Source: Capnocytophaga felis (lineage in GTDB: Bacteria > Bacteroidota > Bacteroidia > Flavobacteriales > Flavobacteriaceae). From it: 64,000 nt of DNA. The translations under genes and the position numbers were made by a program. Positions within the stretch are counted from its first letter, which is position 1. Each line of letters opens with the position of its first letter. Below, one piece after another: positions 1-64,000 of the stretch. The DNA is taken from the NCBI RefSeq assembly GCF_009684755.1, contig NZ_BLBC01000011.1, positions 62,001-126,000 of the forward strand. The letters run 5' to 3'. The notes beneath the pieces are model-generated. The model did not search any database, was not told where the DNA came from, and worked only from the letters and a program-made list of their open reading frames with translations.

Positions 1-3000
1 CAAAAGTATATGTCCTATCTTGTTTAGTGTACGTAGGTACATAGTTACCCACCGAAGCTTCTGTCAAAACAGGCTCGCCTATCATCACATAAGGATTATC
101 TGAAAATTTAATTGTCAGTGTAGAGGTTGTAATATTCTCTTGACCAATATTTTTATATTCTATCCTATATTGAAACTGTTGATTTAAAGCTAAATCTCGA
201 GTAAGAACATTACCTGTTCCATCAATATATGAAGCATCCACGTTCAAATTCAATGCGTTAGATTTCACTATAACATTAAATGTACAAGTACTTGTATTAC
301 CCGAAGCATCTGTGAAAACATAAGTTACTGTGTGCGTTCCAATATCGAAACGGTCACCGCTTTTATGTGTTTGCGTATGTGTCCAAGTACAATTATCTGT
401 GGCTGTGATTGTTTCCCAATTAACAATAGCAGAGCAAGTCCCCTCAGCAGCATTGACTACAATGGGAGTTGCAGGACAACCAATAATTTCCGGTGCTGTC
501 TTGTCTGGTTCTATGGTAATTGTGTTTTCTAAAACTCCTTCTAATTTGGTTCCCGGACATATCCCTTCCAACGATTTGATTTTATATTTAGCTCGGAATG
601 TGGTTGTTGACGAAATAGTTTGTTTAACCGTTTTTCCTGTACCTATACTTGGAAGAATTTCGTTACCATCAGCATTTACCATAAACCACTCAATATCAAA
701 CAACTGTTCAGAACCTCCAAAAATAAGCGTAACTTCTCCTCCCAAACACGGATCAAAATCTCCTAAAGTATATCTCATTCTTGGATTTGCATAATTACTT
801 GCTTTTACGGTTACGTTGTTGTACCATTTCCCACAAGTATGCTCTGTTTCAACAACATAGTCCCCATCTGAAACATTAGAAAAGACGTGTGATGTTGCCC
901 CAGAACCTTTCTCGTAAGTTTTCGAAATCACTTTACCCGTAGCATCTTTCAGCCTGAAAGTAAGTGGATATCGAATATCTTCAGGATTTTTTATTCCTAT
1001 GGCTACCAATCCATTACCATTGGTTCTATCGCAATATGTTGCTGAAACATCGGTTTGTAACGGATTGGTTTCTCTGATTTTAAACTCGTGATAATTAGTA
1101 ATAAAACGTGCCATTCCTCGTTGCCAAGGCTGAGCATTACCTCTAATAACATTTATAAAATCTGGCATTTTGGTAAAACCATCCACTCCATATTGATCAA
1201 GAGAACCTCCTGCATTATCTTTATCTATTACATAATAGCCCTGAGCACCCCACTTTAATATTTCAGCTTTCGCATAAATCATATTGGTTACAAACAATCG
1301 ATATTCACCCGGTGGCAAATTATTGAATGTTCCTGTTCTTGATCTGAAACCTGGCTGTCCTCCTACCGAGCTCCAAGTACCATTAGAATTTTTTCTTTGT
1401 ATTCCAACAGACAAATAAGGCATTGCTCCTTTATGAATCATTGCCAGATCAAAAGAAACATTACCAAATCTGCATTCTTGGTCTACTTCAATAAAGTCTC
1501 CATCATATTTCACAGGATATCTGAAATTTATAAGTCTTGTTCTGCTATCACCACAAGCATCGCTAAATGTAACATTATATTCGCCAGCTGGAAAATCTCC
1601 TATAATAACGTAATTTTTAGGATTTATTGCAGGATTTGTAGGATCATTAATTACCTCTTCTATTGGGAAATTAATAGTTCGCTCGTATGTTCCCGTTCCA
1701 TCCAAAGGCAAAGAAGTACTAAACGTTTTTGAAGTACTACCATCTGCAGGCATAATTGTCATTTTGGCAGGAAAAACAAACTTATTACTTGAAAGATAAA
1801 GACGAAGTGAAACTGTATTCTCATACACACCTCGATTCATTTCAAATCCATCAAAAATATAATCCAAGTAATGCTTATTTGGATCTTTTACAACATAAGT
1901 CATCCTTGAAATTTCGTGACAAGAATTAGGTGGGGTTCCAACAGAAGAATTATTCTTATATGTTACTTTGTACCAACCATTTCCAGAGTTTATTTCTATA
2001 TTAGTTCTGTCCTTAATATTAACACCCCCTGAAGCTTGTGTAATCCTTGTCCAGTGAGCTGGGTTATTGATATCAGGAGTTCCTGTTACGGATGCTTTAT
2101 ACACCTCATAATAATATCCTACCTCACCAGCATTTGCCTGATCTTCTGTTAACCATTCTCCCAAATTCTGATACCATTCATATTTGGCATAAACAGCTGG
2201 ATTATTAGTATCTGCTTCATTTTCAAACTGACGCCACATCCAATTTACCCCCGTATTGATTTTTAGTTGATTACCACAAGCTACTTGCGATTGGTTAATC
2301 AACCATACAGGCACTTGATTACGAACCACTGGCGGACTTTTAGGATGTTGAAAATAAGGATTCATACTTTGAGCATCCAATGTAAACTTCTCTCTGATGG
2401 TATTCAAAGCTCCTTCTATAACTAATTCTACCTTATCTCCAATATTAAAATTCCAACCACTATAGAAAGACATCCCTTCACTGATTTTACCATCAGCAAA
2501 AGTATGTGATATATCCTCTTCGTGCCCAGTGGTTAAATTTCGAATAATGGCTCTGCCCGTCTGTCTTAAAAAATTAATATTCTGACTATCATACGGCTTT
2601 CCGTCTTTTCTTCGTACCTGTATCCAAAATTGATACTTACACTGATCATTTATTCGAATGCGAGAGCTGGCTCCTTCTTTGTATATCTCAAATCTTAATT
2701 CTGTATCTACCGGTGAGGGAATTCTAATAGGTTCTTTACGCACTTCCCCACAGTCAGGCCTGTTGTTTGCTAAATCCTCAACAACAATTACTACATTTCC
2801 TGTTTTTATCGGTGTTGTTGCATTCCCTTGAAAAATAACAGCCGCATTCGATGTAGATTTTGCTATTTGTTGTGGAGGTATTGGTGGATTCAAAGGTGAA
2901 CCATCAGGATTTACGATACTAACTTTAAAAGGACCTATTCCTCCATTAGGTCTGATTTCAAACTGTATTTTCCCGTCATTTCCAGCAAGAGAAGGAGCTG

Positions 3001-3364
3001 TAATTTTCGGAGAAGTTATGTTTATATTTTTGTACGTAGAAGTAACCTGAACTGCTTTGGAAGTTGAACGAGTTGAGTTACTTTGATTTATAAGAGTAAC
3101 CGTATAAGTACCCGCCTTTAGGTTTGTAAATGTGTAACTTCCGTTTGCATCCAAAAGAGGAACACTTGGCAACCCAATTTGGTTAGGCTCTATTAATTCC
3201 ACGGCAAATGTACCCTTACAACCATCAGGAACTTTTACAGTTAGCGTTGCATCTGAAAGACACAATCCTGACTTTGTTGTTGTGGTAAAATTCTCGAAAC
3301 ATTGTTGCCCTTTAACTACCAATGTGGTAATCAAAAATGTGAAAACAAATAAAAACTTTTTCAT
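1..3364 (-). CDS. Large secreted surface protein with HYR domain (C-terminus beyond left edge)
   Basis: An open frame runs without a stop from an ATG at 3364 to the left edge, giving at least 1,121 residues; I translated several stretches by hand. It opens with a signal peptide (MKKFLFVFTFLITTLVVKGQ, a Bacteroidota-style cleavage before QQ). The body looks like a string of immunoglobulin-like or SprB-type segments. Near residues 950-1035 a hyalin-repeat (HYR) domain is clear, with IIGCPATPIVVNAAEGTCS, TATDNC and VTYVFTDASGNTSTCTFNV. It is followed by the start of a conserved-repeat (DUF11-like) domain. In this phylum such proteins are usually exported by the type IX system and carry a C-terminal sorting domain, but that end is outside the window. 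The role is probably adhesion or gliding-related; the exact function is unknown. Confidence 0.85.
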   Translation of the reverse strand, partial: MKKFLFVFTFLITTLVVKGQQCFENFTTTTKSGLCLSDATLTVKVPDGCKGTFAVELIEPNQIGLPSVPLLDANGSYTFTNLKAGTYTVTLINQSNSTRSTSKAVQVTSTYKNINITSPKITAPSLAGNDGKIQFEIRPNGGIGPFKVSIVNPDGSPLNPPIPPQQIAKSTSNAAVIFQGNATTPIKTGNVVIVVEDLANNRPDCGEVRKEPIRIPSPVDTELRFEIYKEGASSRIRINDQCKYQFWIQVRRKDGKPYDSQNINFLRQTGRAIIRNLTTGHEEDISHTFADGKISEGMSFYSGWNFNIGDKVELVIEGALNTIREKFTLDAQSMNPYFQHPKSPPVVRNQVPVWLINQSQVACGNQLKINTGVNWMWRQFENEADTNNPAVYAKYEWYQNLGEWLTEDQANAGEVGYYYEVYKASVTGTPDINNPAHWTRITQASGGVNIKDRTNIEINSGNGWYKVTYKNNSSVGTPPNSCHEISRMTYVVKDPNKHYLDYIFDGFEMNRGVYENTVSLRLYLSSNKFVFPAKMTIMPADGSTSKTFSTSLPLDGTGTYERTINFPIEEVINDPTNPAINPKNYVIIGDFPAGEYNVTFSDACGDSRTRLINFRYPVKYDGDFIEVDQECRFGNVSFDLAMIHKGAMPYLSVGIQRKNSNGTWSSVGGQPGFRSRTGTFNNLPPGEYRLFVTNMIYAKAEILKWGAQGYYVIDKDNAGGSLDQYGVDGFTKMPDFINVIRGNAQPWQRGMARFITNYHEFKIRETNPLQTDVSATYCDRTNGNGLVAIGIKNPEDIRYPLTFRLKDATGKVISKTYEKGSGATSHVFSNVSDGDYVVETEHTCGKWYNNVTVKASNYANPRMRYTLGDFDPCLGGEVTLIFGGSEQLFDIEWFMVNADGNEILPSIGTGKTVKQTISSTTTFRAKYKIKSLEGICPGTKLEGVLENTITIEPDKTAPEIIGCPATPIVVNAAEGTCSAIVNWETITATDNCTWTHTQTHKSGDRFDIGTHTVTYVFTDASGNTSTCTFNVIVKSNALNLNVDASYIDGTGNVLTRDLALNQQFQYRIEYKNIGQENITTSTLTIKFSDNPYVMIGEPVLTEASVGNYVPTYTKQDRTYTF

Positions 3365-3741
3365 CCTTTGATTGTTTATTATAGAATTAGTATAGTAATC
3401 TCCAACGTACAAAAGTATTTAATAATTTATTATTCACAAAATATAACATTTTTCTCTCAAAAAAGAAATCACAAATATCCACCATTAATACAACTATTCA
3501 AACAAAAACATAAATCATTAATTATCAACAACATTCATAAAAAAAGTATTATTAAATTCATACTTTTCTAAATATTATATATCGTTTTTTCAGGAAATGT
3601 TTTAACTAAATTATCTATTTTATTTAACAAAACAACCTTCCTTTTTAACATCATAGAATAATGAAACAGCTATAATCTTTTTGCTTTTATAAATTCTTTT
3701 CATATCTTTGCTTTATGTTTAACATTCTTTATTAGAACACT
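3365..3741. other. Divergent intergenic region, AT-rich
   Basis: This 377-bp spacer separates the large minus-strand surface protein from pncB. It is very AT-rich. Apart from the pncB promoter at its right end, I see no gene, RNA or repeat. The open frame at 3368-3571 has random-looking low-complexity codons and is rejected. Confidence 0.6.
3680..3710 (+). promoter_or_regulatory. Promoter of pncB
   Basis: TTTG at 3680-3683, a 19-bp spacer and TATCTTTG at 3703-3710 match the Bacteroidota sigma-ABfr consensus (TTTG / TAnnTTTG). The 5' leader to the ATG at 3742 would be about 25 nt. Confidence 0.75.
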
Positions 3742-4929
3742 ATGTCACACGAAAATCAGCGAATTTTTAATTCCATTTTAGATAATGATTTTTATAAGTT
3801 TACGATGCAATGTGCTGTTTTGAAATTATTTCCTAACACAAAAGGTCGTTACAAATTTATAAATCGAGGAAAACACGAGTTTCCCGAAGGTTTTGCCCAA
3901 GCGATGCAGCAGGCGGTGAATGATATGGCTCATTTAAAACTCACAAAGGATGAAAAAGAATTTTTAACGGTTAATTGCCCCTACTTAAATCCGGCTTATA
4001 TTGACTTTTTGGGAGGATATCGTTACGACCCTAATGAAGTAAAAATCAAACAAAATGGAAGTGATATAGAAGTTGAAGTTGAAGGTCTTTGGTATCGTAC
4101 TATTTTGTGGGAAGTGCCTCTGCTTGCGATGATTAGCGAACTTTATTACAAACTAACCAAAGCTAAGCAATGGACGGACGAGCAAATTATGGAAAACACC
4201 ATTGAAAAGGTAAGACTTTACGAAGAATTTGGTGTTGTTTTTGCTGAATTTGGCACTCGACGAAGACATTCTTACCACGTACACGACATCGTAATGCGAA
4301 CACTGACAAAATCAAAAAAATATATTTTTTCGGGCTCAAGCAACGTACATATGGCGATGAAATATCAAGTAAAGCCCATCGGAACACACGCCCACGAATG
4401 GTTTATGTTCCACGCTGCCGAGTACGGTTACAAAATGTCCAACGCTATGTCATTAGAACATTGGGTTGATGTATATCGAGGAGACTTAGGGATCGCTCTT
4501 TCAGACACTTACACAACAGATGTTTTCTTCAAGCAATTTGATAAAAAATTCAGCAAACTTTTCGATGGTGTTCGTCACGATAGTGGTGACCCGATTGTTT
4601 TTGCAGAAAAAACAATAAATCATTATAAAAAATTAGGAATCAATCCATTATCAAAATACATCATCTTTTCAGACGGATTAAACACCGAAAAAGTGAAGTT
4701 AATCACAGAAGCGTGTAAAGGCAAAATAGGAATTTCATTTGGTATCGGAACCAATTTAACTAATGATGTAGGTTTGCGACCAATGAATATTGTTATGAAA
4801 TTAACGGAAGTTTTAACCAGTGACAATGAGTGGGTTCCGACTGTAAAATTATCTGACGAACCTAACAAACACACTGGCGAACCACGAATGATTGAACTTG
4901 CAAAAGAAATTTTAAGAATTAGTAACTAA
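3742..4929 (+). CDS. pncB: Nicotinate phosphoribosyltransferase
   Basis: This 395-residue protein has the length and motifs of PncB, which joins nicotinate to PRPP (using ATP) to make nicotinate mononucleotide in the NAD salvage (Preiss-Handler) pathway. Visible family motifs are FGTRRR near residue 170, GTHAHEWF near 214 and VRHDSGDP near 277-284, which carries phosphoribosyl-binding residues. The C-terminal region holds the phosphate-binding FGIGTNLTND segment. The ATG lies about 30 nt downstream of a strong promoter. Two small genes follow on the same strand with gaps of 5 and 33 nt, so the three could be cotranscribed. It is a cytosolic housekeeping enzyme with no oddities seen. Confidence 0.95.
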   Translation: MSHENQRIFNSILDNDFYKFTMQCAVLKLFPNTKGRYKFINRGKHEFPEGFAQAMQQAVNDMAHLKLTKDEKEFLTVNCPYLNPAYIDFLGGYRYDPNEVKIKQNGSDIEVEVEGLWYRTILWEVPLLAMISELYYKLTKAKQWTDEQIMENTIEKVRLYEEFGVVFAEFGTRRRHSYHVHDIVMRTLTKSKKYIFSGSSNVHMAMKYQVKPIGTHAHEWFMFHAAEYGYKMSNAMSLEHWVDVYRGDLGIALSDTYTTDVFFKQFDKKFSKLFDGVRHDSGDPIVFAEKTINHYKKLGINPLSKYIIFSDGLNTEKVKLITEACKGKIGISFGIGTNLTNDVGLRPMNIVMKLTEVLTSDNEWVPTVKLSDEPNKHTGEPRMIELAKEILRISN

Positions 4930-4934
4930 AAAGT

Positions 4935-5165
4935 ATGAAACCTGCCTACATTTACATAATTCTCGGAGTTTTAGTAGCTTCACTTCGTTTTTGGTTCAAA
5001 CAGTATGACCAATTTTTACTAATTGGAGGAATGATGTTGCTGATGATTGGTATTTATTCCATTTCAAAATCATTACCTCCAAAAAGAGAAGAAGATTTTC
5101 AAGAGAGAATCTTTCCAAAAGAAGAGGAGAATAACACAGAGGAGAAAGAAAAAACAGAGAATTAA
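4935..5165 (+). CDS. Small two-helix membrane protein, unknown function
   Basis: A 76-residue protein begins 5 nt after pncB. Residues 4-20 and 27-44 are hydrophobic and should form two transmembrane helices, joined by a short WFKQYDQ loop. The C-terminal 30 residues are highly charged, rich in Glu and Lys, and would lie in the cytosol. I do not recognise a named family, but small proteins of this shape are common next to housekeeping genes in flavobacteria. The tight spacing to pncB and a plausible codon pattern support a real gene; the function is unknown. Confidence 0.7.
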   Translation: MKPAYIYIILGVLVASLRFWFKQYDQFLLIGGMMLLMIGIYSISKSLPPKREEDFQERIFPKEEENNTEEKEKTEN

Positions 5166-5198
5166 TTATTTTTCATCTAAGATTTTTGCATCAAAAAA

Positions 5199-5735
5199 AT
5201 GGAAATTGATGATTTAGTAGAAGTTATAGACGACACCATTCAGGGCAAAATAGTTAAAATCAACAAAGACAAAATAACTATTTTAACTCGGGAAGGGTTC
5301 GAACTTTCATTTGACAAATCGGAAGTAGTAAAAATCGAAAAGGAAAATAACCTGAAAATTAACTTCTTTGATTTGGATAATGATTCTCTTCTTAAAAACG
5401 CCGAAAAAAAGAAAAAAGTCATTTCCAAAAAAGAGAAAAAAATCCCTCCGATGGAAGTTGATTTGCATATTCATCAATTGGTAGCTTCTACCAAAAATAT
5501 GACTAATCACGAAATGCTTACACTTCAAATTGAAACCGCCCGAAAGCAATTAGAGTTTGCCATCGAAAAACGAATACAACGCGTCGTTTTTATTCACGGT
5601 GTGGGCGAAGGCGTTCTGCGTACCGAATTGGAATATCTCTTAGGGCGATATAATGTAAAATTCTACGATGCCGAATACAGCAAGTATGGGGTTGGTGCAA
5701 CAGAAGTTTATATTTTTCAAAATAATAAAGAATAA
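5199..5735 (+). CDS. Smr-domain protein (DUF2027/MutS2-like C-terminal domain)
   Basis: This 178-residue protein has two parts. Residues 1-60 form a small beta-rich domain (LVEVIDDTIQGKIVKINKDK) like the DUF2027 N-terminal region of Bacteroidota Smr proteins, followed by a lysine-rich linker. Residues about 85-175 form an Smr domain, with the signature DLHIHQL and the conserved FIHGVGEGVLR loop, ending in GATEVYIF. Smr domains are nucleases or nucleic-acid-binding modules found at the C-terminus of MutS2 and as stand-alone proteins, and are linked to recombination control or ribosome rescue. Which role applies here cannot be told. The gene ends 21 nt before a strong bidirectional terminator. 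Confidence 0.88.
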   Translation: MEIDDLVEVIDDTIQGKIVKINKDKITILTREGFELSFDKSEVVKIEKENNLKINFFDLDNDSLLKNAEKKKKVISKKEKKIPPMEVDLHIHQLVASTKNMTNHEMLTLQIETARKQLEFAIEKRIQRVVFIHGVGEGVLRTELEYLLGRYNVKFYDAEYSKYGVGATEVYIFQNNKE

Positions 5736-5756
5736 TTGAAATAAATTCATAAAAAA

Positions 5757-5789
5757 GAAATAAGCCACCTTTTTACGATGGCTTATTTC
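5757..5789. terminator. Bidirectional terminator between smr gene and DUF1573 gene
   Basis: A perfect 11-bp inverted repeat (GAAATAAGCCA / TGGCTTATTTC) with an 11-nt loop sits between two convergent genes, with A/T runs on both sides. Confidence 0.8.
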
Positions 5790-5815
5790 TCATTAAATAT
5801 AAAATAGTTATGGAT

Positions 5816-6190
5816 TTATTGCTGCACTTCTCCTCTAATTCTCAATGCTTTAACAGGATTTTGTTTTGCATTAGAGGTAACCGTTACTGTTTTACTGATA
5901 GGTCCAACACGTTTTGTATCGTATTTCACCTCAATTTTTCCTTTTGCTCCAGGAGCGATTGGTTCTTTCGTCCAAGAAGGCACTGTACAACCACAACTTG
6001 ACGCAACATTTGTAATTACAAGCGGAGCTTTTCCGGTATTTGTAAATTCAAAAACTCGAACTCCATCACTTCCTACTTTTATTTTTCCGTAATCAATTTC
6101 TTCAGTTTTGAAAGTGATCTCGGCAGTTTCTTGTGCGTAAGAAATCAACCCGAATGTAGCTACAAATAAAAATGTTAAAAACTTTTTCAT
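5816..6190 (-). CDS. Secreted DUF1573 protein
   Basis: A 124-residue protein with a clear signal peptide (MKKFLTFLFVATFGLISYAQ). The mature part is one DUF1573 domain, an Ig-like beta fold of the ASH/MSP type: IDYGKIKVGSDGVRVFEFTN, then APLVITNVASSCGCTVP with the typical SCGCT motif, then PGAKGKIEVKYDT and a terminal IRGEV strand. Proteins of this type are abundant and highly expressed in Bacteroidota, exported to the periplasm or cell surface, and have no agreed function. It is monocistronic, with its own terminator and about 220 bp of upstream spacer shared with valS. Confidence 0.9.
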   Translation of the reverse strand: MKKFLTFLFVATFGLISYAQETAEITFKTEEIDYGKIKVGSDGVRVFEFTNTGKAPLVITNVASSCGCTVPSWTKEPIAPGAKGKIEVKYDTKRVGPISKTVTVTSNAKQNPVKALRIRGEVQQ

Positions 6191-6367
6191 GGTATAAAAA
6201 TTAAATTAGTTTTATATTCTTTTTCATATACTCTCAACAATTATGCCAACTTTAGGTTTTCATCGTTAAGATTTTTCTAAATCCTACTTAAAGATTTTCA
6301 AATGTATATATCAGATAAAAAATCAGGGTGCAAAATTAATTTTTTTCTTCAAAATAAACAAATATCT

Positions 6368-6375
6368 TATATTTG
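6368..6375 (+). promoter_or_regulatory. -7 box of valS promoter
   Basis: TATATTTG matches TAnnTTTG and lies 36 nt upstream of the valS ATG. The -33 element is weak (T-rich, no clean TTTG). Confidence 0.55.
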
Positions 6376-6410
6376 CACAATAAATTAAGAAACAAAAATC
6401 AAGCCAAACT

Positions 6411-9107
6411 ATGGAAATTCCGTCAAAATATTTACCTACTTCGGTAGAAAGCAAGTGGTACGAGTATTGGATGAAATACAATTTCTTCCACTCAACTCCC
6501 GATGAAAGAACACCTTACACCATTGTAATCCCCCCGCCAAACGTTACGGGAATTTTGCATATGGGGCATATGCTCAATAACACAATTCAAGATGTACTTA
6601 TCCGCCGTGCAAGGCTAAAAGGTTTCAATGCTTGTTGGGTGCCGGGTACCGACCACGCTTCTATTGCCACCGAAGCCAAAGTAGTGGCAAAGCTCAAAGA
6701 ACAAGGCATTGACAAAGCCGACCTTTCCCGTGAAGAATTCTTAAAACACGCGTGGGATTGGACGCACCAATACGGCGGCGTCATCCTTGAGCAACTCAAA
6801 AAATTGGGTTGTTCGTGCGATTGGGACAGAACCAAATTTACCCTCGATGAGGATATGTACGCCTCTGTTATTAAGGTATTTGTCGATTTATATAACAAAG
6901 GATATATCTACCGCGGATACCGAATGGTCAATTGGGACCCACAAGCGAAAACCACCCTTTCCGATGAAGAAGTAATTTATAAGGAACAAAACGGAAAACT
7001 TTTTTACCTTAAATATTATATCGTTGATGAAAACGCTTCAACATCGCAGAACGGAGATTTTTTGATGGTAGCCACCACGCGTCCTGAAACGATTTTCGGC
7101 GATGTAGCGGTTTGTATCAACCCCAACGATGAGCGTTACAAACATCTGAAAGGCAAAAAAGTAATCGTGCCGATTGTAAATCGTGTTGTGCCAATTATTG
7201 AAGACGAGTATGTGGATATTGAGTTCGGAACGGGTGCTTTGAAAATCACTCCTGCTCACGACAAAAACGACTACGAAATCGGTGAAAAACACAAGTTGGA
7301 AATCATTGATGCCTTCACCGATGAGGGAAAACTCAACGCCTACGGATTGCATTATGAGGGGAAAGACCGATTTGCGGTGCGTAAGGAAATCGCCAAAGAA
7401 TTGGAAGAGAAAAATCTGTTGGAAAAAGTAGAAAATTACCTGAACAAAGTCGGTACTTCGGAGCGTACGGGGGCGGTAATTGAACAACGCCCGCTCGACC
7501 AATGGTTTTTAAAGATGGAAGAACTCGTAAAACCTGCCATCAGTAGTGTTTTGGAGAATGAAGAAATCCATTTCTTCCCAAAAAGATATGAAAATACCTA
7601 TCGCCATTGGATGGAAAACATCCGCGATTGGAATATTTCGCGTCAGCTTTGGTGGGGACAACAAATTCCGGCATACTATATATCCTCCCCCAACCCCTCC
7701 GAAGGAGGGGAGTTCCCAAAAGAATTGGAAAGGCAGTTTGTTGTGGCAGAAAATGAGGAAGAAGCACGAAAATTAGCTATTGAAAAGTTCCCGATATTAG
7801 CAGAGGTTAAAGGAGGATTTTACCTTCGTCAAGACGAAGACGCTTTGGATACTTGGTTCTCTTCGTGGTTGTGGCCAATGAGCGTTTTCGGTGGCATTTT
7901 AAACCCTGATAACGAAGAATACAAATACTATTATCCTACAAACGATTTGGTTACAGGCCCTGATATTATTTTCTTCTGGGTGGCGAGAATGATTATGGCA
8001 GGGTACGAATTCAAAGGGAAAAAACCTTTTACCAATGTCTATTTCACGGGGATTGTTCGCGATAAGCAAGGGCGAAAAATGTCCAAATCGCTTGGAAATT
8101 CACCCGATGCGTTGAAACTCATTGACGATTTTGGGGCGGACGGCGTTCGTGTGGGGCTTTTATTGTCGTCCGCAGCAGGAAATGACTTACTTTTCGATGA
8201 GGCACTTTGTCAGCAAGGTAGCGGATTTGCCAACAAGATTTGGAATGCCTTCCGACTCGTAAAAGGTTGGGAAATTTCGGAAGCTAATCAGTCTGAAAAC
8301 AAGCGAATTGCCATAGAATGGTACCGAAATAAATTCCAAAAAGTACTTGCCGAAACCGAAGACGATTTTGCAAAATACAGAATCTCCGATGCCTTGATGA
8401 AAATCTACAAATTGGTGTGGGACGACTTCTGTTCGTGGCTCTTGGAGATGGTAAAACCTGCTTACGGACAGCCGATTGACCAAAAAACGTTTGCAGAAAT
8501 TATTGCCATTTTTGAAGATAACCTCAAATTGTTGCATCCGTTTATGCCTTTCATCACGGAGGAAATCTGGCAACATATCACCGAACGAAAACCTCAGGAG
8601 GCTCTGGTAGTGGCAAAATATCCTGAAATAACTTCGTTCGATGAGCAGATTTTAGCCGAATTTGATACCGCCGCCGAAGTAATTTCGGGCATCAGAACCG
8701 TGCGAAAAGAGAAAAATATTCCGTTTAAGGAGGAAATGCCCCTTTCGGTACTCAACAACGAACAAACGGCAACAACTTTCGATGTGATTATCGCTAAGCT
8801 GGGCAACTTGTCCGAACTGAAATATGTTATCCAAAAGGTAGAGGGAGCGATTTCGTTCCGAGTGAAGTCCAACGAGTACTTCATTCCGCTGTCGGGAAGC
8901 GTGAATGTGGAAGAGGAAATCAAAAAACTCGAAGAGGAACTCAAATATACGCAAGGCTTTTTGGCTTCGGTGGAGAAAAAACTTTCCAACGAGAAATTTG
9001 TCAGCTCCGCCCCCGAAAAAGTGGTGGAGATGGAACGCAAAAAGCAAGCCGATGCACTGGCGAAGATTGAAACCATTCAGGAGAGCCTTAAAAACCTAAG
9101 AGGGTAA
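6411..9107 (+). CDS. valS: Valyl-tRNA synthetase
   Basis: This 898-residue class I synthetase charges tRNA-Val. The HIGH-type motif is HMGH near residues 51-54 ([15 protein letters not shown]), the KMSKS loop is at about 556-560 ([13 protein letters not shown]), and the editing (CP1) domain spans roughly 190-430. The C-terminal residues from about 820 form the coiled-coil arm ([15 protein letters not shown]) typical of ValRS. One oddity: at about residues 423-440 the chain contains [17 protein letters not shown], encoded by a C/G-rich palindromic element at 7684-7717 that is in frame. ValRS proteins I remember pass directly from IPAYY to a short turn and then FVVAE, so this looks like an in-frame repeat insertion into a tolerated surface loop. 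Confidence 0.96.
7684..7717. repeat. Palindromic repeat element embedded in valS
   Basis: The stretch contains CCCCTCC-GAA-GGAGGGG (7694-7710), a perfect 7-bp inverted repeat flanked by further C- and G-runs. It is far richer in G+C than the surrounding gene. It resembles the dispersed CCTCC/GGAGG palindromes seen between genes in Bacteroidota, but here it is translated in frame. Confidence 0.75.
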
Positions 9108-9145
9108 GGAAAAAAGAAAAGTGTAAAGGATAAAGTTAAAAGAAA

Positions 9146-9171
9146 GGGCGTATCGCATACGCTCTTTTTTT
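9146..9171 (+). terminator. Terminator of valS
   Basis: GCGTAT-CGC-ATACGC hairpin (9148-9162) followed by a run of seven T. Confidence 0.75.
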
Positions 9172-9450
9172 ATAGCCTATGCGTAAGAGCGTAAAGATTT
9201 TTCGACTGTTATGTGAAAAATTATATATAAGCAAAAAATATTTTGCCCCTACATTAAAAACATATGTTTTAGATGAATTGCGATGTACCCTTGTATTAAA
9301 AACAAATATCCTTGCCAAAAAACCACCATCAAAAGAACCTAAACCACAATGTTTTAAGCTTCTATTTAAAAAAAGTCTAAATAAATTTTATGTTTTCTAT
9401 GGAAAGTAATACTTTTGCCCCGTCAAAACTTTTAATGTAAACAATTACTT
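9172..9450. other. Intergenic region between valS and receptor
   Basis: AT-rich spacer. It carries one copy of the TTTTGCCCCTACA motif (9241-9253), which recurs at 11963-11976 and as an inverted pair at 13033-13104, and the -7 box of the receptor gene. No coding sequence is supported. Confidence 0.5.
9410..9417 (+). promoter_or_regulatory. -7 box of TonB-dependent receptor promoter
   Basis: TACTTTTG matches TAnnTTTG, 33 nt upstream of the ATG at 9451. No Fur-box or riboswitch was recognised in the short leader. Confidence 0.55.
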
Positions 9451-11760
9451 ATGAATCGTAAATCAATTAGCACAAAAATACTACTTGGTATTCTTACAGC
9501 AAGTAGTTTCATAATGGGGTTTGCCTCGACAGGGAATCGCTTATCTGTTGCAAACAAAATGAATATCCGCATACAATCTGATGAAATTCGCGTTAACGGT
9601 AAGGTAACCGATGAAAACGGAAATCCGATGGTGGGTGTTGCCGTGATACTCAAAGGAAAGACTCATAAAGGCACACAAACTGACTTGCAAGGGCATTTTT
9701 CTATTGAAATACCCGCTGAATCTGTATTAATTTTTAAATATTTAGGATATAAAACCCGTGAAATTTCAGTGCAGAGGCAAGAAAGCATTTCCGTTACGAT
9801 GATGCCTAACACGGAAGAGCTTGACGAGGTAACCATCACCTCTACTGGTGCTAAGCGAGAAGTGAAAAACTTTGCCGGAACGGTCAATATTGTTTCTTCC
9901 TCTCAAATTAAAGAACTTGCTCTGCCTACCGTTGGCGATGCCATTCGTCTTATTCCCGGAGCTAATTATACCGATGAAGACGGACGCGGATTGCGCCCCG
10001 GCATCGGGCTTCGCGGGCTGGAACCCAACCGAAACGGCAATACCCTTGTAGTTATCGACGGAAAAATACCCATTGGGCAAAGTTATTCCGATATGGCTGG
10101 ATATTATATGATGCCCATCGGAGCTATTGAAAGCGTTGAAGTTATCAAAGGAGCTTCACCCGCACTTTATGGAAGCGGAAGCATCGGCGGGGTAGTCAAT
10201 ATCATTACCAAAAAAGGAAGCCTTACCCCATATACCAATCTTTCACTTCGATATGGAAGTCACAACCAATTAAATTTAGGCATAGAAACCTCAGGTACTA
10301 ATGCCAACGGAAATTTTAACTATTATGTGGGGCTACATCGCCGGCAAGGTGATGGATTTAGAAGTTCACGCAGTAAGTTTTACACCAATGACCTCACACT
10401 TAACTTAGGTGGAAAACTCTCTGAAAAAGATGAACTTACTTTCTTCTTTAATGCCTTTGAAGAAGACTCGCAAACCCCTGGTGGTCTCTCACAAGCACAA
10501 TGGGATGCCGACCCTACACAATCGGTAAATCCGCACGATTTTATGCAAATAATGCGATTCAGCGGTTCAGTTTCATACAAAAGAAGTTTAAATGAAACAA
10601 ATAGCCTTACCACAGCACTTTACGGTGGATACTTCAAACGTGACTGGTGGTTTGATAATCGCAATGCAGATGCTTCAAAACGTGTTTTTCAGGGAGTGCT
10701 TCGCGATGTCCCCGTTATTGGGCTTTTCTCTGATTATGAACGAACAAATTCCTTATTCGGAAAGAAAAACAAATTGCTGGTCGGTATTCGCTTGCACGGT
10801 GATATGACAATGAATAATACTGTAAATATTAAAGACCCAGCTCTATTTGGAACAAAAGGCGGAAGCACTGCCTCAAACATCACCAACTCAATCAATGTGA
10901 TGGAAGCCTACGTCTTTGACGAATTTCACATCTCTGACAAATTTTACATCAATCCGGCTTTGCGGTACACCCAAGCTGGCTATTCGCAAAAGAATTACGT
11001 AAACGGAAATTGGACAGATAATAAAAAAGAAAACGCTTTCATTTACTCACTTGGCTTATTCTACAAGTTTTCAGACAAGTACCGAATCTATGCCGTTTAT
11101 TCCAAAGGATACCAAATGCCCCGTTATCGCGATGCACTTGAAACCAAAGGTGATTTAGATACTGAAAAATCGAATAATTATGAAATTGGCGTTCGGATAC
11201 AACCCGCACATTGGTTTGAGATGGAAGCCACAGCTTACTTACTGAATTTCAATAATAAAATTTTTAGAGAAGGCGGACTTTTAAACAACGGAGGAAAAAC
11301 CTTGCATCGTGGTATTGAACTTAACGGAAGTCTCTACCCGATTGAAGGATTAAAACTCTATGCAAGCGGAGCCATTCAACGAGCCACCATCGAAGAAGGG
11401 GAAAATAAAGGCAATCGTGTGCCATATGCACCTCGGTACGTGGCGATGGCAGGTGTGAAATATCAATTCCCATTGGGTAACGGAACGTTAGTAACCAATG
11501 CGTACGCTAATTTTATTAGCACGCAATTCTCTGATGCTAAAAATACAGAAATTGCTTCGGCAAATGGCAATGTGGGAAGTATTCCACGTTATCAAGTCTT
11601 CAACGCCACGCTAAACTATCAATTAAACAATTGGAATTTTAACCTCAACGGACTGAATTTATTTGACCACAAGTACTTTACCTTCCGTCACGCTTCGTGG
11701 GGAGGCATTATGCCTGCTGCAACCCGAAGCATCTCAGCAGGAGTTGGTTACAAATTTTAA
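9451..11760 (+). CDS. TonB-dependent outer-membrane receptor, FecA-like
   Basis: This 769-residue protein starts with a signal peptide. A carboxypeptidase-regulatory-like domain follows at about residues 48-115 (VNGKVTDENGNPMVGVAVIL), as is usual in Bacteroidota receptors. The plug domain spans about 130-245, with GLRPGIGLRGLEPNRNGNT and IESVEVIKGASPALYGSGSI, which resembles the plug of FecA-type ferric-citrate and related receptors. The rest is the 22-strand barrel, ending in an aromatic residue (SAGVGYKF), the usual BAM signal. No SusD partner, TonB/ExbBD or anti-sigma gene lies next to it. The substrate is probably an iron chelate, but this is inferred from the family only. It is a single-gene unit with its own promoter and terminator. 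Confidence 0.9.
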   Translation: MNRKSISTKILLGILTASSFIMGFASTGNRLSVANKMNIRIQSDEIRVNGKVTDENGNPMVGVAVILKGKTHKGTQTDLQGHFSIEIPAESVLIFKYLGYKTREISVQRQESISVTMMPNTEELDEVTITSTGAKREVKNFAGTVNIVSSSQIKELALPTVGDAIRLIPGANYTDEDGRGLRPGIGLRGLEPNRNGNTLVVIDGKIPIGQSYSDMAGYYMMPIGAIESVEVIKGASPALYGSGSIGGVVNIITKKGSLTPYTNLSLRYGSHNQLNLGIETSGTNANGNFNYYVGLHRRQGDGFRSSRSKFYTNDLTLNLGGKLSEKDELTFFFNAFEEDSQTPGGLSQAQWDADPTQSVNPHDFMQIMRFSGSVSYKRSLNETNSLTTALYGGYFKRDWWFDNRNADASKRVFQGVLRDVPVIGLFSDYERTNSLFGKKNKLLVGIRLHGDMTMNNTVNIKDPALFGTKGGSTASNITNSINVMEAYVFDEFHISDKFYINPALRYTQAGYSQKNYVNGNWTDNKKENAFIYSLGLFYKFSDKYRIYAVYSKGYQMPRYRDALETKGDLDTEKSNNYEIGVRIQPAHWFEMEATAYLLNFNNKIFREGGLLNNGGKTLHRGIELNGSLYPIEGLKLYASGAIQRATIEEGENKGNRVPYAPRYVAMAGVKYQFPLGNGTLVTNAYANFISTQFSDAKNTEIASANGNVGSIPRYQVFNATLNYQLNNWNFNLNGLNLFDHKYFTFRHASWGGIMPAATRSISAGVGYKF

Positions 11761-11807
11761 TAAAACAATATAACTATTTCTTCTTACCTAAAAAGAAAAA
11801 TCAAAAA

Positions 11808-11838
11808 GGCAGCAAACAGGTATTTGCTGCCTTTTTTT
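11808..11838 (+). terminator. Terminator of TonB-dependent receptor gene
   Basis: Perfect 9-bp stem GGCAGCAAA / TTTGCTGCC with a 6-nt loop, followed by seven T. Confidence 0.9.
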
Positions 11839-12240
11839 GAGTCAAAATAAAATACCTGCTGGCATATCCTCTTTGGCTTAGTGTCAAAAAAGAAAAATCC
11901 ATTATGGGAGAAAGGTGTTTTTTCAATCATTATATAATGATATACTATTTCAGGAAAATTGTAATTTGCCCCTACATCAGCAACAACAGTTTTAAATATG
12001 CAGTCAAATGCCCAAAGTGAGAAAACAAGCGTTCTGAAGCTTTGGGCAATTGCCTAAAGCCAAAAAACACGCGTAAGAAGGTTTGGGGCAAATGCTCAAA
12101 AGCAGAAAACAAGTGTTCTGAAGCTTTGGACAATTGCCTAAAGCCAAAAAACACACGTCTCCAAGCCTTGGGCATTTGCATTAAGTGTTATTTATCAAAG
12201 AACAATGACACACAAAAAACTTCCTGAAACAAGTTAATAA
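11839..12240. other. Intergenic region with repeats
   Basis: This 400-bp stretch holds a GCCCCTACA motif at 11963-11976 and the 84-bp tandem repeat at 12006-12173. Both strands remain open through the repeat, so short frames exist on each, but no conventional gene is recognised. Confidence 0.6.
12006..12173. repeat. 84-bp tandem repeat, two copies, peptide-coding on either strand
   Basis: Units 12006-12089 and 12090-12173 align over their whole length at about 80% identity. 84 is a multiple of three. On the minus strand (open frame 12181-11972, 69 codons) each unit encodes 28 residues of the type RVFFGFRQLPKASERLFSHF, which themselves fall into two degenerate 14-residue halves. On the plus strand the frame reads GNCLKPKNTRKKVWGKCSKA-like repeats. 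Each unit contains a near-palindrome of the form GCTTTGGGCAATTGCCTAAAGC-minus-ends that can fold into a hairpin. Whether either strand is translated is unknown. Confidence 0.8.
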
Positions 12241-12254
12241 GTGAAATTATTTCT

Positions 12255-12262
12255 TACCTTTG
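12255..12262 (+). promoter_or_regulatory. -7 box of first DUF6261 gene
   Basis: TACCTTTG matches TAnnTTTG. It implies a start site near 12268, which rules out the upstream in-frame GTG at 12241 and supports the ATG at 12301. Confidence 0.65.
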
Positions 12263-12300
12263 TAAAAAATAAATTATTAACTTTAACACATTTACGCGCT

Positions 12301-13020
12301 ATGAAGAGATTACATTCACACGTTCGCACCACCGAAATCGATGATGTTTCCGAACGACTTTTGGTGCTGTACCGAAAAGAAACTGCCTTGCAAGAAGAGG
12401 CTTTTCTGAAAGCTACTTTTACCGAAATCGAAACGCTTTCACAACAAATTACCGAAGCCATCAAACGCGACATAGCGTTCTCCAAACAGGAAGATGCCGA
12501 CCTGCACAGAGATAATTTGGTGCGTTCGCTCAACACGGCATTGCTCGGTTATCGCGTCTTGCCTGTGGCTCAGCTGAAAGAAAATGCCGAAAAGCTCTAT
12601 GCTGTTTTCTCCAAATATGGGGTGAAAATCACGAAAGAGGCGTACGCTATTGAGTCATCGCTCATTGAATCATTGTTGCAGGATTTGTCTGCCCCCGAAT
12701 TGGAGCAGGCAATCACGTCGCTTCAGGGTATAAAAGAAATCATTTCGCAACTTCGTACCGCACAAACTTCCTTTACTCAAATCCGTGCCGAGTATGAAAA
12801 AACACTTTCGGAACAGAAAGACGCCCCTTCTGCCTCATCGCTGAAAAGACCATTGCTCAATGCCATCAACGGGAAGCTCATTCCGTATCTTATCGCAATG
12901 AAAATCGCCAATCCTGCCCAATATAGTTCGCTTGCCAATGCGGTGGCTCAAGCCATTGATGCTACCAACATTGCCATAAAACGCAGAAACAATAATAAAA
13001 ACCAAACGCCTAACGAATAA
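12301..13020 (+). CDS. DUF6261 family helical protein (copy 1)
   Basis: The ATG at 12301 gives 239 residues; the longer frame from a GTG at 12241 is rejected because a -7 box lies inside it. The protein is almost entirely alpha-helical, with no signal peptide and no membrane segment. It has the KYGVKI / LIESLLQDLSAPE centre and a basic, Asn-rich tail (KRRNNNKNQTPNE) that I associate with the DUF6261 family of Bacteroidota. A second member lies at 23002-23730 and shares the layout VIEKYGKKI, ITNLLQDFKTPEI and a VKRRKNSGKDKD tail. Members often occur in several copies per genome and have no known function. The neighbouring 84-bp repeat and GCCCCTACA repeats suggest a repeat-rich, variable locus. 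Confidence 0.8.
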   Translation: MKRLHSHVRTTEIDDVSERLLVLYRKETALQEEAFLKATFTEIETLSQQITEAIKRDIAFSKQEDADLHRDNLVRSLNTALLGYRVLPVAQLKENAEKLYAVFSKYGVKITKEAYAIESSLIESLLQDLSAPELEQAITSLQGIKEIISQLRTAQTSFTQIRAEYEKTLSEQKDAPSASSLKRPLLNAINGKLIPYLIAMKIANPAQYSSLANAVAQAIDATNIAIKRRNNNKNQTPNE

Positions 13021-13032
13021 TTTACAAAATCA

Positions 13033-13104
13033 CGTAGGGGCAAAACATTTTTTGACTAAAATAAACATCGAATACTAAAGGACGGAATATTTTTCGCCCC
13101 TACA
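13033..13104. repeat. Inverted GTAGGGGC / GCCCCTAC element
   Basis: Left arm CGTAGGGGCAAAACATTTTT (from 13033) and right arm ATTTTTCGCCCCTACA (to 13104) form imperfect terminal inverted repeats around about 35 bp. Single arms recur at 9241-9253 and 11963-11976. This looks like a small non-autonomous repeat (MITE- or REP-like). Confidence 0.65.
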
Positions 13105-13114
13105 ATTTAAAAAA

Positions 13115-13783
13115 ATGTCTGAAAAATTCCTTCACGCACATCCGTATCCACCGTTTATTCCTGAGGGAACTACCAAACTGATTGTAGGTACGTTGCCTCC
13201 ACCTCGTTTTTCGGGATACGGACTTCTAAAACCCGATGATGTGGATTTTTGCTACGGAAGCAGAGACGGGCAGTTGTGGAAAATTTTGGGAATTATCTTT
13301 CAAACCGATTTTCTTTTTGAAAATACGCAAGAAGCTGTACATCAACGTAAAAAATTTCTTTCGGAAAATAAAATCGGGATTTGTGATATTATAGAAAGTT
13401 GTCGAAGAACCAAGATTGATGCTTCTGATTTGGGAATGCAAGATGTTGTTCTGAGGGATTTTTTCAGATATTTGGAAGCTTTTCCGTCGATAGAAATGCT
13501 TCTTTTCACGGGCGGAAGTAGTCAAAACTCGCCTGAATATTTCTTCCGTAAATACCTAAAATGCAAAGGCATAACGATGAAATTACTCTCGGAGGAAACT
13601 CCTCGCATTCACGAATTTTCTTTTCACAAACGGATTATAAAAACTGTATCGCTCACCGCTCCGTCGGGGTCGGCAAACAGAGCTGTGGGGAGCATTCCGT
13701 TATATAAAAAGTTAAAAAAACAACACCCAAATTTCTCTACAATCGACTTTCGGGTGATGCAGTACGAGGCTTTTTTCAAGTAA
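13115..13783 (+). CDS. Uracil-DNA glycosylase superfamily protein
   Basis: This 222-residue cytosolic protein carries the fold signature of the UDG superfamily. The first motif is LIVGTLPPPRFSGYG near residues 23-36, then FCYGSRDGQLWKILG (the YYG/FW region that stacks on the base) near 47-60, and near the C-terminus LTAPSGSANRA, equivalent to the motif II minor-groove loop. The layout is closest to family 6 (hypoxanthine-DNA glycosylase-like) proteins, which lack some catalytic residues of classical Ung. The substrate (uracil, hypoxanthine or other damaged base) cannot be assigned. It stands between a repeat element and convergent smpB. Confidence 0.7.
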   Translation: MSEKFLHAHPYPPFIPEGTTKLIVGTLPPPRFSGYGLLKPDDVDFCYGSRDGQLWKILGIIFQTDFLFENTQEAVHQRKKFLSENKIGICDIIESCRRTKIDASDLGMQDVVLRDFFRYLEAFPSIEMLLFTGGSSQNSPEYFFRKYLKCKGITMKLLSEETPRIHEFSFHKRIIKTVSLTAPSGSANRAVGSIPLYKKLKKQHPNFSTIDFRVMQYEAFFK

Positions 13784-13800
13784 GAAAAAGAAAAACGAGA

Positions 13801-14259
13801 TTATCGCATTTTCTTGATTCTGTCCAAATTACGTTTATTGTCTCGTTCCTTGATGGTTTCGCGTTTGTCGTATAGTTTTTTACCTCTTACCAAAGCTATT
13901 TCCACCTTTGCCAAGCCTTTTTCATTGATGAAAAGCCGTAGCGGAACTATCGTTAATCCCGTAGTTTTTACCTCTTTATGAAGTTTTTTAAGTTCTCGCT
14001 TTTGAAGCAAAAGTTTGCGTTCGCTTTTGGGTTTGTGATTGTAATGAGTGCCGTGAGCGTATTCTTCAATATTCATATTGATGACAAATAGCTCGCCCTT
14101 TTCATTGAACTCACAGAAACTTTCCGCAATTGAGGCTTTTCCCAACCGTATGGATTTAATTTCTGTTCCAACAAGCACAATCCCAGCAAGATACTTATCC
14201 AATATCTCGTATTCAAACTTAGCTCTTTTATTAAGGATATTAATGTTTTTCTGCATCAT
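13801..14259 (-). CDS. smpB: SsrA-binding protein SmpB
   Basis: This 152-residue protein is the tmRNA partner that brings SsrA RNA to stalled ribosomes for trans-translation. The family motifs are all present: [48 protein letters not shown] in variant form, and the basic C-terminal tail [16 protein letters not shown], which enters the mRNA channel. The start is one of two adjacent ATGs at 14259 and 14256, and matches the usual family N-terminus. A -7 box ends only 5 nt upstream (14264-14271), so the mRNA may be leaderless. The tmRNA gene itself is not in this window. Confidence 0.95.
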
Positions 14260-14263
14260 AGGG

Positions 14264-14271
14264 CAAAAGTA
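14264..14271 (-). promoter_or_regulatory. -7 box of smpB promoter, almost touching the start codon
   Basis: TACTTTTG on the minus strand ends 5 nt before the first ATG of smpB. With usual Bacteroidota spacing the transcript would begin at or within the first codons. Confidence 0.5.
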
Positions 14272-14439
14272 ATGAAAAGGGCGAACAATGAAAAATGAAA
14301 ACTCAAAAAATTAAATTTCGTAAAAAATTAAATCTTTACAAAAGAAAACAAACTACTGTTTTTCAATATCATAAAAGATAAAACATAAATATATTTTGAT
14401 TATATTCCTCAAAAAAATATGAAATTCAATAATTATATG

Positions 14440-14447
14440 TATTTTTG
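14440..14447 (+). promoter_or_regulatory. -7 box of pdhB promoter
   Basis: TATTTTTG matches TAnnTTTG, with a 42-nt spacing to the ATG at 14490. The -33 element is unclear. Confidence 0.45.
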
Positions 14448-14489
14448 TGATTTAATTTTACATACGATATAAAAATATATTCATAAGAA

Positions 14490-15467
14490 ATGAGAACGAT
14501 ACAATTCAGAGAAGCTATCTGCGAGGCTATGAGCGAGGAAATGCGTCGCGATGAATCAATTTACCTAATGGGAGAAGAAGTTGCCGAATACAACGGAGCC
14601 TACAAAGCCTCCAAAGGTATGTTAGATGAATTTGGACCTAAACGTGTGATTGACACCCCTATCGCTGAGTTGGGCTTTGCAGGAATTTCGGTTGGTGCCG
14701 CAATGAACGGAAATCGCCCAATTGTTGAATTTATGACATTCAACTTTTCTTTGGTTGGGATTGACCAAATTATCAATAATGCAGCCAAAATTCGTCAAAT
14801 GTCAGGTGGACAAATCAACATCCCGATTGTTTTCCGTGGTCCTACTGCTTCTGCAGGGCAATTGGCAGCTACACACTCTCAAGCTTTCGAAAATTGGTTT
14901 GCAAACTGTCCCGGACTTAAAGTAGTTGTTCCTTCAAATCCGTACGACGCTAAAGGTTTATTAAAATCGGCAATTCGTGATAACGACCCTGTTATTTTTA
15001 TGGAATCTGAGCAAATGTATGGCGATAAAGGAGAAGTTCCTGAAGGAGAATACACTTTGCCATTAGGGGTTGCTGACGTAAAACGCGAAGGAAAAGACGT
15101 TACTATCGTTTCTTTCGGAAAAATCATCAAAGAAGCGTTCTCTGCCGCTGAAGCTTTGGCTAAAGAAGGAATTGAATGTGAAATCATCGATTTGCGTACT
15201 GTTCGCCCAATGGATACCAAAACTATCTTCGAATCTGTTAAGAAAACAAATCGTTTGGTTATTTTAGAAGAAGCTTGGCCTTTTGCAAGTGTTTCTTCAG
15301 AGATTACGTACCAAGTTCAAGAAAATATTTTTGACTACTTAGATGCTCCAATTCAGCGAATTACAACAGCTGACGTTCCTGCTCCTTACTCTCCTGCTTT
15401 GTTAGAAGAATGGTTGCCTAACGCTAACGATGTGGTTAAAGCAGTGAAAAAAGTGATGTACAAGTAA
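14490..15467 (+). CDS. pdhB: Pyruvate dehydrogenase E1 component, beta subunit
   Basis: This 325-residue protein has the full length of the E1-beta subunit of 2-oxo-acid dehydrogenases. The N-terminal transketolase-type pyrimidine-binding domain includes MGEEVAEYNGAYKASKGML and IDTPIAELGFAGISVGAAM; the latter holds the Glu that activates TPP. The C-terminal transketolase domain starts near residue 195 (VTIVSFGK) with IDLRTVRPMD. The KASKGML context and length favour pyruvate over branched-chain substrates. In the complex it pairs with PdhA and E2 to turn pyruvate into acetyl-CoA. The alpha subunit and E2 are not adjacent. It is monocistronic, with a strong terminator. It needs TPP, which the thi operon at 50-57 kb makes. 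Confidence 0.93.
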   Translation: MRTIQFREAICEAMSEEMRRDESIYLMGEEVAEYNGAYKASKGMLDEFGPKRVIDTPIAELGFAGISVGAAMNGNRPIVEFMTFNFSLVGIDQIINNAAKIRQMSGGQINIPIVFRGPTASAGQLAATHSQAFENWFANCPGLKVVVPSNPYDAKGLLKSAIRDNDPVIFMESEQMYGDKGEVPEGEYTLPLGVADVKREGKDVTIVSFGKIIKEAFSAAEALAKEGIECEIIDLRTVRPMDTKTIFESVKKTNRLVILEEAWPFASVSSEITYQVQENIFDYLDAPIQRITTADVPAPYSPALLEEWLPNANDVVKAVKKVMYK

Positions 15468-15498
15468 TATAAACTTATTAAAGTAACTAAATATCTTA

Positions 15499-15540
15499 AA
15501 ATCTTTGTAAGAAAAACACCATTCTTACAAAGATTTTTTT
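15499..15540 (+). terminator. Terminator of pdhB
   Basis: Perfect 15-bp inverted repeat (15499-15513 / 15522-15536) followed by a T-run. Confidence 0.9.
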
Positions 15541-15860
15541 GATTTCTTTTCTTTTGACAGAAAAAATCTTCTTCCATAAATCATAAAAATTTCTATCATT
15601 TGTGTTAATTTTCACTTCAAAACTTAGGCTTTCCGCTCTACCTGCAATCCACAAAAATTAACTATTTTTAACCTCATTAACAAGTCTATTTTATTAAAAA
15701 CAAATAATTCTTAGCCTTTTTAACCTTGTATCTTAACAATATTATTTTGTTAATTTTTATCTTTTCAATATGATTTCACAAAGTAGAAATGATAATATGC
15801 TATTGTTTTCAACAAAAAAATTGAGTAATTTTGCGTCCGTTAAAAAAGAGATGATTAATT
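15541..15860. other. Intergenic region before phosphopantetheinyl transferase
   Basis: This 320-bp AT-rich spacer has no recognisable gene, RNA or repeat. The only feature is a -7 box (TAATTTTG, 15836-15843), 18 nt before the next start codon. Confidence 0.5.
15836..15843 (+). promoter_or_regulatory. -7 box of phosphopantetheinyl transferase promoter
   Basis: TAATTTTG fits TAnnTTTG. The leader would be only about 12 nt. No good -33 box is seen. Confidence 0.45.
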
Positions 15861-16475
15861 ATGCCGTTATTTGAGACTATTAATGTAGATGAGAAAACTC
15901 GTCTTTATGTTTGGAAAGTGACAGAGTCGCTTAGTGATTTAATCGAAAGGGCTGATTTGACGGGGATTCATCAAGTGAGATACGATTCCATCAAATTTGA
16001 AACAGGGAAGAAGAATTTCTTAGTTGTTCGTGAAATTTTAAGCTCTTTAGGATACACACCAGAAGATTTATTCTATGATGAAAAAGGAAAACCTTTCTTG
16101 AAAGACGGAAAAAATATTTCTATCAGTCATTCATTTGATATGGTTGCTCTTATCATTGGAGAACGCCAAGTTGGGGTGGACATTGAAAAAAAGAGAGAGA
16201 AAATCATCAATGTTGCGGATAAATTCACGCAATGGAATTACCGTAATGCATCATTTTCTGCTCACAATGTTCTTCAAAAACTAACTATGATTTGGTCTGC
16301 TAAAGAAGCTGGTTACAAAATGCACGGAAAACCCGGAATTACAGCAAATCACATTTTAGTTAAGGACTTCTTTCCAAATGACACTAAAACAAAAATCAAA
16401 ATTGAAGATTCTGTTTACAACGTTTCATTTTTGAACGTTCAGGAAGAATTTGTTTTAGCGTACTGTTTAACTTAA
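15861..16475 (+). CDS. 4'-phosphopantetheinyl transferase superfamily protein
   Basis: A 204-residue Sfp-type protein that transfers phosphopantetheine from CoA to a serine of acyl- or peptidyl-carrier proteins. Motifs seen: FLKDGKNISISHSFDMVAL (substrate-binding His) near residues 87-104, GVDIEKKRE (Mg-binding Asp and Glu) near 108-116, and IWSAKEAGYKMHGK near 149-162, with the family WxxKEAxxK signature. Length is typical. With no acpS or polyketide genes nearby it may serve the general fatty-acid carrier protein or flexirubin-type biosynthesis; I cannot decide. It is monocistronic, with its own terminator. Confidence 0.88.
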   Translation: MPLFETINVDEKTRLYVWKVTESLSDLIERADLTGIHQVRYDSIKFETGKKNFLVVREILSSLGYTPEDLFYDEKGKPFLKDGKNISISHSFDMVALIIGERQVGVDIEKKREKIINVADKFTQWNYRNASFSAHNVLQKLTMIWSAKEAGYKMHGKPGITANHILVKDFFPNDTKTKIKIEDSVYNVSFLNVQEEFVLAYCLT

Positions 16476-16477
16476 AA

Positions 16478-16507
16478 GAGAGGGCTTAAAAAGCTCTCTC
16501 TTTTTTT
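16478..16507 (+). terminator. Terminator of phosphopantetheinyl transferase gene
   Basis: 10-bp stem with one wobble (GAGAGGGCTT / AAGCTCTCTC), AAA loop, then seven T. Confidence 0.85.
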
Positions 16508-16531
16508 ATTTATAACCTTCTTAATAAGAGA

Positions 16532-16555
16532 AAACCCCACTATATAGTGGGGTTT
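16532..16555 (-). terminator. Hairpin downstream of gyrB
   Basis: Perfect 24-nt palindrome AAACCCCACTAT / ATAGTGGGGTTT, 14 nt beyond the gyrB stop. A T-run is weak, so it may be a stability hairpin rather than a strong terminator. Confidence 0.6.
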
Positions 16556-16568
16556 ATATTTTAAGCTA

Positions 16569-18530
<1,962 letters not shown>

Positions 18531-18558
18531 TTATGCTGTTCTAAAAAATAATAGTTTA

Positions 18559-18588
18559 CAAAGATACAACTTTTCTCTGAACTACAAA
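18559..18588 (-). promoter_or_regulatory. Promoter of gyrB
   Basis: On the minus strand, TTTG (18588-18585), an 18-bp spacer and TATCTTTG (18566-18559) match the Bacteroidota consensus. Confidence 0.75.
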
Positions 18589-18628
18589 GCCACAAATATC
18601 AAAAAAACCAATCAATATACACAAAATA

Positions 18629-18674
18629 AAATCTCTCAGCATAAAAAAGATATTTACTTTTAGCTGAGAGATTT
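18629..18674 (-). terminator. Terminator of gcvP
   Basis: Perfect 12-bp arms (18629-18640 and 18663-18674, core CTCTCAGC / GCTGAGAG) with a 22-nt loop, directly after gcvP and followed by a T-rich run on the minus strand. Confidence 0.75.
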
Positions 18675-18701
18675 CTGTAATGTATGAGATTTTTCTAACT
18701 T

Positions 18702-21548
18702 TTACATATAACTTTCAATGGGTGCACAAGAGCAAATTAGGTTTCGGTCACCGTGAGCATCGTTTACCCTACGGACAGTTGGCCAAAATTTATTTTCAGC
18801 GATAGATTCTAACGGAAAAGCTGCCTTTTGTCGGCTATATGGCAAGTTCCACGTATCGGCAGTGAGCATCGCTTGGGTATGCGGAGCCTCTTTCAGCACG
18901 TTAGTTTCATCAGTTGGTGTGGCTTCCTCAATTTCTCTACGGATAGAAATCATCGCATCAATGAACAAATCCAATTGAGCTTTACTCTCACTTTCAGTAG
19001 GTTCCACCATCAGCGTTCCTGCCACCGGGAAAGAAAGCGTTGGTGCGTGGAAGCCGTAGTCCATCAAACGTTTGGCAATATCGATAGCCTCAATCCCATT
19101 TTGTTTAAACGGACGGCAATCCAATATCATTTCGTGAGCAGCTCTGCCTTGTTCTCCCGTATAAAGAATTTCGTAATGTTTTTTCAAACTTTCTTTCAGA
19201 TAGTTTGCGTTCAAAATGGCAAATCTCGTTGCATTTGTTAAGCCTTCGCTTCCTAACATTTTGATGTATGCATAAGAAATTAAGCAGACATACGCACTTC
19301 CGAAAGGAGCCGAAGAAATCGCCGTAATGGCTTCGCTTCCGCCTGTGGCTACAATCGGGTTAGTTGGCAGGAACGGAGCCAAATGCTTGGCAACGCAGAT
19401 AGGTCCCACACCCGGTCCGCCTCCTCCGTGCGGAATGGCAAAGGTTTTGTGCAAGTTTAAGTGGCAAACGTCCGCCCCAATAGTTCCCGGATTGGTAAGC
19501 CCCACCTGAGCGTTCATATTTGCCCCATCCATATATACTTGTCCGCCGTTTTTATGGATAATATCAATAATTTCAACGATAGACGACTCAAACACACCGT
19601 GCGTTGATGGATAAGTAATCATCACCGCAGCCAAGTTATCTTTATGTTTTTCAGCTTTTTCCTTCAAGTCTGCAACGTCGATGTTTCCTTTTTCGTCCGT
19701 TTTGGTAACCACCACTTGCATTCCTGCCATTGCAGCCGAAGCCGGATTCGTTCCGTGAGCCGATGAAGGAATCAAGCAAATATTCCGATGACCTTCGCCG
19801 TTAGAAATATGATACTGACGGATAACCATCAAGCCGGCATACTCTCCGTTAGCTCCCGAATTAGGTTGAAGCGATGTGGCTGCAAATCCGGTAATTACAG
19901 AAAGTGATTTTTCAAGTTCGGTAAGCATTTGGTGATAGCCTTCTGCTTGATTTTTAGGTACAAACGGGTGAATATTTGCCCACTGAGCCATACTCAAAGG
20001 AAGCATTTCGGTTGCGGCGTTGAGTTTCATCGTACAAGAACCGAGCGAAATCATCGAGTGATTCAAAGAAAGGTCTTTTCTTTCTAACTTCTTGATATAA
20101 CGCATCATATCTGTTTCGCTGTGATACGAATTGAACACCGGAGCAGTTAAAAATTCGGTTTGACGACGCAATTCTGCCGGAATAGCGTTCTTTTCTTCCA
20201 AAGAAATTAAAACCACTTTTTGCTTACCTGCCACCTCAGCAAATATTGCTAAAATAGCATTAACCTCCTCTACCCCAACGGTTTCGTTAAGTGAAATATT
20301 CACCGTTTCCGCATTCGGATAATAGAAATTAATTTTGTTTGCTTCGGCTACTGCTTTGATTTTCTCAGCATTTGCCTTTACTGAAAGCGTATCGAAGAAA
20401 TTTTTATTATTTATTTGGAAACCTAATTTTTCCAAATTATTTTTCAAAGTTACAGTTGCATTATGTACTTTACCGGCGATAAATTCCAAACCTTTTGGTC
20501 CGTGATAAACGGCGTACATTCCCGCCATTACTGCCAGCAGCACCTGAGCCGTACAGATGTTGGACGTTGCTTTATCGCGTTTGATGTGTTGTTCACGGGT
20601 TTGAAGTGCCATTCGTAAAGCCGGATTTCCGTCCGCATCAATAGTTACCCCGATAATACGCCCCGGAATGGAACGTTTGTACTCATCGCGTGTGGCAAAA
20701 TAACCAGCGTGCGGACCTCCGTAGCCCAACGGAATACCAAAACGTTGCGAAGTTCCCACCACCACATCGGCACCGAATTTTGCAGGAGCTTCCAACAGAA
20801 CCAAACTCAACAAATCAGCTGCCACAACCACTTTTATATCCAAATCGTGAGCTTTGGCTACAAAATCGGCGTAATTGTGAACCTCCCCGTCCGTTCCCGA
20901 AGGATATTGAACGATAGCCCCAAAATAGCTTTCGTCTAAATTGATAGTCTGGTGATTACCAACCACTAACTCAATACCGAAGGGAGTGGCTCGGGTTTGT
21001 AATACGGAAAGCGTTTGTGGCAGAATGGTTTCAGAAACAAAGAATTTATTAACGTTATTTTTTTTCTGTTCGCGAGAGCGTAAATCAAGTAGCATTGCCA
21101 TAGCTTCGGCAGCGGCAGTTCCTTCATCTAAAAGAGAAGCGTTGGCAATTTCCATTCCTGTAAGGTCGAGGATAACGGTTTGATAATTAAGGAGAGCTTC
21201 CAATCGCCCTTGTGCAATTTCAGCCTGATATGGCGTGTAGGCTGTGTACCAACCCGGATTCTCAAAAATGTTTCGTTTGATTACCGAAGGCGTAATTGCT
21301 TCATTGTACCCCAACCCGATGTAAGATTTGAAAACTTTATTCTTAGCTGCCAATTCGCCTACGTGTTGCAGGAATTGATATTCGCTAATGCCTTTTGGCA
21401 AATTTAGGGGCGATTGCAGACGAATATGTTTAGGAATGGTTTGGTCAATTAATTGGTCTAAACTATCAGCACCAATTACGCTGAGCATCTGCGGAACGTC
21501 ATTTTGAGCAATCCCGATATGACGCAGTTCAAATTTTTCTGTATTCAT
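18702..21548 (-). CDS. gcvP: Glycine dehydrogenase (decarboxylating), P-protein of glycine cleavage system
   Basis: I start at the ATG at 21548 (MNTEKFELRHIGIAQNDVP), giving 948 residues. The longer open frame back to 21656 is rejected because a -7 box lies at 21584-21591 and the extra N-terminus is unlike the family. This is the fused single-chain P-protein, with both halves present: the N-terminal half (GLGYNEAITPSVIKRN, TPYQAEIAQGRLEALLNYQT) and the C-terminal half with the pyridoxal-phosphate lysine in CHLNLHKTFAIPHGGGGPG near residue 697. It decarboxylates glycine and passes aminomethyl to the lipoyl H-protein. The gcvT and gcvH genes are not adjacent. No glycine riboswitch was found upstream. 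Confidence 0.95.
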   Translation of the reverse strand: MNTEKFELRHIGIAQNDVPQMLSVIGADSLDQLIDQTIPKHIRLQSPLNLPKGISEYQFLQHVGELAAKNKVFKSYIGLGYNEAITPSVIKRNIFENPGWYTAYTPYQAEIAQGRLEALLNYQTVILDLTGMEIANASLLDEGTAAAEAMAMLLDLRSREQKKNNVNKFFVSETILPQTLSVLQTRATPFGIELVVGNHQTINLDESYFGAIVQYPSGTDGEVHNYADFVAKAHDLDIKVVVAADLLSLVLLEAPAKFGADVVVGTSQRFGIPLGYGGPHAGYFATRDEYKRSIPGRIIGVTIDADGNPALRMALQTREQHIKRDKATSNICTAQVLLAVMAGMYAVYHGPKGLEFIAGKVHNATVTLKNNLEKLGFQINNKNFFDTLSVKANAEKIKAVAEANKINFYYPNAETVNISLNETVGVEEVNAILAIFAEVAGKQKVVLISLEEKNAIPAELRRQTEFLTAPVFNSYHSETDMMRYIKKLERKDLSLNHSMISLGSCTMKLNAATEMLPLSMAQWANIHPFVPKNQAEGYHQMLTELEKSLSVITGFAATSLQPNSGANGEYAGLMVIRQYHISNGEGHRNICLIPSSAHGTNPASAAMAGMQVVVTKTDEKGNIDVADLKEKAEKHKDNLAAVMITYPSTHGVFESSIVEIIDIIHKNGGQVYMDGANMNAQVGLTNPGTIGADVCHLNLHKTFAIPHGGGGPGVGPICVAKHLAPFLPTNPIVATGGSEAITAISSAPFGSAYVCLISYAYIKMLGSEGLTNATRFAILNANYLKESLKKHYEILYTGEQGRAAHEMILDCRPFKQNGIEAIDIAKRLMDYGFHAPTLSFPVAGTLMVEPTESESKAQLDLFIDAMISIRREIEEATPTDETNVLKEAPHTQAMLTADTWNLPYSRQKAAFPLESIAENKFWPTVRRVNDAHGDRNLICSCAPIESYM

Positions 21549-21583
21549 AATTGTATGTAAATCAATTTTGATTATTAAATGTA

Positions 21584-21591
21584 CAAATTTA
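21584..21591 (-). promoter_or_regulatory. -7 box of gcvP promoter
   Basis: TAAATTTG on the minus strand, 36 nt upstream of the gcvP ATG; TTGC stands about 20 bp further upstream as a possible -33 element. It decides the gcvP start. Confidence 0.6.
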
Positions 21592-21656
21592 GAATTAAAT
21601 TTGAAAAATAGCAAGTTTTTTCCGTCGGATTTCGGAATTTTCAAGAAAAAATACAC

Positions 21657-22002
21657 ACCAGATTAAGGATAAATTTCCGTGAGTGAAACCACACTCAGGC
21701 AACCATTATGCCAAGACAAATTTTATTGGAAGTTAAAGCCGATATGAATATACATTTATCCAAAAAAATCTGTTTGTGAAATAAAAAACAATATAACTTT
21801 TACAAACACAAAGAATATATACAATTTTTACTTTAAAAAATTTACAAATACATATTTATACACATAAAAAATAAACAGAAACAAATTTTTATCGATTAAA
21901 ATAATTTTCTGACTATTAGAAAATATAAAATATACTCAAAACATAGTTTTCTAACTTTCAGAAAATAATAAAAGCAGTTATATTATGTATTAAAAACAAA
22001 AA
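21657..22002. other. Intergenic region with hairpin and long inverted repeat
   Basis: This AT-rich stretch contains a short TGAGTG-AAACCA-CACTCA hairpin (about 21680-21697), a 24-codon frame from the ATG at 21708 (MPRQILLEVKADMNIHLSKK...), and two inverted arms at 21904-21923 and 21947-21966. None is a recognised gene. Confidence 0.45.
21904..21966. repeat. 20-bp imperfect inverted repeat
   Basis: ATTTTCTGACTATTAGAAAA (21904-21923) and TTTTCTAACTTTCAGAAAAT (21947-21966) are inverted copies with 17 of 20 matches, separated by 23 bp. Each arm is itself close to a TTTTCT-N-AGAAAA palindrome, as expected for a pair of regulator sites. Confidence 0.55.
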
Positions 22003-22034
22003 AACTTTATCAAAGCAATAACCTTGATAAAGTT
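22003..22034 (-). terminator. Terminator of outer-membrane-like protein gene
   Basis: Perfect 11-bp stem AACTTTATCAA / TTGATAAAGTT, 10-nt loop, with T-run on the minus strand. Confidence 0.85.
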
Positions 22035-22073
22035 TTTTATTATAGAAATAAAGAATTTACTTCCGAGCTAAAA

Positions 22074-22622
22074 TTAAAATAGTATATATTCAATTTTTAA
22101 GCCTAATGTCGGAGCTATAGGGCTGTAATAATTATTACTATCTGTTCTTACATCCGATTTTCTGTAATAATGTCCCAAACCTACGTGAAAACTGAAAAGT
22201 AAATTTTTAGCAATTTCGGTTTGTATCCCCCAATGTAACTCATTTATCATTGTTACAGCGTTTAAAGCATCATTGCCGTATAAAATTTTGTTTTGTATTC
22301 CAACAAAATTACCCCTGTTATAGGAAATATCTTTCCCTTTTCGCACTCGGTTATCTCTGTTGTAATAACGTCTTAGCCCAATTTTGGTATAAGGTGTGTA
22401 TTCTCCGAAATTTACTCCCATTGAAAGCCCGTAGTCCTTTATATTTGCAGCTCCCATTCCTGCAGAAAACTCTGCTAAAATATTGGTAGAAACAGGTAAT
22501 TCATATGATGCTCCCAAAGAAAGAATAGAAGCCTCTATACCAAACTGTTTCTTCAACTCAGTTGATTGACTATGCCCCAAAAACGGCAAACAAAAAATGA
22601 TAGTGTAAAATATTTTCTTCAT
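22074..22622 (-). CDS. Secreted or outer-membrane protein of unknown function
   Basis: A 182-residue protein with a signal peptide (MKKIFYTIIFCLPFLGHSQS). The mature chain alternates short amphipathic strands (FGIEASILSLGASYELPV, LAEFSAGMGAAN, GLSMGVNFGEYTPYTKIGLRRYY, LLFSFHVGLGHYYRK) and ends in LGLKIEYILF with a terminal Phe. This pattern fits an eight-stranded beta-barrel of the outer membrane rather than a soluble enzyme. I do not recognise a named family. It is a single gene with its own terminator and no functional clue from its neighbours. Confidence 0.75.
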   Translation of the reverse strand: MKKIFYTIIFCLPFLGHSQSTELKKQFGIEASILSLGASYELPVSTNILAEFSAGMGAANIKDYGLSMGVNFGEYTPYTKIGLRRYYNRDNRVRKGKDISYNRGNFVGIQNKILYGNDALNAVTMINELHWGIQTEIAKNLLFSFHVGLGHYYRKSDVRTDSNNYYSPIAPTLGLKIEYILF

Positions 22623-23001
22623 TATATTTTGAATTTATTTTAAAAATCTAATTCTTACTTCTTTCCGAATGTTAGGAAACTTTCACTTGCTCCTCCAAAC
22701 AGCCTTTTTTCATCTTTAAAATACATCAAATTTTCAGGGGCAAAAATAGAATAAATTTTCATATAACAAACTTATATTTAATTTTAACATTTGCATAAAA
22801 AAATTATCATATTAATAGTAATTCCATAAACATTAATCTTAAAAATAAGGAATAAATCATCTTTAGGCAGTAAAATTTTTAATTTTTCAGTATAAATACA
22901 AAAATAGACTTCGAAAAATACTTTATAATGTATTCATTTATTTGCTTTTTCAAAAAAAATATCATACATTGCACACGTAAATCTTATAAAAATATGTAAT
23001 T
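22623..23001. other. Divergent intergenic region
   Basis: This 379-bp AT-rich spacer has no supported gene. It contains the likely promoter of the second DUF6261 gene at its right end and otherwise nothing I can interpret. Confidence 0.5.
22941..22972 (+). promoter_or_regulatory. Likely promoter of second DUF6261 gene
   Basis: TTTG (22941-22944), 20-bp spacer, then TACATTGC (22965-22972), one mismatch from TAnnTTTG. The leader to the ATG at 23002 would be about 25 nt. Confidence 0.5.
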
Positions 23002-23730
23002 ATGATTCCGAAAACAAATTTAGCCCAATTGCGTCTGATGGATTTCTTTCAAGTAGCCAGCAACATTGCCCATTATGCACGCAAAGAAAATTTAGAAACA
23101 CTGAAATTAGCAGCTTCTTTCACAGATTATGAAACCGCTTTGGACAATCTGGATAAAGCCCTTAAAAGAGATTCTACCAAATTTGAGACTCAGAAACTCA
23201 ATAAGATTAGTGGCAAACGCAGAAAAACCATTTCGGCTCTAACCACCGCAGTACGTGCTTTTTGTCATTCTCCTGAAGAAGGACAGGCTCAAAAAGCTCA
23301 AAAACTTCTTTCTGTAATTGAAAAATACGGCAAAAAAATCAGCGGATTGCCTTTAAGAGAGGAAACCGCTGCCATTACCAATCTGTTACAAGATTTTAAA
23401 ACACCCGAAATCAAGGCTTTAATTGATTCGATAGGGCTGTCTTTATGGGTTACCTCGTTAGAAACCTATAATACAGAGTTTGATACACTCTATAAGGAAC
23501 GTTCGATAGAACAGGCAAGCCACACAATGGGACTTACCAAAGACGCACGCGAAAAAATGCAGAAAACGCTCAACAATTTTGCCAAAACAATGAATTCATT
23601 GGCTTTCTTGGAAGGTGAAACACCTTACAAAAATTTAGCCGACTGTATTAACAACGAAATTAACAAAGCCCTCAGTGAAGTAAAACGCCGAAAAAACTCG
23701 GGTAAGGACAAAGATAATTCAGCAGAATAG
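23002..23730 (+). CDS. DUF6261 family helical protein (copy 2)
   Basis: This 242-residue protein is a paralogue of the gene at 12301-13020. Both are all-helical and share in order an N-terminal segment with many Leu/Ala heptads, AKLLS- or AEKLYA-type helix with VIEKYGKKI / VFSKYGVKI, then a LLQDF/LLQDL-xxPE motif, and a Lys/Arg/Asn tail after AIxVKRRxN. Residue identity by eye is low outside these motifs. There is no signal peptide or membrane helix, so it should be cytosolic. Function unknown. The gene is monocistronic, with a promoter-like element and a strong terminator, which argues that it is expressed. Confidence 0.78.
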   Translation: MIPKTNLAQLRLMDFFQVASNIAHYARKENLETLKLAASFTDYETALDNLDKALKRDSTKFETQKLNKISGKRRKTISALTTAVRAFCHSPEEGQAQKAQKLLSVIEKYGKKISGLPLREETAAITNLLQDFKTPEIKALIDSIGLSLWVTSLETYNTEFDTLYKERSIEQASHTMGLTKDAREKMQKTLNNFAKTMNSLAFLEGETPYKNLADCINNEINKALSEVKRRKNSGKDKDNSAE

Positions 23731-23771
23731 TAACTCGGTAACAAGAGACTATATTTCAGACTCTTTAATAC

Positions 23772-23812
23772 AAAGAACACTGTTGTAATTCACGATTATA
23801 ACAGTGTTCTTT
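23772..23812 (+). terminator. Terminator of second DUF6261 gene
   Basis: 13-bp perfect stem AAAGAACACTGTT / AACAGTGTTCTTT with a 15-nt loop and T-run. Confidence 0.9.
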
Positions 23813-23886
23813 TTACATTTAGCTGTTATTTATATTCTTTTTTTTGCATAAAAAAGAATACTATTGCTCTTTTTCTTTCTGTTTTG

Positions 23887-24273
23887 CTATTTTTTTAGAA
23901 TCTTTGCAATATCGGGCGGGAAATAATTTGCTCCTTTCATTACCTTTCCGTCCTCACGGTAGATAGGTTTTCCGTTTTCATCAAGTTTACTCATATTGCT
24001 GCGATGAATTTCGTTGAAAACTTCTTCTATTTTATGTTGCATTCCGTGTTCGATAATTGTTCCGCAGAGGATGTACAACATATCGCCCAAAGCATCGGCT
24101 ACCTCTACCATATTTTTACTTTTAACAGCTTCCAGATACTCTTCATTTTCTTCCGCCATTAAGCGAAAACGTAAATTTGTTGTTTCTTCTTTTAAATTGA
24201 TGGTCGGTTCCTGGCTCATTCCCAATCCGAAAGCCTTATGAAACTCAGCTACTGATTTTAATTTATTTTGCAT
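23887..24273 (-). CDS. MazG-like / phosphoribosyl-ATP pyrophosphohydrolase-fold protein
   Basis: A 128-residue all-alpha NTP pyrophosphatase-fold protein. The metal-binding pattern is visible as RLMAEENEEYLEAVKSKNMV (EExxE-type helix) followed by VEVADALGDMLYIL (ExxxD helix). The rest, with IHRSNMSKLDENGKPIYRED and FPPDIAKIL, matches stand-alone MazG-like proteins of the nucleoside-triphosphate-pyrophosphohydrolase family common in Bacteroidota. These hydrolyse dNTPs or modified nucleotides to monophosphates, mainly as house-cleaning enzymes; the exact substrate is not predictable. The ATG at 24273 fits the family N-terminus. Confidence 0.85.
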   Translation of the reverse strand: MQNKLKSVAEFHKAFGLGMSQEPTINLKEETTNLRFRLMAEENEEYLEAVKSKNMVEVADALGDMLYILCGTIIEHGMQHKIEEVFNEIHRSNMSKLDENGKPIYREDGKVMKGANYFPPDIAKILKK

Positions 24274-24345
24274 TTTAATTGTTTTTTCTTTTTATAAAAT
24301 GAAAAAACACCTGCAAAAAGCAAGTGTTTTTATTTTTATTATTAA

Positions 24346-24858
24346 TTAATTTTGTCGTTTTTTGTATGTGCTTACAAGCTTTCTGTTTCCTATGACAAAA
24401 GTTAGCGTTAAAGTTTCGTCATTAAAAACGAAAGGAATTTCAGCTACAAGCCCTTCATCACTCTTTCCGAATATTTTGTTATCCGAAACTGTGTATGTCC
24501 AATCTATTGGCTTTTCGGTACAAACACCCGCAACTGACATACTGATATGCGTTTTAAGTGTAGTTTCCTGAAAAACAGCGTAACTTTTCTTTTCACAATC
24601 AGTAAGAACACGTTCCCTACCATTGATATTCATCGACATTATTTCCCACGTACCTACAAAAGGATTTTGTTTGGGAGTTTCATTTTGCTCATTCTCTTTC
24701 GTATCAGAACTATCAACCGTAGGAGCTTCATTTTGCTTATCTCCTTTCGTGTCAGAAATATCAACTGATGGTTTATCAACTTCATTTACATCATCTTTCC
24801 CGCAAGAAATCACTGACAAACTAAAAGCAAGCACTACAAATGCTAAGATTTTTTTCAT
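24346..24858 (-). CDS. Lipocalin-like lipoprotein with surface-export signal
   Basis: I start at the ATG at 24858, giving 170 residues, because MKKILAFVVLAFSLSVISC is a perfect lipoprotein signal; the frame extends upstream but that part is unlike a leader. The lipid-modified Cys is followed at once by GKDD, which fits the acidic lipoprotein export signal described for Capnocytophaga canimorsus, so the protein is probably exposed on the cell surface. A tethering region follows with two imperfect 16-residue copies (DISDTKGDKQNEAPT and DSSDTKENEQNETPK). The C-terminal domain (PFVGTWEIMSMNINGRERVL ... CEKKSY) is lipocalin-like, with GTWE and paired cysteines. Ligand unknown. Confidence 0.8.
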   Translation of the reverse strand: MKKILAFVVLAFSLSVISCGKDDVNEVDKPSVDISDTKGDKQNEAPTVDSSDTKENEQNETPKQNPFVGTWEIMSMNINGRERVLTDCEKKSYAVFQETTLKTHISMSVAGVCTEKPIDWTYTVSDNKIFGKSDEGLVAEIPFVFNDETLTLTFVIGNRKLVSTYKKRQN

Positions 24859-24987
24859 AATATTTAATTCTGTAAAATTCGGGTGCAAAGGAACGAAATA
24901 TTCGCAAGCGAACAAAACACGAACAATATTAAATTTGGTTAATCTTTTACAAGCATATACTGAAAAAAGACATTTTTCACTTTATTT

Positions 24988-25896
24988 TCAAACCTCTATA
25001 CTTACCGCACGATTATGAATGTTTCTTCCTTCCTCAAAATAAAAATCAATTCTTCCTAAATTAATTCCATAACATCCCACTTGATTGACTAAAGTTATAT
25101 TCCCTTTTTTGTTAGTAACTAAAGTAGGTTCCGGTAAAAAAGTATGTGTGTGTCCTCCTATAATCAGATCTATTTCAGAGGTTTGTTCAGCAATTGTCAA
25201 ATCACATATAATTTCATTAGTGTCGTATTTATAGCCCAAATGTGACAAACAAATCACTAAGTCACATTTTTCTTCATTTCGTAGTTTACGTTCCATATCT
25301 TGTGCTATTTCAAGCGGATTCAAATAAACCGTCTCCTTGTAATTAGCTTTGTTTACCAAATTCTCCAACCTGATTCCCAGACCAAAAACCCCTATACGAA
25401 TTCCGTCCACAACGTAAACTTTGTAAGGCTTTGTGTGTCCGTCCATTATTGTATTTTTGAAATCGTAATTTGCTGTCAGAAAATCAAACTTCGCGTGAGG
25501 AAGCTGAGCAAATAATCCTTCAAGTCCGTTATCAAAATCGTGATTCCCGAGCGTTGCTGCGTCATATTTTAACATCGACATCAATTTGAACTCCAATTCG
25601 CCCCCATAAAAATTGAAGTAAGGTGTCCCCTGAAAAATATCTCCCGCATCAAATAAAAGTGTGTTTGGATTTTCCTGACGTATTTTTTCAATCAGATAAG
25701 CACGTCGAGCCACTCCTCCTTTATTCGGATTTCTTGGGTCATTTTCAGAAATAGGTTCTATGTGACTGTGTGTGTCATTGGTATGCAAAATGGTTATTTT
25801 TTTTGTATTTTGAGATTTCATCGAAAGAGATAAACCTCCCAAACCCACAAATAATGATGTTGCTCCTATATTTTTTATAAATCTTCGCCTTTCCAT
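24988..25896 (-). CDS. Periplasmic metallophosphoesterase, N-terminal half of a split 5'-nucleotidase
   Basis: A 302-residue protein with a Tat-type signal (MERRRFIKNIGATSLFVGLG). The dinuclear-metal phosphoesterase core is complete: TILHTNDTHSHIEP near residues 35-48, LLFDAGDIFQGTP near 81-93, ATLGNHDFDNG near 113-123, CLSHLGYKYD near 217-226 and LIIGGHTHTFL near 248-258. This is the catalytic domain of UshA-type 5'-nucleotidases, which dephosphorylate nucleotides in the periplasm. The substrate-binding C-terminal domain is on the separate gene just upstream (25918-26706, 21-nt gap), so the pair replaces a single UshA chain. Such split pairs occur in other flavobacteria. Confidence 0.92.
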   Translation of the reverse strand: MERRRFIKNIGATSLFVGLGGLSLSMKSQNTKKITILHTNDTHSHIEPISENDPRNPNKGGVARRAYLIEKIRQENPNTLLFDAGDIFQGTPYFNFYGGELEFKLMSMLKYDAATLGNHDFDNGLEGLFAQLPHAKFDFLTANYDFKNTIMDGHTKPYKVYVVDGIRIGVFGLGIRLENLVNKANYKETVYLNPLEIAQDMERKLRNEEKCDLVICLSHLGYKYDTNEIICDLTIAEQTSEIDLIIGGHTHTFLPEPTLVTNKKGNITLVNQVGCYGINLGRIDFYFEEGRNIHNRAVSIEV

Positions 25897-25917
25897 AACC
25901 TTATGTTTAGTTTTAAA

Positions 25918-26706
25918 TTACTTATCTTCAACAAAAATAAATCTGTCATCTCTTTCTACCTTTATAGAATCTATCTTTTTAAAATAGTCAATAAGCACAT
26001 TTCGTATTAAATAGTCTGTTTCGTAAGCACTTATTGAGTTTTGGAAAAATATCATTCCGTCACCTCCGTGCATCAAATAATCAGAGGTCGCAACCACGTA
26101 TGTTTCATCAGGATTAACAGTTTTTCCATTAATTGTAAATACCTTTATATCACCTTTTTGCGTAATATGAAGTTTTACTTGATTTGATAAAGGATGTGCT
26201 TTTTTCGCCTTGATTAAATATCGTGTCATTTCATAAAGCTTTTCTCCTTTCATCTCTAATACCACCAATTTATTCTCAAAAGGCATCAGATTATAAACCG
26301 TACCTACTGTTACGTCTCCCTTTGGTAAATCGGAACGAATCCCTCCCCAATTCAGCAAAACAAAATCAATATTTTTTCCTGTTTTTTGAAAATAAATAGG
26401 ATTTATTATTTCAAAAGAAGCATCTGCTATCAAATTTCCGATAGGAACATTTAACTGATTGGTTTCCTTAACCAAAGCCTCAGGATTATACGTCAAAAAC
26501 GTTGCTATTTCCTTGCTAACGTGCTTCTGATAAGGAAGTATAAACTTCTCTATTTCAACATCTTTCTCTTCGTTATTAGCTGCAATTTCTATATTTTTCC
26601 CTTGAATTAGGGTCAAATTATTTTTCGCAGGTTTACACGAAATAAAACAACAAACTGTTACAAGTACAACAAAAAAATAGTTCATTCCTAAATACAACTT
26701 TTTCAT
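25918..26706 (-). CDS. Lipoprotein with 5'-nucleotidase C-terminal domain
   Basis: A 262-residue protein with a lipoprotein signal (YFFVVLVTVCCFISC, acylated Cys before KPAKN). The body is the 5'-nucleotidase C-terminal substrate-recognition domain, with PIGNLIADASFE near residue 90, VLLNWGGIRSDLPKGDVTVG near 114-133, the hydrophobic MPFENKLVVLEMKG segment, and YVVATSDYLMHGGDGM near 205-220. It lacks a metallophosphoesterase domain, which is supplied by the next gene. It is presumably anchored in a membrane facing the periplasm and pairs with that Tat-exported partner to salvage extracellular nucleotides. It is the first gene of the two-gene unit. Confidence 0.9.
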   Translation of the reverse strand: MKKLYLGMNYFFVVLVTVCCFISCKPAKNNLTLIQGKNIEIAANNEEKDVEIEKFILPYQKHVSKEIATFLTYNPEALVKETNQLNVPIGNLIADASFEIINPIYFQKTGKNIDFVLLNWGGIRSDLPKGDVTVGTVYNLMPFENKLVVLEMKGEKLYEMTRYLIKAKKAHPLSNQVKLHITQKGDIKVFTINGKTVNPDETYVVATSDYLMHGGDGMIFFQNSISAYETDYLIRNVLIDYFKKIDSIKVERDDRFIFVEDK

Positions 26707-26735
26707 AAATGATTCTTATTTATAAATTTTATCTT

Positions 26736-26743
26736 TATCTTTG
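26736..26743 (+). promoter_or_regulatory. -7 box of DUF6913-dapA operon
   Basis: TATCTTTG matches TAnnTTTG. It predicts a start near 26749 and so supports use of the TTG codon at 26770. Confidence 0.6.
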
Positions 26744-26769
26744 CGAACAGACCGTAAAAGTAGTAAATT

Positions 26770-27285
26770 TTGGAATTTCTAAAAAATTATTTTCTAAAAA
26801 AACAAATTCAGAAGAATTTAAAAGCCTTAGAAAAATACTCTACAAGGCTCGGAAACTCTATTTCAAAGGTAGGTTGCATCATTGATATGGATGTCATAAA
26901 AGATATTGAACCTCTTTTGGAATTGGTAAAATATTACAATTTGCGTCCTGAAAACTATATTTTTTTAGGATACAAACAAAAATCCGAAGAAACTCATACA
27001 AACGGAGTTCCCTTTTTGATAGATAAAGAAATTAACTGGCAGGGAAAAATTCGTAACTATCACGCTGACAGACTTTCGGAGCAAGAGTACGATATTTTAA
27101 TAAACTATTTTAAAACTCCAAAATTACCTTTATTATTGCTTTCCTCTTCCATAAAAGCTAAATTACGAATTGGCTTTGAAGGAATTGATAATCAATATAA
27201 TGATGTAACTATCAACTGCAAACTGGAAGACGAAGCCATTTTCACTACCGAAGTTAAAAAGGTACTATCAACAATGCTGAAATAA
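26770..27285 (+). CDS. DUF6913 family protein, TTG start
   Basis: This 171-residue cytosolic protein begins with TTG at 26770; no ATG occurs in frame until 26887, and the segment before that (LKKQIQKNLKALEKYSTRLG) looks coding and fits the family. A -7 box 27 nt upstream agrees with this start. I recognise it as the DUF6913 type found next to dapA in flavobacteria. It has a central IDMDVIKDIEPLLELVKYYN segment resembling a small alpha/beta domain and no known catalytic motif. It is 20 nt upstream of dapA and surely cotranscribed with it. Function unknown. Confidence 0.75.
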   Translation: MEFLKNYFLKKQIQKNLKALEKYSTRLGNSISKVGCIIDMDVIKDIEPLLELVKYYNLRPENYIFLGYKQKSEETHTNGVPFLIDKEINWQGKIRNYHADRLSEQEYDILINYFKTPKLPLLLLSSSIKAKLRIGFEGIDNQYNDVTINCKLEDEAIFTTEVKKVLSTMLK

Positions 27286-27305
27286 AAATAAAAAATAATA
27301 TCATT

Positions 27306-28190
27306 ATGGAACAACTAAAAGGAACAGGAGTTGCATTAATAACTCCATTTACATCTGATAATAAAGTAGATACAGAGGCTTTAACCAAGATAGTAAACTA
27401 TGTAATTGATGGCGGAGTGAAATATCTTGTGGTTTTAGGAACTACAAGTGAAGCTCCCACTCTGACTAAAGATGAGAAAAAATTAGTTTGTGAAACTGTT
27501 ATAGAAGCTAATAACAAACGTTTGCCTTTGGTTATCGGAATCGGAGGAAATAATACTCAAACAATTATTGATGAAATAAATAGTTTTGATTTATCCGAGT
27601 TTACTGCAATTTTATCAGTTACACCATATTATAATAAACCCTCACAAAACGGATTATATGCACATTTTTCCGAAATTGCAAAAAATTCTCCGCTTCCTGT
27701 CATTTTATACAATGTACCGGGACGTACAGGGGTTTCAATGAATGCCGATACGATAAATCGTTTAGCCAAAAACTTTGAAAATATAATCGCTGTAAAAGAG
27801 GCTTCTGGTGATTTATCTTTAGATATGGCAATAATAAAGGACAAACCTGAAGATTTTCTCTTTATCTCGGGAGATGATTTTTCCACGCTTCCTTCCGTAT
27901 TTATGGGCGGTTCGGGAGTGATTTCCGTAATAGGAATTGCTTTTCCGAAAGAATTTTCTGAAATGGTAAGACTTGGTTTACAAGGAGAAGTAGAAAAAGC
28001 CAGAGTTATTCATTATCAGCTGATGAAACAAACACATTTTGCTTTCAAAGAAGGTAATCCTGTGGGAATCAAAGCTATACTTGCAGAAAAAGGATTATGC
28101 AGCCCATTTGTTCGCTTACCTTTGGTAGAGGCATCTAACGCTTTAAAAGCTGAAATTAAAGCAGATATACAAATAATTAGCAAGTTGTAA
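27306..28190 (+). CDS. dapA: 4-hydroxy-tetrahydrodipicolinate synthase
   Basis: A 294-residue TIM-barrel aldolase that condenses pyruvate with aspartate semialdehyde, the first committed step to lysine and meso-diaminopimelate. Family motifs are GTGVALITPF near residues 6-15, LGTTSEAPTL near 44-53, VTPYYNKPSQNGLYAHF near 128-144 with the catalytic Tyr, and IAVKEASGDL near 158-167 with the Schiff-base Lys. Length is typical. The N-acetylneuraminate lyase relatives are excluded by the GTTSEAPTL motif. The later-pathway gene dapF is also in the window (35741-36538), but not in the same operon. A strong terminator follows. Confidence 0.95.
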   Translation: MEQLKGTGVALITPFTSDNKVDTEALTKIVNYVIDGGVKYLVVLGTTSEAPTLTKDEKKLVCETVIEANNKRLPLVIGIGGNNTQTIIDEINSFDLSEFTAILSVTPYYNKPSQNGLYAHFSEIAKNSPLPVILYNVPGRTGVSMNADTINRLAKNFENIIAVKEASGDLSLDMAIIKDKPEDFLFISGDDFSTLPSVFMGGSGVISVIGIAFPKEFSEMVRLGLQGEVEKARVIHYQLMKQTHFAFKEGNPVGIKAILAEKGLCSPFVRLPLVEASNALKAEIKADIQIISKL

Positions 28191-28206
28191 GGACTTGAAA
28201 TTTTTT

Positions 28207-28248
28207 AGCCGAGATTTGAAAATTATTTAAATTTTTCAAATCTCGGCT
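28207..28248. terminator. Bidirectional terminator between dapA and phosphoesterase gene
   Basis: Perfect 16-bp stem AGCCGAGATTTGAAAA / TTTTCAAATCTCGGCT with a 10-nt AT loop and T-runs on both strands. Confidence 0.92.
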
Positions 28249-28253
28249 TTTTA

Positions 28254-29474
28254 TTAATTTTTCTTTTTTCGTAATTCTATTACGGTAATTTCTGGCCAAA
28301 TTCCAACTCTTCCGGGGAAAGCGTGATATCCAAATCCACGATTAACATTTAGTTTTTTACCTCCTTCATCGTACATTCCTCCCCAATATTTGTACTTCCA
28401 TTCCGATGGACTCCATTTAATAAAACCCTCTATTTCAATTCCTAATTGCATTCCGTGTGTATGCCCGCTAAGCGTTAATTGAATATTTTTGTTTTTCGGT
28501 AAAACCTCGTATTCCCAATGTGTCGGGTCGTGACTTAAAAGAATTTTAAAATCCTTATCATCAACATTTTGCATTGCCTTTTCTAAATCTCCGTATTTTG
28601 AAAATCGTCCATATCCCCAATTTTCAACTCCTATAATTGCAATTCTTTGTCCGTTTTTTTCAATATAACGATGGTCATTCAAAATTAAATCAAAACCCAT
28701 TTCTTGCTGTATATCTTTCAGATTTTCAAAGTTTTCTGCCTTTGCTTCAGGAGTTTCCCAAGCAGAATAATCGCCGTAATCGTGATTTCCCAAAACCGAA
28801 AAAACTCCATCTTTGGCTTTCAGTTGTTTAAGAATGTCTTTCCAAGGAAGCAACTCATTTGCCAGATTATTCACAATATCACCCGTTATCATAATAACGT
28901 CACTCTTTTGCTGATTAATCAAATCAATTCCGTACTGGATTTTAGCTCTGTTGTCAAAACTTCCTGCGTGAATATCAGATATTTGCGTTATGGTATATCC
29001 GTCAAATGCTTCTGGCAAATCATCGTAATAAAGTGTATATTTCCAAATTTTATAATCGTATTTTCCTCTCGTAACTCCGTAAATAACAGACATAAACGGA
29101 ATAGAAGCTATCCCCAGCCCCAGTAAGCTCACAAATTTTCTCCTCGAAGGAAAATGCTGATTTTCAATTGTTTTCTTACGGAATAAAAACTTAGCAAAAC
29201 GCTGTATATCTTCCAAAAATAAAACCGAAGAAACTACAACCAAAATAATAAGCCAAGTTACCAACGCACCCACCGAATATTGCTGAAAGATTGTCCAAAC
29301 TGCTTTGGTACGCAAGAACCATTGTAATATCACATTTGCAACAATCAAAATTGAAATCGCCCAAAAAACATATCTTCCTGTTTTAGAAACATTTAGTGTT
29401 TTCAGAACTTGATTTGAATAAAGTATAAGTAAAAAATATACTACTGCAAATGATAATAAAATTAAATAAATCAT
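28254..29474 (-). CDS. Membrane-bound calcineurin-like phosphoesterase (YkuE type)
   Basis: A 406-residue protein. The N-terminal 130 residues hold about three or four hydrophobic helices (MIYLILLSFAVVYFLLILYS, YVFWAISILIVANVILQW, ALVTWLIILVVVSSVLF, LLGLGIASIPFMSVIYG). The C-terminal domain is a metallophosphoesterase: ITQISDIHAGS near residue 170, MITGDIVNN near 204, VLGNHDYGDY near 237, LLSHDPTHW near 313 and LTLSGHTHGMQLG near 338. The catalytic domain follows the last helix and should face the periplasm. YkuE-type enzymes act on lipid or UDP-sugar-type diesters; the exact substrate here is unknown. Confidence 0.88.
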   Translation of the reverse strand: MIYLILLSFAVVYFLLILYSNQVLKTLNVSKTGRYVFWAISILIVANVILQWFLRTKAVWTIFQQYSVGALVTWLIILVVVSSVLFLEDIQRFAKFLFRKKTIENQHFPSRRKFVSLLGLGIASIPFMSVIYGVTRGKYDYKIWKYTLYYDDLPEAFDGYTITQISDIHAGSFDNRAKIQYGIDLINQQKSDVIMITGDIVNNLANELLPWKDILKQLKAKDGVFSVLGNHDYGDYSAWETPEAKAENFENLKDIQQEMGFDLILNDHRYIEKNGQRIAIIGVENWGYGRFSKYGDLEKAMQNVDDKDFKILLSHDPTHWEYEVLPKNKNIQLTLSGHTHGMQLGIEIEGFIKWSPSEWKYKYWGGMYDEGGKKLNVNRGFGYHAFPGRVGIWPEITVIELRKKKN

Positions 29475-29514
29475 TTTTATTAAGTAATTGATTTTTAAGG
29501 ATTAGTAATTATTT

Positions 29515-30240
29515 TTAGCCATTCATCGCATTGATTATCAGTTTAATTTGTTCTATTCCTGAAATCGGACGTACTGACTCATCTAAGAAACTCGCCGTGT
29601 TGAAAGAAAAAGGCAACTGACTTTCTGACTTCTCAAAAATCGTTCCGGAAAAATGCACTTCGTTAAATCCGGCTTCTTTGATTTTCAAAATTGTTTGCGG
29701 ATTAATTCCTCCGCCCGGCATAATTGTAATTTTTCCTTCGGCAAGGGCATTTAATTCCTTCAATAAAGGCAATCCTTCCACTGCTGATTTTTTTCCGCCA
29801 GAAATCAAAATACGCTTCACTCCAAGTTTTTTCAATAATTTAATCGCCTCCGTTGGATTTGGAACGCAATCAAAAGCTCTGTGATAAATAAAATCCATTG
29901 TTCCTGAAGCCTCCATAAGCCGTTTTGTACGTTCTTCATCAATAGTATTATCCGGATTTAAAACGCCTGTAACCACACCTTTACAACCCAATTCTTTACA
30001 AAGAACAATATCTCGAAGCATCACGTCAAATTCCTCATCCGTATATGTAAAATCTCCGCTTCGTGGACGAATCAGCACGCAGTTTTCAATAGAAAGCTCA
30101 TCCATAACTTTCTTGATAAGCCCAAAACTTGGAGTAACTCCTCCTACTCCTAATTCGCTACACAATTCAATACGATTTGCACCTGCTAATTGAGCGTTTC
30201 TTGCTGATTCAAAAGAACTTGCACATATTTCAAATACCAT
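29515..30240 (-). CDS. cutC: CutC family protein
   Basis: This 241-residue TIM-barrel protein matches CutC: FEICASSFESARNAQLAGANRIELC, LGVGGVTPSFGLIKKV, LIRPRSGDFTYTDEEF and ISGGKKSAVEGLPLLKEL are close family signatures, with MPGGGINPQTI near the C-terminal phosphate-binding turn. CutC was named for copper homeostasis in E. coli, but later work questioned a direct copper role, so the biochemical function should be taken as uncertain. It lies 40 nt from the phosphoesterase gene on the same strand and may be cotranscribed with it. Confidence 0.92.
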   Translation of the reverse strand: MVFEICASSFESARNAQLAGANRIELCSELGVGGVTPSFGLIKKVMDELSIENCVLIRPRSGDFTYTDEEFDVMLRDIVLCKELGCKGVVTGVLNPDNTIDEERTKRLMEASGTMDFIYHRAFDCVPNPTEAIKLLKKLGVKRILISGGKKSAVEGLPLLKELNALAEGKITIMPGGGINPQTILKIKEAGFNEVHFSGTIFEKSESQLPFSFNTASFLDESVRPISGIEQIKLIINAMNG

Positions 30241-30364
30241 AATCCAAAAAATTTATGTGGTTAATAAAATGTATTGTTTCCAAGTTTGATTGATTTTATC
30301 AAAATTTCAATCTCTTTTTTTAATTTAACGGCACAAAAATACGCCTTTTTAATGATTATTTTCC

Positions 30365-30372
30365 TATATTTG
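30365..30372 (+). promoter_or_regulatory. -7 box of cdd promoter
   Basis: TATATTTG matches TAnnTTTG, 37 nt upstream of the ATG of the cytidine deaminase gene. Confidence 0.55.
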
Positions 30373-30409
30373 TTGCGACAAGAATGAAACTTAATATTCT
30401 TTTAACAAA

Positions 30410-30886
30410 ATGGAGCATTGTTTGACCATAAAGTACACCATTTTTAATGACTTTGATGAATTACCCGAATCTGTGCAAAAATTGATGAAGGAAGCCATCA
30501 AAGCAAGAGAGAATGCCTATGCTGCATATTCAGGTTTTAAAGTGGGTGCGGCTGTTCTTTTAAAAAATGGAGAAATTTGCATTGGTTCCAATCAGGAAAA
30601 TGCTGCTTATCCTTCGGGATTATGTGCTGAGCGTGTGGCTGTATATCAGGCTTCTGCCCGATTTCCAGAAGAAACTATTGAGGCGATAGCTCTCACAGGA
30701 ACTGCTAAGGAACCTACACAACATCCGGTTTCTCCTTGCGGTGCTTGTCGGCAATCGCTTTCTGAGTATGAAATCCGTCAGAAGCAACCCATTAGCGTTT
30801 ATTTTATGGGAGCTTCAGGAAAAATTATCAAAGTAGAATCCATCAAAGACCTTCTTCCTTTTTTATTTGACGGAAGTCTTTTGTGA
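30410..30886 (+). CDS. cdd: Cytidine deaminase
   Basis: A 158-residue homotetrameric-type cytidine deaminase that converts cytidine and deoxycytidine to uridine and deoxyuridine in pyrimidine salvage. The zinc site is complete: SGLCAERVAVYQA near residues 66-78 (Cys ligand and catalytic Glu) and SPCGACRQSL near 107-116 (two Cys ligands). The substrate loop AYSGFKVGAAVLLKNGE is conserved, with the AAYS/FKVGAAV family signature. The N-terminal 20 residues are a little longer than usual for the family. It may act with the periplasmic 5'-nucleotidase pair in nucleoside use. Confidence 0.94.
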   Translation: MEHCLTIKYTIFNDFDELPESVQKLMKEAIKARENAYAAYSGFKVGAAVLLKNGEICIGSNQENAAYPSGLCAERVAVYQASARFPEETIEAIALTGTAKEPTQHPVSPCGACRQSLSEYEIRQKQPISVYFMGASGKIIKVESIKDLLPFLFDGSLL

Positions 30887-30895
30887 TATTAAAAA

Positions 30896-30934
30896 AACAA
30901 AAATGAGATAACTAAACATTATCTCATTTTTGTT
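30896..30934. terminator. Bidirectional terminator between cdd and FadN-like gene
   Basis: Perfect 16-bp stem AACAAAAATGAGATAA / TTATCTCATTTTTGTT, 7-nt loop, between convergent genes. Confidence 0.88.
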
Positions 30935-30945
30935 CTCATTTATGA

Positions 30946-33351
30946 TTAATTTCGTAAAGGTTTTCCGTTTTGTAACATATATTGAATGCGTTCCAAAGTT
31001 TTGCGTTCTGTACAAAGTGATAAGAAAGCCTCTCGTTCCAGTTCTAAAAGATATTGTTCAGAAACTAAGGTAGGTTCGGAAAGGTCACCTCCTGACATCA
31101 CATAAGCCAATTTATCTGCAATTTTTTTGTCATACTCTGAGATATAATTTGCTGCATTCATCGAATTCGTACCGACTAAGAAAGCCCCAAGTGATTGTTT
31201 TCCAAGAACTTTAATATCGGTTCTTTCTATTGGTTTGGTATATCCTGCTTCAGCAAGAAGCAATGCGTGTTTTTTAGCTTCGGCAATTTGCCTCATTTTA
31301 TTGACAACCACCACATCTTTCCCTTTTTGGAAAATATCCAAATCAAATGCTTCATACGCCGAGGTCGAAACTTTTGCCATTGCGATAGTTAAAAAGTATT
31401 CCTGCAAACGATTGAGTTCAACATCATTTTTTCGTAAAGAATCTGAAAATCTGATAGTTAATTCTTTTGTACCTCCACCTCCGGGAATAACTCCCACTCC
31501 AAATTCCACTAAACCAATATATGTTTCGGCAGCTGCTACAACTTTGTCGGCGTGTAAACATAATTCACATCCACCTCCTAACGTCATTCCGTGAGGAGCT
31601 GCCACTGTTGGTATAGATGAGTATCGCATACGCATCATTGTATCTTGGAAATACTTGATAGTCATATACAATTCATCATATTCCTGCTCCACTGCCATCA
31701 TAAAAATCATCGCAATATTTGCTCCTACCGAAAAGTTAGATCCCTGATTTCCAACAACTAATCCTTGAAAGTCTTTTTCTGCCAAGTCAATAGCTTTATT
31801 AATCCCTTGAAGTACACCACCTCCAATAGTATTCATTTTTGAGTGAAATTCTAAATTCAAAATACCATCACCCAAATCCAAAATGCTGGCTTCGGCATTT
31901 TTCCAAACAGTTTTTGTCGGGCGAATATTATCTAAAATAACAAATCCTTCCTGACCTGGTTTTTTCAGATATTTTTTATTCGGAATATCATAATAATATG
32001 TAAATTCGTCTTTTATCACATAAAAAGATTTACTGCCTGAGGCTATCATATCTGTAATCCACGAGGCTGGTTCATACCCTTCGGATTGCATCAAAGCTAC
32101 TCCTTCTTGAATGCCAATGGCGTCCCAAATTTCAAAAGGACCATTAAGCCAACCGAAGCCTGCTTTCATTGCATCATCAATTCGATATAACTCATCTGAA
32201 ATTTCAGGAATACGATTTTGCACATAGGCGAATAACGCTGCAAAAGTTTTTCGGTAAAATTCTCCTGCCTTATCCGTACCTTTTATCAAGATTGGAAAAC
32301 GTTCAAGCACATTTTCAACAGATTTTGTGAGCTCCAACGTAGCAAAGGAAGCCTTTTTTAAAGGTTCGTACTGCATTGTATCTAAATTCAACTCCAAAAT
32401 CTCACTTTTTCCTCTTTCAGAAGCCACTTTTTTGTAGAAACCTTGCTTGGTTTTCTCTCCCAAACTATTATTTTCAATCATTTTTTGAATAAAATTGGGA
32501 AGAACAAACAAACTTCTGGCCTCATCGTTTGGGCAATTTTGGGCTAATCCATTGGCTACGTGTACTAATGTGTCCAATCCTACCAAATCTGCCGTTCGGA
32601 AAGTTGCTGATTTAGGACGACCAATAACCGTTCCGGTTAATTTATCCACTTCCGATACCCTTAATCCTAAATCTTTTATAGTATGAAAAATATTCATTAT
32701 GCCAAAAATTCCAATGCGATTACCGATAAATGCTGGTGTGTCTTTGGCTAAAACGGCTGTTTTTCCTAAAAATTTTTCTCCGTAAGATATCAGAAAATCA
32801 ACTACTTCAGGTTTGCAATTTGCACTTGGTATTACTTCAAAAAGCTGAAGGTAGCGAGGCGGGTTAAAAAAATGCGTTATGGCAAAATGCTTCCTAAAAT
32901 CCTCGCTTCGTCCTTCACTCATAAAGGAAATAGGAATTCCTGAAGTATTGGAAGTTACAAGCGTACCTTCTGTTCTGTGTTTTTCAATTTTCTCAAAAAC
33001 TGCTTTTTTGATATCCAATCGTTCTACAACAACTTCAATTATCCAATCGGCATCTTTTATTTGTGCAATATCATCTTCTAAGTTTCCCGTTTCTATTCGT
33101 TTAGCAAAATTTGTGTGATAAATTGGAGATGGTTTTGACTTTAAAGTTTTCGCTAAATTATCATTAACAACCCGATTTCTTACTTGTTTATCCGTAAGTG
33201 AAAGTCCTTTTTTAAGCTCATTTTCATTTAGTTGCTTCGGAAGAATATCCAACAACAGAACTTTTACACCTATATTCGCAAAATGACAAGCAATACTACT
33301 ACCCATAATTCCCGAACCAATAACGGCAACTTTTTTTATTCTTCGTTTCAT
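30946..33351 (-). CDS. 3-hydroxyacyl-CoA dehydrogenase / enoyl-CoA hydratase, FadN-like
   Basis: An 801-residue fusion of beta-oxidation activities. The N-terminal Rossmann domain opens with KVAVIGSGIMGSSIACHFAN, followed by the 3-hydroxyacyl-CoA dehydrogenase NAD part and the helical C-terminal domains (VLAKDTPAFIGNRIGIF, RPKSATFRTADLVGLDTL). The crotonase (enoyl-CoA hydratase) domain lies C-terminal, with GLVVGNQGSNFSVGANIAM and APHGMTLGGGCELCLHADKV. This order, dehydrogenase before hydratase, is that of FadN (YusL) and opposite to E. coli FadB. A partner thiolase and acyl-CoA dehydrogenase, which usually adjoin fadN, are absent here. The enzyme is cytosolic and degrades fatty acids. Confidence 0.9.
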   Translation of the reverse strand: MKRRIKKVAVIGSGIMGSSIACHFANIGVKVLLLDILPKQLNENELKKGLSLTDKQVRNRVVNDNLAKTLKSKPSPIYHTNFAKRIETGNLEDDIAQIKDADWIIEVVVERLDIKKAVFEKIEKHRTEGTLVTSNTSGIPISFMSEGRSEDFRKHFAITHFFNPPRYLQLFEVIPSANCKPEVVDFLISYGEKFLGKTAVLAKDTPAFIGNRIGIFGIMNIFHTIKDLGLRVSEVDKLTGTVIGRPKSATFRTADLVGLDTLVHVANGLAQNCPNDEARSLFVLPNFIQKMIENNSLGEKTKQGFYKKVASERGKSEILELNLDTMQYEPLKKASFATLELTKSVENVLERFPILIKGTDKAGEFYRKTFAALFAYVQNRIPEISDELYRIDDAMKAGFGWLNGPFEIWDAIGIQEGVALMQSEGYEPASWITDMIASGSKSFYVIKDEFTYYYDIPNKKYLKKPGQEGFVILDNIRPTKTVWKNAEASILDLGDGILNLEFHSKMNTIGGGVLQGINKAIDLAEKDFQGLVVGNQGSNFSVGANIAMIFMMAVEQEYDELYMTIKYFQDTMMRMRYSSIPTVAAPHGMTLGGGCELCLHADKVVAAAETYIGLVEFGVGVIPGGGGTKELTIRFSDSLRKNDVELNRLQEYFLTIAMAKVSTSAYEAFDLDIFQKGKDVVVVNKMRQIAEAKKHALLLAEAGYTKPIERTDIKVLGKQSLGAFLVGTNSMNAANYISEYDKKIADKLAYVMSGGDLSEPTLVSEQYLLELEREAFLSLCTERKTLERIQYMLQNGKPLRN

Positions 33352-33483
33352 AATTTACATATTTATATTCAAATAAAAAACTGTAATTCAATATATTAAA
33401 TATTTACAGACAAAAAAATATTCTATACTTCCACCAAAGGTAGGAAATATTTCAAAAAGTTAGAAAAATATTGCTATAAAAAA

Positions 33484-33516
33484 ACAGATGCTTCAAATTA
33501 AGTTTGAAGCATCTGT
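33484..33516 (-). terminator. Terminator of PAS gene pair
   Basis: Perfect 14-bp stem ACAGATGCTTCAAA / TTTGAAGCATCTGT with a 5-nt loop, then T-rich sequence on the minus strand. Confidence 0.9.
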
Positions 33517-33542
33517 TAGAAATGTATTAATTAAAATGAATG

Positions 33543-34205
33543 CTATGAGAACAATTTCTCAAAAAAACTTTTACGCTTCAAATTCATTTGGTCATTCACG
33601 TGGTAAATGTCATCTGAAATTATCGTCGCATTATTACTTGTCATTGACATTGATGAACTAGCCTCAGCAAATGATGATTCTTCTTGTGTTTCGGACATAA
33701 TGCTAATCACGAAATCCATATAATCTTTTCCCTGCTTTGCCAAGTAATTTTTAAAAAAACGACTACTCAGCTCAATTCCTCCAATTTTTTCGAGTCTTAA
33801 TAATGTTTCATAGAAAGGAGCTATGTGATTATCTATAGCACTTTGAGGGACAGCCTTCCTTCTTCCTATGTAATGGGTAATATTTCCCATTATATCTCTT
33901 CTTATTTCAAAATCCGTAACTACCCAGTAATATTCTCCAAACTTTGTCATATTTTTAATTATACCAACAAAGTTATTTCCCTTTTTCAAATTATCCCATA
34001 ACATTTTAAATACCACTTTTGGCATATCGGGGTGCCGAATTATATTGTGAGGCTGACCAATAAGCTCAGCTGGAGTATATCCGGAGACTTCTGAAAATAC
34101 ATCATTTACATTAGTAATAGTTCCGAAACTATCCGTTTCACTAATAATGGTCTTGGTTTTGTCCCAAGTTACCTCTCTGTTTACTGGTGTTGGTCTGGCT
34201 GTCAT
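33543..34205 (-). CDS. PAS-domain protein without output domain (copy 2)
   Basis: This 220-residue protein has one PAS domain of the Aer/redox-sensor subtype at about residues 10-120: VTWDKTKTIISETDSFG, VNDVFSEVSGYTPAELIGQP, NIIRHPDMPKVVFKMLWDNL and EYYWVVTDFEIRRD. A conserved helical segment follows (NHIAPFYETLLRLEKIGG, SSRFFKNYLAKQGKDYMDFV), then a low-complexity Ser/Thr/Met stretch and a conserved tail LKRKSFFEKLFS. No histidine kinase, GGDEF, methyl-accepting or DNA-binding domain is present. The gene upstream is a close paralogue with the same layout. It probably acts as a stand-alone redox or flavin sensor that contacts a partner through the helical part or tail. Confidence 0.85.
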   Translation of the reverse strand: MTARPTPVNREVTWDKTKTIISETDSFGTITNVNDVFSEVSGYTPAELIGQPHNIIRHPDMPKVVFKMLWDNLKKGNNFVGIIKNMTKFGEYYWVVTDFEIRRDIMGNITHYIGRRKAVPQSAIDNHIAPFYETLLRLEKIGGIELSSRFFKNYLAKQGKDYMDFVISIMSETQEESSFAEASSSMSMTSNNATIISDDIYHVNDQMNLKRKSFFEKLFS

Positions 34206-34243
34206 TATATAATTTTTTAGTTAGAAAAATATTGCTATTAATT

Positions 34244-34927
34244 TTATGAATATAATCTTTCAAGAAAACTTTTACGTTTTTCTTCAATTTCGTCATTTAA
34301 TGTGTAGGTGTTACCTAAAATATTTGTGCTTATTCCCGAGGATGTAGCAGGAACTTCTTCAAAAGAAAGATGTTGTTTGTTTTTTGTTACAATATCAAAA
34401 ATAAAACCTATATAGTCTTTCCCTTCTTTGTCAAGATAATTTTTTAAGAAACGACTACTCAGCTCCATTCCTCCTATTTTTTCCAACTTCAGTAAGGTTT
34501 CATACAAAGGAGCTATGCGATTATCAACAATGTCTCTGGAAACAGACTTTCTTCTTGCTATGTAATTGGTAACATTCCCTAAAATGTCCTTCTGAATTAT
34601 AAAATCTGTAATTACCCAATAATATTCTCCAGATTTTGCTAAATTCTTGATTACACCAACGAAATTATTTTCATTTTTTAGATTGTCCCACAACATTTTA
34701 AAAATAAGTTGAGGCATATCGGGGTGACGAACGAGACTATGAGGTTGCCCAATCATTTCAACAATAGAATAACCACTCACATCGCAAAACGCATCGTTAA
34801 CCTCCACAATCCTTCCATAAATATCGGTTTCACTAACGATGATTTTCGACTTATCCCAAACAACTTCCCTGTCAATCGGGAGTGGCTTTTTTGTTGTTAG
34901 TTTAATATCTTGATAGTCTGTAATCAT
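34244..34927 (-). CDS. PAS-domain protein without output domain (copy 1)
   Basis: A 227-residue paralogue of the next gene, about 60-65% identical by eye over the PAS and helical parts. The PAS core has VVWDKSKIIVSETDIYGRIV, DAFCDVSGYSIVEMIGQP, SLVRHPDMPQLIFKMLWDNL and EYYWVITDFIIQKD. It is followed by NRIAPLYETLLKLEKIGGME, SSRFLKNYLDKEGKDYIGFI and the terminal tail EEKRKSFLERLYS. Like its twin it has no output domain. Only the linker before the tail differs strongly. The 38-nt gap and a shared terminator indicate a two-gene operon arising by tandem duplication. The signal and partner are unknown. Confidence 0.85.
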   Translation of the reverse strand: MITDYQDIKLTTKKPLPIDREVVWDKSKIIVSETDIYGRIVEVNDAFCDVSGYSIVEMIGQPHSLVRHPDMPQLIFKMLWDNLKNENNFVGVIKNLAKSGEYYWVITDFIIQKDILGNVTNYIARRKSVSRDIVDNRIAPLYETLLKLEKIGGMELSSRFLKNYLDKEGKDYIGFIFDIVTKNKQHLSFEEVPATSSGISTNILGNTYTLNDEIEEKRKSFLERLYS

Positions 34928-34946
34928 AACTCATATTCGTCAAGGA

Positions 34947-34954
34947 CAAAGTTA
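34947..34954 (-). promoter_or_regulatory. -7 box of PAS gene pair
   Basis: TAACTTTG on the minus strand, 20 nt upstream of the ATG at 34927. Confidence 0.55.
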
Positions 34955-35133
34955 AGGAAAAAGAGAAGAAAAAACCTTTTTCAATATCTTATTTTTTTGC
35001 TAAAATCCAAACCGAGTTTTAACATAATTTAAAGAAATTATTTTCGAATAATGCCTTTTTATTTAACTTTATTTTATGGTTTTATAGTTATAGAATTAAG
35101 ATTTGTTGTTATTATCACAAATTTCAATAAAAA

Positions 35134-35165
35134 AACTTTGCTTGATGTCTCCAACCAGCAAAGTT
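35134..35165 (-). terminator. Terminator of rsfS-to-GNAT gene run
   Basis: 8-bp stem AACTTTGC / GCAAAGTT with a T-run on the minus strand, downstream of the GNAT gene. Confidence 0.7.
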
Positions 35166-35207
35166 CCCATATTACTATACTTACAAAAATATTTATTCTA
35201 AACTTAC

Positions 35208-35732
35208 CTAAAGCTTTTTCTGATATATCATCACATCTTTAAATTTTCCTTGAGAAAAAATCCAATCTTTTTTAACTCCGTAAGAAATAAAACCAAACTT
35301 TTCAAAAAGCTTTATACTAACTACGTTATCTTCTGGAATATAAGCTACTAACTGATACAAGTCAAGATATCTTTTAGCATAATCGATTAAATTTTCCAAA
35401 GATTTTTGCCCAATCCCTTTGCCTTGATATTTTTCAAAAATAGCAATTCCTACACAAGCTCGTCTATTCTTGGGGTCAAAATCATACAAATCTATGCAAC
35501 CAAATAACTGATTATCAAGTGAAGAAATTACATATCTGAATTGCTTTGCTTCATAAATATCTTGCTTTGCATTTTGTATGTATTCCTTTAGTAAAAATCT
35601 TGAAAAAGGAATTTGAGTCTGGCTTACCTCCCACAAACTTTCCTGATTTTCAAGCTCGTATAAAAAATCAACATCTTCAGGTTCTAAAGCCCGAAGTTTT
35701 ATTTTTTCTCTTTCCAAAGAATTCATTTTCAA
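35208..35732 (-). CDS. GNAT family N-acetyltransferase
   Basis: A 174-residue acetyltransferase of the RimJ/RimL/SpeG type: it opens with IKLRALEPEDVDFLYELEN and has the acetyl-CoA-binding motif EKYQGKGIGQKSLENLIDY near residues 102-120, then LVAYIPEDNVVSIKLFEKFG near 134-153. This subgroup acetylates alpha-amino groups of ribosomal proteins, polyamines or small amines; the substrate cannot be deduced. It is the last gene of the minus-strand run, 8 nt after dapF. The start could be either of two near ATGs (35732 or 35726). Confidence 0.88.
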   Translation of the reverse strand: MKMNSLEREKIKLRALEPEDVDFLYELENQESLWEVSQTQIPFSRFLLKEYIQNAKQDIYEAKQFRYVISSLDNQLFGCIDLYDFDPKNRRACVGIAIFEKYQGKGIGQKSLENLIDYAKRYLDLYQLVAYIPEDNVVSIKLFEKFGFISYGVKKDWIFSQGKFKDVMIYQKKL

Positions 35733-35740
35733 TATATTTG

Positions 35741-36538
35741 CTATATTTTCACCTCACAATTTCCTTCAAAAACAAAGGTAGCCGCACCGCATAAATAAAC
35801 ATTCTCATAACCCTTTTCTTTCCTTTCAAAAAGAACTTTAAGATTTCCTCCTAAAGTTCGTAAATATACCTCTTTACTATTAGTTTTTCCAAGATGATAC
35901 ATAGAAATTGCCACGGCTGTTGCTCCCGTTCCGCAAGAATAGGTTTCTTCCTCCACTCCTCGCTCATAAGTACGAATATTGAAGGTGTTTTCGTTTTGCT
36001 GACTTACAAAGTTTATGTTACTTCCTCCTTTGTCTTTATAAAGCTCTCCGTATCGAATTTTTGCTCCCTCAGCGTTCACATTCATCTGATTCACATTATC
36101 AACCATTTGAACGTGATGCGGAGAACCCGTGTTTAGAAAAACATAATTCTCCTCAACTTGAATGGTTTCTACATTTTTCATCTGTAACTGCACTTCATTT
36201 TGAAGATTGATTTGTGCCGAATGTTCCCCGTCCGTAGCAATAAAATGTGTTTTATCAGAAATAATTCCAAGTTGTTTTGCAAAAGCTACCGTACATCTTC
36301 CGCCATTACCACACATTGAGCTTTCTTTCCCATCAGAATTGTAATAAACCATTCTAAAATCATAATTATCAGTATTTTCCAAAAGGATTAAACCATCTGC
36401 ACCGATACCAAATCTGCGATGACATAAAAAAGCAACTAACTTCTGATTATTTTTAGGAAAGCTTTCATCACGATTGTCTATCATTACAAAATCATTTCCC
36501 GTCCCTTGATATTTATAAAAATGTATATTCATTTTCAA
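35741..36538 (-). CDS. dapF: Diaminopimelate epimerase
   Basis: A 265-residue epimerase that turns L,L- into meso-diaminopimelate for lysine and peptidoglycan. The two catalytic cysteines sit in the mirror-symmetric motifs ESSMCGNGGRC near residues 74-84 and TYSCGTGATAVA near 201-212. The N-terminus YKYQGTGNDFVMIDNRD is diagnostic. The first ATG (36538) is followed by a second one two codons on, and either could be used. It lies between cdsA (7 nt) and the GNAT gene (8 nt), so it is part of the rsfS-ftsH-cdsA transcript or a sub-transcript of it. Confidence 0.95.
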   Translation of the reverse strand: MKMNIHFYKYQGTGNDFVMIDNRDESFPKNNQKLVAFLCHRRFGIGADGLILLENTDNYDFRMVYYNSDGKESSMCGNGGRCTVAFAKQLGIISDKTHFIATDGEHSAQINLQNEVQLQMKNVETIQVEENYVFLNTGSPHHVQMVDNVNQMNVNAEGAKIRYGELYKDKGGSNINFVSQQNENTFNIRTYERGVEEETYSCGTGATAVAISMYHLGKTNSKEVYLRTLGGNLKVLFERKEKGYENVYLCGAATFVFEGNCEVKI

Positions 36539-36545
36539 CTATTTA

Positions 36546-37370
36546 TCAATTAAAATAATCTAAAATTTGTAATACTAAATATGCAAAAGGAGATGCAAAA
36601 ACAAGGCTATCAAGGCGGTCAAGTAATCCTCCGTGTCCAGGCAAAATAGTTCCGCTATCTTTCACATTTGCCACACGCTTAAAACTTGATTCCACAAGGT
36701 CGCCAATAGTTCCTGTAACAACCAAAACCACTGCCAAAACAATCCATTCCCAAGTTTCCCTACTACTGTAAAAAGCTATAATAGAAGATGTTATAGTCGC
36801 CCCTACAAGTCCGCCTACAAAGCCTTCTATCGTTTTTTTAGGAGAAATACGCTCAAAAAGTTTATGTTTACCAAAAGATTTCCCTGTTAAATATGCAAAG
36901 CTATCACTTGCCCAAATAATGCACAGAATCCCAATCATTGTGAGCTGAGCATCAAACTGCGAGTAAACTACATCACATTCTTTTTTGTATATTAACGGAA
37001 TGAAAACACATCCGCCACCAATGTACAACAAACTGATTAGCAGCTTATATCCATTATCCCGAAGCCGTAATGGCGTTTTTCCATAGAACAAAAGCAGCGT
37101 TAAATACACATTTGCCAAAATGGTAAACAACAAAAATATATAAACAGAGAAAACACTCACCTTCAGGTGAATAAATAGCCACCAAACAAACAAAAAGATT
37201 ATAAAAACAGACAAACCTTTGAGCCTGACAAGTCTCTTAAATTCAAAAAGACAAATTATCCCGAAGGACAAAAATAAAAAATCAAATGCACTGGCGTCCA
37301 GCATTATAGCCGAAAGCAAAAGGAAAATATAAATAAATCCTGTTATCGCTCGTTTAAACAGTTCGTTCAC
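36546..37370 (-). CDS. cdsA: Phosphatidate cytidylyltransferase (CDP-diacylglycerol synthase)
   Basis: A 274-residue integral membrane enzyme with about seven or eight hydrophobic helices. It makes CDP-diacylglycerol from phosphatidate and CTP, the branch point to phosphatidylethanolamine and cardiolipin. The family signature is near the C-terminus: the RISPKKTIEGFVGGLVGA loop near residue 176, and DLVESSFKRVANVKDSGTI then PGHGGLLDRLDSLVFASPFA near 235-255, with the metal-binding Asp residues. It belongs to the rsfS-ftsH-LUD-cdsA run that is conserved in flavobacteria. Confidence 0.94.
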   Translation of the reverse strand: MNELFKRAITGFIYIFLLLSAIMLDASAFDFLFLSFGIICLFEFKRLVRLKGLSVFIIFLFVWWLFIHLKVSVFSVYIFLLFTILANVYLTLLLFYGKTPLRLRDNGYKLLISLLYIGGGCVFIPLIYKKECDVVYSQFDAQLTMIGILCIIWASDSFAYLTGKSFGKHKLFERISPKKTIEGFVGGLVGATITSSIIAFYSSRETWEWIVLAVVLVVTGTIGDLVESSFKRVANVKDSGTILPGHGGLLDRLDSLVFASPFAYLVLQILDYFN

Positions 37371-37388
37371 AAGTTATTGATTTTCAAT

Positions 37389-37988
37389 TTATAAATCTTC
37401 TAACAGAATGAGATAGGTCTTTTTGTAAGTCCCTCCATAATTCATAATATCATTCTGATTTCTATCCTCCTTGAAGCTACGAAGCGTTACCAAACCAGTA
37501 GGTTTTCGTTTGGTATATTTAAAGTTAATTCCTCGCATTCCTTCTGTGATGTCCTTTACCATTTGGCTTGTTTTGGCAAAAACTACAAAAATTTCAGGAA
37601 GTTCCTCTGTTTTCTTTTGTTTTAACTGATTTGATGAAAGCATAATTCCCCCAAGTGTAGTTATTAAATACTCGCAATCAGTCAAATAAACATTAGAATT
37701 TTGTATATTGGAAGTAAAAAGAGAGTCGTATTCCTCGAACATATTTTTTAAAGATTCATTGGAATAACTTATTTTTACATCTACGCCTATTTCTTTTAAA
37801 ATATTACGAAAAACCCCTTGTACTTCAAAATCAGAAGTACAGTAAATGAACTTCCCTCCATTTTCGTTAAATTTAATTGCAAACTGCTCATCTGCAGGTA
37901 AATCATCATTAAAAATAGAATTAACTTGAGGGACTTCTTTTTTGGATTCGCTATTTCGTGTGCTAAATATTTTCTTAAATAAATTCAT
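37389..37988 (-). CDS. LUD-domain (LutC-like) protein
   Basis: I choose the ATG at 37988 (MNLFKKIFSTRNSESKKEV), giving 199 residues; the extra 27 codons upstream have no family resemblance. The protein is a single LUD domain, the fold of the lactate-utilisation subunits LutB/LutC, with FIYCTSDFEVQGVFRNIL, VYLTDCEYLITTLGGIML and FVVFAKTSQMVKDI. In flavobacteria this gene regularly lies between ftsH and cdsA, away from any lactate operon, so its role is probably different and is unknown. It starts 118 nt after ftsH and ends 18 nt before cdsA. Confidence 0.82.
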   Translation of the reverse strand: MNLFKKIFSTRNSESKKEVPQVNSIFNDDLPADEQFAIKFNENGGKFIYCTSDFEVQGVFRNILKEIGVDVKISYSNESLKNMFEEYDSLFTSNIQNSNVYLTDCEYLITTLGGIMLSSNQLKQKKTEELPEIFVVFAKTSQMVKDITEGMRGINFKYTKRKPTGLVTLRSFKEDRNQNDIMNYGGTYKKTYLILLEDL

Positions 37989-38106
37989 TAACTTTACTAC
38001 ATTTTTAGTAGTTATACGCAATTGGCGGGTTAAAGATACAAAAAAACTTGATTGAATTTTGAAAAACAATCAAGTTTTTATAAACTTTATTTTCTACAAT
38101 TTCCTG

Positions 38107-40086
38107 TTATTCACTCTGAAAACTTGCTTCTTTAGGCTTATTTTCTTCATTTTCAGAAATTTGCTCAATTGCATCTTTAAATTTTCGAACTCCAAAAATA
38201 TTTTCTAAATCTTCTTTGAATATTACTTCTCTTTCCAAAAGCAGATTTGCCAAAGCAATTAGCTTTTCCTTGTTATCGGTCAGAATTTTAATTGCTCTTT
38301 CATACTGATTTTCAATTATTTTTGAAATTTCTTCATCAATCAAATGAGCTGTTTTCTCACTGTATGGCTTAACAAAACCATACTCAGATTGCCCCGATGA
38401 ATCGTAATAAGTTAGATTTCCAACCTTATCATTCAAACCGTAAATTGTAACCATTGCACGAGCCTGTTTGGTTACCTTTTCCAAATCACTCAAAGCTCCT
38501 GTGGAAATCTTATCAAACATTACTTTTTCCGCAGCACGCCCTCCTAAAGCAGCACACATTTCATCTAAAATTTGCTCAGTTCGGACAATTTGTCGCTCCT
38601 CAGGCAAGTACCAAGCTGCCCCTAAGGACTGCCCACGCGGAACTATCGTTACCTTTACAAGTGGAGCGGCGTGTTCCAGCAGCCAACTTACCGTAGCGTG
38701 CCCCGCCTCGTGGAAAGCAATCGCCTCACGTTCCTCCGGAGTTATTATTTTGGTCTTTTTCTCAAGTCCTCCGATAATTCTATCTACAGCATCCAGAAAA
38801 TCTTGTTTATTAACTGCCGTTTTCCCTTTACGTGCTGCAATTAATGCCGCCTCGTTACAAACGTTAGCTATGTCCGCCCCTGAAAAACCAGGTGTTTGTT
38901 TGGCAAGAAAATCAATATCAAGAGTTTCAGCAGTTTTAATAGGTCGAAGGTGAACTTGAAAAATTTGTTTACGCTCATTCAAATTTGGAAGTTCCACGTA
39001 AATTTGTCGGTCAAAACGCCCTGCACGCATCAAAGCCTTATCAAGAATATCAGCACGGTTAGTGGCAGCTAAAACAATTACATTGGTATGCGTTCCAAAT
39101 CCGTCCATCTCCGTAAGCAGCTGATTTAATGTATTTTCTCTTTCGTCATTTGCTCCCGTAAAATTATTTTTACCTCTGGCTCTTCCAATGGCATCTATCT
39201 CATCAATGAAGATAATTGCTGGTGATTTTTCTTTTGCTTGCTTGAATAAATCACGAACTCGTGAGGCTCCCACTCCTACAAACATCTCTACAAAATCAGA
39301 ACCCGAAAGAGAGAAAAAAGGAACTTGAGCTTCACCTGCCACAGCTTTAGCCAGCAAAGTTTTTCCTGTTCCCGGAGGACCTACAAGCAAAGCTCCTTTC
39401 GGGATTTTTCCACCTAAGGAAGTATATTTATCCGGATTTTTAAGAAAATCTACAATTTCCTGAACCTCTTCTTTAGCTCCTTCCAAACCTGCTACATCTT
39501 GAAAGCTAACACGAACTTCTTTCTTTTCGTCAAAAAGGCGAGCTTTTGATTTTCCGATACTGAAAATTTGTCCGCCTCCTGCTCCACCGCCTCCTGCCAT
39601 TCTTCGCATAAGAAAAATCCAAAGACCGATGAACAATACAAAAGGTAAAATGGAAAACAACAAATCTGATAGGAAATTTTGTTTCGTTTTGTTTTCACGT
39701 GTTGTTGTCAAATTATTTTCTTGCACAATTTGGTCAAAACGATTTTCAAAATTGCTCAAATCCCCCAACTCAAAATAATATTGCGGAACATCACTCTGGA
39801 TATTTGTGCTTTGGAGTACGCCTTTACCCGGCTTCACATCTTTATGTTCTTCCTTATTCAGAGCATCTTGTGTTAAATACACATTCGCTTCCTTTCTATT
39901 GATAATCAATATTTTGACCACATCTCCATTACGTAAAAATTCCTCAAATTTTGATTGAGAAATTTCCTTTGGTTGGTTCCATAGGCTTCCTTCTGAAAAA
40001 AGATTAAATCCTAATATAATAGCTATCAGTATGGCATAAATCCAATAAGCTGAAAATCGAGGTCTATTCGTTTTATTCTCTGACAT
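38107..40086 (-). CDS. ftsH: ATP-dependent zinc metalloprotease FtsH
   Basis: This 659-residue membrane AAA+ protease degrades misfolded membrane and regulatory proteins. A first membrane helix lies near residues 11-26, then a periplasmic domain, then a second helix near 140-160 ([20 protein letters not shown]). The AAA module has Walker A GPPGTGKT near 233, Walker [12 protein letters not shown] near 290 and the second region of homology [22 protein letters not shown] near 345. The protease site is HEAGH near 453, and the third zinc ligand is in the following SDLEKVT region. Full length. It is 4 nt after rsfS, with which it is clearly coupled. Confidence 0.96.
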
Positions 40087-40090
40087 AAGT

Positions 40091-40468
40091 CTAATAGTTA
40101 GTTTCTATATTTATGAATTTAGCATCTCCCCACAACCCTTCGATGTCATAGTGTTCACGAATATGTTTCTGGAAAATATGAACCACAACATCTACATAAT
40201 CAATCAAAATCCATTCTGCATTGCTTTCTCCCTCTACGTGCCAAGGCTTTATATGACCTTCAGCCTGACTTACAGTCTTTTGTACAGCTCCCGAAATAGC
40301 ATTTACCTGAGTATTAGATGAACCACTACATAAAATGAAATAATCACATACTGCGTTTTCAATGCCTCGCAAATCCATAATGGTTATGTCACTGCCTTTT
40401 ACTTTTTCGATACCTTTAATAATATCGCTAATCAACTGATTTGAAGTAATTTCTTTATTAAATGTCAT
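40091..40468 (-). CDS. rsfS: Ribosome silencing factor RsfS
   Basis: A 125-residue protein of the RsfS/Iojap family, which binds ribosomal protein uL14 and blocks subunit joining in starvation or stationary phase. The signature is visible: IMDLRGIENAVCDYFILCSG, SNTQVNAISGAVQ, EGHIKPWHVEGESNAEWILIDYVDVVVHIFQ and the YDIEGLWGDAKFI end. It is the first gene of the run leading into ftsH (4-nt gap). In related genomes a biotin-protein ligase gene often precedes it, but here the upstream region is non-coding. Confidence 0.94.
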   Translation of the reverse strand: MTFNKEITSNQLISDIIKGIEKVKGSDITIMDLRGIENAVCDYFILCSGSSNTQVNAISGAVQKTVSQAEGHIKPWHVEGESNAEWILIDYVDVVVHIFQKHIREHYDIEGLWGDAKFINIETNY

Positions 40469-40529
40469 TAATTTCTGTTTGAAAAATTTGTTTACTTATA
40501 AAAGTTTTTGTTTGTTAATTATAAAACTG

Positions 40530-40537
40530 CAAATGTA
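40530..40537 (-). promoter_or_regulatory. -7 box of rsfS-ftsH operon
   Basis: TACATTTG on the minus strand, 62 nt upstream of the rsfS start. Confidence 0.5.
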
Positions 40538-40702
40538 TAGCTTTAAACTGATATCTGCTAATAAATCAGTAAAAAAACGCAAAAATTATTCCACAATCAC
40601 AATAAGGAATTATTCAATCGATATTCAAGACAATATTTCCGTTAAAAACAACTCATTACGACAATCTGTCAGAAAAATATTCTTTTTTAGCAAAAATTTC
40701 TG

Positions 40703-41365
40703 CTATTCGTTTTTCTGGAAAATCTTTTCAATCTGATTGATAAGGTTTTGAGCGTGGATATGAGCTTGTGCTTTCGCCTCTTGGTTTTCAGGGATGTAAT
40801 TACACGAAAAAATAGGTTTGAGCCATTCTCCACCAATTATGGTAAAAGTTTCTTGCAGAGGAAGTAAATAAGATTCAACAGACTGATTTGGTGCTTCATA
40901 CATCTCTTGTGGAGCTCCTGTGGTAAGCGATACGATAACCTTTTTCCCTTTGAATTTTCCTGCCATATCTCCGTCAAAAAAGCCTGAAAGTACATCGTCA
41001 ATCCATTTTTTGAGCAGTGCGGGCGTGCCATACCAATAGAACGGAAACTGTAGCACCACCACATCGGCGTTGAGCAGTGATTTTTCTTCCGTCTTGATAT
41101 TTATTTTATAATCAGGATACATTTCATCTAAACGGCGTACACTGATTTTACTTCCGAAATGCTTTTCCAAATCCGAAAGAATAACGCTATTGGCAGTAGA
41201 TTTACTCAAATCAGGGTGTCCTGAAATTACCAATATTTTGGTTTCACTAACTTTAGTCATAGGTTTTAGATTTTCTGTTATTGCTTTCTTATTTTCCGAA
41301 TTCGGATTTGCACAGGAAGCCAAAATCATACAAAAAAGTAATAGACTTAACTTTAAATTTTTCAT
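40703..41365 (-). CDS. NAD(P)H quinone-reductase-like flavodoxin-fold protein with lipoprotein signal
   Basis: A 220-residue protein. Residues about 42-215 are a flavodoxin-like fold of the KefF/MdaB/NQO family: ETKILVISGHPDLSKSTANS, DVVVLQFPFYWYGTPALLKKWIDDVL and GKKVIVSLTTGAPQEMYE. This family uses FMN or FAD and NAD(P)H to reduce quinones and is normally cytosolic. Unusually the chain begins with MKNLKLSLLLFCMILASCAN, a textbook lipoprotein signal with Cys18, and a 20-residue Asn/Lys/Glu tether. A Met at residue 36 precedes the enzyme domain and could be an internal start for a cytosolic form. Whether the protein is really exported, and how it would get NAD(P)H there, is unknown. Confidence 0.82.
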   Translation of the reverse strand: MKNLKLSLLLFCMILASCANPNSENKKAITENLKPMTKVSETKILVISGHPDLSKSTANSVILSDLEKHFGSKISVRRLDEMYPDYKINIKTEEKSLLNADVVVLQFPFYWYGTPALLKKWIDDVLSGFFDGDMAGKFKGKKVIVSLTTGAPQEMYEAPNQSVESYLLPLQETFTIIGGEWLKPIFSCNYIPENQEAKAQAHIHAQNLINQIEKIFQKNE

Positions 41366-41486
41366 CTGAATTATTTTTTGGGATAAAGATATTATTTTTA
41401 AATCGTTACTCGCTTATTCTTTCAACCATTTTTTAAATTTCTTTTATAAGACATTTATTTTGAATCAGATACAAAAAAAGAGGATT

Positions 41487-42497
41487 TTACTCCCCTTTTA
41501 TAAAAGCAATTAGCTCCTTGCCGTTGATGTCATAAAATATCAAATTAGTTTCGTTGAGTTTGTAAGTGGCGACCTTAACCATAGCTTCGTTATATCGGTG
41601 GGCAGTTTCCATTTCGGAACATAATTTAGCGGTTGTTGCTATGTCTCCAAAAAGGATTTTTTCTTGCGTAAATTCCTCAATAGAAGCAAAATAACCATTA
41701 CAACTATCATTCCCATCGATGTTCATTTCCTCAAGATTGATTCTCAATGATGGAGTATTTTCTTTCTTTTCTATGGATTTTCCACCAATACGCACCGCTT
41801 TCCAAACATTTTGCAAACGTTCATCTATCAATATTTTAGAGCTAAAAATGAGTTTTTCGTTCCCCGAAGCATCTAATAAAATCAATTTTCCGTCGTTTAC
41901 TTTAAAAGCACGAACCTCGGACAATGCAGTAAAATACGCCATTTCGATATTGTCCTCCGTACATAGTTTTTTGGTGGCTCCGATTTTACCAAACTGAATC
42001 GTATTTTGGCTAAGCTCGGTAATAGCTCCAAAATAATTGTTACAACCTCCAATTCCGTTTATTTTTTTCTCCTGAAGATGAATGTTCAAATTGGGCTTTA
42101 ATGATTGTGTAACTTGGCTTCCGTCGAGTTTTTCCAAAGTCCAATTTCCGTGAAGGTCAAAAGTCATATCTTTTTGTTTTTCAATTTCTTTTATCATTGT
42201 ATATTTTACCGAAGGGACATCAGCAGCAATATTTTTGCTATCCAATTGTGTTTCTTTGACTTGTATTTTCTTAAAAAATCCTTCTTCAAAATTGAAATTC
42301 TCAATTGGGATGTAGAGCAATTCCCATTCTGCATTGTTTAAATCCTCATTTTTAGAGACTTGTAAACATTGCATTTTTTCTGTTTCTGCATTGCAATCCG
42401 CTTTTGTAGAATTTACCCAATAAATCTGCTCTTTTGGAGTGGAACAAGCTAAAATAGTTCCTCCAATTGCCAAAAAAAGAATATATTTTAATTTCAT
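41487..42497 (-). CDS. Lipoprotein with DUF4377 and two META domains
   Basis: A 336-residue lipoprotein (signal MKLKYILFLAIGGTILAC, Cys18). Residues about 25-90 match DUF4377 (QCLQVSKNEDLNNAEWELLY, FNFEEGFFKKIQVKE). Two META (HslJ-like) domains follow at about 115-220 and 230-335. Each has the NGIGGCNNYFG / DGNDSCNGYFA turn and the later FGKIGATKKLC / FGDIATTAKLC strand. META proteins in other bacteria affect heat-shock and motility phenotypes or novobiocin tolerance, without known biochemistry. The duplication of META in one chain suggests a binding or scaffold role at the outer membrane. Confidence 0.87.
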   Translation of the reverse strand: MKLKYILFLAIGGTILACSTPKEQIYWVNSTKADCNAETEKMQCLQVSKNEDLNNAEWELLYIPIENFNFEEGFFKKIQVKETQLDSKNIAADVPSVKYTMIKEIEKQKDMTFDLHGNWTLEKLDGSQVTQSLKPNLNIHLQEKKINGIGGCNNYFGAITELSQNTIQFGKIGATKKLCTEDNIEMAYFTALSEVRAFKVNDGKLILLDASGNEKLIFSSKILIDERLQNVWKAVRIGGKSIEKKENTPSLRINLEEMNIDGNDSCNGYFASIEEFTQEKILFGDIATTAKLCSEMETAHRYNEAMVKVATYKLNETNLIFYDINGKELIAFIKGE

Positions 42498-42702
42498 CTT
42501 ACTAATTATTTAAAATTATCTTTGACATATCAACAAAAAGCATTCCATTTTTATCCGAAGTTTGAATTTTTTATTTCTTTGGGAAAACGTCAAAACATCT
42601 CCCGCTTTAACTCAATCCGTGGGTTACAATGCCATTCTTTGATTGTTTGTGAGAAAAATAAATCGTAGGAATAAAAAATCTTGCTATTAGAACAGTATTT
42701 AT

Positions 42703-43725
42703 CTACAAGAAAAATAGGTTCTTTTCTATTAGTTCTTTAAATTTTTCATTATCATCAAGTTGTAAAGTAAGGATTTTGTAATTTCTTTTAAATCCATACA
42801 TACCATTTATTTGATGTTCATTTTTTAAATATATCACTATATTGTATCCGTCCGTATTTGAAAAAGGAGAGAGACTTTTATTGGATTTTTCCTCTTGATT
42901 AATACCTTTTGATATTAACTCAATTCTATCAATTTCTTTAATATTGATTTTTGCTTCTGATAAAAGACCAAAATATAGTGTAATTTCTTGATTTTCTACT
43001 ACTGAATGTCTATAAATAATGGATTTAATGATTCCAAAAATCATTATCGCTGAATAAATAGAAAATCCTGTTAGAACCCAAGCAATAATTTCATTCCATT
43101 GATATACAAGTATATGAACAGAAACAGATTCAATTAGTATAATAAAAATAAATGCTCCTAAGGTTGAAACAGCACTACTTTTTTTGTGGGTTGTAAATTG
43201 ATAAGTCGCTCTTTTTTTGTGTTTCCAAACGAAGAAAGCATAATACATAAGGGCAATTTCGGTAGCTAAGAAATTGCCAATTTTATTGGGTGCAATACGG
43301 CAAAAAATCTTTTTAGAAAAGGTGTAAAAATCTAATTGTGAGGTTTTTTCAGCTTTATGTTTTTTAATCGTTTGAAAAATTTTTATAAAAACAAAAGCCA
43401 TCACAGACAATTCTATAATCGGAACTCCCCATCTTTTCGCAATCTCTATAAAAAATTGATTTTCAGCAGGAATGATATGACTTGCTAAGACAATCCCAAT
43501 GATAAAAACCAACACACTTGATTTATTAGAAAGTCTTGTATTTCTTATTAAAAAGAAATAAATTACAGGAGTAAAAATAATCAAATCAAAGATAATGAGA
43601 TTTGAAAAAATATTTTTATTTTGCTGAAATACTGTTTGATGGGATAAAATATAGCAAAATGTATAAATTAAAATAGGTATGCCAAAAGCCAAAAAAAATC
43701 TATTAACACGAATGACTTTATTCAT
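42703..43725 (-). CDS. Multi-pass membrane protein of unknown function
   Basis: A 340-residue protein with about six hydrophobic helices: residues 10-28, 42-60, 69-86, 105-117, 160-205 (two stretches) and 210-235. The last 100 residues form a cytosolic beta-rich PH-like domain (EITLYFGLLSEAKINIKEID, GYNIVIYLKNEHQINGMYGF, ILTLQLDDNEKFKELIEKNL). The smaller gene at 49167-49844 has the same theme of membrane helices plus a similar beta domain, but with no clear identity. I do not recognise a named family. It is monocistronic, with a -7 box upstream. Confidence 0.72.
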   Translation of the reverse strand: MNKVIRVNRFFLAFGIPILIYTFCYILSHQTVFQQNKNIFSNLIIFDLIIFTPVIYFFLIRNTRLSNKSSVLVFIIGIVLASHIIPAENQFFIEIAKRWGVPIIELSVMAFVFIKIFQTIKKHKAEKTSQLDFYTFSKKIFCRIAPNKIGNFLATEIALMYYAFFVWKHKKRATYQFTTHKKSSAVSTLGAFIFIILIESVSVHILVYQWNEIIAWVLTGFSIYSAIMIFGIIKSIIYRHSVVENQEITLYFGLLSEAKINIKEIDRIELISKGINQEEKSNKSLSPFSNTDGYNIVIYLKNEHQINGMYGFKRNYKILTLQLDDNEKFKELIEKNLFFL

Positions 43726-43754
43726 AATTTGTTCGCTTTACAAATTGAATTTCA

Positions 43755-43762
43755 CAAAAATA
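43755..43762 (-). promoter_or_regulatory. -7 box of multi-pass membrane protein gene
   Basis: TATTTTTG on the minus strand, 30 nt upstream of the ATG at 43725. Confidence 0.45.
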
Positions 43763-43868
43763 CATTTTTTTTGCATAAAAAAATCATTAGAACAAATAAA
43801 TTGTAAAAGTATGCCTTACATTACGATGTTGTTCTTTGATTGTGCCATTTTTATGATTATTAATAACT

Positions 43869-44204
43869 TTACTTTTTCTTGATTTTTTCATTGAAATCCA
43901 AGCACAGGTTAAGCCAAAAAGCAAAATCTTTCGGTGATTTATAGCCTATTTCCTCCACATAGCAATAGCCTTTCAGGTCTTTATTTTTCATTATGCAAGG
44001 TAAATAACCCTGTCTTTCGGCAAGCTCTTCAGTATATTGGGAATCGAAACGACACATTAAGCGGTCATTGCTAATATTGATACACATTTTATCGTTTACC
44101 AAAAATGCTAACCCTCCAAACATTTTCTTTTCTTCAATGTTGATATTTGGGATTTCTGCCAGATATTCTCTCACCCGGTTTGCTAAAGTTTCACTATATG
44201 CCAT
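43869..44204 (-). CDS. TfoX/Sxy N-terminal domain protein
   Basis: A 111-residue protein consisting only of the TfoX N-terminal domain, with the diagnostic EEKKMFGGLAFLVNDKMCIN near residues 23-42, then MCRFDSQYTEELAERQGY and a KGYCYVEEIGYKSPKDFAFW end. The full-length Sxy/TfoX activator of competence genes has a second domain, which is absent here. Single-domain members are common in Bacteroidota and their role is unproven; a link to natural competence should not be assumed. It lies 38 nt downstream of the truncated NTF2-like frame and may share a transcript with it. Confidence 0.87.
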   Translation of the reverse strand: MAYSETLANRVREYLAEIPNINIEEKKMFGGLAFLVNDKMCINISNDRLMCRFDSQYTEELAERQGYLPCIMKNKDLKGYCYVEEIGYKSPKDFAFWLNLCLDFNEKIKKK

Positions 44205-44242
44205 TTTTATAATGCATTGATTTCAATATCAAGACTATTTTT

Positions 44243-44482
44243 CTACTGATGAAAATAGATTTTTAGCTCTTTCAAAAGCCCGTTTTCAGCTTTCCAAATT
44301 TCGGCAACACTACCACTTTGTGTACTTCCGTCAGGTAAAATCCAATCGTAGTTTCCCAATACAAACGCATTATCTCCTTCTATTATTGTTTGGGCTACCC
44401 GCATTGTTTGGTAGCTTTTGCAAAACCTCTTACACATTTCTATATAAGCCTGTTTTCCCAAAAGAGGCTCTCCATCATTCAT
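44243..44482 (-). pseudogene. NTF2/SnoaL-like protein, N-terminus lost
   Basis: From the ATG at 44482 the frame gives 79 residues: MNDGEPLLGKQAYIEMCKRF ... WKAENGLLKELKIYFHQ. This is the C-terminal two-thirds of an NTF2-like (SnoaL-type) fold, with GEPLLGKQAYIE and GDNAFVLGNYDW strands; the N-terminal helix and first strand are missing. An open frame reaches back to 44557, but that part is antisense-like overlap with the preceding gene and has no family resemblance. The ATG shares its first base with the stop codon of the upstream truncated membrane gene (TAATG). The likeliest history is a deletion that joined two genes. Confidence 0.7.
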
Positions 44483-44691
44483 TATAAAAACAATCCTACA
44501 GCAGCCAATAGTAAATCCCAAGAAATCCAATGCCAGCCACATCGTGCCATTGTCCATTTTTCTATTTTTATGAGATAAGATTTGTCGGATTTATCAGGTT
44601 CATTAACTTTTAACTCTTTATCCCCCATAAATGTATGAATAACAAATGCCAAAAACACAAGAATATTGGCAATCAAGATAAATATATTCAT
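44482..44691 (-). pseudogene. Small membrane protein, C-terminally truncated at a deletion scar
   Basis: A 69-residue frame: one N-terminal helix (FILIANILVFLAFVIHTFMG), then DKELKVNEPDKSDKSYLIKI, EKWTMARCGWHWISWDLLLA and an abrupt stop in the second helix (AVGLFL). From memory, the GDKEL ... KWTMxRCGWHW signature belongs to small integral membrane proteins of about 120 residues with three or four helices, so the end is missing here. The stop is created directly at the junction with the truncated NTF2-like gene. A -7 box (44721-44728) is still present upstream. Confidence 0.6.
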
Positions 44692-44720
44692 TTTTTATCA
44701 AATTTATTAGATAACAGTGG

Positions 44721-44728
44721 CAAAAGTA
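44721..44728 (-). promoter_or_regulatory. -7 box before truncated membrane gene
   Basis: TACTTTTG on the minus strand, 30 nt upstream of the ATG at 44691. Confidence 0.45.
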
Positions 44729-44744
44729 ACGTCTTTAAAATAAA

Positions 44745-44770
44745 AAAATGTTGCCTTATGACAACATTTT
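44745..44770 (-). terminator. Terminator of Crp/Fnr gene at 44.8-45.4 kb
   Basis: Perfect 9-bp stem AAAATGTTG / CAACATTTT, 8-nt loop, followed by T-run on the minus strand, 5 nt after the stop codon. Confidence 0.88.
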
Positions 44771-44774
44771 CAAC

Positions 44775-45359
44775 TTATAGTGAAACTTCCTTTCTAATCC
44801 GACTTAAGGAAGTATGTGTAATCCCTAAATAACTGGCAATCTGCCTTAAAGGTACATTTTTGATTACTTGCGGTTTATCTTTTAGAAATTGTAAATAACG
44901 TTCTTTGGCAGGAAGTGTAATCATTTCGAGTGAGCGTTTTTTTATTTGAAATAACTTTTGGGTCATAAAAAGTCGTCCCCACTCAGCATAGCCCGGAAGA
45001 GAATGATACAATTTCTGAAACTCCTCAAAATCAATTTTCCAAGCCACACAATCGGTTAAAGCGACAATACTTTCAGCACTTGGCAGATGGTTGAATAACG
45101 ATAGTTCTTGCACTATAATCTCATTTGCACAAAAGAAATCTGTTGTAATTTTATTTCCGTTATAATCATAGACAAAACTCCGAACAATGCCGCTTTCCAA
45201 AATCATATAATCCCGAGCTGTTTGTCCTTCCCGTAAGATGTACTCTCCCTTTTTGATTTCAATTCTATAATGAGCCTGTGTAATCTTTTTAAGGTCATTC
45301 CCAAAAATCAATGGATGTGCATATATTTTAGAAAAATCAAGAATATTTGACATTATCAA
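44775..45359 (-). CDS. Crp/Fnr family transcriptional regulator (copy A)
   Basis: A 194-residue regulator. The cyclic-nucleotide-binding-like beta-barrel covers about residues 18-115 (YRIEIKKGEYILREGQTARD, MILESGIVRSFVYDYNGNKI), the long dimer helix about 118-145, and the short HTH at the C-terminus is VPLRQIASYLGITHTSLSRIRKEV. It lacks the Fnr cysteine cluster, and the cAMP-contacting residues are not obvious, so the signal is unknown. The C-terminal HTH is of the compact Bacteroidota type. The start may be the ATG at 45359 or 45353. A paralogue lies at 59196-59765, with two degenerate relatives at 49.9 and 58.1 kb. Confidence 0.88.
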   Translation of the reverse strand: MIMSNILDFSKIYAHPLIFGNDLKKITQAHYRIEIKKGEYILREGQTARDYMILESGIVRSFVYDYNGNKITTDFFCANEIIVQELSLFNHLPSAESIVALTDCVAWKIDFEEFQKLYHSLPGYAEWGRLFMTQKLFQIKKRSLEMITLPAKERYLQFLKDKPQVIKNVPLRQIASYLGITHTSLSRIRKEVSL

Positions 45360-45368
45360 TATTTTTCA

Positions 45369-45376
45369 CAAAAGTA
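45369..45376 (-). promoter_or_regulatory. -7 box of Crp/Fnr copy A
   Basis: TACTTTTG on the minus strand, 10 nt before the first ATG of the Crp/Fnr gene; the leader would be very short. Confidence 0.45.
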
Positions 45377-45485
45377 CAATGTTTTTTATATTTAAAAAAT
45401 TAATGAAAGTAAATCAGTTATAAAGATATATTTATAGATTATGATATTATTTTTGGATTTTAAATGATTATTTAGTTACTAATTT

Positions 45486-46607
45486 TCATCTAAAATCTAC
45501 CCCTTTCGCTACGGGTTTAAAACGGAAAATATAATACGGAGGCTTTGCAAGGTTTTTTCCATTATTAAAAACCGCTCCTAAGTGAACTTGTGCCGCTGAA
45601 ACATACATATAACCATCTGCGTGATTGTAACTTACGCCATCTGCCCATAACAAACGCTCGTCTTGAAACACCGTTTTTACGCTTCGGTCTTGGGCTGAAA
45701 TCATCGCTACACTATTGCTTTCCATTGCGGTAAGATACAGATTTCCTGCAACATCAATGCTAAGTCCGCCGTTATTCGGCTTATCAGAATAAGTTTCTAT
45801 ACGATTATCCAATTCATTTTCAGAAAGTTGTTCATTGAGCAAATCCGAAATTTTCACTCGATACATTTTAGTGCCATTCAAAGGAGCAAAATAGAGCCAC
45901 TCAAAGTCTTTGTCTGCCGTAATGCCATCACAACCTACATACAGTTCTTTACCATTGATAGACAAGTGTTTACCTTTCACTACAATTGGTTTTTTCTCTG
46001 GAAGCGTACAGCGAGTGCCTTCGAGCAATCGGCGTGTACGTCCTGTTTTCATATCCACCACAATAAGAGCGGCAGTGGAGCCATCACCTCCGTTTCCGAT
46101 ACCTTCATCGGCAATAATGATGACTTTGTTTTTCGTATCTATCAGCATATCATTAGGTTGCGAGGTTTTCACAACTGCCGTTTCGGGCAGATAATAAATG
46201 CGTTCAAGGTGGTTTGTTTTTGTATTCCAACCTACAATTTTAGGCGTTATCGGATTGCGGTTTCCCATATCAAGCATCCAAACGATATCGTTTTCGTCGT
46301 TTCTGATTCCCAATACATTACTTAAATAATGGTCGTCTGTGGCACGAGGGGTATTCCATTCAAGATTTGGAAAAGGTTCGGACGTTTTCGTCTGAGCGTT
46401 GTATTTTGTCACTCTGATTTTCGGCTCAAAAAACGGATGATAGCTATAAACCAATTCCCCCGAATGGGTAAAAGCGATATTGCCCACCGCTCCGTCTGTC
46501 GTAGCAAAAACTTCGGGTTTTGAAATGGTATATTGCTGTTTTTTAGCTTTTTGACTAAATAATAATTGAGATAAAAGAATTGCAAGTGTAAAAGTTATGT
46601 TTTTCAT
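45486..46607 (-). CDS. Secreted yellow/major-royal-jelly-type protein
   Basis: A 373-residue protein with a signal peptide (MKNITFTLAILLSQLLFSQK). The mature part is a six-bladed beta-propeller of the MRJP/yellow family: AFTHSGELVYSYHPFFEPKI, NVLGIRNDENDIVWMLDMGN, NDMLIDTKNKVIIIADEGIG, YVGCDGITADKDFEWLYFAP, PNNGGLSIDVAGNLYLTAME and LLWADGVSYNHADGYMYVSA. Insect members include dopachrome tautomerases and royal-jelly proteins; bacterial ones are poorly studied, with lactonase-like or ligand-binding roles proposed. The protein is presumably periplasmic. No neighbour hints at a substrate. Confidence 0.88.
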   Translation of the reverse strand: MKNITFTLAILLSQLLFSQKAKKQQYTISKPEVFATTDGAVGNIAFTHSGELVYSYHPFFEPKIRVTKYNAQTKTSEPFPNLEWNTPRATDDHYLSNVLGIRNDENDIVWMLDMGNRNPITPKIVGWNTKTNHLERIYYLPETAVVKTSQPNDMLIDTKNKVIIIADEGIGNGGDGSTAALIVVDMKTGRTRRLLEGTRCTLPEKKPIVVKGKHLSINGKELYVGCDGITADKDFEWLYFAPLNGTKMYRVKISDLLNEQLSENELDNRIETYSDKPNNGGLSIDVAGNLYLTAMESNSVAMISAQDRSVKTVFQDERLLWADGVSYNHADGYMYVSAAQVHLGAVFNNGKNLAKPPYYIFRFKPVAKGVDFR

Positions 46608-46638
46608 TTTGTTATCTATTTTTAATTATTATAAGGTC

Positions 46639-46772
46639 GTATTATAAAAAGTATGATGATAGTATCGTTTGTCAGGCTGAGCGAAGTCGAAGCCTTGTAA
46701 TAATAAGGCTTCGACTTCGCTCAGCCTGACAGGAGTATCTTCTTTTTTAAGGCATCATACTTTTTACATCAC
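46639..46772. mobile_element. MITE-like element, copy 1
   Basis: Outer arms TATAAAAAGTATGATG and its complement (CATCATACTTTTTA) enclose a perfect 26-bp inverted repeat (46671-46696 / 46705-46730, core GTCAGGCTGAGCGAAGTCGA). Total 134 bp, no coding capacity. Confidence 0.85.
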
Positions 46773-46838
46773 TTCCTATTATAAATCTCTAAAACTTTTT
46801 CCTTTACTAACGGGAAACTGCCTAACATTCAGGAGCAA

Positions 46839-47402
46839 ATGAGTCTGCTGGGCTATACTACTGAAAAACTTGACGGGCTTTTAGCCAAAGTAGAACGTTT
46901 GCAAGAATTACATCAAACTCAAAAAACGGAATATGCCGAGCAATACGCCGAAACGCAGAAGTTCGACCAAAAGTTTACGGAAATCAACGATTTGTACACC
47001 AAACATTTAGCTTTCTGTAAAATTCTTTTCAAAGGTGATACGCTGGCAAGTGCTTCGCTCGACTTTGCAGGCAAACGCAAAACGGCGTACAGCGATTGGT
47101 TGGTGCAAGTGGGGAATTTCTATTCGCAATTGCTCAAAAACCCGAGCTTTATGACCAAATTGCAGAGTATCAACATCAAGGAAGAAGACCTTAAAGCGGT
47201 GCAAAATCAGCTTTCGGAAATCATCGCCTTGAAAGAAAGTCAGAAAAAAGAAACTGCCGAAGCCCAAAAAGCCACCGAAACGCGTGATAAGTTCTTTGAT
47301 GAGCTTTACCCGCAGTACAGCGAGTTTGTCGCCTATGCCAAAGTTGCTCTCCCGCAAAGCCAAGACCTTGAAGCCTTGGGCATTGTTACCAAAAGAGGCT
47401 AA
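46839..47402 (+). CDS. Helical protein of unknown function, 5' end probably disturbed
   Basis: From the ATG at 46839 there are 187 residues, almost all helical: LDGLLAKVERLQELHQTQKT, YAETQKFDQKFTEINDLYTK, LAFCKILFKGDTLASASLDF and LEALGIVTKRG at the end. The frame stays open upstream to 46785, and the preceding codons read TNGKLPNIQEQ, which joins smoothly to MSLLGYTTEKL. From memory, relatives have a GxLPxIQEQMxxLGY N-terminus, so the original start has probably been lost to the repeat element inserted just upstream. Translation may begin at the internal ATG or not at all. It is cytosolic. Codon usage is somewhat richer in G+C than neighbours. Confidence 0.6.
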   Translation: MSLLGYTTEKLDGLLAKVERLQELHQTQKTEYAEQYAETQKFDQKFTEINDLYTKHLAFCKILFKGDTLASASLDFAGKRKTAYSDWLVQVGNFYSQLLKNPSFMTKLQSINIKEEDLKAVQNQLSEIIALKESQKKETAEAQKATETRDKFFDELYPQYSEFVAYAKVALPQSQDLEALGIVTKRG

Positions 47403-47421
47403 AGAATTGAAAAATTATCGG

Positions 47422-47449
47422 TAAGGACGTCTGTCAGGGCGTCTTTACT
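47422..47449. repeat. GTAAGGACGTC hairpin repeat, copy 1
   Basis: 11-bp stem with two wobble pairs (GTAAGGACGTC / GGCGTCTTTAC) and a T-run, directly after the helical gene. A second copy with matching flanks follows the next gene at 48934-48961. It probably serves as a terminator on a dispersed repeat. Confidence 0.75.
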
Positions 47450-47521
47450 TTTTAATAGTATTTTATAAGTAATTTTATGTATTTTTGTGGCTTGGTATAA
47501 TGATGTTTCCAAAAGGGGGTT

Positions 47522-47651
47522 GTGTTATAAAAAGTATGATGGCAGTTCTGATTGTCAGGCTGAGCGTAGTCGAAGCCTTGTAATTACAGGGCTTCGACTA
47601 CGCTCAGCCTGACAAAAAACTTCTTTTTTAAAAGGTATCTTTTTATATCAC
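47522..47651. mobile_element. MITE-like element, copy 2
   Basis: Same outer arms as copy 1 and a perfect 24-bp inner inverted repeat (47554-47577 / 47590-47613). The right outer arm has lost CATAC. Total 130 bp. Confidence 0.85.
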
Positions 47652-47823
47652 CACCCAAAAGGGAATCAAAAATTCTGAGAAAGACAACTTGCAAACCTCT
47701 AACAGTTCGCCTTTTTTTATAAGGTAATTTCCGGAGTAGTATCATCTTCTAAACTTGATTTTATTTGTAGATGATGACAAAAGGTTTATAGGTCTGATTT
47801 CTTGTATATTTCTTTATTCGGTT

Positions 47824-47977
47824 GTGCTATAAAAGTATGATGGCAATTCTGATTGTCAGGCTGAGCGTAGTCGAAGCCCTGTAATTACGAGGCTTCGTTA
47901 CACATTCCGTTTTCACGGACTTTGCTCAGCCTGACAAAAACATTTCTCTTTTTAAGGTATCATACTTTTTATATCAC
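47824..47977. mobile_element. MITE-like element, copy 3, with internal disruption
   Basis: Outer arms TATAAAAGTATGATGG and ATCATACTTTTTATATCAC are present. The left inner arm is intact, but the right inner arm is interrupted by about 20 bp (TTACACATTCCGTTTTCACG). Total 154 bp. Confidence 0.8.
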
Positions 47978-48046
47978 CTACTTTTATTCTTTGGAGGAGA
48001 AAATAAATTCTTTTATAAGCAATATTTTAAAAAATAAAACACATAT

Positions 48047-48826
48047 ATGATGGAAAAAACGAAATTTTTTGATTTAACCGGTAAAACAGCGATTGTTACC
48101 GGTGGCGGTAATGGCATAGGAAAGAGCTGTTGCCTTACTCTTGCCAACTTTGGGGCTAATGTGGTTGTTTCGGACTTGAAGTTGAATGATGCTGAAAAAG
48201 TAGCTCAAGAAATCACTGAAAAAGGCGGACAGGCTATTGCCGTTGCTTGTAATGTAACCAAAGAAGAGGATTTGGTACACTTGGTAGAAGAAACCAAAAA
48301 GGTCTTTGGCAGTATAGAGATTTTGGTCAATAATGCCGGTGGAGGTGGAGGCGGTCGTGAAAATCCGTTTAGCATTTCGGTAACCGATTTTGAATGGGTA
48401 TTCAAACTCAATGTGGCAAGTGCGTGGCGATTGACACAACTTTGTGCCCCTGAAATGAAAAAAAGCGGATATGGGTCGGTTATTAATATTACCTCTATGG
48501 GGTCTGTTAATAAAAGTCCTAATATGAGTGCTTATGCAGCCTCAAAGGCGGCTCTTAATCATATGACGGCAAATTTAGCGTTTGATTATGGAGCGTTTGG
48601 CATTCGTTTAAATTGCGTGGGACCCGGTGCTACACGAACCAATGCTTTGGCGAGTGTACTCACTCCTGAAATAGAACAAAAAATGTTAGCAAATACCCCT
48701 ATCAAACGTTTGGGAGAAGTAGAAGATATTGCAGGAGCCGTGTTGTATTTTGCTTCGCCTATTTCGTCGTGGGTAAGTGGTCAGGTGCTTTTTGTGAACG
48801 GTGGCGGAGTACAAACATTGGATTAG
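48047..48826 (+). CDS. Short-chain dehydrogenase, 7-alpha-hydroxysteroid dehydrogenase-like
   Basis: A 259-residue classical SDR: cofactor loop TGGGNGIG at residues 18-25, NNAG near 95-98, and the catalytic triad Ser150, Tyr163, Lys167. An Asp at the end of beta-2 (VVSDLK) favours NAD. The sequence is strikingly like E. coli HdhA from memory: VNNAGGGGGG, ITSMGSVNKSPNMSAYAASK, LTPEIEQKMLANTPIKRLGE and SWVSGQVLFVNGGGVQTLD all correspond. HdhA oxidises the 7-alpha-hydroxyl of bile acids. The glycine run after NNAG is a useful marker of that subfamily. Other substrates are possible, because related SDRs act on many secondary alcohols. It is flanked by repeats and stands alone. Confidence 0.87.
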   Translation: MMEKTKFFDLTGKTAIVTGGGNGIGKSCCLTLANFGANVVVSDLKLNDAEKVAQEITEKGGQAIAVACNVTKEEDLVHLVEETKKVFGSIEILVNNAGGGGGGRENPFSISVTDFEWVFKLNVASAWRLTQLCAPEMKKSGYGSVINITSMGSVNKSPNMSAYAASKAALNHMTANLAFDYGAFGIRLNCVGPGATRTNALASVLTPEIEQKMLANTPIKRLGEVEDIAGAVLYFASPISSWVSGQVLFVNGGGVQTLD

Positions 48827-48933
48827 AAATATATCTATTAGGTATAGAAATCAAGTTGATAAGGTAGTTTTTTTCTTTAAAAAGACATTAATTCACAGAT
48901 AAAGAAGGTGTCGTAAGAATTAAAAAATTATTG

Positions 48934-48961
48934 GTAAGGACGTCTGTCGTGGCGTCTTTAC
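48934..48961. repeat. GTAAGGACGTC hairpin repeat, copy 2
   Basis: Same 11-bp arms as at 47422-47449, with a shared upstream AAGAATT-AAAAATTAT context and a longer T-run. It follows the SDR gene and probably terminates it. Confidence 0.75.
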
Positions 48962-49129
48962 TTTTTTTGTGTCGGTAATGGATTGAAATATGTTTGAGTT
49001 TTTATCTTTTTGTTCTTTTGATTTGAATCAAAAGTGCTGATTTTACTCAATCTAACAGGCACTTTGTCAAACTGAGCGAAGTCGAAGTTTTTATCCTAAT
49101 ATTCTTTCAAAAAAAGTCATAAAATTTAT

Positions 49130-49155
49130 ATCTTTGAGCGGTAATATTATCTTTG
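49130..49155 (+). promoter_or_regulatory. Two consecutive -7 boxes before membrane protein gene
   Basis: TATCTTTG occurs twice, at 49130-49137 and 49148-49155. The first gives a leader of about 25 nt to the GTG at 49167; the second gives one of about 7 nt. Confidence 0.5.
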
Positions 49156-49166
49156 AAAAATAAGTC

Positions 49167-49844
49167 GTGGAAGAGAAGAAAACGTTTAGTTTGTTGGTTT
49201 ATAGATTAAATAGAGCACTTATAAGTATTTTTATTTTCCCTTTATCAATATTATTTGCTATTATCTTAGCTGTAAATATTAAAATTCCGTATCTAAAATG
49301 GATAATTCCTTCGCTCGTTTTCATTGGGCTGATTTTATTACTAATATATTGTATAGTCAGCCGACTTATAGTAACTGTTGAAAACAACAAACTTGTATTT
49401 CATTGGAACAAGAAGTTGATATTTAACTACAAAGAGATTCCTACGATTGATATTTCGGAAATAACAGCACTTGTTTTTGATGATGAAGGAAGAAATGTGC
49501 TTCATAAGATTGTAACCCGGAATAAAACTATTGCTTTTGTATGTAAAAATTCCTACCCACTGTTTAAAAGCGATACAAAACAATTCGTTGATTTTCTCAA
49601 AAGTGAAATAACTGACTTGAAAATCAAAGATGAATTGGACCTTTGGGCAGAAAAGGGGTATTTAATTTGGGCGTGTCGCGTCAATACGGTATTGTTAGTA
49701 TTGATTCCACTTGTAACCATTATTATTAGCATTATGAAAGGGGGAAAGCCAAAACAATTATTGCTATTTTTTGTTATTCTCCCAAAATTGATAATATATC
49801 AATTTGTAATGAAAGAAAAAATAAAGAAAAATAGGAAAGGATAG
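49167..49844 (+). CDS. Membrane protein of unknown function with PH-like domain, GTG start
   Basis: A 225-residue protein starting with GTG at 49167. Two hydrophobic helices come first (ALISIFIFPLSILFAIILAV and WIIPSLVFIGLILLLIYCIV), then about 80 residues of beta-rich soluble sequence (LIVTVENNKLVFHWNKKLIF, YKEIPTIDISEITALVFDDE), which looks like a PH-type domain, then two more helices (VNTVLLVLIPLVTIIISIM, LLLFFVILPKLIIYQFV). The terminal tail is very basic (KEKIKKNRKG). No family recognised. The design recalls the 42703-43725 protein. It lies next to a Crp/Fnr remnant. Confidence 0.68.
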   Translation: MEEKKTFSLLVYRLNRALISIFIFPLSILFAIILAVNIKIPYLKWIIPSLVFIGLILLLIYCIVSRLIVTVENNKLVFHWNKKLIFNYKEIPTIDISEITALVFDDEGRNVLHKIVTRNKTIAFVCKNSYPLFKSDTKQFVDFLKSEITDLKIKDELDLWAEKGYLIWACRVNTVLLVLIPLVTIIISIMKGGKPKQLLLFFVILPKLIIYQFVMKEKIKKNRKG

Positions 49845-49946
49845 TGTATAATTATGGTAAGAATAAAGCTATTTTCGGTTAGTTTAAAATTCTGAAAGAG
49901 TGGAAGGAGTATCATTTTAGTATTTGTTGATTCAAAGCAAGTGAAT

Positions 49947-50090
49947 ATGGAAATACCAACGGATTTGATTTACGAACATTTTTCAGAGATTCATTTTTCA
50001 AAAGGAGATTATCTGCTGAGGTCGGGCGAAATTGAAAAACATCTTTACTATATTTTCCTTATTCAAAACGAAAACCTCTCGAAGAGGTAA
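49947..50090 (+). pseudogene. N-terminal remnant of a Crp/Fnr-type regulator
   Basis: The 47-residue frame MEIPTDLIYEHFSEIHFSKG DYLLRSGEIEKHLYYIF... (shown in two parts) matches the first strands of the cyclic-nucleotide-binding domain of flavobacterial Crp/Fnr proteins, then stops. About 100 bp of AT-rich rubble follow, with a possible scrap KKEISLKNIAL that recalls the C-terminal PLKYIASYLGI helix. The rest of the domain and dimer helix are gone, so this is a decayed gene. Confidence 0.6.
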
Positions 50091-50218
50091 TCAAAAAGTA
50101 GATTGCAGGCTTTATTAACATCTTGATTAAAAACACGATGAACATATCAGTAAAGAAGGAAATATCATTGAAAAACATCGCATTATAACGCTTTTCCAAA
50201 GAAATAATAAAAATTCGG

Positions 50219-50920
50219 TTAAAAATCCACTGTTGTAAATCTGAAATTCATTGCATCTACAAGTAGGAGTTGATTGGTTTGTACGGGCAATTGCAGACTT
50301 ATTTTCAGTACTTGCATCGCCATAAGGCTGCCCACGATGCCCGTCAAGGCTCCCAGCACACCAAATTTGTCGCAGGTTTGGGCGTTGTCGGGTTGTGTGG
50401 GGAAAAGGTCGCGGAGTTGTTTGCTTCCTTGGTAATTAAAAACCGCTATTTGCCCCTCAAACGAAAATACACTGCCATATACCAGCGGTTTGCCGTGTCG
50501 TACGCAGGCATCGTTTACGAGGTAGCGGGTAGCAAAATTGTCCGAGCCGTCCACCACGATATCGTATTGAGGTAAAAGCTCATCTGCGGTTTGCTCGTCG
50601 ATACACAAATCCAGCGGAACAAACTTGATATGCGGATTGAAATGGTGTATAAATTCCTCAGCACTTTCCACCTTTTTTTTGCCGATGTTTTTTTCGACGT
50701 GAATGATTTGTCGGTTGAGGTTGTGCAACTCCAGCGTATCAAAATCGGCAACGGCAATCGTTCCGATGCCAGCCGCTGCGAGGTATTGCAAAACAGGGCT
50801 ACCCAAGCCGCCCGCTCCGATGACCAAAACTTTGGTGTTGTTTAATTTTCGTTGTCCTTCCGTCCCGATTTCCTCCATAAAAATCTGACGGCTGTACCTG
50901 CTGAAAAGTTTATCGTTCAT
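50219..50920 (-). CDS. thiF: ThiF/HesA/MoeB family adenylyltransferase
   Basis: A 233-residue E1-like enzyme that adenylates the C-terminal glycine of ThiS. The Rossmann motif is VLVIGAGGLGSPVLQYLAAA near residues 30-49, with the catalytic DGSDNFATRYLVND near 130-143 and an acceptor cysteine in AQTCDKFGVLGALTG near 180. The two CxxC zinc pairs of E. coli ThiF/MoeB are not visible: the first is replaced by LRDLFP, and the chain ends before the second. It is the last gene of the thi operon, 50 nt after thiH. Context makes ThiF much likelier than MoeB. Confidence 0.88.
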   Translation of the reverse strand: MNDKLFSRYSRQIFMEEIGTEGQRKLNNTKVLVIGAGGLGSPVLQYLAAAGIGTIAVADFDTLELHNLNRQIIHVEKNIGKKKVESAEEFIHHFNPHIKFVPLDLCIDEQTADELLPQYDIVVDGSDNFATRYLVNDACVRHGKPLVYGSVFSFEGQIAVFNYQGSKQLRDLFPTQPDNAQTCDKFGVLGALTGIVGSLMAMQVLKISLQLPVQTNQLLLVDAMNFRFTTVDF

Positions 50921-50970
50921 AGGTTAAATTCCTTTTTAATACTAAGCGTGTAATACAAGGCTTTTTCTTT

Positions 50971-52083
50971 CTAAATCGAATAACTCCTATCCCAATCTTT
51001 CATCACGGGGTCGTAGCCTTTGCTTCTGATAAGTGCACGAATTTCCTCCATAGAACGACTGTCGTCAATCTCAAACTGCTCCAAAGATTCCGTATCAATG
51101 GAATAACCTCCAGGGTTTGTTTTGCTCCCTGCACTCATTGTTGTGGCTCCGATTTGGATAATATTGTCTCTGAAATAGAGATTTTCACGGGTAGAAATGG
51201 ATATTTCCAAATCGAAATTCCAAATGCGGTACGCACAGATAAGCTGCAACAAATCGCGGTCGCTCATTACAAAGTTGGGTTCGATGATGCCTTGTGCCGG
51301 TCGCAAACGCGGAAAGGATACGGAATACTTACTTTTCCAGTATTTTTTTTGGAGGTAATCAATATGCAGTGCGGTAAAAAAACTATCCACACGCCAATCT
51401 TCCAACCCGAGCAAAACGCCTAATCCTATCTTGTGAATGTTTGCCTGTCCGATGCGGTCGGGAGTATCCAATCGGTAGTTGAAATTTGATTTTTTTCCTT
51501 TTGGGTGGTAGGTTTTATACACCTCTTTGTGGTAAGTTTCCTGGTAGACCATTACGGCGTGTGTACCCGCTTGTTGCAACTCGGTATATTGCTCGGTAGA
51601 AAGTGGCTGCACTTCTATCGAAATATTGGCAAAGTGAGGTTTCAACACTTTGAGGGCGTTGAGAAAATAAACCTGCCCCACAATGTGATTTGCCTCGCCG
51701 CTTACCAAAAGCACGTGTTCTACACCCATTTTTTTAAGTATATCTGCCTCCTGAAGTAGTTCGGCATCGGTGAGGGTTCGGCGTCGTATTTTATTATCGA
51801 AACTGAATCCACAGTAGGTACAGATATTATTGCACTCATTACTCACATAGAGCGGTGCATACAGCTGAATCGTTTTTCCAAAACGCTGCTGCGTAAGTCG
51901 CTGGGTGAGTTGTGCCATTGGCTCTAAAAAAGGAGCCGCTGCAGGAGAAACCAATACCAAAAAATCTTCTATTGTTCGTTTCTTTTTGGCAAGTGTGGAG
52001 CGTACATCTTCAGCAGTTGTACGATAAATTCGTTCTTTTATATCCTCCCAAGAATAGGTTTCAAATAATTCGATGAAAGACAT
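50971..52083 (-). CDS. thiH: 2-iminoacetate synthase (radical SAM)
   Basis: A 370-residue radical SAM enzyme that cleaves tyrosine to give dehydroglycine for the thiazole ring. The iron-sulfur motif is CNNICTYCGF (CxxxCxxC) near residues 83-92. Other ThiH segments are LYAPLYVSNECNN, VLLVSGEANHIVG, MVYQETYHKEVYKTYHPKGK and SFPRLRPAQG. Length is typical. Its presence instead of a ThiO glycine oxidase means thiamin synthesis here needs an oxygen-sensitive enzyme, in keeping with a facultative or capnophilic life style. It is preceded by thiG (84-nt gap) and followed by thiF. Confidence 0.95.
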   Translation of the reverse strand: MSFIELFETYSWEDIKERIYRTTAEDVRSTLAKKKRTIEDFLVLVSPAAAPFLEPMAQLTQRLTQQRFGKTIQLYAPLYVSNECNNICTYCGFSFDNKIRRRTLTDAELLQEADILKKMGVEHVLLVSGEANHIVGQVYFLNALKVLKPHFANISIEVQPLSTEQYTELQQAGTHAVMVYQETYHKEVYKTYHPKGKKSNFNYRLDTPDRIGQANIHKIGLGVLLGLEDWRVDSFFTALHIDYLQKKYWKSKYSVSFPRLRPAQGIIEPNFVMSDRDLLQLICAYRIWNFDLEISISTRENLYFRDNIIQIGATTMSAGSKTNPGGYSIDTESLEQFEIDDSRSMEEIRALIRSKGYDPVMKDWDRSYSI

Positions 52084-52167
52084 TGTAGGTTTTTTTTATT
52101 TCTTTTAAATATTTTTTTTTGGAGAAAACAATGAGTTTGAAAAATTTCATTGTACCTCACTTTTATT

Positions 52168-52926
52168 CTACATCAAAAATCCCGTCAAAGGGCTCGATGC
52201 TTCGGCGTGTTTTTGCACACTTCCCAGTCCGCTTTCGTAGGCGCGTCTGCCGGCGATTACGGCTTCCCTAAAGGCGATCGCCATTTGCACAGGGTCTTGT
52301 GCCACAGCGATGGCGGTGTTTACCAGCACAGCATCGGCTCCGAGTTCCATTGCTTTGGCAGCGTCAGAGGGGGCTCCGATACCCGCATCGACCACCACCG
52401 GCACATTGGATTGCTCAATGATGATTTCCAAAAAGTCGATTGTTTTCAGTCCTTTGTTTGTCCCGATAGGCGAGCCCAAAGGCATCACAGCAGCAGTGCC
52501 TACTTCTTCCAATCGCTTGCACAGCACGGGATCGGCGTGAATGTAAGGCAAGACCACAAAGCCCAATTTGGCAAGTTCTTCCGTAGCTTTGAGCGTTTCG
52601 ATAGGGTCGGGCAAAAGGTATCGCGGGTCTGGGTGAATTTCTAACTTTACCCAATGGGTTTGCAGAGCTTCGCGTGCCAATTGTGCTGCCAATACAGCTT
52701 CTTTGGCGTTGCGAGCTCCCGAAGTATTGGGCAATAAATTTACGCCGGGCAACTGTAAGTGTTTGAGCAAATCGTCGTTTTGGTTTTGGTAATCCACGCG
52801 TTTTAGTGCCATAGTTACCAATTCGCTCCCCGAGGCTTCTACGCTTTTCGACATCAAATCGAGTGAGCCAAATTTGCCCGTTCCGAGAAACAATCGCGAT
52901 TGAAATTCTTTATCTGCTATTTTCAT
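52168..52926 (-). CDS. thiG: Thiazole synthase
   Basis: A 252-residue TIM-barrel enzyme that forms the thiazole phosphate from deoxyxylulose phosphate, dehydroglycine and ThiS thiocarboxylate. Family markers are [14 protein letters not shown] near residues 8-21, [13 protein letters not shown] near 34-46, the Schiff-base Lys in [17 protein letters not shown] near 91-107, and the phosphate site [20 protein letters not shown] near 180-199 (VVVDAGIG). It overlaps thiE by 17 nt, which indicates translational coupling. Confidence 0.95.
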
Positions 52927-53542
52927 TTTCTGTAAAAGTTGATTCTATTTGTTTTAAAAGTTGTGGTTTTTCGGTAAGTAGTCCCGAGATTGCTACCCCG
53001 TAAAGTCCATTGGTATTCAAGAGCGAAACATCCTCTAATTCAATTCCCCCAATGGCATAAATAGGCGGATATGATAGCTTGTTTTCTTTCAGATAAGTGA
53101 TAATGTTTCGGTAGCCCTCCACACCCAAAATAGGACTTAATTTTTCTTTGGTGGTGGTAAAACGAAAAGGCCCTAAGCCAATGTAATCACAACCTTCGTT
53201 GATTCGTTTCAGTACATCTTCCAAAGTATTTGCCGTACCTCCGATGATTTTTTTTGCCCCCAACAAAGCCCGAGCCGAAGCCACCGAACCGTCCTGCAAG
53301 CCCAAATGCACACCATCGGCATCTACCTTTTGGGTAAGGGTAGGATTGTCGTTGATGATGAGCAGAACGTTGTACTTTTGGCAATGTTTTTTTACCTCGG
53401 TAGCCAAGTCAAAAAGAGCGGTTTCATCATTGGTTTTCCACCGCAACTGAATGAGTTTTCCACCGCAATCAAGTACTTTTTGAATGTTTGCGAGTTGCTC
53501 CGAAGCGGTGCTTCCTTGTGATATGTAATAGGTGTGTTGCAT
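52910..53542 (-). CDS. thiE: Thiamin-phosphate synthase
   Basis: I start at the ATG at 53542 ([20 protein letters not shown]), giving 210 residues; the frame runs upstream into thiD but that part is antisense-like and non-homologous. ThiE couples HMP pyrophosphate with thiazole phosphate. Motifs: GKLIQLRWK near residue 34-42, [20 protein letters not shown] near 68-87, LGLQDGSV, and [14 protein letters not shown] near 126-139, [12 protein letters not shown] near 168-179. It begins 2 nt after the thiD stop and overlaps thiG by 17 nt. A second ThiE-like gene lies three places upstream in the operon. Confidence 0.94.
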
Positions 53543-53544
53543 CT

Positions 53545-54276
53545 TTAGAAATCGTAATTTCCCAAAAGGGAAGGATGACTGTTTAAAAATTTTTCGATGA
53601 ATGTTTTGGCGTGTCGGCAGGCGTTTTCTAAATCTTCGCCTTTTGCTAAATAACTGGCAATAGCACTCGACAGCACACAACCTGAGCCGTGTTTGGGCGG
53701 GCAATCGGTTTGCGAGGGCAAGAGTTTTATTTTCTGCTCACCAATGTGCAAAATATCTTCTCCCTTTTCGGCTTTATGTCCGCCTTTTTGGTAAATCGCC
53801 GTTTGCAAATTGTTGAGCACCCCCATTTCCGACAAAAATTCAAATTCCGGTTGATTGGGTGTTATCAGATTGATTTCCAAAAGGGTTTCGCTAAGTAACG
53901 ACGGATTTTCTACGGAAAAGAAAGTGCGTCCCGAACTGCTTTTGAGTACCGTATCCCACACAATGGGTAGTTTTTTGTCTTTGTTGCGAATGGTTTTTAC
54001 AATTTCCGACAAAAAAACAGTATTGGGCACGATGCCTATTTTTACACAACGCACCGCGTAACGATCGAGCAGGGTTTCAACCGCCTCTACCACTTCCGCT
54101 ATCGGAAGCCATTGCAATTTTCGGAAAGTATCTTCGGTTTGTAAAGTAAGAGCGGTAAGCACCGACAACCCTTGTACGGAAAGTCGTTCAAAGGTTTTGC
54201 TATCGGCAAGCACGCCCGCACCTCCCGAGGGGTCAAAGCCCGCAATGCTCATTACAAAAGGTCGGTTTGTTTGCAT
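53545..54276 (-). CDS. thiD: Hydroxymethylpyrimidine (phosphate) kinase
   Basis: The ATG at 54276 gives 243 residues (MQTNRPFVMSIAGFDPSGGA). ThiD phosphorylates HMP twice to HMP pyrophosphate. Ribokinase-fold motifs: IAGFDPSGGAGVLADSKTFE near residues 11-30, ALTLQTEDTF near 43-52, LITPNQPEFEFL near 139-150 and the anion-hole motif PPKHGSGCVLSSAIASYLAK near 194-213. The start overlaps the end of the tenI-like gene by 25 nt. It is encoded as a separate chain rather than as a ThiDE fusion. Confidence 0.95.
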   Translation of the reverse strand: MQTNRPFVMSIAGFDPSGGAGVLADSKTFERLSVQGLSVLTALTLQTEDTFRKLQWLPIAEVVEAVETLLDRYAVRCVKIGIVPNTVFLSEIVKTIRNKDKKLPIVWDTVLKSSSGRTFFSVENPSLLSETLLEINLITPNQPEFEFLSEMGVLNNLQTAIYQKGGHKAEKGEDILHIGEQKIKLLPSQTDCPPKHGSGCVLSSAIASYLAKGEDLENACRHAKTFIEKFLNSHPSLLGNYDF

Positions 54277-54851
54277 AATCGGTAATTTTTTAGCGGATGA
54301 TTTCCTTGCCACACAAAGCCCAAAAGAGCGATTCCATCAATGGGTTCACTTGCCAAAAGGTATAAGTTTTCGGCAGAAATTCCCCCCAAGGCGATAAGCT
54401 CGGTAGCGGTATTGGTTCGCTGTTTTAATTCTTGAAAAACATTTTGCTTGATACCATACCCTTGTTTGGAAATACTCGCAAAAACAGGACTTAAAAAGGC
54501 GTATTGCCAAGTATCGTCCAACAGATTAAACGCGTCCATCGAATGCACCGAAGTAGAAAGCGAAAAGTGATTTTTGTACCTTTTATAAGCTTTATTTTTT
54601 CGGTCGTTTTCGGAAAAGTGAAGCCGCTGAATGCCTAACTTTTCCGCCAAGTGATGATAAGAATGCAAAACCAATCTACTTCGGTGTATTTTATCTATAG
54701 CTTCGATGTAGTCAAGCATCATTTTTTCCGTAAACTGCGGTTTGCGGATGTGAAAACAATCCAACCCTTCGTTCAAAAGACCATTCACCCAATAGGTTTC
54801 ATCGGGATAGACTTTTTCAGGAGAAATAATGATGTTTTTTAGTGGAGACAT
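54252..54851 (-). CDS. ThiE/TenI-family protein (second thiamin-phosphate-synthase-like gene)
   Basis: A 199-residue TIM-barrel protein of the ThiE/TenI family: GLDCFHIRKPQFTEKMMLDY near residues 29-48, SRLVLHSYHHLAEKLGIQRL, HFSENDRKNK, STSVHSMDAF near 98-107, YAFLSPVFASISKQGYG near 116-132, and LIALGGISAENL near 152-163. Residues that bind the HMP pyrophosphate in true ThiE (DxxHLGQxD) are replaced here by HFSENDR, so thiazole tautomerase (TenI) or an unknown role is likelier than thiamin-phosphate synthesis. It lies 11 nt after thiC, the usual position in Bacteroidota operons. Confidence 0.85.
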   Translation of the reverse strand: MSPLKNIIISPEKVYPDETYWVNGLLNEGLDCFHIRKPQFTEKMMLDYIEAIDKIHRSRLVLHSYHHLAEKLGIQRLHFSENDRKNKAYKRYKNHFSLSTSVHSMDAFNLLDDTWQYAFLSPVFASISKQGYGIKQNVFQELKQRTNTATELIALGGISAENLYLLASEPIDGIALLGFVWQGNHPLKNYRLCKQTDLL

Positions 54852-54862
54852 TTCCTTTCGTT

Positions 54863-56937
<2,075 letters not shown>

Positions 56938-57141
56938 CTATCCCCCTTGTGTAGCAGTGATGATAAGCACATTGTCTGAAGTGTTTACAAGCGTTGCCGT
57001 CCATTGCTCTTTGGCAATTACTTTTCCGTTGAGGGCAACGGCGATACCGTTGATTTTTCCGCTGGTAAACGAAAGCACCAATTCCTCCAACAGAGGTTGT
57101 TTTTCAAAATGTACCGATTGATTGTTGATAGTAATTTCCAT
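56938..57141 (-). CDS. thiS: Sulfur-carrier protein ThiS
   Basis: A 67-residue ubiquitin-like protein that ends in the essential Gly-Gly (ITATQGG). It carries sulfur as a C-terminal thiocarboxylate for the thiazole ring, after activation by ThiF. The beta-grasp pattern is clear: MEITINNQSVHFEKQPLLEE, INGIAVALNGKVIAKEQW, NTSDNVLIITATQGG. It is the first gene of the operon and lies about 100 nt downstream of the TPP riboswitch, so the whole pathway is under thiamin control. Confidence 0.95.
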   Translation of the reverse strand: MEITINNQSVHFEKQPLLEELVLSFTSGKINGIAVALNGKVIAKEQWTATLVNTSDNVLIITATQGG

Positions 57142-57242
57142 TTCCGATTGTTTTTAGATGAAAAGAAACGATTTTTGAACTTCGGAAATGTTTTCAGAAA
57201 TATCTATTGAAAGCTATTTCAAAAAGAAGCTATTTTTTTCAC

Positions 57243-57331
57243 TTATTCCCTACGCTATTATGAAATAGATCAGGTTCAAAGGGTAAAATCTCAGCCTGTA
57301 CAAAATACAGACACCCCCAAAGTTTGGGGGC
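57243..57331 (-). promoter_or_regulatory. TPP riboswitch (THI element)
   Basis: On the minus strand, the conserved THI-box segments appear in order: GGGGGTGTC, GGCTGAGATTTTACCC, TTTGAACCTGATC and GCGTAGGGAA. Helices P2-P5 can be drawn. It lies between a good -7 box (57331-57338) and thiS. High TPP should lower expression of the eight-gene operon. The 5' edge overlaps a CCCCCAA-N-TTGGGGG palindrome (57314-57330) that could compete with the aptamer. Confidence 0.95.
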
Positions 57332-57338
57332 AAAGATA
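57331..57338 (-). promoter_or_regulatory. -7 box of the thi operon
   Basis: TATCTTTG on the minus strand, directly before the riboswitch; TTGC lies about 22 bp further upstream as a weak -33. Confidence 0.7.
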
Positions 57339-57496
57339 TACTTTTTTTTAGAAATTTTAAGCAATAATGAAAAATAATTGTTTTTTTGTTATAATATTTT
57401 TATGATTTTGCGGATAGAAGATGGTTTGGGAGGAACTTAAATTAATGATATCTTTTGGAATTAGGATAAGAGTTGGATAATCATATCTTTCAACAA

Positions 57497-57524
57497 AAAA
57501 AGCCATCTTTTAAGATGACTTTTT
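57497..57524 (-). terminator. Terminator of small lipoprotein gene
   Basis: 13-bp stem with one mismatch (AAAAAGCCATCTT / AAGATGACTTTTT) followed by T-rich sequence. Confidence 0.65.
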
Positions 57525-57571
57525 AGGATAATAAACTGATTGTTTTTGGAGCTTTATCACTCATTTTTTTG

Positions 57572-57651
57572 TTTTAAGATAAGAGTACTTAAATCAGCGA
57601 CTTTTCTTTAATTTTAAAGTAAGAGTACTTAAATCAGCAACTTTAGTGGAA
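57572..57651. repeat. 40-bp tandem duplication at the 3' end of the lipoprotein gene
   Basis: Units 57572-57611 and 57612-57651 both contain AAGAGTACTTAAATCAGC. As 40 is not a multiple of three, the duplication shifts the frame and places the present stop codon within the second unit. Confidence 0.75.
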
Positions 57652-58019
57652 GGAAATTCAATAGAAACATGACCGATACTTTTTCCCTCTTCTGGCTTGT
57701 AACCTAAATAATAATCTTTCCAATACAGCGTTCCGTCAGTAGTTTTTACTTCATAGAGGGCAGAGTAATAATTGTCATTCGGAGGTGTATTGCTTCCTGC
57801 TACGGGTTGCGGGTAAGTAATCTCGACTTCAATATCTACATAGCCTGCTTGGGAATTTACTGAAATAGTTTCAACTTTCCAACCGTCAGTATTGGTGGCG
57901 ATAGGTTTAGGGGCATTTTGGTTAGGATTCTGATTTTCATCATTGTTACTGCTACCTGAGCAATTTACAAAAAAGATTGTAAGAGCAAAAATTGATAGTA
58001 ATTTTGATAAACGATTCAT
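57594..58019 (-). CDS. Small lipoprotein of unknown function
   Basis: A 141-residue lipoprotein (MNRLSKLLSIFALTIFFVNC, acylated Cys20) with a flexible Ser/Asn/Pro-rich tether (SGSSNNDENQNPNQNAPKP) and a compact beta-rich domain (VETISVNSQAGYVDIEVEIT, YYSALYEVKTTDGTLYWKDY, IGHVSIEFPSTKVADLSTL). No family recognised. The C-terminus has been altered by a 40-bp tandem duplication; the older ending probably read KVADLSTLILKQKNE. Its promoter has a -7 box (58048-58055) and an Fnr/FixK-like palindrome (58078-58093) in place of a -33 box, so it is probably activated by a Crp/Fnr protein. Confidence 0.78.
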   Translation of the reverse strand: MNRLSKLLSIFALTIFFVNCSGSSNNDENQNPNQNAPKPIATNTDGWKVETISVNSQAGYVDIEVEITYPQPVAGSNTPPNDNYYSALYEVKTTDGTLYWKDYYLGYKPEEGKSIGHVSIEFPSTKVADLSTLTLKLKKSR

Positions 58020-58047
58020 TTTTAATTGATTTAATAGATTAACTCTG

Positions 58048-58055
58048 CAAAGGTA
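58048..58055 (-). promoter_or_regulatory. -7 box of small lipoprotein gene
   Basis: TACCTTTG on the minus strand, 28 nt before the ATG at 58019; no -33 element is seen. Confidence 0.6.
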
Positions 58056-58077
58056 TGGAAGCTCTTTAAGTTAATTA

Positions 58078-58093
58078 CTTGACCTAAGTCAAG
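58078..58093. promoter_or_regulatory. Fnr/FixK-type operator TTGAC-N4-GTCAA
   Basis: CTTGACCTAAGTCAAG is a perfect 6-bp-arm palindrome of the Crp/Fnr-superfamily type. Its centre is about 42-44 bp upstream of the start site implied by the -7 box, the class II activator position. Confidence 0.6.
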
Positions 58094-58096
58094 AAA

Positions 58097-58156
58097 TCAC
58101 TTTTTCCTAATTCGGCTTAAAGTAGAATCGGTAATTCCTAAGAAACTGACAGTGTG
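58097..58156 (-). pseudogene. 3' fragment of a Crp/Fnr gene
   Basis: The minus strand encodes HTVSFLGITDSTLSRIRKK and a stop, nearly the same as the last residues of the intact regulator at 59196-59765 (ASFLGITDSTLSRIRKLK). Nothing else of the gene remains upstream. It marks an old duplication or deletion. Confidence 0.75.
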
Positions 58157-58261
58157 TTTTTTGAATCCGATTTTGTCAAATTCAAAGCCTAAAGTTTTAT
58201 AGTGTTTTTTTAACTTTCCATTATAACAAAAGTGTTGTGCATTTGCATTATATAGTCATTA

Positions 58262-59095
58262 TTATGGAAAATCTCGTTGTGGTGAGTCATAGTGTCCTGA
58301 TATCATTCGATAATAGCGTTCAAAGTCACCTTCATTATACTTTGATCCTGTTTCTAAATTATAATAATGAGTGTAGTTATCTTCTCGTAATTCGATTATT
58401 ATTTCTCCATTAGGAAGACGAATAATATTTGCGTTTTCTCCAGTACTGTAATTCAATTTGAATACTTGTATTATTTTATCTTTTTCAAATAATAGTTCAT
58501 TTAATTCTGCTATTTGTTTGCGAGAATTACTATATTGTTGTTCAAAGTTTTTCATTTCGGTTGAGGCGATTTCTTTTTGTTTTTCAAGTTCCTCTCTCAA
58601 TTTGGAAAGAAGTTCTTCATATCTTTCTTTTTCTTTATCTAAATTTGTCTCTAGTTCTCTTATTTTACTTTGAAGAGTTTCGACCATTTTGTTGTGATTG
58701 TTTCTTTCTCTAAAATCAGTCTTTGCTTCTTCCAATTTGATTTCTTCAATAGCCAATTCTCTTTGATTTTCAATAGATTGTTTTTGTTTGTTTATTAAAA
58801 TACTGTTTCTCTTAATTAGTGGATATTTTAATAAAACATCAACTAATAGGTTTAAATAAGGTAAAGCTAAAACATAAAAAATGGTTGAAAAAATAGGATA
58901 AACAAATAGAAAACAAATGCTAGAAAAATTACTCTGAATATATTCTATTTTTTCTTCAATTATTTTTGGAGAAAAAATTATAAATAATATAGGTTTCCAA
59001 TTAAATATAATCCAAGATGTTAAAAAGGCTCCAATAATAGGATTTTTGACTCTTTCTTCTGTTGTTCTAAATAAAGATTGTATAAACTCTTTCAT
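58262..59095 (-). CDS. Membrane-anchored coiled-coil protein of unknown function
   Basis: A 277-residue protein in three parts. Residues 1-95 hold a short amphipathic start (MKEFIQSLFRTTEERVKNPI) and two or three hydrophobic helices (IGAFLTSWIIFNWKPILFII, SICFLFVYPIFSTIFYVLAL). Residues about 100-210 form a long Glu/Lys-rich coiled coil (ETLQSKIRELETNLDKEKER, YEELLSKLREELEKQKEIAS). Residues 215-277 form a small beta-rich domain (ANIIRLPNGEIIIELREDNY, YYNLETGSKYNEGDFERYYR). I remember the EERxKNPIIGAFxxSWIIFNWKP start from unnamed proteins in diverse bacteria, which suggests a mobile accessory gene. It is a single gene beside Crp/Fnr genes. Function unknown. Confidence 0.75.
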   Translation of the reverse strand: MKEFIQSLFRTTEERVKNPIIGAFLTSWIIFNWKPILFIIFSPKIIEEKIEYIQSNFSSICFLFVYPIFSTIFYVLALPYLNLLVDVLLKYPLIKRNSILINKQKQSIENQRELAIEEIKLEEAKTDFRERNNHNKMVETLQSKIRELETNLDKEKERYEELLSKLREELEKQKEIASTEMKNFEQQYSNSRKQIAELNELLFEKDKIIQVFKLNYSTGENANIIRLPNGEIIIELREDNYTHYYNLETGSKYNEGDFERYYRMISGHYDSPQRDFP

Positions 59096-59120
59096 ATTAT
59101 TTGATTATATTATGATTTTG

Positions 59121-59128
59121 CAAAAGTA
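59121..59128 (-). promoter_or_regulatory. -7 box of membrane coiled-coil gene
   Basis: TACTTTTG on the minus strand, 26 nt before the ATG at 59095. Confidence 0.5.
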
Positions 59129-59195
59129 CAAACTGCCTTTGTTTTAACTATGTGTAAGTGGTTTATTTTCAGCGTTATGGATGTAAAATAAAAAA

Positions 59196-59765
59196 TCACT
59201 TCAATTTCCTAATTCTGCTTAAAGTAGAATCAGTGATGCCTAAGAAACTGGCGATGTATTTCAGAGGTACTTCGTGAATGGTTTTGGGTTTTTCGTGTAT
59301 GAGTTTTTGATAGCGTTGTTCGGCACTAAGGGTTTTCAAATCCAGCATTCGGGTTTCGGAGAGAAAGAGTTCGCGTGTCATCCAGTAGCGTCCCCATTCA
59401 CGAAAGGAGGGCATTGTATGATAAAGTTCTTGCACCGTATCCCAATGGAAACGCCAGATTTTACAATCGGTAACCGTTTCCAAAAATTCGGGCGAGGGCA
59501 TTCTGCCAAAAAAAGAAAGCGTTTCTATGGCTAATTCATTTTCAAAGAAAAGTCGGGTGGTGATTTCTTTGTTGTCTGAATCAAAGGTGTAGGTACGCAT
59601 TACGCCTTTTTCGATGATATAATTTTCATTGGAGATTTCGCCTTGTTTTAAGATGATAGTCCCCTTAGGAACTTCCCAATATTGGTGTTTTTGGGCAAGT
59701 ATGTTGAGTTCTTCAGTAGTAAGTTCCGAAGGCTGATAAAAGTTTGTAAATAAAGAAATATCCAT
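59196..59765 (-). CDS. Crp/Fnr family transcriptional regulator (copy B)
   Basis: A 189-residue regulator with a cyclic-nucleotide-binding-like domain at about residues 20-110 (YWEVPKGTIILKQGEISNEN, YIIEKGVMRTYTFDSDNKEI), dimer helix about 115-145 (MPSFREWGRYWMTRELFLSE) and C-terminal HTH VPLKYIASFLGITDSTLSRI. No Fnr-type cysteine cluster is seen. It shares organisation and many residues with copy A at 44775-45359. A fragment of a close relative sits 1.1 kb downstream. It has a good promoter (59850-59879). It is a candidate to bind the TTGAC-N4-GTCAA site at 58078-58093, and its divergent neighbour is a zinc-type exporter. Confidence 0.88.
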   Translation of the reverse strand: MDISLFTNFYQPSELTTEELNILAQKHQYWEVPKGTIILKQGEISNENYIIEKGVMRTYTFDSDNKEITTRLFFENELAIETLSFFGRMPSPEFLETVTDCKIWRFHWDTVQELYHTMPSFREWGRYWMTRELFLSETRMLDLKTLSAEQRYQKLIHEKPKTIHEVPLKYIASFLGITDSTLSRIRKLK

Positions 59766-59849
59766 TTTTTAACGCTTAAATATTGTTGAAAGTGCTTGTA
59801 AAGACCAGTTTTGGGACATAAAAAACCGCTTTGTAAAGCTCTAAAATAA

Positions 59850-59879
59850 CAAAAATATCTTTTTTTAAGAAAAAACAAA
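59850..59879 (-). promoter_or_regulatory. Promoter of Crp/Fnr copy B
   Basis: TTTG (59879-59876), 18-bp spacer, TATTTTTG (59857-59850) on the minus strand. The leader would be about 80 nt. Confidence 0.65.
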
Positions 59880-60057
59880 ATTTTTATTCTCTATAAAAGT
59901 TTGCGAACTAAAGACTTTCGTTGTAAATAGTTGAAAATTATACCTATACAGTTATATCGTAAATAAGAGTGTCTTTTCAATGATAAAATATGTTTCTTAT
60001 CTTATTTATATCTGCTTATTTCCACTTGTTTAACGTGATTTGTAATCCGAAAAACAG

Positions 60058-60065
60058 TACCTTTG
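60058..60065 (+). promoter_or_regulatory. -7 box of cation exporter gene
   Basis: TACCTTTG matches TAnnTTTG, 50 nt before the ATG at 60115. Confidence 0.5.
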
Positions 60066-60114
60066 CAGAGAGAAACAAAAACCGATTGAAACAACAAACT
60101 AAAAATTTAAAGCA

Positions 60115-61029
60115 ATGGAACATTCACACGAAGGACACAGTCATAGCGTGGCGAGTTTGGAGAACATCAACCGAGCTTTTTATATCGGTATCGGGCTGAA
60201 TTTAGTGTACACGATTATTGAATTTGTAGTAGGTTTCCGCATAAATTCCTTGGCACTGATTTCGGATGCGAGTCACAACCTGAGCGATGTTGCCAGTTTG
60301 GTCATTTCGCTTGTCGGACTGAAATTAACGCAGAAAGCAGCCACGTATTCATTCACTTACGGATACAAAAAAGCCTCTATTCTGGCATCGCTCATCAATG
60401 CGGTACTGTTGGTATATATCGCCGTGAAAATCATCGTTGAGGTTATCGAACGCTTTGACGAACCGCCCGAAATGACGGGTGATATGATTATTGTAACAGC
60501 TACTATCGGGGTTATTATCAATGCCTTATCGGCTTTTCTTTTCTACAAAGGACAAAAGCACGATATCAATGTAAAAGGAGCTTTTTTGCATCTGTTGGTA
60601 GATGCTTTGGTATCGGTCGGGGTGATTGTATCGGGGGTAATTATCCATTTCACGGGTTGGGACATTGCCGACGTGCTGACGAGTTTGGTCGTTGCGGTGG
60701 TAATTTTGATTTCCACTTGGAATTTGCTTTCCGAAAGTGTGAAACTTATTCTTGATGGCGTTCCTCAGAGCATAAAAGTGGATAAAATAAAGCAACTTAT
60801 AGCGCAACACCCGAAAATTTGTTCGGTACATCACATTCACATTTGGGCATTGAGTAGCTTGGAAAATGCACTTACGGCACATTTAGTGGTTGAGGACGAT
60901 ATTACTTTTGAAGAAATTGACACAATAAAAAAAGAAATTAAACATACTCTTCAACACGAACATATCGGACACGCTACCTTTGAAATAGAACTTTCAAAAA
61001 TGAAATGCAAGTGTGGTGATTGTCATTGA
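60115..61029 (+). CDS. Cation diffusion facilitator (CzcD/ZitB-type zinc exporter)
   Basis: A 304-residue proton-coupled metal exporter of the inner membrane. The His-rich N-terminus (MEHSHEGHSHS) is followed by six helices. The zinc-site pairs are SDASHNLSD in helix 2 near residues 55-63 and HLLVDALVS in helix 5 near 161-169, which fits the HxxxD / DxxxD signature for Zn (with Cd or Co). The C-terminal cytosolic domain has ICSVHHIHIWALSS near 240-253 with the regulatory metal ligands, and the chain ends in CKCGDCH, an extra Cys/His cluster. It is monocistronic, with a -7 box. Rubble follows. Confidence 0.94.
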   Translation: MEHSHEGHSHSVASLENINRAFYIGIGLNLVYTIIEFVVGFRINSLALISDASHNLSDVASLVISLVGLKLTQKAATYSFTYGYKKASILASLINAVLLVYIAVKIIVEVIERFDEPPEMTGDMIIVTATIGVIINALSAFLFYKGQKHDINVKGAFLHLLVDALVSVGVIVSGVIIHFTGWDIADVLTSLVVAVVILISTWNLLSESVKLILDGVPQSIKVDKIKQLIAQHPKICSVHHIHIWALSSLENALTAHLVVEDDITFEEIDTIKKEIKHTLQHEHIGHATFEIELSKMKCKCGDCH

Positions 61030-61264
61030 TAGAGTGAGCATAATATTCGAAGTGCTGAAAAGGAAAAGCTAAGATATTTTTAATAGAAGGAAACCTACAG
61101 ACAGCCTACGATAGCCACAAAACAGATTTTTATTCTGTATATTATTGGGCTTGAGAAGTTGCTGCCATCGTAAAAATTTTGAAGTTGGATGACAGTGCTT
61201 TTAAAGACAATCCCTACTACCCTTACGATATAGAGTATTGCTAGGATAAATTAAAATAATATTT
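61030..61264 (+). pseudogene. Remnants of small immunity-like gene(s)
   Basis: Broken frames are visible, for example AAIVKILKLDDSAFKDNPYYP ending DIEYC-stop near 61160-61243, with stops and shifts between. The LDDSAFKDNPYY type recalls small proteins of polymorphic-toxin immunity families, but I cannot name it. No intact frame exists. Confidence 0.4.
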
Positions 61265-61687
61265 ATGGAATTTTTACAAACAGAACAAAAGCTTACATTA
61301 GCTGATATTGATAATTTTGAAATGAAAATCGGACTAAAACTTCCGCAGGATTTTAAAGAACACTATCTAAAATTCAACGGAGGCTATCCTTCTTTCGAAT
61401 ATGTAAAAGGGGTAAGAAATGTTTTTACGATAAATAGTTTTGATTCAATTAAATACGGAATACTCCCCATAGAAAAACTAATAGATGACTTTAAAGAGAG
61501 TGGTGTAGATTTTAATAATAAAATTCCTTTTGCAAATGATAATGGCGATAATATCTTCTTAATTTCATTAGATGACTCAGATTATGGCAAGGTTTATATC
61601 ATTGAATCGGAATTTTTGGAAGATAAGAATTTTATTTTAGTTTCTGAGTCTTTTACGGATTTTATGAATTCTTTTTTTAATGAATGA
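61265..61687 (+). CDS. SMI1/KNR4 (SUKH) family immunity-type protein
   Basis: A 140-residue cytosolic protein of the SUKH superfamily: LTLADIDNFEMKIGLKLPQD near residues 10-30, FKEHYLKFNGGYPSFEYVKG near 31-50, then IPFANDNGDNIFLISLDDSD near 88-107 and the end SESFTDFMNSFF. The LP-x-FK-x-Y-L-x-NGG signature is diagnostic. In bacteria most stand-alone SUKH proteins are immunity proteins against contact-dependent or polymorphic nuclease toxins. No toxin gene is seen, but decayed immunity-like frames lie on both sides, as in the variable tail of a polymorphic-toxin locus. Confidence 0.88.
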   Translation: MEFLQTEQKLTLADIDNFEMKIGLKLPQDFKEHYLKFNGGYPSFEYVKGVRNVFTINSFDSIKYGILPIEKLIDDFKESGVDFNNKIPFANDNGDNIFLISLDDSDYGKVYIIESEFLEDKNFILVSESFTDFMNSFFNE

Positions 61688-61740
61688 TTTTTTTGAATAA
61701 TACCATCAAAAAGTTTATAACTTTGATATTGTGGTAATGA

Positions 61741-61921
61741 AAACTATTATGTAGGCAAAGATGATTTGGTGCATAATGGGTACAAAGAAGCATTAGATAA
61801 TATCGACTTTAAAGACAATACTTATCACCTTCAATACGGAACATTTAGACAAAAATTCTGTTAAATTTGTCATCGAAAATGTAGAAAAAATCAAACAAGA
61901 AATCAAAATTATTTTTTTTAG
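61741..61921 (+). pseudogene. Frameshifted immunity-like gene remnant
   Basis: One frame reads ENYYVGKDDLVHNGYKEALD NIDFKDNTYHLQY and the next, +1-shifted, continues HLDKNSVKFVIENVEKIKQE IKIIF (each shown in two parts). The two join at about 61840 into a sensible helical protein end, so a frameshift has destroyed the gene. The family is not recognised. Confidence 0.5.
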
Positions 61922-62050
61922 GCGGATTTGTTGTATATCATAGCTTATTTTCAATTTTTTAATAAAATAGGATAGAAAATGAACGTGATTTTGTATTTTT
62001 GAAATTGAATTCGTCCTGGCTTTTTGAAAACAAACAAGGAATTTCAATTT

Positions 62051-62638
62051 ATGAGATGCGTTTTGACTATGCAAAATAATGATTATAAGCGTTTTGCTAA
62101 TCAAATTGAGAGTCTTCTGCCAAAAATAAGAGACAAATACGGCGTTATTTGGTCTTTGGAGGCGAGGTCTTTGAGTGCTTTGCTTCATTACTATAATACA
62201 TTAGGAAATGATGAAAAAGTCTCCGAATTAGAAAAAGAAATTCTAAATTTTGTCCAAATCCATCGAAATTTAAAATTTGAAATTGACGACTATAAAATAT
62301 TGGTTTTCTTTATCTCGGATATGCTAAACATATATGGTTTTCATCATTTGTCGCATCGTATTCAAGAAAAATATGTTTTTAAAGAATCGCCAAGTATTTT
62401 ATGGGAAAATGGGTATGAAGAAGCCGTTAAAATAGTAAAGAGCTTGACCTTATTTTATCAGGAAGATTATACGGAGTCAAAAAAAATATTTCAAACCATC
62501 GATGTAAATAAATTAAATTTTGATTTCAAAAAATATTTTAAGATTCAATATCTTCTATTGGCTTTGGGTTTTTGTCCTCAAAATAACAACACAAAACGCC
62601 ATAAAATCAGAAAGCAATTTAAGGGGGTTAAAATGTAA
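62051..62638 (+). CDS. Helical repeat-like protein of unknown function, N-terminus probably frameshifted
   Basis: From the ATG at 62051, 195 residues are open (a TTG at 62024 would give 204). The protein is all-helical with TPR-like pairing (ANQIESLLPKIRDKYGVIWS, LSALLHYYNTLGNDEKVSEL, AVKIVKSLTLFYQEDYTESK). It ends in a basic tail. In another frame just upstream, ERDFVFLKLNSSWLFENKQG and ISIYEMRFDYAK read like genuine protein and stop at 62083, exactly where the open frame becomes convincing (NNDYKRFANQIES). This suggests the true gene spans both frames with a one-base loss near 62075. It may thus be a pseudogene within the immunity-like cluster. Confidence 0.5.
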   Translation: MRCVLTMQNNDYKRFANQIESLLPKIRDKYGVIWSLEARSLSALLHYYNTLGNDEKVSELEKEILNFVQIHRNLKFEIDDYKILVFFISDMLNIYGFHHLSHRIQEKYVFKESPSILWENGYEEAVKIVKSLTLFYQEDYTESKKIFQTIDVNKLNFDFKKYFKIQYLLLALGFCPQNNNTKRHKIRKQFKGVKM

Positions 62639-62750
62639 TGTACAAAAAGATATAATATAAAAAAGGCCGAAAAAGCCTTAAAAATAAGGGAGTTACAACC
62701 AAAAAAGCCCGAAAATGAAAACAAAACCAAATGTACAACAATTACTATTA

Positions 62751-62843
62751 ACTACCATTTAATTACCATTTAAAAAGCCCAAAATTACCATATAATTTGC
62801 TGTAACTACTATTACGGAGTACAAAGGTACTAAAAACTACCAT
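62751..62843 (+). repeat. Four iteron-like A[CT]TACCAT repeats
   Basis: ACTACCAT (62751-62758), ATTACCAT (62762-62769), ATTACCAT (62784-62791) and ACTACCAT (62836-62843), all in the same orientation. The spacings are 11, 22 and 52 bp from start to start, that is near one, two and five helical turns. Confidence 0.6.
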
Positions 62844-62857
62844 AAACCCAGTAAAAC

Positions 62858-62879
62858 AAGCCCTTTTGGGGCTTTTTTT
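62858..62879 (+). terminator. Terminator-like hairpin
   Basis: AAGCCC / GGGCTT stem with T-rich loop followed by seven T. No plus-strand gene lies directly before it; it may bound the element. Confidence 0.6.
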
Positions 62880-63194
62880 ATGCCCAAACACTACTACTTT
62901 TGGACCCGCCAACCGACCATTTGCGTGACCTCACGAAAATGATAACTACTACCCCTAAAAACAGGTGTTTTTACGTTTGGGCGTACCTTTGGGCATACTT
63001 TTTAACCATTTTATACCCTTATTAAAATAGGGGTGCAGATACAATAAAGGGGCATTACCTATATGTTTTTAAGAATTGTAAGGGGGGTATAACCATTTGA
63101 AAAATGTGATTTATGTATGTAAAGTATTGATTTTTAATAATTTATTCATATACAATTGATTGTTATATAGGGATTATACCCATAATGGTACGTT

Positions 63195-64000
63195 TTATTT
63201 TACAATAATAGTTGGGGGTTGAGTTGTTAAACGCTGTAATTGTTGCTGTTGAGTAGCCATTTCCTCACGTATTTTCAGCATTTCTATTTCAAGGTCAGCT
63301 ATTTTTTGATAATTGGTTGCTGGGTCCAAGAACTCAAAGGAAAGATGCATCTTACATTCCCACACTTCCTTTATATCTTGCACATTGACAGAAATATGAG
63401 GATAATCCCTATTATCTGACTTGCAATACAATGATTCATACTCCTTAAGGCGATTGATAACCCGTTTTACAATGATTCCTTCCGTGCTTGTAACAACCAC
63501 ATATATCCTATTATCAGACATTTGTTCCCAATTCTCAACAAACTCCCCCACCACATAGCTATTATTCTGCAAAGTAGGATACATTGAATGCCCACCCACT
63601 TGAAACATACGATACGTACCATTACGTAAAGTCGGAACACTATACGTTGGTAGCTTTTCGATATATTCAGGGTCGCCGTAGCCATTCAAATATCCTGCTT
63701 GTGCTTTAATTAGTACCAACGGAATTCGGTCGTTATCAGCATCATCAACCACTACCACTTTGGGCATTAGGTCTCTACCTTTCACTTTTGTTGGAGTAAT
63801 GATTTCGACGGGAGGATGTATTTCGTTTTTAAATATATCTCCCTCTCCTGTAAGAAGCCAAATAGGGTTTATGTCAGAATAAGATGAGAGTATTTTCTCT
63901 ATTTTAGAGACTCCAACATCTTTTACCTTATCCAAAAAACCATTAGAAAGCCCTGTGTCTCTATAAAAGATACTTTTGTTTATACCTTTCAACTCTATGA
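63195..64000 (-). CDS. CI-type phage repressor with S24 peptidase domain (N-terminus beyond right edge)
   Basis: The frame remains open to the right edge; the TTG at 63992 is unlikely to be the true start, because IELKGINKSIFYRDTGLSNG is the usual middle of a repressor HTH. At least 268 residues are seen: the HTH part at the start, NPIWLLTGEGDIF near residue 45, a linker, and a LexA-like S24 domain with the nucleophile in QVGGHSMYPTL and the catalytic Lys in EGIIVKRVINRL. AQAGYLNGYGDP contains an Ala-Gly of the self-cleavage type. A coiled coil near the C-terminus ends in PPTIIVK. It suggests a prophage or conjugative element beginning here. Confidence 0.88.
   Translation of the reverse strand, partial: IELKGINKSIFYRDTGLSNGFLDKVKDVGVSKIEKILSSYSDINPIWLLTGEGDIFKNEIHPPVEIITPTKVKGRDLMPKVVVVDDADNDRIPLVLIKAQAGYLNGYGDPEYIEKLPTYSVPTLRNGTYRMFQVGGHSMYPTLQNNSYVVGEFVENWEQMSDNRIYVVVTSTEGIIVKRVINRLKEYESLYCKSDNRDYPHISVNVQDIKEVWECKMHLSFEFLDPATNYQKIADLEIEMLKIREEMATQQQQLQRLTTQPPTIIVK

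Follow-up and report, generated by a model that had tools for sequence, protein, structure and literature searches.

Activation by Crp/Fnr-superfamily proteins from class II sites is textbook knowledge. The Bacteroidota use an unusual promoter, whose elements are usually numbered −33 and −7 (a numbering that puts the first T of the TAnnTTTG box at −11), and sites have been defined for few of their activators. Crp/Fnr-superfamily regulators of this phylum include HcpR, PgRsp and CrpPg of Porphyromonas gingivalis; passages of two reports describe HcpR as a haem/NO sensor and CrpPg as both cAMP-independent and a global regulator (PMC12040651, PMC12750200). Unlike HcpR and CrpPg, the regulator discussed here, a protein that we call copy B and that is encoded in a 64,000-nucleotide stretch of Capnocytophaga felis DNA (the whole of which was analyzed and is called "the window" below), is local, and its context suggests that it is probably a single-target activator of the Crp/Fnr superfamily. 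The promoter that it appears to control resembles the class II promoters of E. coli CRP and FNR in having a palindrome centered near −41.5 of the predicted start, no canonical upstream core element and a regulator with the Crp fold. It departs from these textbook cases in its Bacteroidota −7 element of type TAnnTTTG, in its local regulator with about one target, in the position of the operator at a crp stop codon, in its half-sites (TTGAC and related sequences, not the TGTGA of CRP) and in an apparent recognition code. The closest solved sequence to copy B over its full length is the cyclic nucleotide binding regulatory protein 3dn7 of Cytophaga hutchinsonii (E 1.7e-22), for which we know of a structure but of no target or ligand.

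Our scan of the sequence shows that CTTGACCTAAGTCAAG is a perfect 6-N4-6 palindrome, symmetric in 6 of 6 pairs (Table 1), which reads CTTGACTTAGGTCAAG on the minus strand from 58093 to 58078. It encloses, at 58079–58092 and with 0 mismatches, the TTGAC-N4-GTCAA form to which a preliminary description of this DNA had drawn attention, and which has no other exact match in the window. A spacer of 22 bases separates the palindrome from the −7 box TACCTTTG (TAnnTTTG on the minus strand), the palindrome center (58085/58086) lies 30 bp upstream of the first T of that box, and no TTTG is seen 15–24 bp upstream of TACCTTTG, in agreement with the earlier remark that a −33 element is lacking. If the first T of the box is taken as −11, the 30-bp distance puts the center at −41.5 relative to a start that should lie near 58044, about 25 bases before the lipoprotein ATG; the preliminary estimate of 42–44 bp upstream of the start was thus approximately right. 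The intact Crp gene that had been placed nearby is that of copy B, whose stop codon is 1.1 kb from the palindrome, and the Crp fragment that had been noted is a relic: over 72 bp it matches the copy B 3' end at 83%. The relic's in-frame stop codon (58097–58099) is 3 bp from the palindrome, and the recognition helix GITDSTLSRIRK can still be translated from the relic's frame.

Table 1. Features of the copy B locus, and the operator-like palindrome of a second Crp module, in the window (G002, G016 and G019 are other Capnocytophaga genomes)
Feature	Position	Strand	Basis or context
Proposed copy B operator, perfect 6-N4-6 palindrome	58078..58093	-	sequence; kept in G002, G019 and G016
-7 element TAnnTTTG, TACCTTTG	58048..58055	-	sequence; 30 bp from palindrome center
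Transcription start, inferred	58044..58044	-	box position
Target gene, putative lipoprotein, 141 aa	57594..58019	-	ORF, family searches
crp relic: C-terminus, recognition helix GITDSTLSRIRKK and stop codon, without start codon	58097..58159	-	match to copy B 3' end
Membrane/coiled-coil ORF, 277 aa, with its own TACTTTTG box	58262..59095	-	ORF, family searches
Crp/Fnr-superfamily regulator copy B, 189 aa, helix TDSTLSRIRK	59196..59765	-	family match, model
Palindrome of second example, GTTGTCATAAGGCAAC	44750..44765	-	after Crp 44775-45359; 29 bp from TACTTTTG at 44721-44728

Copy B has an N-terminal domain of the cNMP-binding type (PF00027, E 1.6e-12) and a C-terminal helix-turn-helix (HTH) in the Crp fold, and its predicted model (mean pLDDT 94) superimposes on FNR and CRP with Z of about 20 over 186–188 residues. 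We consider it quite probable, from the sequence features described here, that the palindrome is the operator of this local protein and that copy B is a class II activator of the lipoprotein promoter. A copy B dimer would bind both TTGAC half-sites centered at −41.5 and would recruit RNA polymerase to the promoter, where a −7 box is present and a −33 element absent, and the lipoprotein gene would thereby be switched on. The class II reading had been put forward in the preliminary description, and conservation, the offset tests and the covariation of helix and half-site (all below) support it with copy B as the regulator. Copy B might instead bind the palindrome and repress the promoter, as Crp/Fnr proteins can from some positions, and a repressor could occupy a class II position; we think this unlikely, as a center at −41.5 or −40.5 without a −33 element is the geometry of a class II activator, and a repressor needs no such fixed phase.

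The putative lipoprotein has no Pfam or NCBIfam match, and no homologues of it were found in 19 congeneric genomes or in a scan of genome contigs, so conservation had to be followed through the regulator instead. The 277-aa ORF that separates copy B from the relic also has no Pfam or PADLOC match, and its NCBIfam matches are all sub-threshold. The ancestral unit may have been a crp gene with operator, promoter and target directly behind it; one crp copy would then have decayed to its C-terminal relic and a foreign ORF would have come between regulator and operator, while the operator survived together with one complete regulator gene. This arrangement (a relic next to the site, a foreign ORF between site and regulator, and an orphan lipoprotein) is also what might be expected if the palindrome were a decaying, disused remnant left behind with the crp relic. 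That is improbable, however, as the window palindrome is more symmetrical than those of G002 and G019, its box and spacing are intact, and the codon changes that separate copy B from both relatives are mostly synonymous (20 versus 10 codons in one comparison and 34 versus 8 in the other).

Orthologues of copy B are present in three other Capnocytophaga genomes, G002 (96% identical), G019 (95%) and G016 (82%). In G019 (TTTGCCCTATGTCAAG) and G002 (TTTGCTCTATGTCAAG) the site directly follows the crp stop codon and has the same 30-bp phase, with 22 bases to the box (TAGTTTTG and TAGCTTTG, respectively), and it precedes a DUF6252/Riean_0653-like lipoprotein gene whose product is dissimilar to the window lipoprotein, a difference that counts against the proposed reading. 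The same lipoprotein gene is preceded in G016 by TTTGACTTAGGTCAAG, 22 bases and TAATTTTG; there a block of unrelated genes about 6 kb long, with a DNA methyltransferase among them, separates the copy B orthologue from the site, and crp sequence is no longer found upstream of the palindrome. The retention of the G016 site at the lipoprotein gene, in spite of this distance, argues that the palindrome belongs to the target promoter and not to the crp 3' end.

The G016 arrangement bears on the possibility that the palindrome is the terminator hairpin of the adjoining crp gene and that proximity alone holds it before the next promoter. The window palindrome does lie just past the relic's stop codon, and most sites in related loci lie between −7 and +23 nt relative to the crp stop; a T-tract follows 44 of 59 sites in the large clade of Crp proteins with a TDTS helix, so that part of this clade's signal could reflect terminators, and the second site in the window gives a good fold (z −4.7) with a T-run. 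On the other hand, the G016 site is 6 kb from crp, no terminator-like site was found in 57500–60200, sites of the copy B type have no following T-run, and the half-sites in G002 and G019 do not form the hairpin. Nor would a terminator account for a spacing to TAnnTTTG that is fixed at 29–30 bp, for half-sites that covary with the regulator's recognition helix, or for the second copy of the site that often stands before another gene for one Crp. Thus a terminator is very unlikely at the copy B site; for some of the family it is the leading alternative, and a double role is possible in the TDTS clade.

The fixed spacing, which is more than a chance result, was found without any assumption about sequence. 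When every TAnnTTTG box in 60 regions around Capnocytophaga Crp genes (1,685 boxes) was compared with perfect palindromes at every offset, there were 17 at 29 bp and 9 at 30 bp, against 0–7 (typically about 2) at the other offsets. Around 63 Crp loci of other genera, the 29-bp offset had 22 near-perfect palindromes (2–11 at other offsets) and 7 perfect ones (0–3 at other offsets). These two spacings correspond to centers at −40.5 and −41.5, the class II position. Among 195 distinct related Crp genes of the Bacteroidota, 63 have a palindrome and box downstream of the crp stop under strict rules (symmetry of at least 5/6, a strict TAnnTTTG at 29–30 bp, and a position within −20 to +220 of the stop), whereas the antisense and in-gene controls gave 0 and other offsets at most 2. 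A relaxed box rule gave 70 of 195 on the antisense strand against 115 of 194 on the sense strand; under so loose a rule the symmetry of a palindrome yields hits on either strand, and the strict TAnnTTTG test was used instead. A sigma-70 type promoter at the site was also considered and rejected, as a consensus scan gave no excess.

The half-sites vary with the recognition helices of the Crp proteins next to them. Our covariation set comprises 99 Crp genes. For each gene, palindromes no further than 220 bp from the crp stop and with a TTT-bearing box in phase were compared, the top-scoring one was taken, and only sites with a TT[G/A] half-site core were kept; three copy B cases (the window, G002 and G019), which are further off or below 5/6 symmetry, were added by hand. 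Helix residue 2 corresponds to half-site base 1 as Asp with C (73/73), Asn with A (4/4) and Gln with T (3/3), and His at this position goes with G in THTS helices and with A in THEF helices; this association has a permutation p of 0.0006 over 16 sequence clusters. Residue 4 corresponds to base 5 as Thr with A (18/18) and Ser with C or T (72 of 76), a link that is less secure (p 0.08 at the cluster level). Residue 3 is also weakly associated with base 5 (p 0.04), but two TDSS proteins whose sites have C or T at that base point to residue 4 as its likely reader. Within a single cluster of proteins more than 60% identical, those with TDTS, THTS and TNTS helices are found beside CTTG, GTTG and ATTG sites, respectively. 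In a tree built without the HTH there are three supported independent switches at residue 2, and the base follows in 2.8 of the 3 pairings (sign test p = 0.25), with only two pairs for residue 4; this agrees with the proposed code, the independent switches being too few for significance.

In the predicted model, residues D179 and T181 of copy B appear to occupy the positions of CRP R180 and T182, S183 that of FNR S212, and R184 those of CRP R185 and FNR R213, while Ser180 replaces the Glu found at FNR E209. These matches come from counting back from the end of the alignment, where model residue 189 pairs with residue 190 of E. coli CRP and with residue 218 of A. fischeri FNR, and they assume a gapless C-terminus. 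For TDST helices like that of copy B, the promoter-side half-site is CTTGAC (GTCAAG in the other orientation) in 12 of 12 cases, and 9 of these come from automatic detection in other genera; from its TDST helix copy B is therefore expected to read CTTGAC, and the window has CTTGAC on both sides. The genome encodes at least two further Crp-like proteins, and one of them, such as the window's paralogue at 44.8 kb, could in principle read the palindrome in place of copy B. This has very little to recommend it: the helix of that paralogue is THTS, and such proteins stand beside GTTGYC...GGCAAC in 3 of 3 cases.

TTGAC-N4-GTCAA resembles FNR/FixK boxes, and the site shares with those of FNR and FixK2 the TTG...CAA core, as copy B, by the structural match above, appears to share the Ser-Arg pair of FNR. 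The preliminary description had called the palindrome Fnr/FixK-like and had named low oxygen and nitrosative stress as conditions to compare, but neither the label nor such a signal is supported. Copy B has a single cysteine (C101) and so is without the four-Cys ligand set of the FNR [4Fe-4S] cluster, and its scores are far below the cut-offs of the NCBIfam Fnr and CRP models (23 bits against 266 for CRP). Unlike FNR and FixK2 motifs, the motif is not enriched genome-wide: in 2.88 Mb there are 2 exact copies against 1 for the reversed control, and a relaxed CTTGNC-N4-GNCAAG with at most 1 mismatch gives 40 against 41, so a global TTGAC-N4-GTCAA regulon was rejected. The missing enrichment also counts against the operator reading itself. 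As a family label, FNR proper can be dismissed on two grounds, the missing cysteines and the absence of a regulon, and "Fnr/FixK-like" describes a resemblance and nothing further. In view of these facts and of targets that are neighboring genes, a true global regulon of the FNR/FixK type, responding to oxygen or nitric oxide, can hardly be entertained, although the form of the box could be cited for it. The enrichment of sites at class II positions that had been proposed as a check is present locally, beside Crp genes and with a half-site that differs among Crp subfamilies, and absent for the motif genome-wide; the motif by itself is not striking, while its context and conservation are.

A second Crp module in the window (44243–45359, minus strand) consists of a THTS-type Crp, GTTGTCATAAGGCAAC, TACTTTTG and then a SnoaL-like ORF. 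(The N-terminus of this ORF differs from those of its homologues in loci L169 and L173, perhaps through a frameshift.) The usual targets of related modules are next door and are surface proteins or small enzymes; they include VOC/glyoxalase-like, DinB, SnoaL-like and membrane proteins and lipoproteins. Some single Crp proteins have two or three near-identical operators (at 7869 and 8399 in L083, and at 5380, 6174 and 6694 in L089), which precede DinB, VOC and SnoaL-like genes. With neighboring targets and few sites per Crp, the related Crp proteins look like local regulators. We lean, on balance, toward the view that a large, Bacteroidota-wide family of short regulators of the Crp/Fnr type is organized in self-contained modules with 1–3 targets each, with the operator at the regulator's own stop codon and at −40.5/−41.5 of a TAnnTTTG promoter, and that specificity in this family diverges by a simple code in which residue 2 (the CRP Arg180 position) corresponds to base 1 (D-C, N-A, Q-T and, in THTS helices, H-G) and residue 4 (the CRP Thr182 position) to base 5 (T-A and S-C/T).

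If this is true, operators could be predicted from protein sequence, so that the recognition helix of a Crp paralogue not yet characterized would indicate its operator, and promoters would keep their regulator while target genes change. It would also give a concrete position, −40.5/−41.5 relative to the −7 box, where Crp/Fnr proteins seem to work with the Bacteroidota promoter, and simple single-regulator modules in which activation of the Bacteroidota polymerase could be studied. We found no earlier description of the layout or the code in the open-access literature searched. Very similar crp-site-SnoaL modules are present in Tannerella forsythia (L169) and Capnocytophaga cynodegmi (L173), which belong to different orders, suggesting transfer between oral Bacteroidota.

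G002 and G019 each have an orphan second copy of the promoter (L009 and L010, near 1501–1575), which includes the closest match to the window promoter (82% over 61 columns); this suggests an ancestral locus with a pair of such promoters, later rearranged by deletion or recombination. The orphan palindrome promoters follow an outer-membrane protein gene and have no evident downstream gene on the same strand, so a small RNA or a lost target might be considered. A gene for an HxlR-type regulator lies close upstream of the copy B orthologues in L005, L006 and L075 (PF01638 was tested in L006) and is not seen at the corresponding place in the window. Beyond the lipoprotein gene, at 57229–57328 on the minus strand, the window has a TPP riboswitch (Rfam RF00059, 64.7 bits) upstream of a thiS ORF (56938–57141).
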